From: Pseudomonas fragi
GTDB taxonomy: Bacteria; Pseudomonadota; Gammaproteobacteria; Pseudomonadales; Pseudomonadaceae
Assembly: GCF_002269505.1 (NCBI RefSeq)
Contig: NZ_NQKQ01000027.1
Span: 1-64,000 of the forward strand
Length of the DNA stretch: 64,000 nucleotides
Direction of reading: 5' to 3'
The first letter of the stretch is position 1. Each line of letters opens with the position of its first letter. Both the position numbers and the translations under genes were made by a program. A model generated the notes under the pieces. That model worked only from the letters and a program-made list of their open reading frames with translations, was not told where the DNA came from and did not search any database. Positions 1 to 64,000 of this stretch are shown piece after piece.

Positions 1-33
1 TCGGTACTCAAGTGTTTGTATTGGGTAGACATG

Positions 34-57
34 GCAACACCTTACATCAGGTGTTGC
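34..57. repeat. Perfect 9-bp inverted repeat upstream of hasA
   Basis: GCAACACCT (34-42) and AGGTGTTGC (49-57) form a perfect 9-bp stem with a 6-base loop. No T-run follows, so it is not a classical terminator. It may end the upstream transcript or act as a protein site; the function is unknown. No coding region reaching in from the left edge could be recognised, so 1-245 is treated as non-coding. Confidence 0.5.
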
Positions 58-171
58 ACTTGTTCCTTGAGACCGCCATGCCAATAACTTGAGCCTGGCC
101 CGGGGGCGAACATTGAGCGGCATGCTTGAGTACAAGTTTTAAATAATAGCGAGTTGATCGTTGTTAACAGA

Positions 172-192
172 TTTTGCTCGTGTTGAGCAAAA
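172..192 (+). repeat. Inverted repeat in the hasA leader
   Basis: TTTTGCTC (172-179) and GAGCAAAA (185-192) form a perfect 8-bp stem with a 5-base loop, about 53 bases before the hasA start codon. It could be an RNA hairpin in the leader or an operator. I did not find a convincing Fur box in the 245 bases before hasA. Confidence 0.45.
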
Positions 193-245
193 GCACGCAG
201 ACGTGTGCAGGTTGTCACTAAATCTATCAATGGAAGAAAGTAAAT

Positions 246-875
246 ATGACTATCTCAGTAACTTACAACTCACTGTACGGCGATATTTCTGTTAAAGAAG
301 TATTGAGTGAGTGGTCGACCGGTTTCCGCACCGCCGATCATGGTGCAGCCCATACCGGCGGTTTCAACACCGGTGGCCGTGCAATGACGGGTGAGCAATA
401 TGCAACCCAGGGTGCCAATGGCTCCACTTACGCCTTTGTGGCAGAAAGCGACACGGATAACGGTTTGAATTATGTATTCAACCCTAAGCTGTCTGCGGGC
501 GACAACATGAACCACTATCTGTGGGGCAAGCTGGATAACGTGCAGTTGGGTACCGATCTGGGCGGCGGTCAGGGCAGCGATTTTACTCTCGACAACTACA
601 CCGTCTCCTTCAACGGCCTCGACCTGTCTGCCGCCAGCGATGCCGGCCGTGCTGGCAACGCTGTTCAGGACGTGATCTACGGTCTGATGAAAGGCGACGT
701 ATCGGGTCTGGAAGGCGTGCTCAACAACCTGCTGAGCGGGTTCGGCCTGAGCACCGATTCGACCTTCGACCAGCTGGCTGCGGCTGGCCTGGCTCACGCC
801 GATGCACCGCTGGCGGCTGATATCAGCCTGATTGGCGTGGTGGATGTGGCTCAGGACTGGGCACTGGCGGCGTAA
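246..875 (+). CDS. hasA: Haemophore HasA (haem acquisition protein)
   Basis: Secreted haem-binding protein that takes haem from host haemoproteins and hands it to the outer-membrane receptor HasR. The 209-residue length fits the family (about 200). His32 matches the family haem ligand, Tyr76 the ligand tyrosine (Tyr75 in known HasA), and His90, in NHYLWGKLD, aligns with the partner His83. The Tyr-His spacing is 14 here against 8 in P. aeruginosa HasA, so the loop is longer. There is no N-terminal signal peptide; the C-terminus ends in DWALAA, like the type I secretion signals of HasA. A GGAAGAAAG ribosome-binding region sits just upstream. The secretion genes hasDEF follow on the same strand. 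hasR, usually a neighbour, is not in the window. Confidence 0.95.
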
Positions 876-905
876 CTCCCGCCCACCTCAGTGAACTCCA
901 ATCTT

Positions 906-991
906 GTGGGAGCCGGGCTTGCCCGCGATTGCATCCGCGTGGTCTGACAGACAAACCGCGACCTATGCATCGCAGGCAAGCCAGCTCCCAC
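906..991. repeat. REP-type palindrome between hasA and hasD
   Basis: Starts GTGGGAGC and ends GCTCCCAC, the intergenic repeat family found at least six more times here. The inner arms match imperfectly (GGGCTTGCC against GGCAAGCC). It lies in the only long gap of the has operon, between the abundant secreted product and its export machine. There it may stabilise the upstream mRNA or reduce read-through. Confidence 0.75.
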
Positions 992-1024
992 AAGGTTTTC
1001 GGCCCACTTCCTCGGAATCTTTCC

Positions 1025-2770
1025 ATGACCCGGCCCAAAGCCAACGAGATGCTGGCTGCCTTGACGGCCTACAAACGTGCTTTTTTCAATATTGGCCTGT
1101 TCTCGGCCGTGATCAATTTACTGATGCTGGCCCCGGCCCTGTACATGCTGCAGGTGTATGACCGGGTGCTGGCATCGGGCAATCAAATGACCCTGTTGAT
1201 GCTGACGCTGATGATCCTCGGCCTGTTTGGCCTGATGGGCGCGTTGGAGTGGGTGCGTAGCCAGGTGGTGATCCGCCTTGGCACGCAGATGGACATGCGC
1301 TTGAATCAGCGCGTCTACGACGCTGCTTTCGAAGCGCAATTGCGCACCGGCAGCCCGGCAGCAGCGCAGGCGTTGAATGACCTCACCAGCCTGCGCCAGT
1401 TCGCGACGGGCAATGCGCTGTTCGCGTTTTTCGATGCGCCGTGGTTTCCGGTGTATCTGTTTGTGATCTTTATGTTCAGCCCCTGGCTGGGGCTGTTGGC
1501 CCTGGGCGGCGCGGTGCTGCTGATGATTCTGGCATGGGTCAATCAACACGTTTCCCAAGCGCCGCTCAAGGCCGCCAGCGAGTTGTCGGTGCAGGCCACC
1601 CAGCAGGCCAGCGCCCATTTGCGCAATGCCGAGGCCATTGAGGCCATGGGCATGCTCGACACTTTGCGCGGGCGTTGGCTGGCGCAGCACACGGCCTTTT
1701 TGGCGCAGCAGAATCTGGCCAGCGAAAAAACCGCCACCGTTAGCGCCTGGTCCAAGGGCGTGCGCCTGGCCCTGCAATCCCTGGTGCTCGGCCTCGGTGC
1801 CTTGCTGGCGGTGCAAGGGCAGATCACGGCCGGGATGATGATTGCCGGCTCCATTTTGATGGGCCGTGTATTGAGCCCCATCGATCAGTTGATTGGCGTG
1901 TGGAAACAGTGGAGCTCGGCGCGCCTGGCCTATCAGCGGCTCGAAGCCTTGCTGCACAGCTATCCGGCCCGGGCGCAGCGCATGGCATTGCCCGCCCCGC
2001 GGGGCGAGCTGGCCGTGGAGCAATTGAGCGCCAGCGCTCCAGGCACCCGTCGCGCCACCTTGGCCAACCTGAGTTTCACCCTGCCGGCCGGTCAGGTGCT
2101 GGGGGTGATCGGGCCTTCTGGTTGCGGCAAGTCAACCCTGGCCCGGCTGTTGATAGGCGTGTGGCAGCCGCTGGCAGGCAAGGTGCGGCTGGATGGTGCC
2201 GAGCTGTCGCAGTGGGACAAACACCAGCTTGGCCCGCACTTGGGTTATTTGCCCCAGGACATTCAGTTGTTTGCCGGCACCATTGCGCAAAACATCGCAC
2301 GCTTTGCCGAGGTGGATGCCGACAAGGTGCTGGCCGCCGCGCAACTGGCGGGGGTGCATCAGCTGATTCTGCAATTGCCCGAAGGTTACGAAACGCGCCT
2401 GGGCGAGGGTGGCGCAGGGTTATCCGGTGGGCAGAAGCAGCGCATTGGCCTGGCCCGCGCGCTGTACGGTCTACCTGCGGTGATCGTGCTCGACGAACCC
2501 AACTCCAATCTTGATGAAGCCGGGGAACAGGCCCTGTTGCAGGCCATTGCCCAGCTCAAACAGCACAAGCGAACCCTGATTTTGATTACCCACAAACCCA
2601 ATGTGCTGACCCTCACCGACCAACTGTTGATCCTGCGCGAGGGCCAGTTGCAAGCCTTTGGCCCGACGGCCAAGGTGCTAAGCGCACCCGCTGCAGCTAA
2701 ACCTGCGGCGGCCAAACCGGCGATGAATGTGAGCTACCGGTTGGGTACGGCAGAGGCGAACAAGGCATGA
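1025..2770 (+). CDS. hasD: HasD, type I secretion ABC transporter (ATPase/permease)
   Basis: Inner-membrane ABC exporter that drives HasA out of the cell with HasE and HasF. The N-terminal half carries hydrophobic membrane helices (for example [20 protein letters not shown]). The C-terminal ATPase has Walker [10 protein letters not shown] (about residue 365), signature [15 protein letters not shown] (about 466), Walker B VIVLDEP and the H-loop ITHKPN. Length 581 fits PrtD/HasD exporters. I chose the ATG at 1025 because the upstream in-frame codons from 929 would place the REP palindrome inside the protein. The stop overlaps the hasE start by 4 bases (ATGA), indicating translational coupling. 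Confidence 0.92.
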
Positions 2771-4095
2771 CGCAGTTAAATGCCAAGTCCGTTGGCGACA
2801 GCAATGTGCTGCAACTGGATGACACACGCTATTCACGCCTGGGCTGGTTATTGATGATCGGCGGTTTTCTCGGGTTTCTCGGCTGGGCCGCATTGGCGCC
2901 GCTGGATAAAGGCGTCGCGGTGTCGGGCAAGGTGATGGTTTCCGGGCATCGCAAAGTGGTGCAACACCCCAGCGGCGGGATTGTTGAGCGCATCGACGTG
3001 CGCGACGGTGACAAGGTTGCCGCAGGCCAGGTACTGATTCGCTTGAAGGAAACCCCGCTGCTGGGCCAGGCCCAATCCTTGCGCAGTCAGTTTTACGGCT
3101 CGCTGGCCAGTGAAGCGCGGCTTAATGCCGAGCGCGACGGTGTGGCCAGTGTGAGTTTTCCCGTTGAGTTGACGGCATTGGCCGCCGAGCCGGAGGTAGC
3201 GTCCAACCTGGCATTGCAACGGCAATTGTTCGATAGCCGGCGTCAGGCGTTGCTGCTGGATCAGCAGGGTATCGATGAAAGCATCGCGGGCGCCGAGGCG
3301 CAGTTGCGTGGGGTACGTGACTCCCAGGCCAGCAAGGTGCTGCAACGCACGGCCCTGACCGAGCAGTTGCTGGGTTTGCGTGAGCTGGCCCGCGAAGGCT
3401 ATATCCCGCGCAACCGTCTGCTGGACAGCGAGCGGGTGTACGCCCAGGTGCTGGGTTCCATCAGTGAAGACTACGGCCGTATCGGCCAGTTGCAGCGACA
3501 AGTGCTGGAGATGCGTCTGAAAATCCGGCAATTGGCCGAGGAATATCAAAAGGAAGTGCGTACGCAACTGGCCGACACCCGGGTACGAACAGAGGACCTG
3601 CGCAATCGGCTGGCATCGGCCGAGTTTGAACTGGCCAACAGCCAGTTGCGTGCGCCGGTGGCCGGGATTGTGGTGGGGCTGGATGTGTTCACCGAAGGCG
3701 GGGTGATCAAGCCCGGTCAGGCGCTGATGGAAATCGTGCCCCAGGGCGAGCTCCTGCTGGTCGAGGCCCGGGTGCCGGTCGAGCTGGCCGACAAGGTGCA
3801 CGCCGGGTTACCGGTGGAGCTGATGTTCTCCGCTTTTAGTCAGAGCACCACGCCGCGGGTGGCGGGGGAGGTGACGCTGGTATCGGCAGATCGCCAGGTC
3901 GATGAGCGTACGGACGAGCCGTATTACACGCTGCGTGCCCAGGTCAGCGATGCGGGCATGGCCCAACTGGCCGGGCTGCAGATTCGTCCGGGCATGCCGG
4001 TTGAGGCATTTGTGCGCACGGGTGAGCGCTCGATGCTCAATTACCTGTTCAAACCGCTGCTCGACCGCACTCACATGGCATTGGTGGAAGAATGA
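2767..4095 (+). CDS. hasE: HasE, membrane fusion (adaptor) protein of type I secretion
   Basis: Periplasmic adaptor that joins the HasD ABC exporter to the HasF outer-membrane channel. The 442-residue protein has one N-terminal membrane helix (about 20-45, [21 protein letters not shown]), a lipoyl-like half with the [10 protein letters not shown] motif, a long coiled-coil-forming centre rich in Q, L, E and R (about 90-290), a second lipoyl half ([12 protein letters not shown]) and a C-terminal beta domain ending near the HlyD-type signature region. The start overlaps the hasD stop and the stop overlaps the hasF start, each by 4 bases, so the three export genes are translated together. Confidence 0.92.
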
Positions 4096-5405
4096 CCGTG
4101 CGCCCGTTTTTATATGGATTGCTGATGCTCTGTGCGGGGCCGGTGCAGGCGTTGGGGTTGCTGGAAGCCTACGATCTGGCCGTGCGCAATGACCCGACCT
4201 TCCAGGCTGCCATCGAGGAGCGTGCTGCCGGGGAGGAGAACCGCGCCCTGGGCCGCTCCGCGTTGCTGCCGACCTTGTCATGGAACTACAACAACTCGCG
4301 CAACGAGTCTGAAGTTACCCAGGCCAGCACCCGGACCGATCGCGATTACCGCAGTTACGCGGCAACCTTGACCTTGCAGCAACCGCTGCTGGACTACGAA
4401 GCTTACGCACGATTCCGACAGGGCGCGGCTCAGGCGTTGTTTTCTGATGAGCGTTTTCGCAGCAAAAGCCAGTATCTGGCGGTGCGGGTGCTCAATGCTT
4501 ACAGTCAGGCGCTCCTGGCGCAGGAACGGATTGAGCTGAGCCGGGCGCAAAAACGTGCTTTTGCCGAACGTTTGCAACTTAACCAGCGGCTCCTTAAAGG
4601 GGGTGAAGGGACTCGCACCGATGTACTGGAAACCCAGGCACGGCTGAGCATGGCGGTGGCCGAAGAAATCGAGGCGCAAGACAATCAGGACGCGGCCTTG
4701 CGTGAGCTGGAGGCAATGCTTGGCGAACCGTTGCAGATCGGGCAACTGGCCCCGCTGGCGGCGCACTTTGTGATTCAACCGCTGGAACCGCAGCGCTTCG
4801 AAAGCTGGCGCGAGCTGGCGCTGGCCAATAACCCGGAGCTGGCGTCGCAGCATCATGCGCTGACCTCGGCCGAGTACGAGGTGGAGCGCAAGCGCGCCGG
4901 GCATCTGCCCAAACTCAGCTTGTATGCCAGCAGCCGTCAGACCAGTTCTGACTCCGAGAGTACCTATAACCAGAAGTACGACACCAACAGTGTCGGTATT
5001 CAGCTCACCGTGCCGTTGTTCGCGGGGGGATCGGTGTCGGCATCGACCCGCCAGGCCGCGCGGCAATTGTCCCAGGCCCAGTATGAACTGGACGCGCAAA
5101 CAGCCAGCACGCTGGTGGACCTGCGTAAGCAGTTCAACCTCAATAGCAGTGCAGCGGCCAAGGTGCGGGCCTATGAAATGGCGGTCGAGTCTGCCGGTGC
5201 CCTGGTGCAGGCGACGCAGAAAAGCGTAAGCGGTGGTGAGCGGGTCAATCTGGATGTGCTGGATGCCGAGCAGCAACTGTTCAGTGCCAAGCGGGATTTG
5301 GCTGAAGCGCGCTATACGTATTTGCTGGCGCGGGTGCAGCTCAAGTACTACGCGGGGTTATTGAATGAAGGGGATTTGCGGCAGGTGGCGGGGTATTTTC
5401 GGTGA
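4092..5405 (+). CDS. hasF: HasF, TolC-family outer-membrane channel
   Basis: TolC-like outer-membrane efflux channel that completes the HasDEF exporter. The 437-residue protein begins with a signal peptide (FLYGLLMLCAGPVQALG), then shows the repeated TolC pattern of alanine/glutamine/leucine-rich helices and beta strands. Two OEP-type repeats fall at about 20-210 and 230-430. Its own gene, rather than shared TolC, completes the system, as in the P. fluorescens and P. aeruginosa has and apr operons. A 4-base overlap couples it to hasE. Transcription probably ends in the palindromic region at 5414-5528. Confidence 0.92.
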   Translation: MTVRPFLYGLLMLCAGPVQALGLLEAYDLAVRNDPTFQAAIEERAAGEENRALGRSALLPTLSWNYNNSRNESEVTQASTRTDRDYRSYAATLTLQQPLLDYEAYARFRQGAAQALFSDERFRSKSQYLAVRVLNAYSQALLAQERIELSRAQKRAFAERLQLNQRLLKGGEGTRTDVLETQARLSMAVAEEIEAQDNQDAALRELEAMLGEPLQIGQLAPLAAHFVIQPLEPQRFESWRELALANNPELASQHHALTSAEYEVERKRAGHLPKLSLYASSRQTSSDSESTYNQKYDTNSVGIQLTVPLFAGGSVSASTRQAARQLSQAQYELDAQTASTLVDLRKQFNLNSSAAAKVRAYEMAVESAGALVQATQKSVSGGERVNLDVLDAEQQLFSAKRDLAEARYTYLLARVQLKYYAGLLNEGDLRQVAGYFR

Positions 5406-5413
5406 CTCTTGAA

Positions 5414-5528
5414 GCCCCCTCACCCTAACCCTCTCCCGGAGGGAGAGGGGACTAAAGGCAAAAGCAGTTCTGCGCAACGCCACAAGTCAGCGCCCTCTCC
5501 CTCCGGGAGAGGGTTGGGGTGAGGGGCT
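5414..5528. repeat. Long composite inverted repeat between convergent hasF and trmA (CCCTCTCCC family)
   Basis: The left arm (about 5414-5450) reads AGCCCCCTCACCCTAACCCT followed by CTCCCGGAGGGAGAGGGG. The right arm (about 5493-5528) is nearly its reverse complement and ends GAGGGGCT. Each arm also folds on itself (CTCTCCC/GGGAGAG). Related single copies occur at 18480-18523 and 24026-24046. Its place between convergent genes suggests a bidirectional terminator and/or a REP-like mobile palindrome. Confidence 0.75.
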
Positions 5529-5548
5529 CTTGGCTTTTGATTTAAGGC

Positions 5549-6637
5549 CTAGCGACGAACCAGCAACACACCCGATTCCATATGGTGCGTCCACGGGAAT
5601 TGATCAAATACCGCGCAACGCTCGATACGGTGAGTATCGTGCAGTTGGGCGATGTTCTCGGCCAATGTCAGTGGATTGCACGAGATATACAGAATGTTGT
5701 CGAAACGGCGGGTCAGTTCGCAAGTGTCCGGGTCCATGCCCGCGCGCGGCGGGTCGACAAACACACTGCCAAACTCGTAGCTTTTCAGGTCAATGCCCTG
5801 CAAGCGACGGAACGGGCGGACTTCATTCAGGGCTTCGGTCAGTTCTTCAGCCGACAGACGCACCAGCGTGACGTTATCCACAGCATTGTCGCGCAGGTTG
5901 TTGAGCGCGGCGTACACCGATGTCTTGCTGATTTCAGTCGCCAGCACTTTACGCACGCGGGTGGCCAGCGGCAGGGTGAAGTTACCGTTGCCGCAATACA
6001 GCTCCAGCAAATCATCCGAACGCTCGCCCAGTGCGTCGTATGCCCAATTGAGCATCTTCTGGTTGACCGTACCGTTTGGCTGGGTGAACGCGCCTTCAGG
6101 TTGTTGATAAGTGAAAGTGCGGCCGGCCACTTCGAGCTTCTCGACCACATGATCGCGGCCAATCACGGCACGTTTACCCTTGGAACGACCGATCACGCTG
6201 ATATCGAGGTCTTTGGCCAACTGCTCGGCGGCGGTTTGCCAGTGCTCGTCCAGCGGGCGGTGATAGCACAAGGTAACCATCGCATCGCCGGCCAGGGTAG
6301 TCTGGAACTCCACCTGGAACAGCTTGTGGCTCAGGGCCGAGCTGGCTTGCCAGGCAGCCTTGAGCTGAGGCATCAATTGGTTGATGCGCAGGCTGGCGAT
6401 CGGGAACTCTTCGATCAGGATCGGTGTGCGCTTGTCGTCTTGAGCGAACATGGCGTAGTGACGCTCGCCGCCTTCGCGCCACAGGCGGAACTCGGCCCGC
6501 AGGCGAAAGTGCTTCAGAGGCGAATCGAACACCTGCGGCTCTGGCGCGTCGAACGGCGCCAGCAGTTCGCGCAGGCGATTGGCCTTGGCCTCAAGCTCAA
6601 CGGCGTAGGTAGCAGAATCAAACGGCAAAGCACTCAT
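5549..6637 (-). CDS. trmA: tRNA (uracil-5-)-methyltransferase TrmA
   Basis: SAM-dependent enzyme that makes ribothymidine at position 54 of the tRNA T-loop. At 362 residues it is close to E. coli TrmA (366). The methyltransferase motif [14 protein letters not shown] binds [11 protein letters not shown] starts at residue 295; the nucleophile is Cys320 in ISCNP; the catalytic Glu is residue 354 in MESG. All are intact. The ATG overlaps the stop of the upstream purine permease gene by 4 bases (ATGA), so the two are co-translated, although their functions are not obviously linked. Confidence 0.96.
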
Positions 6638-7929
6638 GCGTTAAACCAACCCAGCTTGACCACAAACAGAACCGACAAAATGATCAGCGGTGCATTCAGT
6701 TCACGAACGCGGCCCGACAGCAGCTTGATCACGGTCCAGGAAATAAAGCCGAAGGCGATGCCGTTGGCAATGGAGTAGGTGAACGGCATCGCCAGCGCGG
6801 TGATCACCACCGGGGCGGCAACGGTCACGTCGTCCCATTCGATTTCGGCCAGGCCGCTCATCATCAGTACGGCCACGAACATCAGCGCAGGCGCGGTGGC
6901 GAAGGCCGGAACACTGGCCGCCAGTGGCGAGAAGAACAGCGCCAGCAGGAACATGATGCCGACCACGATGGCGGTCAGACCGGTACGGCCACCGGCGCTC
7001 ACGCCCGCTGCCGACTCGATGTAGCTGGTGGTGGTCGACGTGCCCAGTAGCGAACCGGCCATGGCCGCGGTACTGTCGGCGATCAGGGCGCGGCCCATTT
7101 TCGGCATGTGGCCGTCCTTGCCCATCAGACCGGCGCGCTTGGCAACGCCGATCAGGGTGCCGGAGTTGTCGAACAGGTCAACGAACAGGAAAGCGAAGAT
7201 CACGCTGATCAGGCCGATATCCAGGGCACCTTTAATGTCCAGTTGCAGGAACGTCGGGGCCAGGGATGGCGGCATCGACATTACCCCACCGAAATCGGTT
7301 ACGCCCATGGCAATGGAAGCAATGGTCACGGCCAGAATGCCGATCAGCACCGCGCCGCGCACTTTCATCGCCTCAAGGGCCACGATCAGGGCAAAGCCCA
7401 GGGAAGCCAGGATCACTTTTGGCTGAGCCAGGTCGCCCATGCCTACCAGGGTGGCCTTGTTGGCAACCACGATACCGGCGTTACCCAGGGCGATCAGCGC
7501 CAGGAACAGGCCGATACCGGCGGCAATGGCCGAGCGCAGCGGCAGAGGGATGCTGTTGATGATCCATTCGCGGATGCGGAAGATCGACAACAGGAAGAAC
7601 AGCACCGCCGAGATAAACACCGCACCCAGCGCTACTTGCCAGGTGTGGCCCATGTGCAGGACCACGGTGTAGGTGAAGAAGGCGTTCAGGCCCATGCCCG
7701 GTGCCAGTGCAATCGGGTAGTTGGCGATAATGCCCATGGTCGCCGAGCCGATGGCGGCTGCCAGACAGGTGGCAACAAACACGGCGCCTTTGTCCATGCC
7801 CGTTTCGCCGAGGATGCTCGGGTTTACGAACAGGATATAGGCCATCGCCAGGAAGGTGGTGATACCCGCAAGAATCTCGGTACGCACATTGGTGTTGTGT
7901 GCTTTGAGTTGAAACAGCCTTTCCAGCAT
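6634..7929 (-). CDS. NCS2-family purine permease (AdeP/GhxP/PbuG type)
   Basis: Inner-membrane proton-coupled nucleobase importer, probably for adenine or guanine/hypoxanthine. The 431-residue protein is mostly hydrophobic, with the family's 12-14 membrane segments. The AzgA-like signatures are the N-terminal [35 protein letters not shown] and [20 protein letters not shown]. The exact substrate cannot be read from sequence. The ATG at 7929 is the first start. It overlaps trmA by 4 bases downstream. I see no purine riboswitch in the leader (7930-8139). Confidence 0.9.
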
Positions 7930-8139
7930 GCCAGTCCCCGTGGCGCCAAATGCGCCGTGATTAAATCGTTTTCAACAGCAAAGCACAGACGCGAACCGCC
8001 TGAAGATTTTCTGTCTGTTGGAAAAAGCCGCGCATCATACCAGCAGCTCGTGGATATGGCTGCTTTGGTTACCCTGCGGGGCCATGTTTTATAACCTTGA
8101 TATGGAAGGCATACTGCGTGCCAGTTTTCGGAGAGACTC

Positions 8140-8577
8140 ATGAAGCACTTCATCAAACATGTATCAGTCTGTTTTGGCCTTCTCCTGAGTGCTGCCGTCA
8201 GCGCCGCGCCGGCAATGCCGTTGAGCACTCTCGAAATACTCAAGGTGGCGTCTGTTTCCTGTGCTGTGGAGGATGTGTCCGATGGCCGCGAGCAGACCCG
8301 CTGTGACCATAACGGCCCCCATATCAAGGTCTATGTGCTGGAGCGCGGCTACGGCGGCCAGCCGAATGTGACCCTTGACGGCCAGGAAGTGGATGGCGTG
8401 CGGGCACCGGTGTGCAATCAGGACGAGGGGCTGGTGGCCTGTAACGGTGCAGGCACCACCGTGGGGCACTTGTACACCATTGATCTGGGTAACAAGGACG
8501 GTGGCTGGTTCGAGTTCAGTAACAGTTCGCTGGTACCGCCGCATAACCGGCTGAGTGTGAAGCTATATATAAGGTGA
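8140..8577 (+). CDS. Small secreted protein, possibly DUF4879 (YolA-like)
   Basis: A 145-residue protein with a clear Sec signal peptide (cut near VSAAPA, residues 22-27). The mature part of about 120 residues has four cysteines (VSCAVED, TRCDH, PVCNQD, VACNG), which could form two disulphides. The ending SNSSLVPPHNRLSVKLYIR and the spacing LEILKV...RGYG resemble what I remember of the DUF4879/YolA family, but I could not check this. It is a lone gene, divergent from the purine permease and convergent with the MFS gene. A GGAGAGAC ribosome site precedes the ATG. The function is unknown. Confidence 0.75.
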   Translation: MKHFIKHVSVCFGLLLSAAVSAAPAMPLSTLEILKVASVSCAVEDVSDGREQTRCDHNGPHIKVYVLERGYGGQPNVTLDGQEVDGVRAPVCNQDEGLVACNGAGTTVGHLYTIDLGNKDGGWFEFSNSSLVPPHNRLSVKLYIR

Positions 8578-8598
8578 AACCTTCTGTGGGAGCCGTGA

Positions 8599-9822
8599 TC
8601 AAGGCTTTTGCTCCACCATCCGGTCCCGATTGGCCAGCCCCGGGAACAGTTTTATCCACAGCCCGGTAACAACCAGCGTGCCGACACCGCCCAGCACGAC
8701 GGCTGGCACGGTGCCCAGCCAGTGGGCACTGGCCCCGGATTCAAACTCCCCCAGTTGATTGGATGCGCCAATAAACAGGCCATTTACCGCGCTCACCCGA
8801 CCACGCATCTCATCCGGGGTTTCCAACTGCACGAAGGACGCGCGGATCACCATGCTGATCATGTCCGCCGCGCCCAATACCACCAGCACCGCCAAGGAAA
8901 ACCAGAACGAAGTCGACAGGCCAAACGCAATGGTTGCAACCCCGAACACGCCCACAGCGGTAAACATGACACGCCCGACCTTGCGCTCTACCGGGAACCT
9001 GGCCAGCCACAATGACATCAGCAGGGCGCCAACCGCCGGTGCCGAACGCAACATGCCCAGCCCCCAAGGGCCGGTCAGCAGAATGTCCTTGGCAAATACC
9101 GGCAGCAACGCCGTGGCGCCGCCCAGCAGCACGGCAAACAGGTCAAGGGAGATGGCGCCCAGCACGTCCGGGCGGCTGCGGATAAAGCGGATGCCCGCCA
9201 GCAGTGAATCCAGCGTGGCCTTGGCTTTATTCAGCGGCAACTGGCGGGCCGGCAGGGTGCTCATCAACACAGCGGCAATCAGGTACAGCGCCACGCTTGG
9301 GCCATACACCCAGACACTGCCCAATGCATACAGCAACCCGCCAAACGCGGGGGCGACGATGGTGGCGGATTGCTGCGCCGCCTGAGCCGCAGCCACTGCC
9401 CGCGGGAACAGCTCCACCGGCACGATCGAGGGCAGTAGCGCCTGGGTGGCGGGCATTTCGAAGGAGCGGGCAGCACCCAGCAAAAACGCCAGGATGAAAA
9501 TCATCTCCCGGGTGATGTGGTCGCTTGCGCTGCTGATGGCCAGTGTCAGGGCAATCATTGCCTGTAACGTCTGGCACACGGCAGCCACCCGGCGCCGGTC
9601 ATAGCGGTCGGCCACATGCCCGGTGTGCAGCATAAACAGCAGGCGCGGGGCGAACTCGATCAGTCCCACCCAACCTAGGTCCATCACATTGCCGGTGAGC
9701 TGGTAGAGGTTCCAGCCAATGGCCACGGTCAGCATTTGAAATGCACTGGCAGTGAAGATACGGGCAAACCAGAAGGCCACAAATGGCCGGTGATGGCGTA
9801 ACAGGAGGGGCTGACTGGTCAT
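8599..9822 (-). CDS. MFS transporter (EntS/MFS_3-like)
   Basis: A 407-residue inner-membrane protein with 12 predicted helices. The loop after helix 2 carries the major facilitator motif GHVADRYDRRRV, and the middle cytoplasmic loop is basic. The N-terminus (HHRPFVAFWFARIFTASAFQMLTVAIGWNLYQLTG) is typical of the DUF894/EntS group of drug and siderophore exporters. No siderophore genes are adjacent, so the substrate is unknown. The start at 9822 lacks a strong ribosome site. A half copy of the GTGGGAGC repeat (from 8585) lies between this gene and the 8140 gene. Confidence 0.85.
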   Translation of the reverse strand: MTSQPLLLRHHRPFVAFWFARIFTASAFQMLTVAIGWNLYQLTGNVMDLGWVGLIEFAPRLLFMLHTGHVADRYDRRRVAAVCQTLQAMIALTLAISSASDHITREMIFILAFLLGAARSFEMPATQALLPSIVPVELFPRAVAAAQAAQQSATIVAPAFGGLLYALGSVWVYGPSVALYLIAAVLMSTLPARQLPLNKAKATLDSLLAGIRFIRSRPDVLGAISLDLFAVLLGGATALLPVFAKDILLTGPWGLGMLRSAPAVGALLMSLWLARFPVERKVGRVMFTAVGVFGVATIAFGLSTSFWFSLAVLVVLGAADMISMVIRASFVQLETPDEMRGRVSAVNGLFIGASNQLGEFESGASAHWLGTVPAVVLGGVGTLVVTGLWIKLFPGLANRDRMVEQKP

Positions 9823-10051
9823 TTAAACGGGTCGCGGCCGGGGCAGGGGAGGTCGAGATTATCATTGTTTTGTAACAAATAATGACTCGAAATATCACAT
9901 TTCCCGAGGTTGAAATGTTTGCCGCAAAACCTTATTCAGGGGATTCCATAAGGTTCTTGCAACGGTCTATATCAAGGGCTGAGGCATCGTGTCACGCGAC
10001 AACAAACCACATTAGCCGTGTGTCAGGAATGGACTACTCTTTCATCCATGC

Positions 10052-10065
10052 TTGATCCAGATCAA
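10052..10065 (+). promoter_or_regulatory. ANR/FNR binding site upstream of cioA
   Basis: TTGATCCAGATCAA is a perfect match to the TTGAT-N4-ATCAA box of ANR (the Pseudomonas FNR). It lies 161 bases before the cioA ATG. Established knowledge: ANR represses cioAB of P. aeruginosa at low oxygen. This site would fit the same control. Confidence 0.85.
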
Positions 10066-10081
10066 AACCCTGTGGGTTTTG
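10063..10081 (+). other. Hairpin overlapping the ANR box
   Basis: CAAAACCC and GGGTTTTG form a perfect 8-bp stem around a TGT loop, and the hairpin shares its first three bases with the ANR box. It could be an RNA element at the start of the cio leader or a second protein site. No role is known to me. Confidence 0.4.
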
Positions 10082-10225
10082 TCTGAGTGGCCAGTCGGCC
10101 AGATCCCTTTTGGTTGTGGTTTAAAAAGCGAGCATCGATTCGCAGCGGCCACGGCTTGCGGGGTAGTTGGATCCGGGCGCGACGCTTGGGTCCTCAACGA
10201 CCTGATACCTGATAGAGGAAGACTT

Positions 10226-11665
10226 ATGTTCGGTTTGGAGGCTCTCGATCTCGCCCGAATTCAGTTCGCGTTTACCGTGTCGTTCCACATTCTTTTTCCC
10301 GCCATTACCATCGGTCTCGCCAGTTATCTGATGGTGCTCGAAGGCATGTGGCTGAAAACCCGTGACGACACCTACCGCGATCTGTACCACTTTTGGTCGA
10401 AGATATTCGCCGTCAACTTTGGGATGGGCGTGGTGTCGGGCCTGGTCATGGCCTACCAGTTCGGTACCAACTGGTCGAGGTTCTCGGACTTCGCCGGTGC
10501 TGTTACCGGGCCGCTACTGACTTATGAAGTACTCACCGCATTCTTCCTCGAAGCAGGTTTTCTAGGGGTCATGCTGTTTGGCTGGAACCGCGTCGGTCGC
10601 GGGATGCACTTCTTCTCGACCGCGATGGTGGCCCTCGGCACGTTGGTTTCGACCTTCTGGATCCTGGCTTCCAACAGCTGGATGCAGACCCCGCAGGGTT
10701 TCGAAATCATTGATGGTCGGGTTATTCCGGTGGACTGGCTGGCCGTCATTTTCAACCCGTCGTTCCCCTACCGCCTGGCCCACATGGCCACGGCCGCCTT
10801 TGTAGCCACGGCGTTTTTCGTCGGTGCTTCGGCAGCCTGGCACCTGTTGCGCGGTCGCAACACGCCGGCCATTCGTCGCATGTTTTCGATGGCGATGTGG
10901 ATGGCCCTGGTGGTTGCGCCGGTGCAGGCCTTTATCGGTGATGCCCACGGCCTGAATACCCTTGAGTATCAGCCGGTAAAAATCGCCGCGATCGAAGGTC
11001 ACTGGGAGAACAAACCGGGTGAGCCGACGCCGCTGATTCTGTTCGGCATTCCCAACATGAAAACCGAGACAACGGACTACAAGATCGAGGTGCCGTACCT
11101 GGGCAGCCTGATCCTGACCCATAGCCTGGACAAGCAGATCCCGGCGATGAAGGACTATCCGGCGGCAGACCGTCCTAACTCGACCATCGTGTTCTTTACC
11201 TTCCGCATCATGGTTGCGCTGGGCATGCTGATGATCTTTATCGGTCTGTGGAGTGTGTGGCTGCGCAAACGTGGCACGTTGTACGAGAACCGCTGGTTCC
11301 TGCGTCTGGTGCTGTGGATGGGCCCTTCAGGCCTGATCGCGATCCTGGCGGGTTGGTTCACCACCGAGATTGGCCGTCAGCCGTGGGTGGTTTACGGGCT
11401 GATGCGCACGGCGGATGCCTCGTCCAATCACAGCGTCACGCAAATGAGCATCACGCTGGTCATGTTCGTACTGGTGTATTTCTCGCTGTTCGGCGTGGGT
11501 CTGGGCTACATGATGCGTCTGGTACGCAAGGGCCCGATCACTCACGAAGGCGATGACGACACCCACGGTGGCCCAGGCCAGCAACGCACGCCTGCCCGTC
11601 CTCTGTCTGCGGCCCATGAGGGTACAGACGAAGGCCACAGCGACAGCCTGACTAAGGGGAATTGA
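10226..11665 (+). CDS. cioA: Cyanide-insensitive terminal oxidase subunit I (CioA, bd-type)
   Basis: Haem-binding subunit of a bd-type quinol oxidase in the inner membrane that reduces oxygen to water. The N-terminus LDLARIQFAFTVSFHILFPA holds a conserved haem ligand histidine. GRQPWVVYGLMRTADASS is the CydA signature. The region between the helices is short, as in CioA, which has a short Q-loop. I chose the ATG at 10226 (479 residues) because an AGAGGAAG ribosome site sits just before it and the next residues match family N-termini. The C-terminal tail is hydrophilic and histidine-rich. cioB follows after 3 bases. Confidence 0.93.
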   Translation: MFGLEALDLARIQFAFTVSFHILFPAITIGLASYLMVLEGMWLKTRDDTYRDLYHFWSKIFAVNFGMGVVSGLVMAYQFGTNWSRFSDFAGAVTGPLLTYEVLTAFFLEAGFLGVMLFGWNRVGRGMHFFSTAMVALGTLVSTFWILASNSWMQTPQGFEIIDGRVIPVDWLAVIFNPSFPYRLAHMATAAFVATAFFVGASAAWHLLRGRNTPAIRRMFSMAMWMALVVAPVQAFIGDAHGLNTLEYQPVKIAAIEGHWENKPGEPTPLILFGIPNMKTETTDYKIEVPYLGSLILTHSLDKQIPAMKDYPAADRPNSTIVFFTFRIMVALGMLMIFIGLWSVWLRKRGTLYENRWFLRLVLWMGPSGLIAILAGWFTTEIGRQPWVVYGLMRTADASSNHSVTQMSITLVMFVLVYFSLFGVGLGYMMRLVRKGPITHEGDDDTHGGPGQQRTPARPLSAAHEGTDEGHSDSLTKGN

Positions 11666-11668
11666 GTC

Positions 11669-12676
11669 ATGGGTATTGATCTGCCACTTATCTGGGCAAT
11701 CATCATCATCTTCGGGATCATGATGTATGTGGTCATGGACGGTTTCGATCTCGGGATCGGCATCCTCTTCCCCTTTATCAAGGGCGAGAGCGACCGCGAT
11801 GTGATGATGAACACAGTCGCCCCTGTCTGGGACGGTAACGAAACCTGGCTGGTACTGGGTGGCGCAGCGTTGTTCGGCGCCTTCCCGCTGGCCTACTCGG
11901 TGGTGTTGTCGGCGCTGTACCTGCCACTGATCCTGATGCTGATGGGCCTGATCTTCCGCGGCGTGGCCTTTGAGTTCCGCTTCAAGGCACGCCCGGAAAA
12001 ACGCCATATCTGGGACAAATCCTTTATTGGCGGTTCGCTGGTGGCGACCTTCTTTCAGGGCGTGGCGCTGGGGGCCTTTATTGATGGCCTGCCGGTCGTC
12101 AACCGCCAGTACGCCGGTGGTGGAATGGACTGGCTTTCACCGTTCACGGTGTTCTGCGGTGTCGCCCTGATCGTGGCTTATGCCTTGCTGGGTTGCACCT
12201 GGCTGATCATGAAAACCGAGGGTGAGCTGCAAGAGCGCATGCACAAGCTGGGTCGCCCGCTGGCGTTGGCCGTGCTGGTACTGATGGGCATCGTCAGCCT
12301 GTGGACGCCGCTGGCGCACACCGATATTGCTGCGCGCTGGTTTACCTTGCCGAACTTGTTCTGGTTCCTGCCGGTGCCGATTCTGGTACTGGTGACCATG
12401 TACGGTCTGCTCAAGGCAATCGCGCGCAAGGCTCACTACACGCCGTTCCTGCTGACCCTGGTGCTGATCTTCCTGGGCTACAGCGGTCTGGGTATCAGCT
12501 TGTGGCCAAATATCATCCCGCCTTCGATCTCGATCTGGGACGCGGCGGCACCGCCACAAAGCCAGGGCTTCATGCTGGTTGGCACCTTGTTTATCATCCC
12601 GTTCATCCTGGGTTACACCTTCTGGAGCTACTACGTGTTCCGCGGCAAGGTCACCCACGAAGACGGTTATCACTAG
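11669..12676 (+). CDS. cioB: Cyanide-insensitive terminal oxidase subunit II (CioB)
   Basis: The second membrane subunit of the bd-type quinol oxidase, 335 residues with about 8-9 helices. The N-terminus MGIDLPLIWAIIIIFGIMMY and the motif VMDGFDLGIGILFPF are standard for CydB, as are APVWDGNETWLVLGG and FRGVAFEFRFKA. It starts 3 bases after cioA and has a GGGGAATTGAGTC ribosome region. The partner small subunit lies downstream at 12735. Confidence 0.94.
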   Translation: MGIDLPLIWAIIIIFGIMMYVVMDGFDLGIGILFPFIKGESDRDVMMNTVAPVWDGNETWLVLGGAALFGAFPLAYSVVLSALYLPLILMLMGLIFRGVAFEFRFKARPEKRHIWDKSFIGGSLVATFFQGVALGAFIDGLPVVNRQYAGGGMDWLSPFTVFCGVALIVAYALLGCTWLIMKTEGELQERMHKLGRPLALAVLVLMGIVSLWTPLAHTDIAARWFTLPNLFWFLPVPILVLVTMYGLLKAIARKAHYTPFLLTLVLIFLGYSGLGISLWPNIIPPSISIWDAAAPPQSQGFMLVGTLFIIPFILGYTFWSYYVFRGKVTHEDGYH

Positions 12677-12734
12677 TAGCAAATGCCGCTGTGGCCTGAG
12701 GGCCACAGCCTTTTCCCCAAGAGGAGGCCTGAAC

Positions 12735-12902
12735 ATGGCTGGCAAGGATTATCTACACGACGTGCAAGAGTGCGAAAAGAAGCCTTTATGGCAACGCATT
12801 GGCTGGCTGCTGGTGATCTGGACCGGCAGTGTGGCCACCCTGGCAGTATTTGCATGGCTGATCCGTATGTTTATGACGGCGGCAGGCATGAAAAGCCACT
12901 GA
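12735..12902 (+). CDS. Small membrane protein of the cio operon (DUF2474-like, CydX-type role)
   Basis: A 55-residue protein with one membrane helix (about residues 22-48, IGWLLVIWTGSVATLAVFAWLIRMF) after a charged N-terminus (QECEKKPLWQR). Small single-helix proteins of this kind accompany bd oxidases (CydX in E. coli), and DUF2474 is the usual name in Pseudomonas cio operons. The ATG follows a strong AGAGGAGG ribosome site (12720-12727). Its place right after cioB, before the operon terminator, supports a role as a third subunit or assembly helper; that role is inferred. Confidence 0.85.
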   Translation: MAGKDYLHDVQECEKKPLWQRIGWLLVIWTGSVATLAVFAWLIRMFMTAAGMKSH

Positions 12903-12939
12903 CTTCCCATCCCGTTGCCTTGCGGCTACGGTTTTATGA

Positions 12940-12961
12940 CCCGCTTCGGCGGGTTTTTTTT
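12940..12961 (+). terminator. Terminator of the cio operon
   Basis: CCCGC-TTCG-GCGGG hairpin (12940-12953) followed by eight T. A classical rho-independent terminator with a UUCG tetraloop, 37 bases after the last cio gene. Confidence 0.95.
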
Positions 12962-12987
12962 CGGCTGGATTTTGTAGGTGTGATGCT

Positions 12988-13010
12988 ATCGCGAGCAAGC
13001 CCGCTCCCAC
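12988..13010. repeat. Half REP element
   Basis: ATCGCGAGCAAGCCCGCTCCCAC is the right half of the GTGGGAGC palindrome family; the left half is missing. It lies between convergent cio and rlmG. Confidence 0.7.
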
Positions 13011-13039
13011 GCGGGCACCGCAAAACCTGTAGGTCTGTC

Positions 13040-14164
13040 TTACTTGCGCGCCTTGAGGATCACAAACTTGGGCGTTGCGGCAACTTGCTCGACGCCACGA
13101 AACAGCTTGGCCAGCTTGCTGTGATAGCCCAGATGGCGATTGCCGACTATATACAATGCGCCGCCCACGACCAGCGCTTCACGCGCTTGCTGGAACATGC
13201 GCCAGGCGAGAAAGTCCCCTACCACCTGTTGCTGGTGGAACGGCGGGTTGCACAGCACTACATCCAGTGAATCCGGCGCCTGGCTGGCCAGGCCGTCATC
13301 AGCCCGCACAGTCACTTCGCGATCACCCAGCGCAGCGTGCCAGTTTTCACGGGCGGACTGCACGGCCATAAATGACTCGTCGACCAGTGTGTAGTGCGCT
13401 TGCGGATTGTTCAGCGCGCTGGCGATGGCCAGCACGCCATTGCCGCAGCCCAGATCGGCAACCCGGGCCGAGCCCAGGTTTTTCGGCAGGTGGGGCAGGA
13501 ATGCCCGGGTGCCGATGTCGAGGTCTTCGCGGCAGAACACGTTGGCGTGGTTGAGCAGCTCGATGGCCGGTTTGTCCAGCCGATAGCGGGTAGGGTAGGG
13601 CGAGGTAAATGGCCCCAGCGCCTGGGATGTGGCAATCAGCAGGCGGGCTTTCTTGACCGCCAGCGAGGCTTGCATCGGGCCGATATAACGCTCCAGCAGT
13701 TCCCCTGCGGCACGGGGCAGGTGCTTGACCATTGCCCCCGCGATCACCTGGGCCCCAGGTGCCAATTGGCCTTGCAGACGGATCAGTTGCTCTTCAAGCA
13801 ATGCCAGGGTTTTTGGCACACGTACCAGCACGCAGTCGAATGGCCCGAGCAACGGCTCGCTGGCCGGAATGATCGTGACCGCATCGTAAGCATGGCCATT
13901 ACGCACCAGGTTCTTCTCCAGCGCCTGTATGGCCAGGAAAGAGTCGCTGCTGCTGGTGACCTGCATAGTGCCCACCAGGCTGATCGCCAGGGCCCCGAAG
14001 CTGTCATTGAGCACCAGCACCCGGCTGTTTGCGGGCAGCGCCTGTTCGGCCAGGTGGTTGAGCAAATACTCATCTGCCGCATCAAAGGCCTGTAACGGCT
14101 CGTTTTGCTGCTCGGGTTGGCGGATCAGGCGAAGTTCGGCGAAGGGGCTTTCTAGCACGGGCAT
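13040..14164 (-). CDS. rlmG: 23S rRNA (guanine-1835-N2)-methyltransferase RlmG
   Basis: SAM-dependent enzyme that methylates G1835 of 23S rRNA. It has 374 residues, with a degenerate N-terminal methyltransferase-like half and a catalytic C-terminal half. The latter shows VADLGCGNGVLAIASAL (SAM binding) and the NPPF motif (VLCNPPFHQQ) of N-methyltransferases acting on guanine or adenine. The start MPVLESPFAELRLIRQPE fits the family. The gene stands alone between cio and the LuxR regulator. Confidence 0.92.
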   Translation of the reverse strand: MPVLESPFAELRLIRQPEQQNEPLQAFDAADEYLLNHLAEQALPANSRVLVLNDSFGALAISLVGTMQVTSSSDSFLAIQALEKNLVRNGHAYDAVTIIPASEPLLGPFDCVLVRVPKTLALLEEQLIRLQGQLAPGAQVIAGAMVKHLPRAAGELLERYIGPMQASLAVKKARLLIATSQALGPFTSPYPTRYRLDKPAIELLNHANVFCREDLDIGTRAFLPHLPKNLGSARVADLGCGNGVLAIASALNNPQAHYTLVDESFMAVQSARENWHAALGDREVTVRADDGLASQAPDSLDVVLCNPPFHQQQVVGDFLAWRMFQQAREALVVGGALYIVGNRHLGYHSKLAKLFRGVEQVAATPKFVILKARK

Positions 14165-14317
14165 TTATACAAACTCTGAGGAATCAACTGTTGCATGACC
14201 TGCCCCTGAGGGCGTCTGGCAAGAAGAAGAGTCCGTGGGTTTTACAGGTGGCCGTGATTTTACTTTTTTTTGCCGCAGATTGCCTGATGGGTTTATCTGT
14301 CGCTGGGCAGGGCGGGT

Positions 14318-15031
14318 TTATAACAGGCCTGATTTGGCCGCCATGACCACCGCCGAGGTTTTGTTGTTGGCACCCAGTTTTTTCATGGCGCTACTGATAT
14401 GGAAGTTTACGGTACGGGTGCTCAGGCCCAGAATCATGCCGATGTCGGAGGCGATCTTACCTTCGGCAGTCCACTTCAATACCTCCAGTTCTCGGCTCGA
14501 CAGGCGGATGATATGAATCTCCAGTCGGTGATGAAGGTGGCAACGTTCAAGCATGGCACTGTGCAGCTGGTTGCAGAGCCACAACACATTGGCAGCCTTG
14601 TCTGAGAATTCGTCCTCGGTCACCGGCGTGTTTTTTCTGGCGAGGCTCAACATGCTCACTACGCCGCTGGGGTCATGCACCGATTGTGACCAGCCATAGG
14701 TCAGTCCGCAGTTTTGCGTGGCTCGCCACTGGTCAGGGGCTTCACTGAAGACATCAGGACCCCAGATAATGGGCAGGATCGATAACTGGCAGTGGGTCAC
14801 CAGAGGATTTTTTTGAGAGAGGAGACCTTTTTCATACCTCTCTACATAATCATTTGGATAGTTTGTGATTACCTTGCTATTCGTTGTGATGTTTCCAAGG
14901 CGAGGAATCATTCGAAAGAAAAAAAAGTCAAAGCCGTACTCTTCTATTCGTTTGAGTGTGTTTGAGCAAAGTTCGGCCTCGCTTCTGCAAGAAAGGTATT
15001 GGTTAGTGCTGATTGAATGATGTGCGGTCAT
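14318..15031 (-). CDS. Orphan LuxR-type quorum-sensing regulator
   Basis: A 237-residue regulator with an N-terminal autoinducer-binding domain (about 15-165) and a C-terminal LuxR helix-turn-helix (about 175-230; LSSRELEVLKWTAEGK...SDIGMILGLSTRTVNFH). Aligned to the AHL-contact residues of TraR/LuxR, the pocket reads Tyr62 (usually Trp57), Tyr66, Asn75 (usually Asp70), Pro76, Trp90 and Gly123. Two of the most conserved pocket residues are therefore changed. There is no luxI synthase within the window. AGGAG lies 7 bases before the ATG. It is divergent from the ferredoxin reductase gene, which is a possible target. Its ligand may not be a standard acyl-homoserine lactone. Confidence 0.88.
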   Translation of the reverse strand: MTAHHSISTNQYLSCRSEAELCSNTLKRIEEYGFDFFFFRMIPRLGNITTNSKVITNYPNDYVERYEKGLLSQKNPLVTHCQLSILPIIWGPDVFSEAPDQWRATQNCGLTYGWSQSVHDPSGVVSMLSLARKNTPVTEDEFSDKAANVLWLCNQLHSAMLERCHLHHRLEIHIIRLSSRELEVLKWTAEGKIASDIGMILGLSTRTVNFHISSAMKKLGANNKTSAVVMAAKSGLL

Positions 15032-15399
15032 AAGGCGCTCCTGCGGCCCGGCAGAAAATATGCGGTGATATGAGATGCCCTTTAAAGAAGATTTTAGGTG
15101 CTGTTTTGAATAATGCTAATTATTTGAAAGTAGGGGTTGATATGTGAAAACTTTGTTGGTTGTAGATGTGGGTGCTCATTTAATAACAGAGTCTAGTTAT
15201 ACGTTTTCGGGTGTAGCTATATAGCAGTTGTATCAGCTCAATGGAGTCGGCTTCCAAAGCTGAATGCATAAACGATCGCCCTAATAGCATTTGGGGGCGT
15301 GTTTGCGATGTGACAGGATGCCGCAAAGCCATCACAAACCATCGGTGTTTCTCGGCGCGCCTTTGCGCGACACTAGGGTATTCGCCAATGGAGTGCCCC
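15032..15399. promoter_or_regulatory. 368-base A/T-rich gap between luxR-type gene and fpr
   Basis: No supported gene. The stretch is clearly richer in A/T than its surroundings and must hold the two divergent promoters. A short palindrome, GCTATATAGC, lies at 15216-15225. I did not find a typical lux box (ACCTG...CAGGT). An open frame runs upstream of fpr from 15241, but it has no family similarity and no ribosome site. Confidence 0.5.
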
Positions 15400-16176
15400 A
15401 TGACTGCCAGTGCAGAAAAATTCACCCAGCAGACGATTCTCGACGTCACGCCGCTAACGCCCAGCCTGTTTACTCTGCGTACGACCCGCGACCCGGGCTT
15501 TCGCTTTCGCGCCGGGCAGTTCGCCAGGTTAGGGGTGAGCAAGGCCGATGGCAGCACGGTGTGGCGTGCTTATTCAATGGTTTCCTCACCCCATGACGAG
15601 TTTCTGGAGTTTTTTTCGATCGTGGTGCCCGGCGGGGAATTTACCGGTGAGCTCAGTCGCCTGGAGGTTGGCGACACCTTGCTGGTGGAGCGTCAGGCCT
15701 TCGGCTTTCTGACCCTGGATCGCTTTGTCGACGGCCGTGACTTGTGGTTGCTGGCCACCGGAACGGGTATCGCACCGTTCCTGTCGATCCTGCAGGATTT
15801 CGAAGTGTGGGAAAAATTCGAACGCATCGTGCTGGTTTACAGTGCCCGCCATGCCTGCGAACTGGCCTATCAGGAACTGATCGCCGGGTTATGCAGCCGT
15901 GAATACCTGGCCGAATATGCGCATAAATTTGTCTATATACCTATCGTTACCCGGGAGCAGCTACCCGGTGCATTGAACGGGCGCATTACTGCGCTGATTG
16001 AAAGTGGTGAACTTGAGCAGGCTGCGGGTATTGCGCTGAGCAGTGAATACTCACGGGTGATGTTGTGTGGCAACCCGCAAATGATCGATGACACGCGCAA
16101 GTTGCTTAAGGCGCGGGACATGCAGTTGAGTCTGAGTCGCCGGCCAGGACAAGTTGCAGTTGAGAACTATTGGTAG
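15400..16176 (+). CDS. fpr: Ferredoxin--NADP+ reductase
   Basis: FAD enzyme that moves electrons between NADPH and ferredoxin or flavodoxin, important for Fe-S cluster repair and oxidative stress. With the ATG at 15400 it has 258 residues, the same as Pseudomonas FprA. FAD binding: FRAGQFARLGV and RAYSMVSSP. NADP binding: LLATGTGIAPFLSIL and VMLCGNPQMIDDT. I chose 15400 because GGAG lies 6 bases upstream and the preceding frame (from 15241) looks non-coding. Neighbouring mscL and katB match the Pseudomonas order. Which paralogue this is (FprA or FprB type) is not settled. Confidence 0.9.
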   Translation: MTASAEKFTQQTILDVTPLTPSLFTLRTTRDPGFRFRAGQFARLGVSKADGSTVWRAYSMVSSPHDEFLEFFSIVVPGGEFTGELSRLEVGDTLLVERQAFGFLTLDRFVDGRDLWLLATGTGIAPFLSILQDFEVWEKFERIVLVYSARHACELAYQELIAGLCSREYLAEYAHKFVYIPIVTREQLPGALNGRITALIESGELEQAAGIALSSEYSRVMLCGNPQMIDDTRKLLKARDMQLSLSRRPGQVAVENYW

Positions 16177-16204
16177 TTGATTTGTATTGTGTTTGACATG
16201 AAAA

Positions 16205-16234
16205 AACAATGGCGCCCCTGAGGGCGCCGTTGTT
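16205..16234. terminator. Bidirectional terminator between fpr and mscL
   Basis: AACAATGGCGCCC and GGGCGCCGTTGTT pair over 13 bases (one G-T) around a CTGA loop, with A-rich sequence before and T-rich sequence after. Suited to both converging genes. Confidence 0.9.
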
Positions 16235-16246
16235 TATATTGAGCAC

Positions 16247-16660
16247 TTATGGACGGTTATTTTGAACTTTGAGCAAGTCGCGAATTTCGCCCAGTAGTTC
16301 CTCTTCTTTAGAGGGCAGTGGCGGTGCGCTCGGAGCGACTGCCTCTTCGCGCTTCAGGCGGTTGATTGCCTTTACCCCCATAAAGATAGCGAACGCGACG
16401 ATGATAAAGTCGATCACGCTCTGGATGAACTTACCGTAGGCCACAACCACTGCTGGGGCATCGCCAACGGCGGCTTTCAGCGTAATGGCCAGGTCACTGA
16501 AGTCCACCCCGCCAATCAACAACCCCAGCGGTGGCATGACCACGTCCCCTACAAAGGACGAAACGATTTTGCCGAATGCCGCGCCGATGATGATACCGAC
16601 GGCCATGTCGACCACGTTCCCTTTGACCGCGAAGGCCTTGAACTCACTTATCACGCCCAT
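16247..16660 (-). CDS. mscL: Large-conductance mechanosensitive channel MscL
   Basis: Inner-membrane channel that opens under membrane tension to release solutes during osmotic downshock. It has 137 residues. The start [37 protein letters not shown] is the family N-terminus and first helix, followed by the second helix [16 protein letters not shown] and the charged C-terminal bundle [25 protein letters not shown] precedes the ATG. It is divergent from katB. Confidence 0.97.
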
Positions 16661-16926
16661 AGGTTATTCCTTGTTACAGATGAGGTTGGTGGGTGCAGTG
16701 TAAATCAGCATGGCTGATCTTGCCCGTGCAGCTGTTTACGGGTATGCAATCGACCCGTTTAGTCGTAAGAAGTTTTCTATTGGCGCTCACTACGCGATTG
16801 ATTGGTGCAATACCAGATCTTTTTCTCAATGGCCGGCTTGAGACCTTTCTATTTAGAATTTGCCCCGCAGCCCTCTAGCCTTTGCTTAGCGCCCAGTTGC
16901 GCAACCAATAACCAGAGGACTTCCGC

Positions 16927-18468
16927 ATGACCACCCCCCAAGGTTTCGGCGCGCTTTCACAGCGCCGCCTGCTGTGTGTATTAAGCGCCAGCCTGCTGTC
17001 GGTTACGGCCCAGGCCGCCACGCTGACCCGTGACAACGGTGCCGCTGTCGGTGATAACCAGAACTCGCAAACCGCAGGGGCCAATGGCCCGGTGTTGCTG
17101 CAAGACGTGCAACTGCTGCAGAAGCTCCAGCGTTTTGATCGCGAGCGCATCCCGGAGCGTGTCGTGCATGCCCGTGGTACCGGCGCTCACGGTACATTTA
17201 CCGTGACCAATGACCTGAGCGACCTGACCAAGGCCAAGGTGTTTGCCAAGGGCGAAACCACTCCAGTGTTTGTGCGTTTCTCGGCTGTTGTACACAGTGC
17301 CCACTCCCCGGAAACCCTGCGTGACCCACGCGGTTTCGCGACCAAGTTCTACACCGCGGACGGCAACTGGGACCTGGTGGGTAACAACTTCCCCACCTTC
17401 TTTATCCGTGATGCGATCAAGTTCCCGGACATGGTTCACGCCTTCAAGCCTGACCCGCGTACCAACCTGGATGACGACTCGCGCCGCTTCGACTTCTTCT
17501 CTCACGTACCGGAAGCCACACGTACGCTGACCGAGCTGTATTCCAATGCGGGGACCCCGGCCAGCTACCGCGAAATGGACGGTAACGGCGTACATGCCTA
17601 TAAATTGGTCAACGCCAAGGGTGACGTGCGCTATGTGAAGTTCCACTGGAAGAGCCTGCAGGGGCTGAATAACCTTGATCCGAAACAAGTGACACAGGTT
17701 CAGGGCCAGGACTACAGCCACATGACCAACGATCTGGTCACGCATATCAACAAGGGCGACTTCCCCAAGTGGGATCTGTATGTGCAGGTGCTCAAGCCTG
17801 AAGACTTGAAGACTTTCGATTTCGACCCGCTGGATGCCACCAAGATCTGGCCGAACGTGGCTGAGCGCAAAGTCGGACAAATGGTCCTGAACCGCAACCC
17901 GGCCAATGTGTTCCAGGAAACCGAGCAGGTCGCCATGGCGCCGGCCAACCTGGTACCGGGCATCGAGCCTTCCGAAGACCGCCTGTTGCAGGGTCGGGTG
18001 TTCTCCTATGCCGATACTCAGATGTACCGCTTGGGCGCCAATGCCATGCAGTTACCGATCAACGCCCCGCGGGTCGCGGTCAACAACGGTAACCAGGACG
18101 GAGCCATGAACCTTGGGCACACCACCTCGGGTGTGAACTATCAGCCAAGCCGCTTGATGCCCCGCGAAGAACCGCAATCTGCGCGATACAGCGAAATGCC
18201 ACTGTCGGGTACTACACAGCAGGCGAAGATTCAGCATGAGCAGAACTTCAAGCAGGCGGGCGATCTATACCGCTCATTCAGCAAGAAAGAGCGTCAGGAC
18301 CTGATTGAAAGTTTCGGTGGTTCGCTGGCGACAACCGACGATGAAAGCAAGCACATCATCCTGTCGTTCCTTTACAAGGCTGATCCCGAGTACGGCACTG
18401 GTGTCGCCAAAGTGGCCAAAGGCGATCTGAGCCGGGTCAAGGCGCTGGCTGCCAAACTGGCGGATTAA
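16927..18468 (+). CDS. katB: Periplasmic catalase KatB
   Basis: Haem catalase that breaks down hydrogen peroxide. The 513 residues begin with a signal peptide (LLCVLSASLLSVTAQAA), so it acts in the periplasm. The catalytic His is near residue 81 (RVVHARGTGAHG), the Asn in NNFPTFFIRDAIKFPD, and the proximal haem Tyr near 361 (FSYADTQMYR). The AGAGGA ribosome site (16914-16919) precedes the ATG. In P. aeruginosa katB is peroxide-induced through OxyR and is followed by ankB, as here. A weak OxyR-like half-site pair (ATTG-N7-CAAT) lies at 16797-16811. Confidence 0.95.
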   Translation: MTTPQGFGALSQRRLLCVLSASLLSVTAQAATLTRDNGAAVGDNQNSQTAGANGPVLLQDVQLLQKLQRFDRERIPERVVHARGTGAHGTFTVTNDLSDLTKAKVFAKGETTPVFVRFSAVVHSAHSPETLRDPRGFATKFYTADGNWDLVGNNFPTFFIRDAIKFPDMVHAFKPDPRTNLDDDSRRFDFFSHVPEATRTLTELYSNAGTPASYREMDGNGVHAYKLVNAKGDVRYVKFHWKSLQGLNNLDPKQVTQVQGQDYSHMTNDLVTHINKGDFPKWDLYVQVLKPEDLKTFDFDPLDATKIWPNVAERKVGQMVLNRNPANVFQETEQVAMAPANLVPGIEPSEDRLLQGRVFSYADTQMYRLGANAMQLPINAPRVAVNNGNQDGAMNLGHTTSGVNYQPSRLMPREEPQSARYSEMPLSGTTQQAKIQHEQNFKQAGDLYRSFSKKERQDLIESFGGSLATTDDESKHIILSFLYKADPEYGTGVAKVAKGDLSRVKALAAKLAD

Positions 18469-18479
18469 CCTCTGACCCT

Positions 18480-18523
18480 TACCCCAACCCTCTCCCTTTG
18501 GGAGAGGGCCAGGGTGAGGGGCT
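18480..18523. repeat. CCCTCTCCC-family palindrome between katB and ankB
   Basis: ACCCCAACCCTCTCCCTTTG and the following GGGAGAGGGCCAGGGTGAGGGG pair with each other. The element has the same family sequence as the long palindrome at 5414-5528. It lies in the short katB-ankB gap and may reduce read-through or stabilise the katB message. Confidence 0.7.
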
Positions 18524-18542
18524 TTTGATTCAGGTGAGCCCC

Positions 18543-19073
18543 ATGCGAACGTTTATTTCCCTGGCCTTGCTGTTGATCAGCAGCTTGAGCCTGGCCGACG
18601 GGCCCGACACCCGGGCCCAGCTTCAGGATTACTATTTCGACGCCGCCCGCCGTGGCGATGTGGCAGTAATCGATACCTTTATCGAATCTGGCTACACCCT
18701 CGATATTCAAGACAGCAAAGGCTATACCGCGCTGATTCTCGCGGCCTATAACGGCCAGCCCGAGGCGGTGGAGCATTTGCTCAAGGCAGGCGCCAATGCC
18801 TGCGTGCAGGACAAGCGCGGTAACACTGCGCTGATGGGCGCTATTTTCAAGGGTGAACTCAAGATCGCTCACCGTCTGATGGCGACTGACTGCAACCCCG
18901 ATCAGCGCAATGGTGCAGGGCAGACGGCGGCCATGTATGCAGGCCTGTTTCAGCGGGTCGAGTTGCTCAAGGATTTATCCCGCAAAGGGGCTGACCTGAA
19001 TGCCGAAGATGCATCGGGCAACAGTGCCGCTCGGCTGGCCAATGGCGAAATCCGCATGCCGGTAGCGCGCTGA
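18543..19073 (+). CDS. ankB: Ankyrin-repeat protein AnkB
   Basis: A 176-residue protein with a signal peptide (MRTFISLALLLISSLSLADG) and four ankyrin repeats, for example DSKGYTALILAAYNGQPEAV and KRGNTALMGAIFKGELKIAH. In P. aeruginosa, AnkB is needed for full KatB activity, perhaps by protecting or assembling the catalase in the periplasm; the same order here supports that role. I chose the ATG at 18543 because the in-frame upstream codons from 18498 read through the palindrome. A GGTGAGCCCC stretch precedes it. Confidence 0.92.
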   Translation: MRTFISLALLLISSLSLADGPDTRAQLQDYYFDAARRGDVAVIDTFIESGYTLDIQDSKGYTALILAAYNGQPEAVEHLLKAGANACVQDKRGNTALMGAIFKGELKIAHRLMATDCNPDQRNGAGQTAAMYAGLFQRVELLKDLSRKGADLNAEDASGNSAARLANGEIRMPVAR

Positions 19074-19118
19074 CCAAAGCCCAGTGGGCTATCATCGCGG
19101 TTTTTCCGTGGAGTTCAG

Positions 19119-20486
19119 ATGGCCAAGCCCAAGCGCATTTACGGCTGCACCGAGTGCGGCGCAACTTTCCCCAAGTGGGCCGGGCAGTGCGGCGAGTGCG
19201 GCGTCTGGAACACCTTGGTGGAAACCATTGTTGAAAGTGGTGCCGCCGCCCCACCTAGCGGCCGTACCGGCTGGACTGGACAACAGGCCCAGATCAAAAC
19301 CCTGGCCGAAGTCAGCATTGCAGAAATCCCGCGCTTTTCCACGGCTTCCGGTGAGCTGGATCGGGTGCTCGGGGGCGGTCTGGTCGATGGTTCGGTGGTA
19401 TTGATCGGCGGCGATCCGGGTATCGGCAAGTCCACTATCTTGCTGCAAACCCTGTGTCAGATGGCGACCCGCATGCCGGCGCTGTATGTCACCGGCGAAG
19501 AGTCCCAGCAACAAGTGGCCATGCGCGCCCGGCGCCTGGGGCTGCCGCAGGATCAGCTCAAGGTGATGACCGAGACCTGTATCGAAAGCATCATTGCCAC
19601 CGCCAAGCTCGAAAAACCCAAGGTCATGGTGATCGACTCGATCCAGACGATTTTTACCGAGCAACTACAATCGGCCCCCGGCGGCGTGTCGCAAGTGCGC
19701 GAAAGTGCGGCGTTGCTGGTGCGTTATGCCAAGTCCAGCGGCACGGCGATTTTCCTGGTGGGCCATGTGACCAAAGAAGGCGCCCTGGCCGGACCGCGCG
19801 TGCTAGAGCATATGGTTGATACCGTGCTGTATTTCGAAGGCGAGTCAGACGGGCGCCTGCGCTTGCTGCGAGCGGTCAAAAACCGCTTTGGCGCCGTTAA
19901 TGAGCTGGGCGTTTTCGGCATGACCGACAAAGGCCTGAAAGAAGTTTCCAACCCTTCCGCAATTTTCCTCACCCGTGCTCAGGAGGAAGTCCCTGGCAGT
20001 GTGGTGATGGCCACCTGGGAAGGTACTCGCCCGATGTTGGTGGAGGTGCAGGCGCTGGTGGACGACAGCCATATGTCCAACCCACGCCGGGTGACCCTGG
20101 GCCTGGATCAGAATCGTCTGGCCATGTTATTGGCCGTATTGCATCGCCACGGCGGTATTCCAACCCACGATCAGGATGTTTTCCTGAACGTGGTGGGTGG
20201 GGTCAAGGTGCTGGAAACTGCGTCGGACCTGGCACTGATGGCTGCCGTGATGTCCAGTCTGCGAAATCGCCCGTTACCCCATGACCTGCTGGTATTCGGT
20301 GAGGTCGGCCTGTCGGGCGAAGTGCGCCCGGTGCCAAGCGGTCAGGAGCGGCTTAAAGAAGCAGCCAAGCATGGTTTCAAGCGCGCCATCGTGCCCAAGG
20401 GCAACGCCCCCAAGGAATCACCGCCGGGCCTTAAAGTGATTGGCGTGACCCGTCTGGAACAGGCACTGGATGCGTTGTTCGAGTAG
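19119..20486 (+). CDS. radA: DNA repair protein RadA
   Basis: RecA-like helicase/ATPase that helps process recombination intermediates. It has 455 residues. The N-terminal zinc finger uses Cys10, Cys13, Cys24 and Cys27 (CTEC...CGEC). Walker A is GGDPGIGKST (about 97). The RadA-specific KNRFG motif is near 254. The C-terminal third is Lon protease-like (FLNVVGGVKVLETASDLALM) without protease residues. In PAO1 I recall a PilZ gene between radA and cstA; here only 136 bases separate them. Confidence 0.96.
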   Translation: MAKPKRIYGCTECGATFPKWAGQCGECGVWNTLVETIVESGAAAPPSGRTGWTGQQAQIKTLAEVSIAEIPRFSTASGELDRVLGGGLVDGSVVLIGGDPGIGKSTILLQTLCQMATRMPALYVTGEESQQQVAMRARRLGLPQDQLKVMTETCIESIIATAKLEKPKVMVIDSIQTIFTEQLQSAPGGVSQVRESAALLVRYAKSSGTAIFLVGHVTKEGALAGPRVLEHMVDTVLYFEGESDGRLRLLRAVKNRFGAVNELGVFGMTDKGLKEVSNPSAIFLTRAQEEVPGSVVMATWEGTRPMLVEVQALVDDSHMSNPRRVTLGLDQNRLAMLLAVLHRHGGIPTHDQDVFLNVVGGVKVLETASDLALMAAVMSSLRNRPLPHDLLVFGEVGLSGEVRPVPSGQERLKEAAKHGFKRAIVPKGNAPKESPPGLKVIGVTRLEQALDALFE

Positions 20487-20530
20487 ATCTGTGCTCGGGT
20501 TGCCTCGTCTTCCGAATAACCGCAAAAGAA

Positions 20531-20567
20531 GGCTCTAGACCAACGTTGGGGGCTGGTCTTTAGAGCC
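20531..20567 (+). other. Imperfect hairpin between radA and cstA
   Basis: GGCTCTAGACCA (20531-20542) pairs with TGGTC-TT-TAGAGCC (20554-20567) with a two-base bulge and an 11-base loop. There is no T-run. It could end radA transcription with Rho or be a leader structure of cstA, which starts 55 bases later. Confidence 0.5.
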
Positions 20568-20622
20568 AGGAGCGCTAAACTCCGGGGGCAGTCTTTCTTG
20601 TCCAACTGGCCGGAATTTAAAA

Positions 20623-22689
20623 ATGAATAATAAAAATAGCCTGCTACGCCACATTCCGTGGCTGGTGCTGGCAATTGTAGGAGCCTGCGCCCTTGGCGTA
20701 GTTGCATTACGCCGGGGCGAGGCGATCAACGCCTTGTGGATTGTTGTGGCAGCTGTTGCCATTTATCTGGTTGCTTATCGTTATTACAGTCTGTTTATCG
20801 CCACCAAGGTGATGCAGCTCGACTCCAGCCGCGCAACGCCTGCGGTGCTCAACAACGACGGTTTGGACTATGTGCCGACCAACAAGCACATTCTCTTTGG
20901 TCACCACTTTGCCGCCATCGCGGGTGCGGGCCCTCTGGTCGGGCCGGTATTGGCCGCGCAAATGGGCTACCTGCCAGGCACGCTCTGGCTGATCGCCGGT
21001 GTGGTGCTGGCCGGTGCCGTTCAGGACTTTATGGTTCTGTTTATGTCCACCCGCCGCAACGGTCGCTCACTGGGTGACATGGTGCGCGAGGAAATGGGCA
21101 AGATCCCGGGCACCATCGCGCTGTTTGGCTGCTTCCTGATCATGATCATCATCCTCGCGGTGCTGGCGCTTATCGTGGTCAAGGCCCTGGCCGAAAGCCC
21201 GTGGGGCATGTTCACGGTGATGGCGACCATCCCGATCGCGATGTTCATGGGCATTTACATGCGCTACATCCGCCCGGGCCGCATCGGTGAAATCTCGATC
21301 GTCGGTGTGCTGCTGCTACTTGGCTCCATCTGGCTGGGGGGCCAGATTGCGGCGAGTCCAGAGTGGGCGCCGGTGTTCACCTTTACCGGTACGCAAATCA
21401 CCTGGATGCTCATCGGTTATGGTTTTGTCGCCGCAGTACTGCCCGTATGGCTGGTGCTGGCGCCGCGTGACTATCTGTCTACCTTCCTCAAGATCGGCAC
21501 TATCGTTGCCTTGGCAATCGGCATTCTGGTCACCATGCCAGAGCTGAAAATGCCTGCACTGACCCAGTTCACCGATGGCACCGGCCCGGTCTGGAAAGGC
21601 GGCCTGTTCCCGTTCCTGTTCATCACCATTGCCTGCGGCGCGGTATCGGGTTTCCACGCACTGATTGCTTCGGGTACTACGCCAAAACTGCTGGATAACG
21701 AAAGCAACGCTCGTTACATCGGTTACGGCGGCATGTTGATGGAGTCCTTCGTGGCCATTATGGCGATGGTTGCTGCTTCGGTGATCGAGCCGGGTGTGTA
21801 CTTCGCCATGAACAGCCCGGCAGCCATTGTCGGCGGTGACGTGGTTACCGTTGCGCAAAACATCACGAACTGGGGCTTTGCCATTACCCCGGAGGCGTTG
21901 ACCGCGCTGGCCAAGGACATCGGTGAAACCACCGTCCTGGCCCGTGCCGGCGGTGCACCGACACTGGCGGTGGGTATCGCGCAGATCCTGCACAACGTGT
22001 TGCCGGGTGAAAACACCATGGCGTTCTGGTATCACTTCGCCATTTTGTTTGAAGCCCTGTTTATCCTGACTGCAGTTGACGCCGGTACTCGTGCCGGTCG
22101 CTTTATGCTGCAAGACTTGCTGGGCAGCTTTGTACCTGCACTCAAACGTACCGAGTCCTGGGGCGCCAACTTGCTGGCCACCGGCCTGTGTGTGGCGATG
22201 TGGGGCTACCTGCTGTATCAGGGCGTGATCGATCCACTGGGCGGCATCAACACCCTGTGGCCGCTGTTCGGTATCTCCAACCAGATGCTGGCGGGTATCG
22301 CGCTGATGCTGGCAACCGTTGTGCTGATCAAAATGAAGCGCCAGCGCTACATTTGGGTGACCATGCTGCCAGCCGTCTGGCTGCTGATCTGCACCACCGT
22401 GGCAGGCTTTATCAAGCTGTTCGACGCCAACCCGGCAGTGGGCTTCCTGTCCCTGGCCAACAAATACAGCACCGCGCTGGAAGCTGGCCAGGTGATCGCC
22501 CCGGCGAAAAACATCGACCAGATGCAACATGTGATCATCAACGCTTACACCAACGCCGGTCTGACCGTGCTGTTCCTGTTCGTGGTGTTCAGCATTCTGT
22601 TCTTTGCGATCAAGGTGGGTGTCGCTGCATGGGGCAGCAAAGAACGTACGGATAAAGAGTCACCGTACCAGGCCATGCCAGATGCTTGA
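20623..22689 (+). CDS. cstA: Carbon starvation protein A (CstA), peptide/pyruvate transporter
   Basis: Large inner-membrane protein of the CstA/BtsT family, which takes up pyruvate and peptides when carbon is scarce. The 688 residues hold about 16-18 helices, with the family motifs HHFAAIAGAGPLVGPVLAAQMGY (family N-terminal domain) and FHALIASGTTPKLLDNE. The ribosome site is weak (CGGAA). AATAATAA directly after the ATG (20626-20633) fits the A-rich AAnAAnAA motif bound by Hfq/Crc in Pseudomonas, so catabolite repression of translation is plausible. It is followed by its usual partners yjiX (22705) and yjiA (23046). Confidence 0.95.
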   Translation: MNNKNSLLRHIPWLVLAIVGACALGVVALRRGEAINALWIVVAAVAIYLVAYRYYSLFIATKVMQLDSSRATPAVLNNDGLDYVPTNKHILFGHHFAAIAGAGPLVGPVLAAQMGYLPGTLWLIAGVVLAGAVQDFMVLFMSTRRNGRSLGDMVREEMGKIPGTIALFGCFLIMIIILAVLALIVVKALAESPWGMFTVMATIPIAMFMGIYMRYIRPGRIGEISIVGVLLLLGSIWLGGQIAASPEWAPVFTFTGTQITWMLIGYGFVAAVLPVWLVLAPRDYLSTFLKIGTIVALAIGILVTMPELKMPALTQFTDGTGPVWKGGLFPFLFITIACGAVSGFHALIASGTTPKLLDNESNARYIGYGGMLMESFVAIMAMVAASVIEPGVYFAMNSPAAIVGGDVVTVAQNITNWGFAITPEALTALAKDIGETTVLARAGGAPTLAVGIAQILHNVLPGENTMAFWYHFAILFEALFILTAVDAGTRAGRFMLQDLLGSFVPALKRTESWGANLLATGLCVAMWGYLLYQGVIDPLGGINTLWPLFGISNQMLAGIALMLATVVLIKMKRQRYIWVTMLPAVWLLICTTVAGFIKLFDANPAVGFLSLANKYSTALEAGQVIAPAKNIDQMQHVIINAYTNAGLTVLFLFVVFSILFFAIKVGVAAWGSKERTDKESPYQAMPDA
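20626..20633 (+). promoter_or_regulatory. Candidate Hfq/Crc motif at the cstA start
   Basis: AATAATAA, with further A-rich sequence on both sides, begins right after the cstA ATG and matches the AAnAAnAA consensus of Crc/Hfq targets. It would allow repression of translation while preferred carbon sources are present. Confidence 0.5.
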
Positions 22690-22704
22690 TGGAGGGTTGC
22701 AACC

Positions 22705-22902
22705 ATGTTCAATGACCTGAGTCGCCTCGGTAAATACCTCGGTCAGGCCGCACGCCTGATGGTCGGCATGCCCGACTACGACAACTACGTCGAGCATATG
22801 CAAACCAAGCACCCGGACAAGCCGGTAATGAGCTACGAGGCGTTCTTTCGGGAACGCCAGGAAGCGCGTTACGGCGGCAAGGGCGGACCCAAGTGCTGCT
22901 GA
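22705..22902 (+). CDS. yjiX: CstA-associated small protein (YbdD/YjiX, DUF466)
   Basis: A 65-residue soluble protein of the YbdD/YjiX family (DUF466), which nearly always sits beside cstA or btsT. Family marks are [36 protein letters not shown] and the C-terminal GGKGGPKCC. It starts 15 bases after cstA with GGAGGG just upstream. YbdD is reported to be needed for pyruvate transport by CstA in E. coli. Confidence 0.92.
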
Positions 22903-22928
22903 CCCGTTAGGGCCAGTTGTATTCAATT

Positions 22929-23013
22929 GTGGGAGCGAGCTTGCTCGCGATGAGCGCGCAGCGGTGTTTCAGTTACACCGCGTTGCTTTTATCGCGAGCA
23001 GGCTCGCTCCCAC
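22929..23013. repeat. REP-type palindrome
   Basis: GTGGGAGCGAGCTTGCTCGCGAT and ATCGCGAGCAGGCTCGCTCCCAC flank a centre with its own GCGGTGT/ACACCGC pair. It lies between yjiX and yjiA inside the transcription unit. Confidence 0.85.
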
Positions 23014-23045
23014 ATGTTTTTGCGTTACTTTTAAGGAGACTGTGC

Positions 23046-24014
23046 ATGTCCTCTCCCATTCCCGTCACCATTCTCAGCGGCTTTTTGGGGGCCGGCAAAA
23101 CCACCTTGTTGCGTTATTTGCTCAAGGCCGAGCATGGTCTGAAAATTGCCGTGATCGAAAACGAATTCAGTGATGCCGGGATCGACACCCAGCTGTTGGG
23201 GGACGAGCCGGTGCAAGTCATGACCTTGGCCAATGGCTGTGTGTGCTGCACCATCCACACCGACCTGACCAAGGCGCTGTACCTGCTGCTTGAGCGCCTG
23301 GACAGTGGCGAAATTGCCTTCGACCGCCTGGTGATCGAGTGCACTGGCCTGGCCGACCCGGCGCCGGTGGCGCAAACTTTCTTTATTGATGAAGAACTGC
23401 GCGAACGTTACCTGCTGGACGGCATCATCACTCTGGTGGATGCAGCCCACGCCGATGTGCATTTGAGCCAGACCATTGCTCAGGCGCAGATCGGTTTTGC
23501 TGACCGGTTGCTGGTGAGCAAGCGCGATCTGGTGGATGACGCGACCTTTGATGCCTTGAGCGAGCGTTTGACCCGTATCAACCGCCGGGCGCCGATCCGT
23601 GTGGTTGAGCACGGCAAGATCGATCTGGCCGAACTGCTGGATGTGCGCGGGTTTAACCTCAACGCAGACTTGGGTGGTGGCCTGAGCTTGCGCCCGGTAC
23701 AGCCTGCGGCTTCTATCGACCGTATTTCCAGTCTGGTGCTCCGCACCGATAAGCCGCTGGATATCGACAGCCTTAGCGCCTTTATGAATGAGCTGCTGGA
23801 AGAGCACGGCAAGCAATTGCTGCGCTACAAAGGCGTGCTGAGCATTGCCGGTGAAGATCGCAGGCTGGTGTTTCAGGGGGTGCTCAAGTTGTATGGCTTT
23901 GACTGGGACACCGAGTGGGCGGAAGGTGAAGCCCGTGAAAGCGTGATGGTGTTTATTGCCGATGATTTGCCAGAGGCCAAAATTCGCGAGGGTTTTGCGC
24001 GGCTTGGGGTTTGA
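23046..24014 (+). CDS. yjiA: CobW/G3E-family GTPase YjiA
   Basis: A 322-residue P-loop GTPase of the CobW/YjiA metal-chaperone group. The P-loop GFLGAGKTT is near residue 12; the metal-binding motif GCVCCTI (CxCC) is near 63-68; SKRD (about 159) is the guanine-specificity element; a C-terminal CobW_C domain is present (LLRYKGVLSIAGEDRRLVFQGV). I chose the ATG at 23046 with AAGGAGAC upstream. The order yjiX-yjiA after a CstA-type gene is the same as in E. coli. The metal it serves is not known. Confidence 0.92.
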   Translation: MSSPIPVTILSGFLGAGKTTLLRYLLKAEHGLKIAVIENEFSDAGIDTQLLGDEPVQVMTLANGCVCCTIHTDLTKALYLLLERLDSGEIAFDRLVIECTGLADPAPVAQTFFIDEELRERYLLDGIITLVDAAHADVHLSQTIAQAQIGFADRLLVSKRDLVDDATFDALSERLTRINRRAPIRVVEHGKIDLAELLDVRGFNLNADLGGGLSLRPVQPAASIDRISSLVLRTDKPLDIDSLSAFMNELLEEHGKQLLRYKGVLSIAGEDRRLVFQGVLKLYGFDWDTEWAEGEARESVMVFIADDLPEAKIREGFARLGV

Positions 24015-24025
24015 GTGATAGCTGG

Positions 24026-24046
24026 CCCTCTCCCGCCGGGAGAGGG
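24026..24046 (+). terminator. CCCTCTCCC palindrome, probable terminator of the cstA group
   Basis: CCCTCTCCC-GCC-GGGAGAGGG hairpin, followed within 15 bases by GCTTTTGATTTTTTT. It belongs to the same repeat family as the copies at 5414 and 18480, here in a terminator position 12 bases after yjiA. Confidence 0.75.
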
Positions 24047-24114
24047 TAAGGGGCTTTTGATTTTTTTGTCTCATGGTTATAACGGGTATTTCGCACAATG
24101 TTGCGATTGTAAAA

Positions 24115-24669
24115 TCAATGCGGCACATTTCTTTCAATAATACTTAAAAGAAATACCATTTTTCTAAGTTCGGCTGTTTCGCCAAGATAGGAGTGCGGTG
24201 ATCCCTTGGCTTTTCTTACACCGATATACTTGTTGTGCTGTGTTTTAAGTGTGATCAGTGTGTGCGTTTCGCTTAAGTTGCTCTCTGTAACTATTCTGTT
24301 GTTTTGATCGAGTAGTGTGAAGACAAGTGGATGCTTTAGTGTCGGATTTTTCGCATAGAGTATATCCATGTGGTTCTTGGCCAGCCGGTGCCGGTCATAC
24401 TGGCCAGGGTGTTTGATATGTATTTCATAGCCCTCGACGGTATGCCGGAAGTATAGCTTGAGCGCAGCCTTGACCCCACCTGTGGCGTGGGCTTGAATGC
24501 CCATGGCTGCGGAGTCGTCCCGCGATTGCGGTTTGCCGGAGAAGACACCGCCGCTGCCCAGCAAGTCAGTCACTATAACCGGCTGGTTATAAAGAGCTCC
24601 TAAAAGATGCAGGTTGTGGTTGGGTACATGCAAGGTGGCGATAAAGGATTGTTGCGAGTCGATAGTCAT
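24115..24669 (-). CDS. Unrecognised A/T-rich orphan gene
   Basis: A 184-residue protein that I cannot place. There is no signal peptide, no membrane helix and only soluble alpha/beta-like sequence, rich in His and Asn. The second half (THTLITLKTQHNKYIGVRKA) resembles beta-trefoil/fascin-like strands, but that is only an impression. The A/T content is visibly higher than in yjiA and glyA on either side, suggesting a recently gained gene. No strong ribosome site is seen before the ATG. It is convergent with yjiA and shares no operon. Confidence 0.7.
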   Translation of the reverse strand: MTIDSQQSFIATLHVPNHNLHLLGALYNQPVIVTDLLGSGGVFSGKPQSRDDSAAMGIQAHATGGVKAALKLYFRHTVEGYEIHIKHPGQYDRHRLAKNHMDILYAKNPTLKHPLVFTLLDQNNRIVTESNLSETHTLITLKTQHNKYIGVRKAKGSPHSYLGETAELRKMVFLLSIIERNVPH

Positions 24670-24770
24670 TGTCTGAACTCTGCTGTTGATGAAAACACAT
24701 AAGGTTCAGACTAGATTATTATTGTTGATGGGGGGTCCGCTAAGTATTTCAAAATACCAAATGCAATAAA

Positions 24771-24797
24771 AAGCCCGACTTAAAAGTCGGGCTTTTT
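24771..24797. terminator. glyA terminator (bidirectional)
   Basis: AAGCCCGACTT-AA-AAGTCGGGCTT hairpin with A-run before and T-run after. It serves glyA on the minus strand. Confidence 0.92.
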
Positions 24798-24813
24798 ATT
24801 TAGCTATTTACAC

Positions 24814-26067
24814 TCAGTTGCCGTATACCGGCAGCTTGGCGCAGATGGCTTTGACTTTCTCGCGAACGGCGTCGATAACGGCTTCGTTGTTGATATCAGC
24901 CAGAATGTCGCAGATCCAGCCAGCCAGCTCACGGCACTCTTCAACTTTGAAGCCGCGAGTGGTGACAGCTGGAGTACCGAAACGCAGGCCCGAAGTGACG
25001 AACGGGGAGCGTGGATCGTTCGGTACGGAGTTTTTGTTTACGGTGATAAAGGCTTTGCCCAGAGCAGCGTCAGCGTCTTTACCGGAGATTTCCTGCTTGA
25101 TCAGCGACAGCAGGAACAGGTGGTTTTCAGTACCACCCGAGACCACGTCAAAACCGCGCTCGATAAATACCGAAGCCATTGCCTGAGCGTTTTTTACCAC
25201 TTGTTGCTGGTAAGCCTTGAACTCTGGTTGCAGAGCTTCTTTGAAGCACACGGCCTTGGCCGCGATAACGTGCTCCAGCGGGCCGCCTTGCGAACCCGGG
25301 AAAACAGCCGAGTTCAGCTTTTTCTCGATGTCGGCGTTGGCCTTGGCCAGGATCAGGCCACCACGTGGACCGCGCAGGGTCTTGTGGGTAGTGGTGGTCA
25401 CTACGTCAGCGAATGGAACCGGGTTCGGGTAAACGCCAGCAGCCACCAGACCGGCTACGTGTGCCATGTCCACGAACAGGTAGGCGCCAACCTTGTCCGC
25501 GATAGCGCGGAAACGTGGGAAGTCCAGAATCTGCGAGTAGGCAGAGAAACCGGCCACGATCATTTTTGGTTTGTGCTCAACAGCCAGGCGCTCGACTTCG
25601 TCGTAGTCGATCAGACCATTGGCGTCGATGCCGTACTGGATGGCGTTGTACAGCTTGCCCGAAGAAGAAACGCTGGCGCCGTGGGTCAGGTGACCGCCGT
25701 GTGCCAGGCTCATGCCCAGGATGGTGTCGCCAGCCGACAGCAGGGCCAGGTAAACGGCGCTGTTGGCCTGGGAACCGGCGTGCGGTTGAACGTTGGCGTA
25801 ATCGGCGCCGAACAGTTCTTTTGCACGGTCGATAGCCAGTTGCTCAACCACGTCTACGTATTCGCAGCCGCCGTAGTAGCGCTTGCCAGGGTAGCCTTCG
25901 GCGTATTTGTTGGTCAGAACCGAGCCTTGAGCTTCCATCACCGCTGGGCTGGTGTAGTTTTCCGAAGCGATCAGCTCAATATGTTCTTCCTGGCGCTGAG
26001 CTTCTTGCTCCATGGCGGCAAAAAGGTCGGCGTCGAACTTGGCAAGTGTCAAATCACGGCTGAACAT
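24814..26067 (-). CDS. glyA: Serine hydroxymethyltransferase
   Basis: PLP enzyme converting serine and tetrahydrofolate to glycine and 5,10-methylene-tetrahydrofolate, the main source of one-carbon units. It has 417 residues, the usual length. The PLP lysine lies in [14 protein letters not shown] (about 229); [13 protein letters not shown] and [15 protein letters not shown] are family signatures. I chose the ATG at 26067; four upstream codons starting with TTG are excluded because that TTGAGGA is the ribosome site itself. Pseudomonas often has more than one glyA. Here it is next to morA, as in PAO1. Confidence 0.97.
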
Positions 26068-26165
26068 GGCGGTCCTCAAGGATCGGGGGCAGAAAAGGAG
26101 GGCATTCTAACCCAATGGGTTTTATCTGGCATATGAATGCGATTCACGGTGAGCAACTATGAGCT

Positions 26166-29100
26166 TCAAGCTTGTAGATCCGAGCTTGCCGCTTGCAGTT
26201 GCTCCACCAATTGCCCGGCCGGCATCGGTCGCCCGAACAGATAGCCTTGCACTTCGTCGCAACCGTGTTCACGCAAGAAATCCAGCTGCTCGTGGGTCTC
26301 TACGCCTTCGGCGATTACCGCAAGGTTCAGACTGTGGGCCATGGCGATGATGGCCCGGGCGATTTGCGCGTCCTGCTCGCCCGAGGGCAGGCCGTCGACA
26401 AAGGTGCGGTCGATTTTCAGTACGTCGATGGGGAATTGCTTGAGGTAGTTGAGCGACGAATAGCCGGTGCCAAAGTCGTCCACGGCAATGCTCAGGCCAA
26501 GGTTTTTCAGGCTGGCCAGGATATGTAGCGCCTCACTGACCTCGCGCATGAGGATACTTTCGGTCAGCTCAAGCTCCAGGCAGGCCGGGGACAGGCCGGT
26601 TTCCTTGAGGATATTGGCGATGCGCGTGCCCAGTTGGCCATCGGAAAACTGGCGTGCCGAAATATTGACCGAGACTTTGGGCACGCGCACTTTAGCCTGG
26701 TGCCATAGCTTGAGCTGGCGACAGGCCTCGGCCAGCACCCAGTCACCCACTTCGACCACCAGACCTAGCTCTTCGAGTACCGGAATAAAGTCGCCGGGCG
26801 GAACCAGGCCGCGCCTGGAGTGGTTCCAGCGCAGCAGCGCCTCAACGCCGGTCAGACGTTTGCCGTCGCCGCTGAACTGCGGTTGGTAATACAGGATGAA
26901 TTCCTGCTGCTCCAGGGCATGGCGCAGGTCGCTTTCCAGTTCAAGGCGCTCAAGGGCGCTGGCGTTCATGTCAGCCTGATAGAACTGGAAGTTGTTTTTG
27001 CCGCGCTCCTTGGCGTGGTACATGGCCGTGTCGGCGTTTTTCATCAGCTGGCTGAGTTCATTGCCGTCTTGCGGGCTCAGGGCGATACCAATGCTGGCGG
27101 TGACAAAGAACTCGCGGCTTTCAAGAACAAAGGGTTTTACCAGGCTGGCGAGGATCTGTTCGGCCACGTTAATGGCCCGGTTCAAGGCCTTCTGGCGGGT
27201 GCTGCGAGGTTGCAGAAGCAGGGTGAACTCGTCACCGCCCATGCGCGCCACGGTATCGTCGTCACCCACGCAGGCGAGCAGGCGGATGGCCATGTCCTTG
27301 AGCATACGGTCGCCGGCCGCGTGACCCAGGGAGTCGTTGATCGGCTTGAAGCGGTCGAGGTCCAGGAACATCAGTACCACCCACGACTTGTTGCGCTCGG
27401 CCTGTTGCAGCGCAGTGTGCAGACGGTCCTGGAACAGGGTGCGGTTGGGCAGGTGGGTCAGGGCGTCGTAATAGGCCAGACGGTGAATGCGCTGTTCGCT
27501 GGCCTTGCGCTCACTGATATCACTGAAGAAGCACACATAGCTGGCCAGATCGCCTTCATCATCGAGCACTGCCGTGATGCCGACCCAGGCCGGGTAGTGT
27601 TCGCCGTTCAGGCGCTTGAGCCAGACCTCACCCTCCCATGTACCGTGCAAATGCAGTTGCTTGAGCACATAGGCGAGGTGTGCGCGTTGTTGGTCATCGA
27701 CAGTGAGCATGCTTGGTAACTGGTCGAGCACTTGTGCGACGGCGTAACCGCTGACCCGGCTGAATGCCTCGTTGGCTTGCACGATATAGCCTGCGGGGTC
27801 GGTAATCAGGATGGCCGAGGTGGAGTGTTCAAATACCGTGGCGGCCATACGCAGGTCTTTTTCGGCCCGGCGTTGCTGACTCATGTCACGGCCAACACCC
27901 AGAATGCCTTCAAAACTGTCGTTTTCATCCCACACCAGTACCAGACGCAGCTCGATGGGCACCTTGTGCCCGTCGGCGCGCAGGCAGTCGAACAGAAACA
28001 GCTGGGTTTGCACCTGGGCACGCAAGGCGGACAGTTGCTGGGGCTTGTGCAGCGCGGCACGGATGCGCTCGATCAGGTTGTAGATGCCCTCCAGCTGTTG
28101 CGGGGTGGCAATAATCGACTGCCAGCCATTGTCGAATACCCATTGTGCGTCATAGCCCAGTACGGTCTGTATGGAGGGGCTGAGGTAGTTCATGCGTAAC
28201 GAGCTGTCAGTGGAGAAAATCACGTCACTGATGCTTTCGGCCAGCATCCGGTAGCGCTGCTCGCTGTCGCGCAATGACTCGCTGGCTTCGATCTGATCGG
28301 TGATGTCTTTGGCCACCCCGACAATTCGCGAGACTTGATCTCCGGTATCACGGGCAAAAGCCTGCTCGCGGATGTCAAAGCGCCGCCAGGTGCCCTGTTG
28401 ATGGCGAAACCGCAGTTGGCATTGCATCAACTGCTTGTAGCCATTTTCCCGCTGTTCTTTGCGCAACTGGTGATAGCGCTCGGCGTCTTCAGGGTGCAAC
28501 AGTAATTCCCAGAAGTAAGCGCCCATTTCCTGTAGTTCGACAGCACTGTAGCCCAGGGTCTGGCCAAGGTGATGGTTGCTGAAAATGATCCGCTGGCTGA
28601 TCACATTTTGTACATAAAGATGGTCGGGTACGGTACGTACCACATCGGACCAGAAGCTTTCGCGCTCTTGCAGGGACAGCTCAATCAGCTTGCGGCTGGT
28701 GATATCGCTGATGCTCAGAATGACCGCGTGATAATCCACATGGTCCACCGGCAGGCGCAGTACCAGCCATAGATGCTGGTCCCGGCCATTGGCGTCGGTC
28801 AGCTTTATTTCCAGTTCAAGTTGCTGTTGCTGATCAAGTACGGCCTCAACGATCTGATAGCCAATGGCCGAACTGCTCAGCGGGCAGCCGTTGATCAGCT
28901 TGTGCCAGGCACCCTCTCCTGAGTCGACCTCCAACAGTTGCATGGCTACCTGGTTGACTTCGGTGATGCGCAGTTGCTCGAACAACTGGCGGCGATGTTC
29001 CGGGTGATCGCTTAGCCAATGCTTGAGGGCGTCAGTACCCTGGAGTTTTTCGCGTTCAAGAAACCCCGGCAGGCTGGACAGGTCGAGCACGCAGAGCGCG

Positions 29101-30197
29101 ACCCCGGTGCCTTCAAAAATATCGTGGTAACGCCGGCGGCCTTCATGCAACTGGCGCTGGCGGCGGCGCATGTTCAGCAGCGCAACAATGGGCAGCAATG
29201 AAAACAGCAAGCCAAGCAGGCATTTGCCGATCAGGCCGGGCAGCAGTTGCTCGATAGCCTGGCGGTCATTGAACAACCCGCGCAGTTGCCAGTCGCTGTG
29301 GCTGATAGCCGTGAGCAGTACGGTGTCGTCTTCCTCGTGCTGGCTCAAGGCCGAGGGGGGCGAGATGTTTTTATCCGCGCGGCTGAGCACTTTGCGCGTC
29401 TGGCTGTTTTCCACCAGCCATTGCGGCCGATGGCTGCTGTTGGCGTTCTGATGCGTGAAGTTTTGCAGCAGGTCCGGGCTCATGCGCAGAAGCCAGTAAC
29501 CGTTGATGGCGCCGCTGGGCTGGCGCAGCAACAGGTAGATGATGCTGGCGTCAGCGTTGTTGCTGAAGTAATAGCCGTCAGTGCGGTTGCGCGAAGGGCT
29601 GCGTTTGACCCAGTCGGCCAGATACGCAGCATCGGGGCTGGTCCCGGTACTGTCGAGCAACACCTCGCCACCGGGGCCGAGCAAGGCCAGGCTTTGCAGC
29701 GATGGCAGGGACTGGCTCAGTTGCTTGACCAGCGCCTGTTGCTGGCGCAGGTTCTTTGGCGATTTGTCCACAGGCAGCAGATTGAGAGCGGTTTCGGCGC
29801 GCAGGGCCATGCTCAGGCCGATATGGTCGGCCAGGTCGGCGCTGTAGTTGATGCTGGTCTGACGCTCTTGCTGCAGGGTTTCCTGAAACTGCTCGATCAA
29901 CAACCAGAACAGCATCGCCAGCAGCAGCAAAACCAGGGCCGCCAATGCACTTTTCAACGTTCCGCGCACAGGTGTCCCGAGTAATTGGCTGGACGCTTTG
30001 GCAAGAGTGGGCGCGGTGACATTGGGCAACTTGTGATCCTGCGATTTGGCGGCAATGGCGCGAGGCCCCCTAAAGGCGCCAAGCATGCCTTGGGTTGTGG
30101 CAAAGTGCCAGTCCTCTGGTCTGCGCTGGTTTGCCCTGCCTCGCGCATTCAGGTAGATTCTGGGGTCTACACTTATGCTTTTTCTGCGAGCAGGCAT
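26166..30197 (-). CDS. morA: MorA-like membrane sensor with PAS, GGDEF and EAL domains
   Basis: Large (1343-residue) cyclic-di-GMP enzyme that in other Pseudomonas controls motility and biofilm. Order: N-terminal tail, membrane helix (about 83-103, [18 protein letters not shown]), periplasmic sensor region, second helix near 325-345, several PAS domains (about 350-880), GGDEF (intact, about 985) and EAL (EALLRW, about 1117) with the catalytic DDFGTGYSS. Both enzyme motifs look active. The residue of the RxxD inhibition site before GGDEF is Gly (GDDD), so product inhibition is probably lost. The start is uncertain: 30197 or an in-frame ATG at 30086. The place next to glyA matches PAO1 morA (1415 residues). 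Confidence 0.9.
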
Positions 30198-30285
30198 TGA
30201 TCCCGATCAGTCCCTGACTTTCTGCTATGGCCTGATCCGGGCATAGCTCGCGCCTTATTCACCCGTCACTGACCCTAGGTTATCC

Positions 30286-31953
30286 ATGGCTCAATACGTT
30301 TTCACCATGCATCGGCTGAGCAAAGTTGTTCCGCCGAAGCGGGAAATCCTGAAAAACATCTCCCTGTCGTTTTTTCCGGGCGCCAAAATCGGCGTGCTCG
30401 GCCTGAACGGTTCGGGTAAATCCACCCTGTTGAAAATCATGGCAGGCGTTGACACCGAGTTCGACGGCGAAGCCCGTCCGATGCCGGACCTGAACATCGG
30501 TTACCTGCCACAGGAACCGCAACTGGATCCGAGCAAAACCGTACGTGAAGTGGTGGAAGAAGCCGTTAGCGTGATCAAGGACGCCCAAGCGCGTCTGGAT
30601 CAGGTTTACGCCGAATACGCGGACCCCGATGCCGACTTCGACAAGCTGGCCGCTGAACAGGCCAAGCTCGAAGCCATCCTGCAAGCAAGCGACGGTCACA
30701 ACCTTGAGCGCCAGCTCGAAGTTGCTGCCGATGCGCTGCGCCTGCCGGCCTGGGATGCCAAGATTGAACATCTGTCGGGTGGCGAGAAGCGCCGTGTGGC
30801 CTTGTGCCGCCTGCTGCTCTCGGCCCCGGACATGCTGCTGCTCGATGAGCCGACCAACCACCTGGACGCCGATTCGGTTGCCTGGCTGGAGCACTTCCTG
30901 CACGACTTCCCGGGTACCGTGGTTGCGATTACGCACGACCGTTACTTCCTGGACAACGTAGCGGGCTGGATCCTGGAACTTGACCGCGGTGCAGGCATTC
31001 CTTACGAGGGCAACTATTCGGGCTGGCTGGAAGCCAAGTCCGATCGTCTGGCTGCCGAATCCAAGCAGCAGTCGGCCCATGAAAAGGCCATGAAAGACGA
31101 GCTGGAATGGGTTCGTAAAGGTGCCAAGGCGCGTCAGTCCAAGTCCAAGGCCCGTCTGCAACGTTTCGAAGAACTGCAATCGCAGGAATTCCAGAAGCGC
31201 AGCGAAACCAACGAAATCTACATCCCGGCCGGTCCGCGCCTGGGTGACAAGGTTATCGAGTTCAAAAACGTATCCAAGGGTTACGGCGATCGCGTGTTGA
31301 TCGACAACCTGTCGTTCGCCATGCCTAAAGGCGCCATCGTAGGCGTGATCGGCGGTAACGGTGCCGGTAAGTCGACCCTGTTCCGCATGCTGATGGGCAA
31401 AGAGCAGCCGGATTCGGGCAGCATCGAAATCGGTGAAACCGTGCAACTGGCATGCGTTGACCAGAGCCGTGACGACCTGGATGGCAGCAAAACTGTGTTC
31501 CAGGCGATTTCTGACGGTTCCGATGTGATCCGTATCGGCAACTACGAAATTCCGTCGCGTACCTACGTAGGTCGTTTCAACTTCAAAGGTGGCGATCAGC
31601 AGAAGTTCGTCAAGGACCTGTCCGGTGGTGAGCGTGGTCGCCTGCACCTGGCACTGACCTTGAAAGAGGGCGCCAACGTGCTGCTGCTCGACGAACCGTC
31701 CAACGACCTTGACGTTGAGACATTGCGTTCGCTTGAAGAAGCACTGCTGGACTTCCCTGGTGCTGCAATTGTGATCTCTCACGATCGGTGGTTCCTTGAC
31801 CGCGTCGCGACTCACATCCTGGCGTACGAAGACGACTCGCAGGCTATCTTCTTCGAAGGTAACTACACCGAGTACGAAGCTGACCGTAAAAAGCGCCTCG
31901 GCGAAGCGGCAACCTTGCCGCACCGTGTGCGTCACAAAAAACTGGCCCAGTAA
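30286..31953 (+). CDS. ettA: Energy-dependent translational throttle protein EttA (ABC-F)
   Basis: Soluble ABC-F ATPase that binds the ribosomal E site and gates the first elongation step according to ATP level. It has 555 residues with two ATPase domains: Walker A GLNGSGKST (about 38) and GGNGAGKST (about 357), signatures LSGGEKRR and LSGGERGR, Walker B MLLLDEPTNHLD and VLLLDEPSNDLD. The linker (about 240-300, rich in K, R and E) is the P-site tRNA interaction motif. It is divergent from morA, 88 bases away, and has its own terminator. Confidence 0.96.
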   Translation: MAQYVFTMHRLSKVVPPKREILKNISLSFFPGAKIGVLGLNGSGKSTLLKIMAGVDTEFDGEARPMPDLNIGYLPQEPQLDPSKTVREVVEEAVSVIKDAQARLDQVYAEYADPDADFDKLAAEQAKLEAILQASDGHNLERQLEVAADALRLPAWDAKIEHLSGGEKRRVALCRLLLSAPDMLLLDEPTNHLDADSVAWLEHFLHDFPGTVVAITHDRYFLDNVAGWILELDRGAGIPYEGNYSGWLEAKSDRLAAESKQQSAHEKAMKDELEWVRKGAKARQSKSKARLQRFEELQSQEFQKRSETNEIYIPAGPRLGDKVIEFKNVSKGYGDRVLIDNLSFAMPKGAIVGVIGGNGAGKSTLFRMLMGKEQPDSGSIEIGETVQLACVDQSRDDLDGSKTVFQAISDGSDVIRIGNYEIPSRTYVGRFNFKGGDQQKFVKDLSGGERGRLHLALTLKEGANVLLLDEPSNDLDVETLRSLEEALLDFPGAAIVISHDRWFLDRVATHILAYEDDSQAIFFEGNYTEYEADRKKRLGEAATLPHRVRHKKLAQ

Positions 31954-31969
31954 GGGCAGTTTGCAATAC

Positions 31970-31999
31970 AAAACGGCGCCTTCGGGCGCCGTTTTTTTT
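31970..31999 (+). terminator. ettA terminator
   Basis: AAAACGGCGCC-TTCG-GGCGCCGTTTT with eight T at the end; a strong rho-independent terminator 16 bases after ettA. Confidence 0.96.
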
Positions 32000-32022
32000 G
32001 GGTGAACATTGGCCTGGGTCCC

Positions 32023-32101
32023 GTAGTCGCTGCCGAGGAACGAGAGCTGCGAGCTCTTGATCTTTAAAAGCTCGCAGCCTTCGTTCCTCGTCAGCGACTA
32101 C
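32023..32101. repeat. GTAGTCGCTG-family palindrome before gdhA
   Basis: Outer arms GTAGTCGCTG (32023-32032) and CAGCGACTAC (32092-32101), then GAGGAACG/CGTTCCTC and GCTGCGAGCT/AGCTCGCAGC inner arms. Same family as 49014-49175 and the shorter copy at 61061-61081. The remaining 200 bases up to gdhA hold only an A/T-rich promoter region. Confidence 0.8.
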
Positions 32102-32245
32102 GTAAACGTGTTTATAGGTGGTGCAAAACTGGGTACAAGAAGTATTTTTTTGGTGCGCAAAAGCTCGATAAATCGGTGCTATTTATATAAATGCACCATT
32201 TAAATTCAGAACTGCGACATTTTGCGCTGTCGCGGTGCCACATGA

Positions 32246-33640
<1,395 letters not shown>

Positions 33641-33651
33641 GCCCCCATCCT

Positions 33652-33736
33652 GTGGGAGCGGGCTTGCTCGCGATTCAGGCGACGCGGTAAAGCAGGAACA
33701 CCGCGTCGATACCATCGCGAGCAAGCCCGCTCCCAC
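33652..33736. repeat. REP-type palindrome
   Basis: GTGGGAGCGGGCTTGCTCGCGAT and ATCGCGAGCAAGCCCGCTCCCAC are perfect inverse arms around a centre with GACGCGGT/ACCGCGTC. It lies between convergent gdhA and the chorismate mutase gene. Confidence 0.9.
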
Positions 33737-33747
33737 ATTGGGGCTGT

Positions 33748-34041
33748 CTATTTTGCAAGCGTCTTGTGTTCAGCCAGTTCCTGTTCGATAAAGGCCGCGA
33801 TCATGGCGCGGTAGACGCTTTCAGTGACGTCCGGGCTGGCGCCCAGCTCATCGGCCAACGTCCGTACCTTGCTGATCACCTGCTCAACCCGTTGCGGCGC
33901 CCTGACCGCATCGCTGTCTTTCTTGAACCGCGCCGCTTGCGATACGTAAGCCCCGCGCTCGGCGATCAAGCCGACAATCTGGCGATCCAGCCCGTCGATT
34001 TTCTCGCGCACTTGCTCAAGGGAATCACAGTTAACAGCCAT
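33748..34041 (-). CDS. AroQ-type chorismate mutase (PchB-like)
   Basis: A 97-residue all-helical protein of the chorismate mutase type II fold. Its first helix REKIDGLDRQIVGLIAERGAYV carries the Arg/Lys contacts of AroQ enzymes, followed by AARFKKD with the conserved lysine. It would turn chorismate to prephenate, or act as isochorismate-pyruvate lyase like PchB; no salicylate or pyochelin genes are nearby. It has no signal peptide. I chose the ATG at 34041 with AAGGAG 10 bases upstream. It lies 14 bases after the DUF4105 gene in an apparent two-gene operon. Confidence 0.85.
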   Translation of the reverse strand: MAVNCDSLEQVREKIDGLDRQIVGLIAERGAYVSQAARFKKDSDAVRAPQRVEQVISKVRTLADELGASPDVTESVYRAMIAAFIEQELAEHKTLAK

Positions 34042-34055
34042 GTCTTGAAAACTCC

Positions 34056-35909
34056 TTAGTAGTGATACCACTTCAACTCCAGCATCACTTCGTTGATGGG
34101 GGTGGTCAGCTTGCTGAATTCACGCTGTGCGCTCAGGCGCAGACCCAGATTGCGTGAAATTTCCCATTGCTGATTCAGGCTCAGGCTACGACGGATTTCA
34201 CCGTTGGTGAAGTAGTCGCCCTTGGCTTCCAGGCTCAGGTTGCCCACCGGGTTACGCCAAAGAAGCCCGGTATTGAAGCCCGCTGCCGGTGCCACAAACG
34301 CCGCGAAGTCGTTGTTGTGCTCGATGCGTACCGTACCGAGCGCGAAACCGAGCAGGTTGTCGCCCATCTGCCAGGTGCCGCCCGCACCACCGTTGACGTG
34401 GCTGACCAGGTTTTCGTCGCCATGCTTGCCGAGTACCCGTTCCAGCCCGCCGCCCACTTGCCATGACCAGGGTTGCAGCAGGTCGTTGCGCGGGGTCAGG
34501 GAACGAATGTTGGCTAAGTCCAGTTGCTGCACTTGCCACTTGTTTCCTTCGTACTGACGCAGCTTGAGTTGCAGGATTTCAATCTGCGCGCCCAGCGGGA
34601 AACCCGGCGCGTTGTCATTCAAGTCGTGGTAAGCCATGCGCAGGCCATATTCGGCAAAAGCCTTGCCGTCACGGCTACCGGCACCCAGTTGCCAGGTGCG
34701 CGATTCGTGACCGTTTTCAGGCAGCTCGGGTTTGTCGACTTGCAGTTCTGGCGCAGGGTTCTGGTTGATCGCCCGCAACAGTTCAAAGCTGCGCTGAGAA
34801 CGTGCGGGGTCGCGCTCAAGGCCATTGGCCCGGTAGCGTTCAAGCCGATAGGCAGCGTCGATAATCAGCGCCTGGCGTGCCTTGGGCAGCGCCTTGAAGC
34901 TCGGGTTTTGCAATTGGCCCTGATCGGCGCTGACCTGCAATACCCATTGCTGCTCTTCAGGGTCGAGGGTCTTGGCCCTGTCCAGCAATTCGCGTTCGCG
35001 GGACGGCCGGTATTCGATGCTTTCGACCAACCCGGCTTCCTTGACCGCTTTCACGGTGTCGGTGGGGATCGCGGTCAGCGGAAACTGGGTGGTCAGTTGC
35101 AGGCCGGGGCGGGCCACTTGCAACAGCTCCAGCAGGCGATAGGAGCAGTTTTCGTCAAAGAAGAAATAGTCGAACTGGATCTGCTTGAGTTCCCACACAT
35201 GTTCGACCATGCGTTGGGTTTCTTCTGGTGTCAGGTTAAGCCGGTATTCCCACAAGTCGCGGTTTTCCAGGCTACGGTACTCCGAGAGCTTTTCCTGATA
35301 GGGCACCAGCGCGAACAGGCCGGGATAGCCCCCTGCCAGTCCCTTCCAGGCATACAGGATGCTGTTGTCGGAGCCCTCGATATAGGCGCCGAAGTTGATT
35401 GCGTAGCTGAGCAGGGCGGTCTTGTTGTGTTGCACGTCGGCCTGGTCGATGCGCAACAGGGTATGGCCGAACATGGAGGACGGACTGTTGAGGTAGGCCG
35501 CCGGGAAAATCATCACCGTGCTGTGCGGTGCCACGTCCTTGAACCACTGGGTGAACTCTGCACACTCGGCCTTGGGCAGGTCGTTCAGGTTCAGTTGGGC
35601 CTTGAGCCAGCGGGTTCGGGCCGGGTACACGCATTGCGGGTGCTTGTCGCCCAGGCTCAAGGGTTTGTACAGCGCCTCGACGGTCGCGCGCAGTTCGGCA
35701 TCAGGGTGATGGGCGCCGTCAGGGGCGAGAAAAAATTTGTCGTCGCTGACATAGCTTCGCCAGCCGCTCAGCTTGCCGGCTTCGTAATGCCCCAGTGAGA
35801 TCCAGAACGGGTCGTTGGCCAACTGCTGCACACGTTGACCGTCGATATGAGGTGCGGCATACAGCGGGGCGCAGGCACAGAGCGCCAGATAGGCAAGGCG
35901 TTTGAGCAT
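34056..35909 (-). CDS. DUF4105 (Lnb-like) exported protein
   Basis: A 617-residue exported protein with signal peptide (MLKRLAYLALCACAPLYAAP) and an N-terminal DUF4105 domain. The latter has conserved FGHTLLRIDQ, GLAGGYPGLFALVPYQEKLSEY and FFFDENCSYRLLELL; the His and Cys suggest a papain-like (NlpC-type) fold. The C-terminal third (about 400-617) alternates short strands and ends in a tyrosine (ELKWYHY), as in outer-membrane beta-barrels. A peptidase or amidase acting on the envelope is plausible but unproven. I chose the ATG at 35909 (an upstream TTG is less likely). It is followed by the chorismate mutase gene. Confidence 0.85.
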   Translation of the reverse strand: MLKRLAYLALCACAPLYAAPHIDGQRVQQLANDPFWISLGHYEAGKLSGWRSYVSDDKFFLAPDGAHHPDAELRATVEALYKPLSLGDKHPQCVYPARTRWLKAQLNLNDLPKAECAEFTQWFKDVAPHSTVMIFPAAYLNSPSSMFGHTLLRIDQADVQHNKTALLSYAINFGAYIEGSDNSILYAWKGLAGGYPGLFALVPYQEKLSEYRSLENRDLWEYRLNLTPEETQRMVEHVWELKQIQFDYFFFDENCSYRLLELLQVARPGLQLTTQFPLTAIPTDTVKAVKEAGLVESIEYRPSRERELLDRAKTLDPEEQQWVLQVSADQGQLQNPSFKALPKARQALIIDAAYRLERYRANGLERDPARSQRSFELLRAINQNPAPELQVDKPELPENGHESRTWQLGAGSRDGKAFAEYGLRMAYHDLNDNAPGFPLGAQIEILQLKLRQYEGNKWQVQQLDLANIRSLTPRNDLLQPWSWQVGGGLERVLGKHGDENLVSHVNGGAGGTWQMGDNLLGFALGTVRIEHNNDFAAFVAPAAGFNTGLLWRNPVGNLSLEAKGDYFTNGEIRRSLSLNQQWEISRNLGLRLSAQREFSKLTTPINEVMLELKWYHY

Positions 35910-35954
35910 GTTCGGCAACTGTTGTCAGACGAATAGAAGTGAAGCAGGAGAATA

Positions 35955-35974
35955 CCCGCTCCGGAAGGAGCGGG
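35955..35974. terminator. Hairpin downstream of the DUF3015 gene
   Basis: CCCGCTCC-GGAA-GGAGCGGG, a perfect 8-bp stem 15 bases after the DUF3015 gene on the minus strand. The following T-run is weak. Confidence 0.65.
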
Positions 35975-35988
35975 CGGGTCTCATTGTC

Positions 35989-36477
35989 TTACGCCGCTGT
36001 GGCGTATTTGGCCAGGCGTGAGTCGCCTTTGAGGATGGCCAGGGTGTTGGTGTGCACGTCTTCAGCCGTGACGTCGGCCTTGCTGAAGATTTGCTGGAAG
36101 TGCTCGTGGGTGACGGCGGCGAAATGCTCGCGGTCTTCAGGAGCAACGCCCAGTACCACCGCGTAAGTGGTCAGTGCTTCGCCATTGCCTTTGGCCATGT
36201 CTTCGGACAGCTCGTTCATCATGCCATTCATGGCAATCCACGATTTGCCGCCGTAGGTCAGGGCGTCCTTGGTGGTACAGCCGTTGGTGCCGGAGGTCAT
36301 GCCGAAGGTGGCGTTACCGGAGGTGCCGTTGGTGGTGGACGCCAGGAAGTGGGCCGGGGTGCCACGCTGGCCTTCGAATAGCATGTTGCCCCAACCGCAG
36401 TTCGGGCCGCCCGGTGCCTGGGCCATCGCATTGAGGGAAACAACCGTAAAGAGAGTACCGAGAAGAATCCGTTTCAT
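35989..36477 (-). CDS. DUF3015-family exported protein
   Basis: A 162-residue protein with a signal peptide (ILLGTLFTVVSLNAMAQAPG). The mature sequence GPNCGWGNMLFEGQRG...HFLASTTNGTSGNATFGMTSGTNGC is characteristic of DUF3015, a periplasmic family of unknown function common in Pseudomonas. Two cysteines (CGWG and NGCTT) may bond. It is a single gene with its own hairpin at 35955-35974. Confidence 0.85.
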   Translation of the reverse strand: MKRILLGTLFTVVSLNAMAQAPGGPNCGWGNMLFEGQRGTPAHFLASTTNGTSGNATFGMTSGTNGCTTKDALTYGGKSWIAMNGMMNELSEDMAKGNGEALTTYAVVLGVAPEDREHFAAVTHEHFQQIFSKADVTAEDVHTNTLAILKGDSRLAKYATAA

Positions 36478-36750
36478 AAGCTGTGTTCTCTATATGTGTG
36501 CAACCAATGGACAAGGGTTTCTGGCCCTGAAGCGCCAGTACGAGCCGGTTATGCCTTCCAGCCGCGTAACAGCTTGGAGTCTAGGCGCGATCGGCAGGTT
36601 CCGTGGTTTTTTGTAAAACAATCACTGTTGATGCACATTTTTTGCCCGTAATCATTGGGGGGCGAGTTTTCCCGTGTTGTACGCCTTGCCAGTGATGTAC
36701 AGCCAGCGCCAGAATGCTGCCATCTGCCCCGCCCGATGTAAGGAAGCCCG

Positions 36751-39189
36751 ATGCCTGATTCTGTTGCCACCAGCTTGCGTCTAGCGCCTGATGCGCTAAC
36801 CCGTCCTTTTTCTGCTGAACAGTTCAGCTTCTCGAATACCAATGATCTGGAACCTTTTCGCGGCATTCTCGGCCAGGAGCGCGCGGTCGAAGCCTTGCAG
36901 TTCGGCGTGGCAATGCCACGTCCGGGTTACAACGTTTTTGTCATGGGCGAGCCGGGAACAGGTCGCTTCTCGTTCGTCAAACGCTACCTCAAGGCTGAGG
37001 GCAAGCGCCTGAAACCGCCGAGTGACTGGGTCTACGTCAACAACTTCGACGAGCCCCGTGAGCCGCGAGCCCTGGAGCTGCCTTCCAGTAGCGCAGGTGC
37101 CTTTATTGGCGATATCAATCACTTGATCGACAATCTGCTGGCGACCTTCCCGGCAGTGTTTGAACACCCGACGTATCAACAGCGCAAAAGCGCGATCGAC
37201 CGCGGCTTCAATCAGCGTTACGACCGTGCGCTGGATGTGATCGAGCGTCTGGCCCTGGAAAAAGGCGTGGCGCTGTACCGCGACAGCAGCAACGTGGCAT
37301 TTACGCCGATGAGTGATGGCAAGGCGCTGGATGAGGCCGAGTTTTCGCAATTGCCTGAGGCCGAGCGCGAACGTTTCCACGAGGACATTTCCGAGCTGGA
37401 AGAACGACTGAACGAAGAGCTGGCCAGCCTGCCGCAGTGGAAGCGTGAATCGAACAACCAGCTGCGTCAGTTGAACGAAGAAACCATCACCCTGGCCTTG
37501 CAGCCGCTGCTGTCGCCGTTATCGCAGAAGTACGCCGAAAACGCCGCAGTTTGCGGCTATCTGCAAGCGATGCAGGTCTACTTGCTGAAAACCGTGGTCG
37601 AGCAACTGGTCGACGACAGCAAGACCGACGCCCAGGCGCGCAAGTTACTCGAAGAGCAGTACCTGCCGAGTCTGGTGGTAGGGCAGCCGCTAAGCGGCGG
37701 CGCACCGGTGGTGTTTGAGCCGCACCCGACTTACGACAACCTGTTTGGCCGTATTGAATACAGCACCGACCAGGGCGCGCTGTACACCACTTATCGCCAG
37801 CTGCGCCCCGGAGCCTTGCACCGCGCCAATGGCGGTTTTTTGATTCTTGAAGCCGAGAAAATGCTCAGCGAGCCATTTGTGTGGGATGCCCTCAAGCGCG
37901 CCCTGCAATCACGCAAACTGAAAATGGAATCGCCGCTGGGCGAGATGGGGCGTCTGGCCACCGTGACCCTCAATCCGCAGGTCATTCCCCTGCAGGTCAA
38001 AGTCATTATCATCGGTGCCCGCCAGCTGTATTACACGCTGCAAGACCTGGATCCGGACTTCCAGGAGATGTTCCGGGTACTGGTCGATTTCGACGAAGAC
38101 ATCCCGATGGTCGACGAGAGCCTTGAGCAGTTCGCCCAGTTGCTCACCACCCGCACATCGGAAGAGGGCATGGCGCCGCTGACCGCTGGTGCAGTGGCGC
38201 GCCTGGCCACCTACAGCGCACGCCTTGCCGAGCATCAGGGCCGTTTGTCGGCGCGTATTGGCGATCTGTTCCAGCTGGTCAGCGAGGCGGATTTTATCCG
38301 TCATCTGGCGGGCGATGAAATGACCGACGCGGGCCATATCGAGCGCGCCCTCAAGGCCAAGGCCACCCGCACCGGGCGTGTTTCAGCACGAATCCTGGAT
38401 GACATGCTGGCGGGGATCATTCTGATCGATACCGATGGCGCGGCTGTGGGTAAATGCAACGGCCTGACCGTGCTGGAAGTCGGTGATTCGGCCTTTGGTG
38501 TGCCTGCGCGGATTTCCGCCACGGTGTATCCGGGCGGCAGCGGTATTGTCGATATCGAGCGCGAAGTTAACCTGGGGCAGCCGATCCACTCCAAGGGCGT
38601 GATGATTCTGACCGGATACCTGGGCAGCCGTTATGCCCAGGAATTCCCGCTGGCGATTTCAGCCAGCATTGCACTGGAGCAATCCTACGGTTATGTCGAC
38701 GGCGACAGTGCGTCGCTGGGAGAGGCCTGTACGCTTATTTCGGCATTGTCAAAAACCCCGCTCAAGCAGTGTTTTGCTATTACCGGATCGATCAACCAGT
38801 TCGGTGAAGTGCAGGCCGTGGGCGGGGTCAATGAGAAAATCGAAGGCTTCTTCCGACTCTGCGAAGCACGCGGGCTGACAGGCGAACAGGGGGCGATCAT
38901 TCCCCAGGCCAACGTGGCGACCTTGATGCTGGACGAGAAGGTGTTGAAGGCGGTACGTGAGGGCAAGTTTCACGTCTACGCCGTGCGTCAGGCCGATGAG
39001 GCCCTGAGTTTGCTGGTGGGCGAGCCTGCGGGTGAGCCGGATGCAGAAGGGCAGTTTCCGGAAGGCAGCGTGAATGCCAGGGTGGTCGAGCGGTTGCGGG
39101 TGATTGCTGAAATGATCAACGACGACGACCTCAAGGAAGCCGAAAAGGAGCTGCTGGCGGAAGCCCTGGCAGCGAAAAAGCCGGCCTGA
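36751..39189 (+). CDS. Lon-like ATP-dependent protease (AAA_32/S16 type)
   Basis: An 812-residue cytoplasmic protein with a long AAA-like N-terminal part and a Lon S16 protease domain. The catalytic Ser653 (GDSAS) and Lys696 (GGVNEK) are 43 residues apart, exactly as in E. coli Lon. The P-loop region is GEPGTGRFS (66-74), with Arg72 in place of the usual Lys. It differs from canonical Lon in lacking the N-terminal substrate domain and belongs to the YcbZ/LonB-like group. The substrates are unknown. The ATG at 36751 is preceded by AAGGAAGCCCG. It is a lone gene flanked by a REP element. Confidence 0.88.
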   Translation: MPDSVATSLRLAPDALTRPFSAEQFSFSNTNDLEPFRGILGQERAVEALQFGVAMPRPGYNVFVMGEPGTGRFSFVKRYLKAEGKRLKPPSDWVYVNNFDEPREPRALELPSSSAGAFIGDINHLIDNLLATFPAVFEHPTYQQRKSAIDRGFNQRYDRALDVIERLALEKGVALYRDSSNVAFTPMSDGKALDEAEFSQLPEAERERFHEDISELEERLNEELASLPQWKRESNNQLRQLNEETITLALQPLLSPLSQKYAENAAVCGYLQAMQVYLLKTVVEQLVDDSKTDAQARKLLEEQYLPSLVVGQPLSGGAPVVFEPHPTYDNLFGRIEYSTDQGALYTTYRQLRPGALHRANGGFLILEAEKMLSEPFVWDALKRALQSRKLKMESPLGEMGRLATVTLNPQVIPLQVKVIIIGARQLYYTLQDLDPDFQEMFRVLVDFDEDIPMVDESLEQFAQLLTTRTSEEGMAPLTAGAVARLATYSARLAEHQGRLSARIGDLFQLVSEADFIRHLAGDEMTDAGHIERALKAKATRTGRVSARILDDMLAGIILIDTDGAAVGKCNGLTVLEVGDSAFGVPARISATVYPGGSGIVDIEREVNLGQPIHSKGVMILTGYLGSRYAQEFPLAISASIALEQSYGYVDGDSASLGEACTLISALSKTPLKQCFAITGSINQFGEVQAVGGVNEKIEGFFRLCEARGLTGEQGAIIPQANVATLMLDEKVLKAVREGKFHVYAVRQADEALSLLVGEPAGEPDAEGQFPEGSVNARVVERLRVIAEMINDDDLKEAEKELLAEALAAKKPA

Positions 39190-39207
39190 TCCCTTAAAGC
39201 GAAAGCT

Positions 39208-39292
39208 GTGGGAGCGGGCTTGCTCGCGATGCAAACGACGCGGTGTAAGGGTTACACCGCTGCAATTGAATCGCGAGCAAGCCCGCTCCTGC
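39208..39292. repeat. REP-type palindrome
   Basis: GTGGGAGCGGGCTTGCTCGCGAT and ATCGCGAGCAAGCCCGCTCCTGC (the last four bases drift) around GCGGTGTAA/TTACACCGC. It lies downstream of the Lon-like gene. Confidence 0.85.
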
Positions 39293-39447
39293 AAATCCAC
39301 GGTGCAAATCGACAAAGCCGTTGGTCATCGGCAACTTTTCATACGCTAATTTTCTTCTATTCTCAGGGCATGGACACCACTGTCGTCACTGGATCGATGC
39401 AGCCCGTAGTCTGCGGCTGAAGACAGGCTCTACCGAGGGTCGCCGTC

Positions 39448-39759
39448 ATGTCGCGCAACCTTTGCCTTACTCGCCAATGCTTGGGCCTGGTGACCCGTAT
39501 TGAATGCAGCATTCGACCGCTGGCAGGCAACAACGGGATGTGGACGCTGCTCTTCGCCGCCGGTCTGGCCGGTGAGCAACCCTCCACGATCAAGGCACAG
39601 GGCCCTTTCCCCGGGCCGTTCGTGGCCGAAACCATTCTCGAATCAATAGTCGAAAGCCTGACCCTGCACGGTTACCAGTTGGCTGACGACCCGCAGATCT
39701 GGTGCCTGCATGTGCAGGCCCAGTTACGCCAGATCAATGGCGGGCGTTGTCACGGTTAG
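39448..39759 (+). CDS. Hypothetical protein (103 residues)
   Basis: A 103-residue soluble protein that I cannot assign. It has four Cys (two early in LCLTRQC, one in IECS, one in WCLH, plus a last one in GRCHG) and a middle stretch ETILESIVESLTLHGYQLADDPQ that looks like an ordinary folded helix. GAGGGTCG precedes the ATG. It is convergent with the lipoprotein gene that starts at 41599. The sequence composition matches the neighbours, so it is probably real, but support is limited to its composition and ribosome site. Confidence 0.6.
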   Translation: MSRNLCLTRQCLGLVTRIECSIRPLAGNNGMWTLLFAAGLAGEQPSTIKAQGPFPGPFVAETILESIVESLTLHGYQLADDPQIWCLHVQAQLRQINGGRCHG

Positions 39760-39766
39760 GCGGCGT

Positions 39767-41599
39767 TTATTGGGGTGTGCTGGCTTCCGGGGCTTTTTCG
39801 AGTTTGACTTCAAAACCGTACTCGACAGGGTTCAGCGCGGTGCGGGCATAACTTTCCAGCTGTGTCGGCTGGCCATAAAAGTAATGCACGTCGAATGCGG
39901 CCGCCCCATCGGGTTCGCTGCTATGACTGACCGCGGCCACTTCCTTGAGATAATTACCCGTGTCGTCCTTGGCATAAAAGCGCCAGGCCTCGGCCGGGAA
40001 CACCTTTTGATCAACGATCAGGGCATTGCCTTTTAGCTCAAGGCCTTTGGGCAGTCGGGCAACGTCCAGCACCTGTTTGTCGATATCGGCGATAAACAGA
40101 GGCATTGAGCCAACCGCATAGGCCGGAGTTTCGGGGAACAGGTTCAGGTCATAGGTGATAACCCCCGCATGGGGGTCTACATCGAAGGCTTCTGCAGGCA
40201 ATTCCAGCGGTTCGCTGCGATTACCGTTGTCGTCTTCGGCAAAAAAGGTCACAGGCGCGTCAGACTTGTCCGGGAGTATACCGAGCATTTCGTCGTTGAA
40301 AGTGGCAGGGTGGCTGAACTCAATGGACGCAGCGCTGGCATCGTCAACCGACTGGCTGATGACTACGCTCTTTTCCAGTTGTTCGGGTGCCAGCGTGGCG
40401 TCTTTCAGATAGCTGGCAGCCTGATCGTCATACACCACGACGTTGAGCGGCAGCGGCTGGATTTCTTTGCCCGCCACGTGCTTGTCGAGCGTGTGCACCG
40501 GCAGGTCGAGGGACTTGCGGGTGACATTGGCCGTGGAGAAGTCGAGCACGTTGATATCGACATTTTCCACGGTGCCGTTGAAGTACACCTTGCTGTAGTG
40601 ATGCGGGTGTTGCTGGTCGAAGGCCTTTTGCTCGTTATCCAGTTGTTGCTCGAAAGCATCACTCCAGGCGGTTTGCTTGAGCATCTCGGCCAGTTGTTGC
40701 TGGTAAAACGCCAGTTGTTCAGCGTTTTCGTTGATCGAGCCTGAGCGTGTGAGGAACTGCCCGGTCGCGTCGCGGGCCTGGATGATCAGCGGGTTGAGCG
40801 GGGTGTCACGCACTTGCTCGGCCAGCGCAGCGCTGTTGACGATATCCACTTCGGCAAAGTTCTTGCCCAGTGCCAGCAGGGTTACGCTGATCGTGCCGTC
40901 GGTACGGGTTTTACCCACATCCTTGGCGTTGAGGTTGAAATTGACCACTTTGCCTGGCGCGATGACTTCGACTTTACCGTGCAGAATCAGGGGTTGAGGT
41001 TGTTGGGTATTGGCGGTTTCAATCCCGTCGATATAGGGGTAAGTGACGGTCAGGTCGTCGGGGTTGCTCAGGTTGGCGCTGGAGGGGCTCAGCTGGATGC
41101 CGGGGTCGGTTTCTGACCATTCCGGCGCAAAGGGCACCTCCTGCTTGTTGCTCAGGGTTACCGACTGCCATTCCAGCGCATGAGGGAACGGGAACTCGGA
41201 TGCACTGTCGAGCGGGAACGGGAAGACCGGCTCCAGGTCCGTCAGGTAATCGGAGCTTGAGGTCTTGCGCAGCACAAACAAGCCGTTGATATAGGTATCG
41301 GTAAGCGCCTGGCTGCTGGGGTAGTGCTTGAGCAGCGCCAGGTCGTCGCCACCGTATTCGGTTTCGACCGGTTTTTCCTGCAGCTTGAGACGGGCCCGCT
41401 CGAGCAGCAGCAAAGAGCCACCGAGGTCTGCGACGGCATCCTTGAGCTGCTGATCCTTGATGCTGTCCAGGCTCTGTTCGAACGCTGCGCTGCGTTCTTC
41501 CAGGCTGGCCTGCTGATGTTGGTCGTCAGGAGAGCAGCCGCCGATGGCGAGCAACGCCATCGAGAACCCAAAACAAGCCAAGGGGAATCGCAGATCCAT
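39767..41599 (-). CDS. Large unrecognised lipoprotein
   Basis: A 610-residue exported lipoprotein. Signal peptide and lipobox LLAIGGC give the acylated Cys near residue 22, followed by SPDD, which carries no clear inner-membrane retention signal. The rest is mainly beta-rich, with Asp, Gln and Pro-rich stretches and no motif that I know. I chose the ATG at 41599 with AGGAAA upstream; an earlier in-frame ATG at 41686 would bury the signal peptide. It is a lone gene between the 39448 gene and yqhA. An envelope role is plausible. Confidence 0.8.
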   Translation of the reverse strand: MDLRFPLACFGFSMALLAIGGCSPDDQHQQASLEERSAAFEQSLDSIKDQQLKDAVADLGGSLLLLERARLKLQEKPVETEYGGDDLALLKHYPSSQALTDTYINGLFVLRKTSSSDYLTDLEPVFPFPLDSASEFPFPHALEWQSVTLSNKQEVPFAPEWSETDPGIQLSPSSANLSNPDDLTVTYPYIDGIETANTQQPQPLILHGKVEVIAPGKVVNFNLNAKDVGKTRTDGTISVTLLALGKNFAEVDIVNSAALAEQVRDTPLNPLIIQARDATGQFLTRSGSINENAEQLAFYQQQLAEMLKQTAWSDAFEQQLDNEQKAFDQQHPHHYSKVYFNGTVENVDINVLDFSTANVTRKSLDLPVHTLDKHVAGKEIQPLPLNVVVYDDQAASYLKDATLAPEQLEKSVVISQSVDDASAASIEFSHPATFNDEMLGILPDKSDAPVTFFAEDDNGNRSEPLELPAEAFDVDPHAGVITYDLNLFPETPAYAVGSMPLFIADIDKQVLDVARLPKGLELKGNALIVDQKVFPAEAWRFYAKDDTGNYLKEVAAVSHSSEPDGAAAFDVHYFYGQPTQLESYARTALNPVEYGFEVKLEKAPEASTPQ

Positions 41600-41741
41600 G
41601 GTTCGGTTTTCCTGTCCGTAAACGATGCTGAGAAGATGGACACTAGCAGAAAATGTTTTTACAGGCTGTTTCCAAGCCTTTAACACAGCGCTTTTCCCGC
41701 TGATATACTCGCGCCCATTTTGTAATAGCCTGTGAGATTCA

Positions 41742-42230
41742 ATGGAACGCTTTATCGAAAACGCAATGTACGCCTCGCGCTGGATTTTGGCGCCTATTTA
41801 CTTTGGGCTCTCGCTGGGCCTGCTGGCTTTGGCATTGAAGTTCTTTCAGGAAGTGTTTCACGTAATTCCCAACGTGTTTGCACTAAGTGAGTCGGATTTG
41901 ATCCTGGTCATCCTGTCGCTGATCGACATGGCGCTGGTGGGCGGTTTGCTGGTGATGGTGATGATTTCCGGATACGAGAATTTTGTCTCGCAACTGGATA
42001 TCGACGAGCACAAGGAAAAGCTCAGCTGGCTGGGCACCATGGACTCCACCTCGTTAAAGATGAAAGTCGCGGCATCGATCGTGGCGATTTCCTCGATCCA
42101 CCTGCTGCGGGTATTTATGGACGCGCGCAATATCGAGACCGAGTACCTGATGTGGTACGTGATTATTCACATGACCTTTGTGGTCTCGGCGTTTGCCATG
42201 GGCTATCTGGACAAGCTGACCAAACACTGA
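41742..42230 (+). CDS. yqhA: UPF0114-family inner-membrane protein YqhA
   Basis: A 162-residue protein with four membrane helices ([79 protein letters not shown]). The motif [22 protein letters not shown] is the family signature (TIGR00645). The function is unknown. The start [14 protein letters not shown] is typical. Confidence 0.93.
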
Positions 42231-42354
42231 AACCAACCCCGGGCTGCGAAGGCTTTGGGGGCTGTGGTAGTCTGCTGGCCCTTTTTTGGTTCAGGGTGTT
42301 CGGGGCAGCGGTTCACGCGGCTTTTTCCCGGCACCCCCACAGCGGAGCAGTGTT

Positions 42355-42972
42355 ATGTCCGAAGTAAATCTGTCGACCGACGAAACCCGCGTCAGCTACG
42401 GCATTGGCCGCCAGTTGGGCGACCAGTTGCGCGACAACCCGCCACCGGGCATCAGCCTGGATGCAATCCTGGCTGGCCTGACTGACGCTTACGCGGGCAA
42501 GGAAAGCCGTGTAGGTCAGGAAGAAATGTCGGCAAGCTTCAAGGTGATCCGCGAGATCATGCAAGCTGAAGCGGCTGCCAAGGCAGAAGCTGCTGCAGGT
42601 GAAGGCAAGGCGTTCCTGGCTGAAAACGCCAAGAAAGACGGCATCACCACCCTGGCTTCCGGCCTGCAATTTGAAGTTGTGACTGCAGGTGAAGGCGCCA
42701 AGCCATCCCGTGAAGACACCGTACGTGTTCACTACCACGGCACCCTGATCGACGGCACTGTATTCGACAGCTCCTACGATCGTGGTCAGCCTGCTGAATT
42801 CCCGGTTGGCGGCGTGATTGCTGGCTGGACTGAAGCCCTGCAACTGATGAACGCCGGCAGCAAATGGCGCATCTACGTGCCGAGCGAACTGGCTTACGGC
42901 GCGCAAGGCGTTGGCAGCATTGCTCCGCACAGCGTGCTGGTATTCGACGTTGAGCTGCTGGACGTTCTGTAA
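42355..42972 (+). CDS. fklB: FKBP-type peptidyl-prolyl isomerase FklB
   Basis: Peptidyl-prolyl cis-trans isomerase of 205 residues. The N-terminal FKBP_N dimerisation part (about 10-100) is alanine- and glutamate-rich; the catalytic FKBP domain (about 110-205) shows VRVHYHGTLIDGTVFDSSYDRGQP and WRIYVPSELAYG. No signal peptide, so cytoplasmic, as FklB. I chose the ATG at 42355 (GGAG nearby); codons upstream from 42286 have no similarity. Confidence 0.93.
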   Translation: MSEVNLSTDETRVSYGIGRQLGDQLRDNPPPGISLDAILAGLTDAYAGKESRVGQEEMSASFKVIREIMQAEAAAKAEAAAGEGKAFLAENAKKDGITTLASGLQFEVVTAGEGAKPSREDTVRVHYHGTLIDGTVFDSSYDRGQPAEFPVGGVIAGWTEALQLMNAGSKWRIYVPSELAYGAQGVGSIAPHSVLVFDVELLDVL

Positions 42973-42993
42973 GAACCCCGCGCTTTGACGTTG

Positions 42994-43021
42994 GCTGCGG
43001 GTTTGCTGGCAAACCCGCAGC
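42994..43021. terminator. Hairpin between fklB and the Fur-regulated gene
   Basis: GCTGCGGGTTTGC-TG-GCAAACCCGCAGC, a perfect 13-bp stem 21 bases after fklB. There is no T-run; possibly a factor-assisted, two-way terminator. Confidence 0.7.
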
Positions 43022-43034
43022 TACACCGGCCGCG

Positions 43035-43307
43035 TCATATTTGAATCTTGGCGTGGTGCGAGTGAGTGTCACTTGTGCCGCAAGGGCGCAATGCCCTGGC
43101 ATAGCAAAACAGAAACAAATTGCGCACCAGCTCTTTGAGCACTACCGGCTCGCTTGAGTTGAGCCCGCTGAAATCCAGGTCGCCCTGGTCCTGCAGTTCG
43201 TTAAGCGCTTCTTCTTCCAGTACCGCACAGACTTCCCCGGTTTCCCGATGCAGGATTCGCAGGTAAGGGTGTGGACGGTCCAGCCAAGCATCAATTAAAT
43301 AAGTCAT
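43035..43307 (-). CDS. Small iron-regulated protein (PA4570-like position)
   Basis: A 90-residue protein with no signal peptide: MTYLIDAWLDRPHPYLRILH, then an acidic middle (EEEALNELQDQGDLDFSGL) and a conserved VLKELVRNLFLFCYARAL. The function is unknown. I chose the ATG at 43307 with AAGGAG 9 bases upstream; an earlier ATG overlaps that ribosome site. A Fur box lies at 43334-43352. The gene next to ispB in PAO1 (PA4570, from memory) is reported as iron-repressed, which fits. Confidence 0.85.
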   Translation of the reverse strand: MTYLIDAWLDRPHPYLRILHRETGEVCAVLEEEALNELQDQGDLDFSGLNSSEPVVLKELVRNLFLFCYARALRPCGTSDTHSHHAKIQI

Positions 43308-43333
43308 GGTCGTCATCTCCTTGATGAGTACCA

Positions 43334-43352
43334 ATGAGAATAATTCTTATTC
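43334..43352. promoter_or_regulatory. Fur box
   Basis: TGAGAAT-A-ATTCTTA (43335-43349) is a near-perfect 7-1-7 Fur motif (one mismatch), in the promoter position 28 bases before the minus-strand gene start at 43307. Iron-bound Fur would repress the gene. Confidence 0.85.
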
Positions 43353-43496
43353 AATTAATAGCAAGTGCCTATTGGCGGATTTCTGATCTTTCTGCGTTAG
43401 AACTGCTGCGGATCAAAGTTGATGGCTTTTTGATATTGCTTGGCGGGGAGGGTGTAGCGCCCTCCTGCGCAGGGCGCAGAAAGGCATGCAGCAGAA

Positions 43497-43838
43497 TCAG
43501 ACTTTACGCACGAACTCGGATTTGAGTTTCATCGGGCCGATGCCGTCGATCTTGCAGTCGATATCGTGGTCGCCATCGCACAGGCGGATGTTCTTGACCT
43601 TGGTGCCTACCTTGACCACCAGGGAAGTACCCTTGATTTTCAGGTCCTTGATCACGGTGATGGTGTCGCCGTCGGTCAGTACGGTGCCTGCGGAGTCCTT
43701 GTAGACTTTTTCATCGCTGGCTTCTTCAGCTACGCCATTGGCGGACCACTCATGGGCGCATTCCGGGCAGATCAGCTGGGCGCCGTCTTCGTAGGTGTAT
43801 TCGGAATTGCATTTTGGGCAGGGTGGCAACGTGCTCAC
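43497..43838 (-). CDS. yjdM: Zinc-ribbon protein YjdM (PhnA family)
   Basis: A 113-residue protein with an N-terminal zinc ribbon using CPKC and CPEC (about residues 7-26) and a C-terminal PhnA domain ([23 protein letters not shown]). Long called an alkylphosphonate utilisation gene; it is not required for that. The true function is unclear. CTTTGAGTGAGC precedes the ATG, and the gene stands alone before ispB. Confidence 0.93.
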
Positions 43839-43928
43839 TCAAAGCTCCTTAAGAGTCAGGATGGCTAAAAGGCACGCATTATATAGGGTTTTAGTGCGGG
43901 GCGGGGGATGGCAGGGCAGATTGACCGT

Positions 43929-43954
43929 GTGGGAGCGGGCAAGCCCGCTCCCAC
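43929..43954. repeat. Short REP hairpin
   Basis: GTGGGAGCGGGC-AA-GCCCGCTCCCAC, perfect 12-bp stem. The smallest member of the REP family here, next to the end of ispB; may also serve as its terminator. Confidence 0.9.
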
Positions 43955-43960
43955 AGTCAG

Positions 43961-44929
43961 TCAGTGCGTACGTGCTACCGCAAATTCGCTCAGTTCAACC
44001 AGCGCGTCGCGGTATTCGCTTGGCGGCAGGGCTTCAAGGCAAACAATGGCGCGGGCCACGTAGTCACGCGCCAGTTGTGCGGTGTACTCCAGCGAGCCAG
44101 AGGCCTCGACGGCCACACGGATGCTCTCCAGGTCTTCAATGCCGCCTTTCTGGATCGCTTTGCGCACCAGGGCTGCCTGTTCAGGCGTGCCTTCACGCAT
44201 GGTGTAGATCAGCGGCAGGGTCGGCTTGCCTTCGGCCAGATCGTCACCGACGTTCTTGCCCAGGGTTTCGGCGTCGCCGCGGTAGTCGAGCAGATCGTCC
44301 ACCAGCTGGAAGGCTACACCCAGGTGATCGCCAAAGGTGCGCAGGGCTTCGCTCTGCTCTGGCGTGGCACCGGCCAGCGCTGCAGCACTGTGGGTCGAAG
44401 CCTCGAACAGCATCGCGGTTTTGCCGCGGATGACTTCCATGTAGGTTTCTTCGGTGGTGCTGGCGTCGCGCACTTTGGACAGCTGCAGCACTTCGCCTTC
44501 AGCAATGATGCGGGTAGCTTGCGACAGGATTTTCATCACCGGCATCGAGCCCAGCTCAACCATCATTTCGAAGGAGCGCGAGTACAGAAAGTCGCCGACC
44601 AGTACGCTGGGGGCATTGCCCCACGTGGCATTGGCAGTCTTACGGCCACGGCGCATGCCTGACATGTCGACCACGTCGTCGTGCAGCAGGGTGGCGGTAT
44701 GCAGGAACTCGATGGTCGCGGCCAGCAGGCGCAAGTCGTCGCCTTCGCGACCCAGGGCCTTGCCACACAGCAACACTAATAAAGGACGCAGGCGTTTACC
44801 GCCGGCCGAAGTAATGTAGTCACCGATTTTTGAGACCAGCGGTACGCGTGAAGTCAGCTGCTTCTTGATGATGCCATCGACGGCGCTAAAATCGTCCGCC
44901 ACCGCGCGGTAGAAAGCTTGGGGTTGCAT
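43961..44929 (-). CDS. ispB: Octaprenyl/polyprenyl diphosphate synthase IspB
   Basis: Trans-prenyl transferase that extends farnesyl diphosphate with isopentenyl diphosphate to make the side chain of ubiquinone. It has 322 residues, with both Asp-rich motifs: DDVVDMSGMRRG (first DDxxD) and DDLLDYRGD (second). GGKRLRP binds the pyrophosphate. The gene is divergent from the rplU-rpmA operon, as in other gammaproteobacteria. Confidence 0.95.
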   Translation of the reverse strand: MQPQAFYRAVADDFSAVDGIIKKQLTSRVPLVSKIGDYITSAGGKRLRPLLVLLCGKALGREGDDLRLLAATIEFLHTATLLHDDVVDMSGMRRGRKTANATWGNAPSVLVGDFLYSRSFEMMVELGSMPVMKILSQATRIIAEGEVLQLSKVRDASTTEETYMEVIRGKTAMLFEASTHSAAALAGATPEQSEALRTFGDHLGVAFQLVDDLLDYRGDAETLGKNVGDDLAEGKPTLPLIYTMREGTPEQAALVRKAIQKGGIEDLESIRVAVEASGSLEYTAQLARDYVARAIVCLEALPPSEYRDALVELSEFAVARTH

Positions 44930-45169
44930 CAGCGACAGGTGCTCCAGAAGGGTTGCGCGGCATGCTAGGTCGGGGGGCTGGGCCTGTCAAGGCGGATGGA
45001 CGGCCCCTTGCAAGCCTGGCATTGCTTGCGTACAATCGCGCACCCTGAACTTCCTGGGCAGCACCTGCCTTACGCAATTGCATCTGGGCCGTTCCAGCCC
45101 CATGCAGCCATGCCAGCCAATACCTTTACCTATAAAGCGCTGGGTGAGCAGGATTATCGGAGAAATACC

Positions 45170-45484
45170 ATGTCGTACGCAGTAATCGTTACTGGTGGCA
45201 AGCAATACAAAGTAGCTCCAGGTGAATACCTGAAGATCGAAAAACTGGAAATCGCTACCGGCGAATCCGTAACTTTTGATCGCGTTCTGTTGGTTGCCAA
45301 TGGCGACGACGTTAACATCGGCGCTCCAGTTGTACCTGGCGCCACTGTTGTGGCTGAAGTGATCTCCCAAGGTCGTCACGATAAAGTCCGCATCATCAAG
45401 TTCCGTCGTCGTAAGCACCACATGAAGCGTATGGGCCACCGCCAGTGGTACACCGAGATCAAAATCACCGGTATTCAGGCTTAA
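45170..45484 (+). CDS. rplU: 50S ribosomal protein L21
   Basis: Large-subunit ribosomal protein, 104 residues. [20 protein letters not shown] is the usual N-terminus; the C-terminus [23 protein letters not shown] is the conserved 23S rRNA-binding end. I chose the ATG at 45170 (ribosome site GGAGA). It heads the rplU-rpmA pair with obg downstream, the standard order. Confidence 0.98.
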
Positions 45485-45518
45485 TTTCAGCCTAATTCCT
45501 CACTAGGAGAATTGACTC

Positions 45519-45794
45519 ATGGCACACAAAAAAGCTGGTGGTAGTACCCGTAACGGTCGCGACTCAGAAGCCAAACGCCTTGGCGTGAAGATGTATGGCG
45601 GCCAGGCTATCATTCCGGGCAACATCATCGTGCGTCAGCGCGGCACCCAATTCCACGCTGGCTACGGCGTTGGTATGGGCAAAGATCACACCCTGTTCGC
45701 GAAAGTGGAAGGCGTGATCAAGTTCCAGGTTAAAGGCGCCTTCGGTCGTCGCTATGTAAGCATCGTTCCGAAGACTGCAGTCGTCGCGGCGTAA
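45519..45794 (+). CDS. rpmA: 50S ribosomal protein L27
   Basis: Large-subunit protein near the peptidyl-transferase centre, 91 residues, starting [20 protein letters not shown] with no cleaved leader. The [12 protein letters not shown] part reaches the tRNA ends. TAGGAGAATTGACTC precedes the ATG, 34 bases after rplU. Confidence 0.98.
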
Positions 45795-45812
45795 TAGCTT
45801 GGTAGCTGGAAG

Positions 45813-45839
45813 AGCCCTGTCTTGCGACGGGGCTTTTTC
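45813..45839 (+). terminator. rpmA terminator
   Basis: AGCCCTGTC-TTGC-GACGGGGCT stem (one T-G pair) then TTTT; ends the ribosomal protein operon before obg. Confidence 0.85.
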
Positions 45840-45973
45840 GTTTGTGGGGTGAGTCTCTTGCAAAACTGTTTGTATGGGCTGCTGGCGCTGGATTTAACGG
45901 TCGTTGATTGAGGTCGCTGCGCTCATTTTTGCAAGAGTCTTATGTCTTGGTTTTTATCGGCTCGTCCTGATGA

Positions 45974-47218
<1,245 letters not shown>

Positions 47219-47238
47219 TTCGTTGCAGTAAACTACAG

Positions 47239-47261
47239 CGCCGCTCAATGAGCGGCGTTTT
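47239..47261 (+). terminator. obg terminator
   Basis: CGCCGCTC-AAT-GAGCGGCG followed by TTTT, 20 bases after obg. Confidence 0.88.
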
Positions 47262-47334
47262 AGCATCTACGATTTGGTAATCAAAATAATTCCATGGGTG
47301 GCGCTCGGTCGCGCTGCTCTCAGGCATAGGTTGG

Positions 47335-48459
47335 ATGATGATGCGGAGCAAGGTGACGGGTGCGCAGCGCTGGGTCGTGAAGATCGGCAGCGCGTTGCTG
47401 ACAGCGGATGGCAAGGGCCTGGATCGCGCGGCGATGGGCGTTTGGGTTGAGCAGATGGTGGCGTTGCACGAGGCTGGCGTCGAGCTGGTGCTGGTGTCTT
47501 CGGGTGCGGTTGCGGCCGGGATGAGCCGTCTGGGCTGGACGGTGCGACCGAGTGCCATGCATGAGCTGCAGGCGGCTGCGGCCATTGGCCAGATGGGGCT
47601 GGTGCAGGCCTGGGAGTCGAGTTTTGCCGAGCATTCCCGGCATACCGCGCAGATCCTTCTGACCCATGACGATCTGTCTGATCGCAAGCGTTATCTTAAT
47701 GCCCGCAGCACCCTGCGTGCGCTGGTGGAATTGGGTGTGATCCCGGTCATTAACGAAAATGACACGGTGGTCACCGACGAAATCCGTTTTGGTGACAATG
47801 ATACGCTGGCGGCGCTGGTGGCCAATCTGGTCGAGGCTGATCTGCTGGTGATCCTGACTGATCGTGACGGCATGTTTGATGCTGATCCGCGTAATAACCC
47901 TGACGCCAAGATGATCTACGAAGCCCGTGCTGATGATCCGGCGCTGGATGCTGTGGCGGGCGGTACCGGTGGCGCGCTGGGGCGTGGTGGTATGCAGACC
48001 AAGCTGCGTGCGGCGCGGCTGGCGGCACGTTCCGGGGCGCACACGATCATCGTGGGTGGGCGTCTGGAGCGGGTACTGGATCGCCTGAAGGCGGGTGAGC
48101 GCCTGGGTACCTTGCTCTCCCCTGAGCGTGGTCTGCTGGCTGCGCGCAAGCAGTGGCTGGCCGGGCATCTGCAGACTCGCGGCACGCTGGTGCTGGATGA
48201 GGGTGCCGTGGTTGCTTTGTCCAAGGGCAATAAAAGCCTGTTGCCTGTAGGGGTCAAGGCGGTTCAGGGTGGTTTCCGTCGCGGAGAGATGGTGGTGTGC
48301 GTGGCGCCGGACGGGCGGGAGATCGCCCGTGGCCTGGCCAACTACAGCGCTGCCGAGGCGCAGAAAATCATCGGGCAGCCTTCGGATGCGATTGTCGGCT
48401 TGTTGGGGTATATGGCGGAGCCTGAGCTGGTTCACCGCGATAACCTGATTCTGGTTTGA
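47335..48459 (+). CDS. proB: Glutamate 5-kinase ProB
   Basis: First enzyme of proline synthesis: phosphorylates glutamate. It has 374 residues, with an amino acid kinase fold ([17 protein letters not shown] at the start, [17 protein letters not shown]) and a C-terminal PUA domain (about 285-374). Three start ATGs lie in a row at 47335, 47338 and 47341; the exact start is unresolved. No proA neighbour, as usual in Pseudomonas. Confidence 0.95.
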
Positions 48460-48472
48460 TTTGAGGTGTGAT

Positions 48473-48934
48473 ATGCGCTTGATTGGCGGTTTGCTGGGGT
48501 TGATGTTGGTGATGCCATTGCTGGCGTCTGCTGAAGAGATTGGTTCGGTGTCGACAGTATTCAAATTTGTCGGGCCAAATGACCGCATTGTGGTCGAAGC
48601 ATTTGATGATCCGAAGGTTGAAGGTGTGACCTGTTACTTGTCCCGCGCCAAGACGGGCGGTATGAAAGGTGGTCTGGGTCTGGCTGAAGATCGCGCCGAG
48701 GCGTCGATTGCCTGTCGTCAGACCGGGCCGATCAGCTTCAAGGGTGACTTGAAGGATGGCGATGAGGTGTTCAAGGAGCGCACTTCGCTGGTATTCAAGA
48801 CTATGCAGGTGGTGCGCTTTCTCGATAAAAAGCGCAATACGCTGGTGTATCTGGTGTACAGCGACCGTCTGATTGAAGGCAGTCCGCAGAATGCCGTAAC
48901 GGCGATTCCGATTTTGCCGTGGCCACACGAGTAA
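48473..48934 (+). CDS. creA: CreA-family periplasmic protein
   Basis: A 153-residue exported protein: signal peptide ([20 protein letters not shown]), then the CreA fold with [35 protein letters not shown] and IACRQTGPI; two cysteines likely pair. The function is unknown. I chose the ATG at 48473 with TTGAGG upstream. It follows proB after 13 bases, an operon seen across Pseudomonas. Confidence 0.92.
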
Positions 48935-48945
48935 CGCTGTTCAAG

Positions 48946-48974
48946 AAAAGCCGCGCGGGTCGCGGCTTTTTTTT
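48946..48974 (+). terminator. creA terminator
   Basis: AAAAGCCGCG-CGGGT-CGCGGCTTTT then TTTT, 11 bases after creA. Confidence 0.93.
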
Positions 48975-49013
48975 GCCGATTTTTCGCCGCCTTGCCGGGT
49001 TTTTCGCCACGTT

Positions 49014-49175
49014 GTAGTCGCTGAGGAGCGAAGCGAGGCTGCGATCGACGACGCAGTCGTTGCAAAGCCATGCCATGGGGTTGCTCGGGTATATGGTGTC
49101 TGATGGGTTTTCGACCGCTTCGTCGCAGTGGCGCACCATCTCGATCGCAGCCTCGCTTCGCTCCTCAGCGACTAC
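49014..49175. repeat. Palindrome with perfect 34-base arms (GTAGTCGCTG family)
   Basis: 49014-49047 and 49142-49175 are exact reverse complements (34 of 34 bases), starting GTAGTCGCTGAGGAGCGAAG and separated by 94 unrelated bases. Long exact arms in a non-coding gap, with related copies at 32023-32101 and 61061-61081, point to a repeat family recently copied or kept uniform. The space lies between the terminators of creA and rpsT. Confidence 0.92.
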
Positions 49176-49199
49176 AAATGGGTTCAAATCGTAGGCAAT

Positions 49200-49227
49200 A
49201 AAAAACCGACCCTAAGGTCGGTTTTTT
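49200..49227. terminator. rpsT terminator (bidirectional)
   Basis: AAAAAACCGACC-CTAA-GGTCGGTTTTTT; serves rpsT on the minus strand. Confidence 0.95.
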
Positions 49228-49241
49228 AACAAGCTTGTCGC

Positions 49242-49520
49242 TTAAGCGGCAGTCGCAAGGTTCAACGCCTTGACGTGGCCATTCAGGCGGCTCTTATGGC
49301 GAGCAGCTTTGTTCTTGTGGATGATGCCTTTATCGGCCATACGGTCGATAACAGGAACAGCCAGAACATAAGCAGCTTGCGCTTTAGCAGCGTCTTTTGC
49401 GTCGATGGCTTTAACTACATTCTTGATGTAGGTACGAACCATGGAACGCAGGCTGGCGTTGTGGCTGCGACGCTTCTCAGCCTGTTTTGCACGTTTTTTG
49501 GCGGAAGGTGTGTTGGCCAC
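49242..49520 (-). CDS. rpsT: 30S ribosomal protein S20 (GTG start)
   Basis: Small-subunit ribosomal protein, 92 residues, [20 protein letters not shown]... to KALNLATAA. The start is GTG at 49520, not an ATG: GAGGAG lies 7 bases upstream and the family sequence begins exactly there. Divergent from murJ, as in related genomes. Confidence 0.97.
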
Positions 49521-49770
49521 CGTCGAGCTCCTCGAAAGACTTTTGGGAAATAACAAACAAAATAGGCCGCGAATCATGCCGATGACGAGAACTCTTGTCA
49601 AGGGCGTTTGATGCGATCCGCTGAGTGGTGGATCGAGGCAGACGGGATATTTATTTCCGGCGCTTGACCTGTAAACTCGCGAGCTTGGCTCTGTGCTGTT
49701 GCGGCGCGCAGTATCGCATAAGTGGGCGCTTTGTTCGCCTGCTCTTTCTCTATAGGCAAAAACTCTTTCA
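49521..49770. other. 250-base gap between rpsT and murJ
   Basis: No gene supported; contains the two divergent promoters. I see no repeat or strong hairpin. Confidence 0.6.
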
Positions 49771-51309
49771 ATGAATTTGCTCAAGTCGTTGGCTGCCGTC
49801 AGCTCAATCACCATGATTTCCAGGGTTCTGGGCTTCATTCGCGACACCATTATTGCCCGAGCTTTCGGGGCCGGAATGGCCACGGATGCGTTCTTTATTG
49901 CCTTTAAACTGCCTAACCTGCTGCGCAGGATCTTCGCCGAGGGGGCTTTTTCCCAGGCTTTTGTGCCGATTCTGGCTGAATACAAAAGCCAGCAAGGCGA
50001 GGAGGCGACCCGAACTTTTGTTGCCTATGTAGCCGGGCTTCTGACTCTGGTGCTGGCCATTGTCACCGTGCTGGGCATGGTAGCGGCCCCCTGGGTTATC
50101 TGGGCTACGGCTCCGGGGTTTGCCACGACTCCGGAAAAATTCGAGCTCACCAGCGACATGCTGAGGGTCACTTTCCCTTATATATTGCTGATCTCGCTGT
50201 CATCTCTGGCTGGGGCGATCCTCAACACCTGGAACCGTTTTGCAGTCCCGGCCTTTGTGCCAACCCTGCTCAACGTCAGCATGATTGTGTTTGCGTTGTT
50301 CCTGACCCCGTATTTCGATCCGCCGGTCATGGCGCTGGGCTGGGCAGTGCTGGTAGGTGGTCTGGCCCAGTTGTTGTTCCAACTGCCGCACCTGAAAAAG
50401 ATCGGCATGCTGGTATTGCCGCGCCTCAACCTGCGCGATACCGGTGTGTGGCGCGTGATGAAACAGATGTTGCCCGCCATTCTGGGTGTGTCGGTCAGTC
50501 AGATTTCTCTGATCATCAATACGATTTTTGCTTCTTTCCTTGTCGCTGGATCGGTGTCGTGGATGTACTACGCGGACCGCCTGATGGAGTTGCCGTCAGG
50601 AGTTCTGGGTGTGGCGCTGGGTACGATCTTGCTGCCAACCCTGTCCAAAACCTACGCCAACAAAGACCGTCAGGAATATTCGCGGATTCTCGACTGGGGC
50701 CTGCGCCTGTGTTTTGTGCTGGTGCTCCCGTGCTCCCTGGCGCTGGCCATTTTGTCCGAGCCGCTGACCGTTTCGCTGTTTCAATACGGTCAGTTCACAG
50801 CGCTGGATGCGGCCATGACCCAACGTGCGCTGATCGCTTATTCGCTGGGGCTGTTGGGTATCATCATTATCAAGGTGCTGGCGCCGGGCTTTTATGCACA
50901 GCAAAACATTCGCACCCCGGTCAAGATCGCGGTATTCACCCTGGTGGTGACGCAGTTGCTCAACCTGGTGTTTATTGTGCCGTTGCAGCATGCGGGTCTG
51001 GCGCTGGCCATCAGCGTGGGCGCCTGTATCAATGCCGGGCTGCTGTTCTGGCAGTTGCGCAGGCAAAAACTGTTTGTCGCCCAGCCGGGCTGGACCAAAT
51101 ACCTGTTCAAGCTGGTGCTGGCCGTAGCCGTGATGTCGGCGGTATTGCTGGGCTTGATGCACCTGATGCCAGCCTGGGACAACGGCAATATGCTGGAACG
51201 CTTTATTCGTCTGGGCGGATTGGTTGCAGCGGGCGTGCTGGCGTATTTCGGCATGCTGCTACTGTTGGGCCTGCGTTTGAAAGATTTCGCACGCAAGTCA
51301 CTTATGTAA
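49771..51309 (+). CDS. murJ: Lipid II flippase MurJ
   Basis: Inner-membrane protein (512 residues, 14 helices) that flips the cell-wall precursor lipid [39 protein letters not shown] is the family start, and [17 protein letters not shown] a hallmark. Essential gene; head of the murJ-ribF-ileS-lspA run, although ribF lies 118 bases after it. Confidence 0.96.
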
Positions 51310-51427
51310 GGTAATTGCAGGTCAGACGTCGATTTTGTCGAATTGACCTGATTTGCCTTGCGCTGTTGCCTGTCGTACCGGGCCGGGTGTGGTTATAATC
51401 GACCACTTTATGAGCAAGAAGCGCGTT

Positions 51428-52378
51428 ATGCAGCTGGTTCTAGGCCTTCACAATCTGCGGCCCCAGCATCGGGGCTGTGTCGCCACTATTGGCAACTTTG
51501 ACGGTGTACACCGTGGTCACCAGGCTATCCTGGGCCGGCTGCGTGAGCGTGCACTGGAGTTGGGCGTGCCCAGCTGCGTGGTGATTTTCGAGCCGCAGCC
51601 GCGCGAGTTCTTTGCTCCCGATACCGCTCCGGCGCGTCTGGCCCGGTTGCGCGACAAGCTGCAACTGTTGGCTGGCGCCGGGGTTGATCGGGTGCTGTGC
51701 CTGGCGTTCAATCAACGCCTGTGCAAGCTCAGCGCCGCCGAATTCGTCGACACCATTCTGGTCGACGGCCTGGGTGTGCAGCATCTGGAAGTCGGTGACG
51801 ACTTCCGTTTTGGCTGCGACCGCGTCGGTGACTTTGACTTTCTGCAACAGGCTGGCCAGATGCAGGGCTTTACCGTCGAGGCGGCGCAAACAGTCGAGCT
51901 TGACGGTGTACGAATCAGCAGTACCAAGGTGCGTGATGCCCTGGCCGCAGCTGATTTCTCCCTTGCAGAGCGTTTGCTGGGGCGCCCTTTTGAAATCGCT
52001 GGGCGGGTATTGCACGGGCAAAAACTGGCGCGCCAACTGGGCACGCCGACCGCCAATATCCAGCTCAAGCGTCGTCGTGTGCCGTTGACCGGGGTATACC
52101 TGGCCAGCGTCGAGATCGATGGCAAGACCTGGCCCGGCGTCGCCAATATCGGCGTGCGGCCAACCGTAGCAGGGGATGGCAGCGCCCATCTTGAAGTACA
52201 TCTGTTGGATTTCGCCGGCGATCTGTATGGTCGGCGTTTGAACGTGGCATTCCACCACAAGCTGCGTGATGAGCAGCGTTTCGCCTCCCTGGAGGCGCTC
52301 AAGACGGCGATCAATGCGGACGTCGCCGCCGCCCGAGCCTATTGGCTGGGTCAACCGCTTAAAAAGAGCCTGAAATGA
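51428..52378 (+). CDS. ribF: Bifunctional riboflavin kinase/FAD synthetase
   Basis: Makes FMN and then FAD. It has 316 residues. N-terminal adenylyltransferase domain ([11 protein letters not shown], and [10 protein letters not shown]); C-terminal kinase domain ([10 protein letters not shown]...GVYLASVEI). I chose the ATG at 51428; upstream codons from 51353 do not match the family. The stop overlaps the ileS ATG by 4 bases. Confidence 0.95.
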
Positions 52379-55206
52379 CCGACTACAAAGCCACGCTAAA
52401 CCTCCCGGACACCGCCTTCCCAATGAAGGCCGGCCTGCCACAGCGCGAACCGCAAATTTTGCAGCGCTGGGACAGCATTGGCCTGTACGGGAAGTTGCGC
52501 GAGATTGGCAAGGATCGTCCGAAGTTCGTACTTCACGACGGTCCTCCGTATGCCAACGGCACTATCCATATCGGTCATGCGCTGAACAAGATCCTGAAAG
52601 ACATGATCATCCGCTCCAAGACCCTGTCGGGTTTTGACGCGCCGTATGTGCCGGGCTGGGATTGCCACGGTTTGCCGATTGAGCACAAGGTTGAAGTGAC
52701 TCACGGTAAAAACCTGCCTGCGGACAAAACCCGCGAGCTGTGCCGTGCCTACGCCACCGAGCAGATCGAGGGCCAGAAGTCCGAGTTCATCCGTCTGGGT
52801 GTGCTGGGTGACTTTGCCAACCCGTACAAAACCATGGACTTCAAAAACGAAGCCGGCGAAATCCGAGCCCTGGCCGAAATCGTCAAGGGCGGTTTTGTGT
52901 TCAAGGGCCTCAAGCCAGTGAACTGGTGCTTTGACTGCGGCTCGGCCCTGGCTGAAGCGGAAGTCGAATACCAGGACAAAAAATCCGCGGCCATCGACGT
53001 TGCCTTCCCGGTTGCCGATGAAGCCAAGCTGGCCGAGGCCTTTGGCCTGGCAGCCCTGAGCAAGCCGACAGCGATCGTGATCTGGACCACCACCCCGTGG
53101 ACCATTCCGGCCAACCAGGCGCTCAACGTACACCCGGAATTCACCTACGCGCTGGTCGACGTGGGCGACAAGCTGCTGGTGCTGGCTGAAGAGCTGGTCG
53201 AGTCGTGCCTGGCGCGCTACAACCTGCAAGGTTCGGTGATTGCCACCACCACGGGTTCGGCGCTGGAGCTGATCAACTTCCGTCACCCGTTCTACGATCG
53301 CCTGTCGCCGGTTTACCTGGCCGAGTACGTTGAACTGGGCGCTGGTACGGGCGTGGTTCACTCCGCTCCGGCTTACGGCGTAGACGACTTCGTGACCTGC
53401 AAAGCCTATGGCATGGTTAACGATGACATCATCAACCCTGTGCAAAGCAACGGCGTATACGTGCCATCGCTGGAGTTCTTCGGTGGCCAGTTCATCTGGA
53501 AGGCCAACCAGAACATCATCGACAAGCTGATCGAAGTCGGCTCCTTGATGTTCACCGAAACCATCAGCCACAGCTACATGCACTGCTGGCGCCACAAGAC
53601 CCCGCTGATCTACCGCGCTACCGCGCAGTGGTTCATCGGCATGGACAAGCAGCCGACCACCGGCGACACCCTGCGCGCCCGTGCGCTGCAGGCTATCGAA
53701 GACACCCAGTTCGTGCCAGCCTGGGGTCAGGCCCGTCTGCACTCGATGATTGCCAACCGCCCGGACTGGTGCATCTCGCGTCAACGCAACTGGGGTGTGC
53801 CGATCCCGTTCTTCCTGCACAAGGAAAGCGGCGAGCTGCACCCACGTACCGTCGAAATGATGGAAGAAGTAGCCAAGCGCGTTGAGCTTGAGGGCATCGA
53901 AGCCTGGTTCAAGCTGGACGCTGCCGAGCTGCTGGGCGACGAAGCTCCGCTGTACGACAAGATCAGCGATACCCTGGACGTGTGGTTCGATTCGGGCACC
54001 ACGCACTGGCATGTTCTGCGCGGTTCGCACCCGATGGGTCACGAGACCGGCCCGCGTGCCGACCTGTACCTGGAAGGCTCCGATCAGCACCGTGGCTGGT
54101 TCCACTCGTCGCTGCTGACCGGTTGCGCGATCGACAACCACGCGCCGTACCGCGAGCTGCTGACCCACGGCTTCACCGTGGACGAAGCGGGCCGCAAGAT
54201 GTCCAAGTCCCTGGGCAACGTAATTGCACCGCAAAAGGTCAACGACACCCTGGGCGCCGATATCATGCGTCTGTGGGTGGCCTCGACCGACTACTCGGGT
54301 GAAATCGCGGTTTCCGACCAGATTCTGCAGCGCAGTGCGGACGCCTATCGACGTATCCGCAACACTGCACGCTTCCTGCTGTCGAACCTGACCGGCTTCA
54401 ACCCGGCCACCGACATCCTGCCTGCCGAAGAAATGCTGGCACTGGATCGTTGGGCCGTGGACCGCGCCCTGCTGCTGCAACGCGAGCTGGAACTGCACTA
54501 CGGTGAATACCGCTTCTGGAACGTGTACTCCAAGGTGCACAACTTCTGCGTGCAGGAGCTGGGCGGCTTCTACCTGGACATCATCAAGGACCGTCAGTAC
54601 ACCACGGGTGCCAACAGCAAGGCCCGTCGTTCGTGCCAGACCGCGCTGTTCCACATCTCTGAAGCGCTGGTGCGCTGGATCGCGCCGATCCTGTCGTTCA
54701 CGGCTGACGAACTGTGGCAATACCTGCCGGGCGAGCGTAACGAATCCGTGATGCTCAACACCTGGTATGAAGGCCTGACCGAAATGCCGCAAGGCACCGA
54801 GCTGGACCGCGCCTACTGGGAGCGGATCATGGCGGTCAAGGTTGCGGTTAACAAAGAAATGGAAAATCTGCGCGCAGCCAAGGCTATTGGCGGCAACCTG
54901 CAGGCAGAAGTGACCTTGTTCGCCGAAGATCAACTGGCAGCTGATTTGTCCAAGTTGAGCAACGAGCTGCGTTTCGTGCTGATCACCTCCACCGCCAGCG
55001 TTGCACCTTTTGTGCAGGCTCCTGCGGATGCCGTAGTTACCGAAGTGGCCGGTCTCAAGCTCAAAGTGGTCAAGTCCACCCATGCCAAGTGCGCCCGTTG
55101 CTGGCACTGTCGTGAAGACGTCGGCGTGAACCCGGAGCACCCGGAAATCTGCGGTCGTTGCGTCGACAACATCAGCGGCGCCGGTGAGGTACGTCACTAT
55201 GCCTAA
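52375..55206 (+). CDS. ileS: Isoleucyl-tRNA synthetase
   Basis: Class I synthetase of 943 residues. HIGH motif ([10 protein letters not shown], about 65), editing domain (about 200-400), KMSKS (KMSKSLGNV, about 609) and a C-terminal zinc finger (CARCWHC...CGRC). Overlaps ribF by 4 bases and lspA by 8 bases, forming a translationally coupled chain. Confidence 0.98.
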
Positions 55207-55717
55207 TACCAGCACTACTGGGCGCTTCGGGCGCCTGGGCTGGCTCTGGTTGACGGTGCTGGTCCTGGTCATCGACCTGACCAGCAAGGTCTACTTCGAC
55301 AATTCGCTGCAGATGTACCAGCAGATTGTGGTGATCCCTGACCTGTTCAGCTGGACTCTGGCCTACAACACTGGCGCGGCCTTCAGCTTCCTGGCGGACA
55401 GTGCCGGCTGGCAGCGCTGGCTGTTTGCACTGATCGCGGTCGTGGTCAGTGCTGTGCTGGTGGTCTGGCTCAAGCGTCTTGGGCGCAATGACACCTGGTT
55501 GGCCATTGCCCTTGCCCTGATTCTGGGCGGCGCGCTGGGCAATCTGTATGACCGTATTGTCTATGGGCATGTAGTCGATTTCATTCTGGTGCATTGGCAA
55601 AATCGCTGGTACTTCCCTGCGTTCAACTTCGCCGACAGTGCGATTTGCGTAGGTGCCGTGATGCTGGCGCTGGATATGTTCAAAAGTAAAAAGTCCGGAG
55701 AACCCGCTCATGACTGA
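55199..55717 (+). CDS. lspA: Lipoprotein signal peptidase
   Basis: Inner-membrane aspartic peptidase that removes signal peptides from lipoproteins. It has 172 residues and four helices; the catalytic pair is Asp127 (VVDF) and Asp146 (NFAD), 19 apart as in P. aeruginosa LspA. I chose the ATG at 55199, which overlaps ileS by 8 bases; its end overlaps fkpB by 8. Confidence 0.96.
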
Positions 55718-56147
55718 GCAGCGTATTGGTCAGAACACGCAGGTCACTCTGCATTTTGCTTTGCGTCTGGAAAATGGCGACACCGTCGACAGCACCTTCG
55801 ACAAATCCCCGGCCACCTTCAAGGTCGGTGATGGCAGCTTGTTGCCAGGTTTTGAAGCGGCGTTGTTCGGTTTCAAGGCCGGTGACAAGCGCACACTGGA
55901 GATCCTTCCGGAAAACGCCTTCGGTCAGCCTAATCCACAAAATGTGCAGATTATTCCGCGTTCGCAGTTCAAGGACATGGAGTTGTCGCAAGGTTTGCTG
56001 GTGATTTTCAATGACGCGGCCAACACCGAGCTTCCGGGTGTGGTCAAAGTCTTTGACGATGAGCAGGTTACTATCGATTTCAATCACCCGTTGGCAGGCA
56101 AGACCCTGACCTTCGACGTGGAAATCAAAGACGTTCAAGCGCTGTAA
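55710..56147 (+). CDS. fkpB: FKBP-type prolyl isomerase FkpB (SlpA-like)
   Basis: A 145-residue FKBP with an inserted flap (IF) domain ([22 protein letters not shown]), as in SlpA/SlyD. Starts [21 protein letters not shown]. The order lspA-fkpB-ispH is conserved in gammaproteobacteria. The start overlaps lspA by 8 bases. Confidence 0.95.
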
Positions 56148-56212
56148 TTCAGTGCCCGGCTGCGGCCGGGCCTGATTGGCATTATTTTTCTGCGCGTCCC
56201 ACGAGGCCCAGC

Positions 56213-57160
56213 ATGCATATCAAACTCGCCAACCCCCGTGGCTTCTGCGCCGGGGTGGACCGTGCGATTGAAATCGTCAATCGTGCTCTGGAAGTATTCG
56301 GTCCGCCTATCTATGTTCGCCACGAAGTGGTGCACAATAAATTTGTCGTTGAAGACCTGCGCTCCCGTGGCGCGATCTTTGTCGAAGAGCTGGATCAGGT
56401 GCCGGACGACGTCATTGTGATCTTCAGTGCTCACGGTGTTTCTCAGGCCGTGCGTACAGAAGCCGCCGGGCGTGGCCTCAAGGTATTTGACGCGACCTGC
56501 CCGCTGGTCACCAAGGTGCACATCGAAGTCGCGCGCTACAGCCGTGACGGCCGTGAGTGCATTTTGATTGGCCATGCCGGTCACCCGGAAGTCGAAGGCA
56601 CCATGGGCCAGTACGACGCCAGTAATGGTGGCACGATCTACCTGGTCGAAGATGAAAAGGATGTAGCGAACCTGCAGGTCAAAGACCCGGGAAAACTGGC
56701 CTTTGTAACCCAGACAACCTTGTCGATGGACGACACCAGTCGTGTGATCGACGCTTTGCGTTCGCGCTTCCCGGCCATTGGCGGGCCGCGTAAGGATGAT
56801 ATTTGCTACGCCACGCAAAACCGCCAGGATGCGGTCAAGCAGCTGGCTGATGAGTGCGATGTGGTGTTGGTGGTGGGCAGCCCGAACAGCTCCAACTCCA
56901 ATCGCCTGCGCGAACTGGCGGAGCGCATGCAGACCCCCGCCTATCTGATTGACGGCGCCGAAGACCTGCAGAAAAACTGGTTCGACGGCGTGAAGAGCAT
57001 CGGTATCACTGCTGGTGCATCGGCCCCGGAAGTACTGGTACGGGGTGTGATTCAACAGCTGCATGCCTGGGGTGCGACCGGTGCCGACGAATTGGCCGGT
57101 CGTGAGGAGAATGTTACGTTCTCCATGCCCAAAGAATTGCGCGTTCGCGCCATTACCTAA
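56213..57160 (+). CDS. ispH: 4-hydroxy-3-methylbut-2-enyl diphosphate reductase
   Basis: Fe-S enzyme of the last step of the MEP isoprenoid route. It has 315 residues; the cluster cysteines are Cys12 (GFCAGV), the one in [11 protein letters not shown] (about 96) and the one in [11 protein letters not shown] (about 197). The stop overlaps that of the convergent fimT-like gene by 4 bases. Confidence 0.97.
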
Positions 57161-57678
57161 GCGTGCCTGCATAACGCCTGTGCGGCTTTATCGCTGCGCA
57201 GGCTGATACGCCCGCTCTTGGCCAGCACCACTTGATAGTGGCTCTGTGCAGTACTTGTCTGACAAACATGCAGTGTTCCGGCTTGAAAGGCGCCCCCAAT
57301 TAGTTGTGGCTCGCCCTGCGGGTTGAACCGTACATACTGTTTAACCGGCGTATTGCCCGCAATGGGTATGCGTCCACTGCCCTGTGACTCGACCAGTACC
57401 GGGTTGCTCTTGTCCAGATGGCCTTGACCGCTCAAGTCCAGAATCGTCCGCCACCCCCGGCTCCAGTCCTTTTCCCGTGGAAAAACCACCACATATTGCT
57501 GGCGCAGCAGTGCTTGGGCGCGAGCGTTGCGCAGGCTGCTGGCCAGTTGTTCGGCCGCGACCTGGCGCTGTTGATGCTCGATAAGGACGCTATAGGCCGG
57601 GCTGGCAAGTCGGGCTGTAATCGCCACGATTGTCAGCGTCAGCAACAGTTGGATCAGACTCATGCCACGCTGATGCAC
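57157..57678 (-). CDS. FimT/GspH-like minor pseudopilin
   Basis: A 173-residue pseudopilin with a prepilin peptidase site after Gly5 ([15 protein letters not shown]) and a hydrophobic helix, then a GspH/FimT-type domain. Position +5 of the mature protein is Gln, not the nearly invariant Glu. FimT in some Pseudomonas and relatives binds DNA during uptake; whether this one does is unknown. It is convergent with ispH and divergent from the pilV-pilE cluster. Confidence 0.85.
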
Positions 57679-57866
57679 TGTGTCCTCCCTGGACGTTTCT
57701 GGTGTCTTTTCTTGGTATAGCGGACCCTGGCGCTACAGGTGTGCGGCAATGGTTTCAGCATGTTTTCTGACTCATGACAGCTCACGAAGTCAGGCGAAAA
57801 ATCGGGTTGGTTTGCTTGGCTTCGTCCTACCGTGCAGGGCTGTGGGGGAGGCTAGGCTTTTGTCTG

Positions 57867-57887
57867 GGCGGCACAGGGCGTGCCGCC
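57867..57887 (+). promoter_or_regulatory. Hairpin with sigma-54-like spacing before pilV
   Basis: GGCGGCAC-AGGGC-GTGCCGCC is a perfect palindrome that also contains GG-N10-GC (GGCAC...GTGC), the -24/-12 spacing of RpoN promoters, 26 bases before pilV. It may be only a hairpin or repressor site; the RpoN reading is speculative. Confidence 0.3.
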
Positions 57888-57912
57888 GACCCCTCTTATA
57901 TGGACGATTCCG

Positions 57913-58155
57913 ATGCCTCGATTAGATAAAAGCCTGCAAGAAGGGATGACCTTGATCGAAGTGCTTATCGCGCTGTTGATTCTGTTTATCAGCCTGTTCG
58001 GCTCCGCCGCGATGCAACTCAATGCCTTGAAACACACGGCCAGAGCGTTGATAAGCACCCAGGACAGTTTTATTGCCTACAGCAGGCTGGATCAGATACG
58101 CGCCGAGGCCATGCCCCTCTTGTCGAGCGGTCATGTTGCGGCCAGGTCATCATGA
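57913..58155 (+). CDS. pilV: Short PilV-like minor pilin (80 residues)
   Basis: Only 80 residues: leader MPRLDKSLQEG, cleavage before MTLIEVLIALLI with Glu5, and a helix of about 50 residues (AMQLNALKHTARALISTQDSF). Usual PilV proteins are about 150-185, so the C-terminal globular domain is absent. The stop overlaps the pilW ATG (ATGA), so this looks like the natural end and not a broken gene. The ATG at 57913 is preceded by a region without a strong ribosome site. Confidence 0.8.
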   Translation: MPRLDKSLQEGMTLIEVLIALLILFISLFGSAAMQLNALKHTARALISTQDSFIAYSRLDQIRAEAMPLLSSGHVAARSS

Positions 58156-58835
58156 GCAACCCGCGTTCAGGTTTTGGCCTTATCGAGCTGATGGTGGCTC
58201 TGGCGCTGGGAATGCTGGTGGTGCTGGGAATGACCCAGATGTTCTCAAGCTGTCGCGAGGCTTATCTAAGTCAGCAGTCATCGGCAATGCTGCAAGAAGA
58301 TGCGCGTTATGTGCTGAGTAAACTGGCTCGGGAGATACGCATGGCGGGCATGCTTGGTTGTCTTTCGATCGATCGTATTGTTGATGCGCCCCCGGTGTTC
58401 AAAACCCCGGTTTCCTGGCAAGGAGGGGTGCTGCGCATGATCAGTCCGGATGTGGCGCTTCAGGCTGCCAAGCCAGACTGGACTGTGGTTTCGGACTGCG
58501 CAACCTATGCCAGGGCCTATCCGGGGGCAAAGATGACCTTGGCTCCCGGCGAAATGGCGTTTCCCCTGCGTGAGTTGTTTTACCGTTTTGAACATGGGCA
58601 GTTGAAGATCGGGCCCAATAAAACGGTGCTGCTCGACAATGTGGCGGCATTTGACGTGAGTTTTGGCATAGCCGATTTGGCTGGTTCGCACTCGGGCCTG
58701 CGCTATGAATATCGCCTGGCCAAAGGTTCCAGCCTGCGTAGCATACGTATCGGCCTGACATTGCGAGACCGCACCGGCAGGGTCAAGGACCAGGCCTATC
58801 TGTTGGAAGTTGCTTTGCGTAATCTGCTGGCTTAG
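58152..58835 (+). CDS. pilW: PilW-like minor pilin
   Basis: A 227-residue prepilin: cleavage after Gly7 (MSNPRSG/FGLIELMVAL), Glu5 present, followed by a long helix and a PilW domain (LAREIRMAGMLGCLS, and the region near 150-227). Part of the tip complex of type IV pili in Pseudomonas. ATGA overlap with pilV; pilX follows after 10 bases. Confidence 0.88.
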   Translation: MSNPRSGFGLIELMVALALGMLVVLGMTQMFSSCREAYLSQQSSAMLQEDARYVLSKLAREIRMAGMLGCLSIDRIVDAPPVFKTPVSWQGGVLRMISPDVALQAAKPDWTVVSDCATYARAYPGAKMTLAPGEMAFPLRELFYRFEHGQLKIGPNKTVLLDNVAAFDVSFGIADLAGSHSGLRYEYRLAKGSSLRSIRIGLTLRDRTGRVKDQAYLLEVALRNLLA

Positions 58836-58845
58836 GGCTCGAATC

Positions 58846-59388
58846 ATGCTTTTGTCCCTGGGTTATCAACGCGGTATGGCACTGCTGGCCAGCCTGGTTT
58901 TCATGTTGTTGCTCAGCCTGATCGGGATGGCTGCAATGGTCAGTGCGACTTTTCAGGAAAAAATGGCTGCAGGCGTTCAGCACGCCAATCACTCGTTTCA
59001 GGCTGCAGAGGCGGCGCTTGGTAGCGGTGAGGCCTGGCTTCAGATCGAATGGGCCAAGGTGTTGCCTTGCACTTCTCCAGCAAGCTGCAGCCCGCCCATA
59101 GAAGCGCGCACTCAGGTCGCGCCAGGCATCGATCCAGTATCCGGGGTGAGCTGGGACAGCGTTGTGGATGGCTTGTATGGCGTTCAGGACCTTGGGCCAA
59201 GCATTACGCCAGGCCATTTGCCAGTGACGACCACTACTCGTTTGTATCGAATTACCGGTATTGGCTGGCACGGGCAGTCGCGCACGGTACTGGAAAGTAT
59301 TTATGCGCGTTACCAGGGGGCAGATAACGCTTCGCAAGCTGCTATTGCCCATGTTTTTCAGCGGGTCATGTGGCGGCAGTTGCAATAG
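58846..59388 (+). CDS. pilX: PilX-like minor pilin
   Basis: A 180-residue protein with the PilX_N segment (GYQRG/MALLASLVFMLLLSLIGMAAM) and a Cys pair at about 76-82 (PCTSPASC). Position 5 of the mature form is Ala, as in many PilX. I chose the ATG at 58846; earlier codons do not fit the family. Confidence 0.85.
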   Translation: MLLSLGYQRGMALLASLVFMLLLSLIGMAAMVSATFQEKMAAGVQHANHSFQAAEAALGSGEAWLQIEWAKVLPCTSPASCSPPIEARTQVAPGIDPVSGVSWDSVVDGLYGVQDLGPSITPGHLPVTTTTRLYRITGIGWHGQSRTVLESIYARYQGADNASQAAIAHVFQRVMWRQLQ

Positions 59389-59398
59389 GAAACACGAA

Positions 59399-59800
59399 AT
59401 GTATAGACCTGCAGCAGGTTTTACCCTGATCGAGCTGATGATCGTCGTGGTGATCATCGGTATCCTTGGTGCATTCGTTTATCCGTTGTACGGCGATTAT
59501 GTGAAGAGTGCTTATCGCTCTCAAATCATCGTCCTGCTGACGGAACAAGCCCAAAGTCTTGAGCGCTTTTACACAAAAAACGCGGTATATAGCGGCATGA
59601 AAGATCTCAGTTCAGGCAATCAGCACTACGACATCAGTGCCGATCTCGCCGACCACGGCTACTTGCTGCGGGCGACGCCCAAACAGGGTTCAGCAATGGC
59701 AGGGGATCAGTGCGGGAGCTTGACGCTGGCCCACACCGGTTTGGCAGCGATAACCCAGGCAGCCCCAGGCCTGACACTGCAGCAGTGTTGGGGGCGCTAA
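59399..59800 (+). CDS. pilE: PilE-like minor pilin
   Basis: A 133-residue pilin: MYRPAAG/FTLIELMIVVVIIGILGAF, Glu5 present, then YPLYGDYVKSAYRSQI, and a C-terminal Cys pair (DQCGSL and QQCWGR) like the disulphide loop of type IV pilins. AGGA precedes the ATG. It follows pilX directly; the pilY1 tip adhesin normally found between pilX and pilE is absent. Confidence 0.9.
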   Translation: MYRPAAGFTLIELMIVVVIIGILGAFVYPLYGDYVKSAYRSQIIVLLTEQAQSLERFYTKNAVYSGMKDLSSGNQHYDISADLADHGYLLRATPKQGSAMAGDQCGSLTLAHTGLAAITQAAPGLTLQQCWGR

Positions 59801-59833
59801 CGATTGATTTTGAATGACGGGCTGGATTAATAG

Positions 59834-60934
59834 ATGGCTAGGCAGCAACGGGTGGTGATTGTCGGGGGTGGTGTTATTGGCCTGCTGACTGCGTTTAATC
59901 TGGCTGCTGATGTTGAGCAGGTGATTGTGCTGGAGCGGGGCGGGGTGGGGCAGGAGTCCTCCTGGGCGGGCGGTGGCATTGTTTCGCCGCTGTATCCGTG
60001 GCGCTATAACTGTGCTGTTACGGCCCTGGCGCATTGGTCTCAGGACTTTTACCCGCAATTGGCCGAGCGTCTTTTTGCTTCGACGGGTATAGATCCTGAA
60101 GTACACACCACCGGGCTGTATTGGCTGGATCTGGACGATGAAGCTCATGCACTGGAGTGGGCCGGGCTCGAAGGGCGACCACTGGCTGCAGTCGATATGT
60201 CGGCAGTCCATGATGCTGTGCCCGTGTTGGGCGGTGGTTATGGGCACGCCATTTATATGGCCGATGTAGCCAATGTGCGTAATCCGCGGCTGGTCAAATC
60301 GCTGAAGGCGGCACTGCAGGCAATGCCGAATGTCACTGTGCATGAGCAGTGCGAGGTACTCGGGTTTGTCCGCGAAGGCGAAAGAGTTTGCGGGGTCAAT
60401 ACGGCCCGGGGTGAGATTCGCGGCGACGAGGTAGTGTTGTCGGCGGGGGCCTGGAGCGGCGAGTTGCTGAGCGGGCTTGGGCTGGAGTTGCCAGTGGAGC
60501 CGGTCAAGGGTCAGATGATCCTGTACAAGTGCGCATCTGACTTTTTGTCGTGCATGGTGCTCGCAAAAGGGCGTTATGCGATTCCGCGTCGCGATGGTCA
60601 TATCCTGATCGGAAGCACGCTGGAGCATGAAGGCTTTGATAAAACCCCGACCCTTACGGCCCTTGAGAGCCTCAAGGCTTCGGCAGTCGAATTGATCCCG
60701 GCCTTGGCCGATGCGCAAGTGGTGGGGCACTGGGCTGGGTTACGGCCGGGCTCTCCCGAGGGTATTCCGTATATAGGCCGGGTTGCAGGGTTTGACGGCT
60801 TGTGGCTCAACTGCGGGCATTACCGCAACGGGCTGGTATTGGCGCCGGCGTCCTGCCAATTATTCGCGGACTTGCTGCTGGGGCGTGAGCCGATTATCGA
60901 TCCGGCGCCTTATGCGCCAGAGGGGCGGATTTAA
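59834..60934 (+). CDS. thiO: Glycine oxidase ThiO
   Basis: FAD-dependent oxidase that makes the imine precursor for the thiazole of thiamine. It has 366 residues: GGGVIGLLTAFNLA (FAD) at the start, GHWAGLRPGSPEGIPYIG and NCGHYRNGLVLAPASC at the end are family motifs. Stands alone after the pilin cluster, as in other Pseudomonas. Confidence 0.93.
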   Translation: MARQQRVVIVGGGVIGLLTAFNLAADVEQVIVLERGGVGQESSWAGGGIVSPLYPWRYNCAVTALAHWSQDFYPQLAERLFASTGIDPEVHTTGLYWLDLDDEAHALEWAGLEGRPLAAVDMSAVHDAVPVLGGGYGHAIYMADVANVRNPRLVKSLKAALQAMPNVTVHEQCEVLGFVREGERVCGVNTARGEIRGDEVVLSAGAWSGELLSGLGLELPVEPVKGQMILYKCASDFLSCMVLAKGRYAIPRRDGHILIGSTLEHEGFDKTPTLTALESLKASAVELIPALADAQVVGHWAGLRPGSPEGIPYIGRVAGFDGLWLNCGHYRNGLVLAPASCQLFADLLLGREPIIDPAPYAPEGRI

Positions 60935-60991
60935 GCGGCTACAAAAACAGAGGGATTTCTGGAGATACTCTGTTGTAGATCAAGCCCTCTT

Positions 60992-61042
60992 GTGGGAGCG
61001 AGCCTGCTCGCGAACGACCTTCGCGAGCAGGCTCGCTCCCAC
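60992..61042. repeat. REP-type hairpin
   Basis: GTGGGAGCGAGCCTGCTCGCGAA and TTCGCGAGCAGGCTCGCTCCCAC, 23-base perfect arms around CGACC. Confidence 0.93.
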
Positions 61043-61060
61043 AGTTGCCGTTTTCCTGTC

Positions 61061-61081
61061 GTAGCCTGCGGCAGCGACTAC
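61061..61081. repeat. Short GTAGTCGCTG-family copy
   Basis: GTAGCCTGCGGCAGCGACTAC: the outer ends of the family palindrome with an almost empty centre, right after the REP hairpin. Confidence 0.6.
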
Positions 61082-61088
61082 AGGTGGT

Positions 61089-61319
61089 TTAACCCCTTGG
61101 CTTTGGCCCTTGCTCCAGATGCTGTTGGGTGCAGTACCACTCCTGCTTCTGGCTCAAGGCGCGGTCACGGGGCAGGTGTACGCCACAGTGGGCGCAGCGC
61201 ACCATTGGCTGAGCGCCCGGGTCGACCGGTTTTTTGCTCTCGGCCATACCGGCTTTGTATTTGCGCCACAGCCAAACACCTGCAGCAATCAGCGCAGCCC
61301 AGATCAGTAAACGAAGCAT
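61089..61319 (-). CDS. Small PP0621-like membrane-anchored zinc-ribbon protein
   Basis: A 76-residue protein with one N-terminal membrane helix (LLIWAALIAAGVWLWRKY) and a Cys/His ribbon (CAHCGVHLP...YCTQQH). It matches the PP0621 family of Pseudomonas (from memory); the function is unknown. In PAO1, pilS/pilR lie in this neighbourhood, between thiO and bamD; they are absent here. Confidence 0.82.
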   Translation of the reverse strand: MLRLLIWAALIAAGVWLWRKYKAGMAESKKPVDPGAQPMVRCAHCGVHLPRDRALSQKQEWYCTQQHLEQGPKPRG

Positions 61320-61394
61320 GGTTATTCGCTATTCGAGAAAAGATGCACCAGTTTAGCCAAGGACCTGGCAGGCGCACAGCGGCAAATCAAACAT

Positions 61395-61423
61395 AAAAAA
61401 AGAGCTCCGAAGAGCTCTTTTTT
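61395..61423. terminator. bamD terminator (bidirectional)
   Basis: AAAAAAAGAGCTC-CGAA-GAGCTCTTTTTT; serves bamD on the minus strand. Confidence 0.93.
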
Positions 61424-61437
61424 CAGACGCTGAACGA

Positions 61438-62451
61438 TCAGTCAAACAGGCCCAGGGTCATATAGCTGAACCAGGAGCGGCTTTTGCCTTCAGCTTGCGG
61501 CTCTTCGATGATGTTGCCATCCGCATCTTTGGGCTTCAGCTCGGCCGGGATTGCATCCTTGGCATCCTGGTACTGCTTCTGGATATCCATGTTTGCACGG
61601 GTTTCACCCGGTGGCAGCGGTGTGCTGGATTCGATCATGCCCAATGTGGCCTTGCTCAGCCACGAACGGTTGTCCGACTCGGAAACCTGCGGCACAAATT
61701 GACCGTCTACCAGGCTCGGGTGATCCGGGTAGTTGGTCTTGAGCACTTCAAGGCTGGTGTTGGCCAGCTGGTCGAGGTGCATGCGCTGGTAGGACTCAAC
61801 CATCACCGCCAGGCCATCGCCGACCGAAGGGGTTTCCTGGAAGTTTTCGACCACATAACGGCCACGGTTGGCAGCGGCTACATAAGCCTGACGAGTCAGG
61901 TAGTAATCGGCTACGTGAATTTCATACGCTGCAAGCAGGTTGCGCAGGTAGATCATGCGCTGCTTGGCATCAGGTGCGTAGCGGCTGTTGGGGAACCGGC
62001 TGGTGAGCTGGGCGAACTCGTTGTAGGAGTCGCGTGCAGCGCCCGGGTCCCGCTTGGTCATGTCCAGCGGCAGGAAGCGCGCCAGCAGGCCAACATCCTG
62101 GTCAAACGAAGTCAGGCCTTTAAGGTAATAGGCATAATCAACGTTGGGATGCTGTGGATGCAGACGGATAAACCGTTCGGCAGCCGACTTGGCCGCTTCG
62201 GGCTCGGAGTTCTTGTAGTAGGCGTAAATCAGTTCAAGCTGGGCCTGGTCGGCGTAGCGACCGAACGGGTAGCGTGATTCAAGTGCCTTGAGTTTGGCGG
62301 TAGCACTGGTATAGCTGTGGTTGTCCAGGTCGGCCTGTGCCTGCTGGTACAGCTCGACTTCGCTGAGGTTTTCGTCAACGACTTCTTTAGTCGACGAGCA
62401 AGCGGCAGTCAGTGCGAGGATGGCGATCAGCAGCAGGTGTCTCACTTGCAT
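61438..62451 (-). CDS. bamD: Outer-membrane assembly lipoprotein BamD
   Basis: A 337-residue essential lipoprotein of the Bam complex that inserts outer-membrane beta-barrels. Signal peptide with lipobox LTAAC (about 20), followed by five TPR-like repeats ([47 protein letters not shown]). I chose the ATG at 62451 because it starts a clean signal peptide; upstream codons to 62535 would hide it. Divergent from rluD. Confidence 0.96.
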
Positions 62452-62593
62452 GGCGGCTTGCGTCCCTATGACGGCCGCTGTCTTGGGCGGGTCCGTCCTG
62501 TTATGATGAGTGCCCCGTGAAAAGCCTCGGGGCAAAAGACGCCGTATTTAACCACAAGCGCGCAGCCGAAACCAAAGGCTTGGCGCGGTCCTG

Positions 62594-63562
62594 ATGAGCA
62601 TGTCCGAGAAAATTCAACTTCGCGAAGAGGTGCCGTCCGAACTGGGTGGCCAACGCCTCGATCAAGTCGCCGCACAATTATTCGCTGAGCACTCGCGCTC
62701 GCGCCTTTCCGCCTGGATCAAAGACGGCCGCCTTACTGTGGACGGAGCCGTCATACGCCCCCGTGACATCGTACACGGCGGTGCCATCCTGGAGCTGACT
62801 GCAGAGCAGGAAGCCCAGGGTGAATGGATCGCTGAAGACATCCCCCTGGATATCGTCTACGAAGACGATGACATCCTGGTCATCAACAAGCCTGCGGGCC
62901 TGGTGGTGCACCCGGCTGCAGGGCATGCCAGTGGTACTTTGCTCAACGCCTTGCTGCACCACGTACCGGACATTATCAATGTTCCGCGTGCGGGGATCGT
63001 GCATCGCCTGGACAAGGACACCACCGGTCTGATGGTGGTCGCCAAGACCATCCAGGCGCAGACGCAACTGGTTACACAGTTGCAGAGCCGCAGTGTCAGC
63101 CGTATCTATGAGTGCATCGTTATCGGTGTCGTCACTGCCGGGGGCAAGATCGACGCGCCTATCGGCCGTCACGGCCAGCAGCGCCAGCGCATGGCGGTAA
63201 TGGAAGGCGGCAAGCAGGCGGTGAGTCATTACCGTGTGCTTGAGCGTTTCCGTTCCCACACCCATGTTCGGGTCAAGCTCGAAACCGGTCGTACGCACCA
63301 GATCCGTGTGCATATGTCTCATATCAACTTCCCGTTGGTCGGAGATCCTGCCTACGGTGGTCGCTTCCGTATTCCGCCGTCTGCCAGTGTGACGATGGTC
63401 GAGTCACTGAAAAGCTTCCCGCGTCAGGCGCTCCATGCCCGTTTCCTCGAGCTGGATCATCCGACGACCGGTAAGCGCATGAGCTGGGAATCGCCTCTTC
63501 CAGACGATTTTGTCTGGTTGTTGACCCTGCTCAAGCAAGACCGTGAGGCATTCATCGGGTGA
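62594..63562 (+). CDS. rluD: 23S rRNA pseudouridine synthase RluD
   Basis: Makes pseudouridine at 1911, 1915 and 1917 of 23S rRNA helix 69. It has 322 residues: S4 RNA-binding domain (about 15-75) and catalytic domain with Asp140 in HRLDKDTTG. The start may be 62594 or 62600 (MSMSEK). The stop overlaps the pgeF GTG. Confidence 0.96.
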   Translation: MSMSEKIQLREEVPSELGGQRLDQVAAQLFAEHSRSRLSAWIKDGRLTVDGAVIRPRDIVHGGAILELTAEQEAQGEWIAEDIPLDIVYEDDDILVINKPAGLVVHPAAGHASGTLLNALLHHVPDIINVPRAGIVHRLDKDTTGLMVVAKTIQAQTQLVTQLQSRSVSRIYECIVIGVVTAGGKIDAPIGRHGQQRQRMAVMEGGKQAVSHYRVLERFRSHTHVRVKLETGRTHQIRVHMSHINFPLVGDPAYGGRFRIPPSASVTMVESLKSFPRQALHARFLELDHPTTGKRMSWESPLPDDFVWLLTLLKQDREAFIG

Positions 63563-64000
63563 ACACCTTCCTGATTCCTGACTGGCCTGCGCCGGCAGGC
63601 ATCAGGGCCTGTGTGACTACTCGTGCGGGCGGCGTCAGTGTGGCGCCGTTCGACAGCTTCAACCTGGGCGACCATGTGGGCGACGACCCTGTTGCCGTTG
63701 CGCACAATCGCCAACGCCTTACCCATATTTTCGACGTGCAGCCCGCCTGGCTTAGTCAGGTTCACGGGGTTGTCGTCGCACCTGCCAATCCCGAACTGAT
63801 TGTCGAAGCTGACGCCAGCTGGACAGCAACTCCCGGAATTGCCTGCACCGCAATGACCGCAGATTGCCTGCCCGCGCTGTTTTGCGACCGTGCTGGTACT
63901 CGTGTTGCTGCAGCCCATGCCGGGTGGCGCGGGCTGGCGGCAGGAGTGCTTGAAGCTGCGGCGCAAAGCCTCAATGTAGAGCCCCGGGAGATTCTTGTGT
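63559..64000 (+). CDS. pgeF: PgeF/YfiH (polyphenol oxidase family), start only
   Basis: The first 147 residues of a protein cut by the window edge. Starts at GTG (63559), overlapping the rluD stop (GTGA): NTFLIPDWPAPAGIRACVTTRAGG. The metal/active-site residues are visible: His in LSQVHGV, Cys in TADCLPALF and His in AAHAGWRG. The family edits wrong amino acids in peptidoglycan precursors. Usually followed by clpB. Confidence 0.92.
   Translation, partial: MNTFLIPDWPAPAGIRACVTTRAGGVSVAPFDSFNLGDHVGDDPVAVAHNRQRLTHIFDVQPAWLSQVHGVVVAPANPELIVEADASWTATPGIACTAMTADCLPALFCDRAGTRVAAAHAGWRGLAAGVLEAAAQSLNVEPREILV

Follow-up and report, generated by a model that had tools for sequence, protein, structure and literature searches.

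Loss of the two conserved AHL contacts, W57 and D70, from the PpoR-type LuxR solo of the Pseudomonas fragi group

A LuxR protein encoded in a 64,000-nucleotide stretch of Pseudomonas fragi DNA (contig NZ_NQKQ01000027.1, the window) is, judged by its gene order and sequence, the positional orthologue of PpoR of P. putida (subgroup A). According to the sequences compared here, the loss of W57 and D70 across the P. fragi group breaks the rule that has been reported for the PpoR locus. We propose that the protein is probably an AHL-blind PpoR orthologue, which would act either independently of a ligand or with a ligand that is not an AHL.

Results

Gene locus and domain structure

The open reading frame of 237 amino acids is free of internal stops and encodes an intact LuxR protein. 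It belongs to a conserved locus with the following features:

13040–14164, minus strand: rlmG (23S rRNA guanine methyltransferase), conserved flank (top-scoring NCBIfam model at 276.5 bits, cut-off of 468 not reached)
14318–15031, minus strand: luxR solo, PpoR/subgroup A positional orthologue, 237 aa (ORF translation, Pfam, synteny, residue alignment)
14339–14503, minus strand: HTH DNA-binding domain, Pfam GerE, residues 177–231 (Pfam match and alignments)
14555–14980, minus strand: ligand-binding domain, Pfam Autoind_bind, residues 18–159 (Pfam match)
15400–16176, plus strand: fpr (ferredoxin-NADP+ reductase), divergent conserved flank (top-scoring NCBIfam model at 228.7 bits, cut-off of 390 not reached)
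16247–16660, minus strand: mscL, outer flank of the conserved locus (profile match and synteny)

The order rlmG, luxR, divergent fpr and then mscL is the same in all loci L001–L031, with L001 and L002 being the window's own, and the strands agree with the initial annotation, which had described fpr as divergent from luxR. The order rlmG-luxR-fpr was present in 153 of 157 loci, duplicates included; these loci were collected through their resemblance to the present luxR or rlmG and cover the genus unevenly. The gene context reported for PpoR is fprB-ppoR-rlmG (PMC10134790, PMC4338825), and the same context is that of the LuxR solo “subgroup A” of Bez et al. 2021 (PMC8546723). PpoR of P. putida thus shares with the protein described here the locus (fpr - luxR - rlmG), both domains and the status of a solo.

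Three trees, one of the luxR protein and two of the flanking genes (DNA and protein), all separated the P. fragi group from two hand-picked control groups with a support of 100; the PpoR group was represented in them by control loci with identical gene order, PpoR of strain KT2440 itself not being included. Because the luxR tree and the flanking-gene trees agree on this clade, luxR of the P. fragi group looks vertically inherited, and a horizontal replacement of the locus was rejected. The named members of the clade are P. bubulae (93% identity), P. psychrophila, P. fragi, P. weihenstephanensis, P. lundensis, P. saxonica, P. helleri and a Pseudomonas sp. Elsewhere in the window, at 12579–12902 on the plus strand, a small DUF2474 protein directly follows a pair of ORFs, presumably resembling a cytochrome bd-type (cioAB) oxidase.

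Both domain types of AHL-responsive quorum-sensing LuxR proteins are present, with Pfam scores of 89.3 bits for Autoind_bind (cut-off 23) and 68.3 bits for the GerE HTH. Within the HTH, E181 and G191 are invariant in an alignment of 39 sequences and L185 is nearly invariant in an alignment of 12 sequences; we equate E181, G191 and L185 with E178, G188 and L182 of TraR. The closest solved structure by sequence is QscR of P. aeruginosa (3szt, E 7.9e-36). An AlphaFold model of the protein (mean pLDDT 82.8, pTM 0.64) likewise had a QscR chain, 6cbq, as its first Foldseek match, with TM scores of 0.70–0.72 for 6cbq_A and 3szt_A and of 0.62–0.66 for 3szt_B. Membership in two other LuxR families was rejected by the NCBIfam cut-offs, namely the PA1136/hchA-linked LuxR family (TIGR03541, 52.6 bits, cut-off 215.6) and SdiA (NF007561, 99.5 bits, cut-off 350).

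Ligand pocket

Residues were numbered by alignment to QscR, whose numbering coincides with that of this protein; TraR equivalents are given in brackets. Three positions of the pocket are changed:

14918–14920, minus strand: codon 38 (QscR Ser38, TraR Ala38), Phe (alignment to QscR)
14846–14848, minus strand: codon 62 (TraR W57, QscR W62), Tyr (alignment to QscR)
14807–14809, minus strand: codon 75 (TraR D70, QscR D75), Asn (alignment to QscR)

The exchanges of Trp57 to Tyr and of Asp70 to Asn that the initial annotation had described are therefore confirmed, and so is the retention of the equivalents of Tyr61, Pro71, Trp85 and Gly113. Retained are Tyr58 (Y53), Tyr66 (Y61), Pro76 (P71), Trp90 (W85) and Gly123 (G113), and the motif of the ligand domain reads Y-Y-N-P-W-G. 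A third changed contact position, residue 38, had been missed, and the strand had been left unstated. The polar AHL contacts of QscR are given in a review as Trp62, Asp75, Tyr58 and Ser38 (PMC9654057), so that three of these four positions (62, 75 and 38) differ here, with position 38 having changed from a small to a bulky residue. At the fourth position, the P. bubulae sequence L032 carries His in place of Tyr58 (TraR Y53).

The hydrogen bonds from W57 and D70 are held to stabilize the AHL (PMC8546723). Since both hydrogen-bond partners are lost, a response to AHLs appears unlikely. AHLs might still be bound with shifted affinity or specificity through Y53, Y61, P71, W85 and G113, which are all present, and the match of the predicted structure to QscR would be compatible with this. 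We regard such binding as very unlikely, as neither stabilizing hydrogen bond would persist in its original form and position 38 holds a bulky side chain.

Comparable pocket changes at position 57 and/or 70 have been reported for AvhR and for groups 1, 3, 6, 7 and 9 of Subramoni et al. 2015 (PMC4338825), for example W57Y with D70I/G/A, W57F with D70S and, near hchA, D70A/R/Q/N. These solos are encoded at other loci than that of PpoR and, except for group 9, in other taxa (PMC4338825). The initial annotation had compared the protein with solos of the PluR, PauR and OryR types; its motif and flanking genes match none of these. PluR and PauR are non-AHL LuxR solos with the reported pocket motifs TYDQCS and TYDQYI (PMC10134790), and membership in this pyrone- and dialkylresorcinol-sensing type was rejected by the different motif. 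The plant-responsive PAB/OryR-PsoR solos are marked by W57M, Y61W and a pip neighbour, in place of which we found W57Y, a retained Y61 and the flanking genes rlmG and fpr.

Solo status

No luxI (PF00765) was found in this genome by profile search. Because the same search matched none of 14 control genomes, it was repeated with likely positives over 27 genomes, including 16 comparison Pseudomonas chosen for three or four LuxR matches each. PF00765 was matched in 15 of these 16 and in none of the 11 clade genomes. The initial annotation's description of an orphan gene without luxI therefore holds for this genome, and its relatives in the clade, in which a luxI would have spoken against that description, are negative as well. 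The only match to Autoind_bind (PF03472) found in the genome was the gene itself. The paired luxI expected of an AHL-responsive quorum-sensing LuxR was thus not found in any of the 11 clade genomes. A review reports 72 P. fragi isolates without AHL production and the absence of AHL-synthesis genes from the genome of P. fragi P121 (PMC8701193).

Residue changes across the clade

All counts refer to distinct sequences at the rlmG-fpr locus, 14 within the clade and 114 outside of it, with the broken copies L085, L086 and L119 left out. W57 is replaced in all 14 clade sequences (Y in 8, F in 5, L in 1), the single L57 belonging to a frameshifted copy of P. helleri (L010), which is one of the 14. 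D70 is replaced in 13 of 14 (N in 12, K in 1) and retained only in genome G198 (L008). Outside the clade, W57 is found in 110 and D70 in all 114 of the 114 sequences at the same locus. Because both residues are near-universal there, the Tyr/Asn pair cannot be read as chance. Within the fragi subclade, Tyr62 is present in 8 of 8 and Asn75 in 7 of 8 distinct sequences. Residue 38 is F in 9, L in 3, Y in 1 and C in 1 of the clade sequences, and thus bulky (F/L/Y) in 13 of 14, as against A, S or G in 110 and E in 4 of the 114 outside. The remaining positions are kept in the clade, Y53 in 13 of 14 and Y61, P71, W85 and G113 in 14 of 14; outside, G113 is less strict (G in 101 of 114). The four sequences outside the clade that have lost W57 still carry D70; these isolated replacements by F or L are found at the same locus in L077, L082, L100 and L123.

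Due to the basal position of G198 (F57/D70), which branches first in the luxR tree with a support of 86, the data suggest an order of changes from W57F over D70N to F57Y. The flanking-gene trees give no support to this order.

Bez et al., judging by one or two members of each subgroup, state that both hydrogen bonds, W57 and D70, are retained in subgroups A and B (PMC8546723). The entry of Subramoni et al. 2015 under changed invariant residues is “None” for the PpoR group, whose six invariant residues of the ligand domain are described as unchanged (PMC4338825), unlike the W57Y and D70N found here. The words fragi, lundensis and psychrophila are absent from the main texts of both surveys (PMC8546723, PMC4338825). 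In a literature search that paired the clade species with LuxR, no title or abstract opening among the matches listed concerned this gene, and a search for contact mutants of LasR or TraR found none. The closest characterized relatives differ from the protein in the same residues. PpoR is reported to bind 3-oxo-C6-HSL (PMC2703642), with W57Y, D70N and Phe38 setting the present protein apart. PplR of P. plecoglossicida NB2011 is a solo at the same locus in a host reported not to produce AHLs, is reported to bind C6-, C8-, 3-oxo-C10- and 3-oxo-C12-HSL and keeps W62, Y66, D75 and W90 (PMC11543582), of which W62 and D75 are replaced in the protein described here.

Selection, decay and loss

In codon models fitted with our own script, with the optimiser stopped at no more than 25 and no more than 40 iterations, dN/dS within the clade was 0.17 for the ligand domain, 0.085 for the HTH, 0.063 for fpr and 0.050 for rlmG. 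The broken copy L010 was left out of these fits and of the column table (which also omits the short ORFs L085 and L086), and the maximum-likelihood codon fits also left out L032, which is near-identical to L003. The value for the stem is unreliable, because the optimiser stopped early and a three-class fit (7629.23) brought no improvement over a two-class fit (7629.04). A neutral ligand domain was rejected within the clade (2 delta lnL 476), and on this result and the dN/dS of 0.17 a plain pseudogene was rejected.

Compared with the two control groups, the clade shows weaker constraint both in the ligand domain (dN/dS 0.169 against 0.101; 2 delta lnL 17.1, p 3.5e-5) and in the HTH (0.085 against 0.048; 2 delta lnL 5.8, p 0.016), while for fpr and rlmG its constraint roughly equals that of control group 1. 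In addition, luxR of P. helleri (L010/L055) is frameshifted near residue 28, and G132 (L092) and G196 (L093) have no luxR between rlmG and fpr, which lie 239 bp and 236 bp apart, respectively. Both genomes fall inside the clade in the flanking-gene tree (support 100); G132 has one other Autoind_bind match elsewhere, and none was found in G196. In total, 3 of the 11 clade genomes searched lack an intact luxR at the locus. These observations would fit a relaxed constraint, with AHL sensing disused in the group and the gene slowly decaying. We consider such decay unlikely, since dN/dS is far below 1, the invariant residues of the HTH are kept and the reading frame is uninterrupted in 13 distinct clade sequences. 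Moreover, loss is not special to the clade, because short or broken ORFs (L085, L086 and L119) and an absent copy also occur at the same locus outside of it; the latter is L103 (G073), which lacks luxR between rlmG and fpr and was set outside the P. fragi group by the 87% identity of its rlmG to that of the window, without placement in a tree. The ratio of protein tree lengths between luxR and its flanking genes was 3.7 in the clade, 1.2 in control group 1 and 2.9 in control group 2, so that a luxR evolving fast relative to its flanks is also found in the second control group and is not unique to the clade. With purifying selection alongside a frameshift and absences, the sequences indicate that individual species can do without the gene and that, where present, it is mostly maintained.

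Upstream DNA and fpr

One element is conserved in front of fpr:

15344–15399, plus strand: conserved block before fpr (also in two relatives lacking luxR at the locus)

The lux-box pattern CTRN10YAG did not occur in the two gaps beside luxR, and its 44 matches in the 64-kb window compare with 45.7 expected. One weak AT-rich inverted repeat lies upstream (15104–15129), and a promoter scan gave 3 sites against 1.0 expected, which is suggestive only. For Ppu16R, a member of subgroup A that keeps both contacts, no dependent activity of its own or adjacent promoters was found, and AHL binding could not be demonstrated either (PMC8546723). The initial annotation's idea that luxR might control the divergent fpr gene thus finds no support, since the promoter test with Ppu16R was negative, the fpr block is kept without luxR and the one lux-box pattern tried has no match beside luxR.

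Discussion

The protein is the P. fragi-group counterpart of PpoR, the solo encoded between rlmG and fpr that is regarded in other pseudomonads as an eavesdropper on AHLs from outside. Every member of the P. fragi group seen has lost the lactone contact W57, all except one have also lost the amide contact D70, and the small pocket residue 38 has turned bulky. From the published contacts, the response to AHLs is most likely gone. The protein most likely folds without AHL and, because the gene is still constrained, most likely serves as a DNA-binding regulator whose pocket is either self-filled or occupied by a non-AHL ligand. We infer that the gene would be expressed and that its product would continue to bind DNA independently of a ligand. 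Counted against an AHL-blind protein are the retention of D70 in G198, the broken or missing gene in some clade genomes and the losses of W57 alone outside the clade. AHL sensing by subgroup A as a whole can only be presumed, because Ppu16R gave neither AHL binding nor target promoters with both contacts in place.

The main rival to an AHL-blind regulator that needs no ligand is a pocket retuned to a specific non-AHL ligand, either of the cell's own making or present in its food or microbial surroundings, which we regard as possible though rather doubtful. The ligand domain is constrained, so its interior probably still matters, and a ligand would explain this constraint. The fragi subclade shares Tyr62 and, with one exception, Asn75, and the hydrophobic core is kept; since Y53, Y61, P71, W85 and G113 remain, some acyl ligand could fit the remaining pocket. 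The reported non-AHL solos PluR and PauR carry pocket changes as well (PMC10134790). However, the flanking genes are rlmG and fpr, with no ligand-synthesis operon adjoining, positions 57 (Y/F/L) and 70 (N/K/D) vary within the group, no new polar contact common to the whole group was seen in the column table by eye, and residue 38 is bulky. This heterogeneity of the clade and Phe38 fit ligand independence at least as well as the sensing of a non-AHL compound. Given the bulk of residue 38 and the variety at positions 57 and 70, we lean towards a filled or folding-only pocket in a ligand-independent regulator. Of the non-AHL sensing suggested by the initial annotation, the solo status and the two changed contacts stand, while the sensing itself has become one of several readings of a gene that is the orthologue of the AHL-binding PpoR.

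We also speculate, as a decidedly unlikely variant, that PpoR was turned from an AHL eavesdropper into a receptor for another, possibly lipid-like, ligand of the meat and milk habitat. Once AHL signalling no longer mattered to the lineage, the lactone and amide contacts would have been swapped and the pocket repacked by Phe38; our guess at such ligands would be products of lipolysis such as monoacylglycerols or fatty acids.

No LuxR solos are said to be more widespread in the P. fluorescens group than the PpoR-type regulators (PMC8546723), which are classed as AHL eavesdroppers that retain both contacts. A whole clade of species that spoil meat and milk departs from this description, and most of its members keep the gene. 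For AHL-based signal interference in spoilage by the P. fragi group, an action via this receptor cannot be assumed. With W57/D70, F57/D70, F57/N70 and Y57/N70, the PpoR locus offers a natural series at one fixed position in the genome that may show how a LuxR protein loses or changes its ligand.
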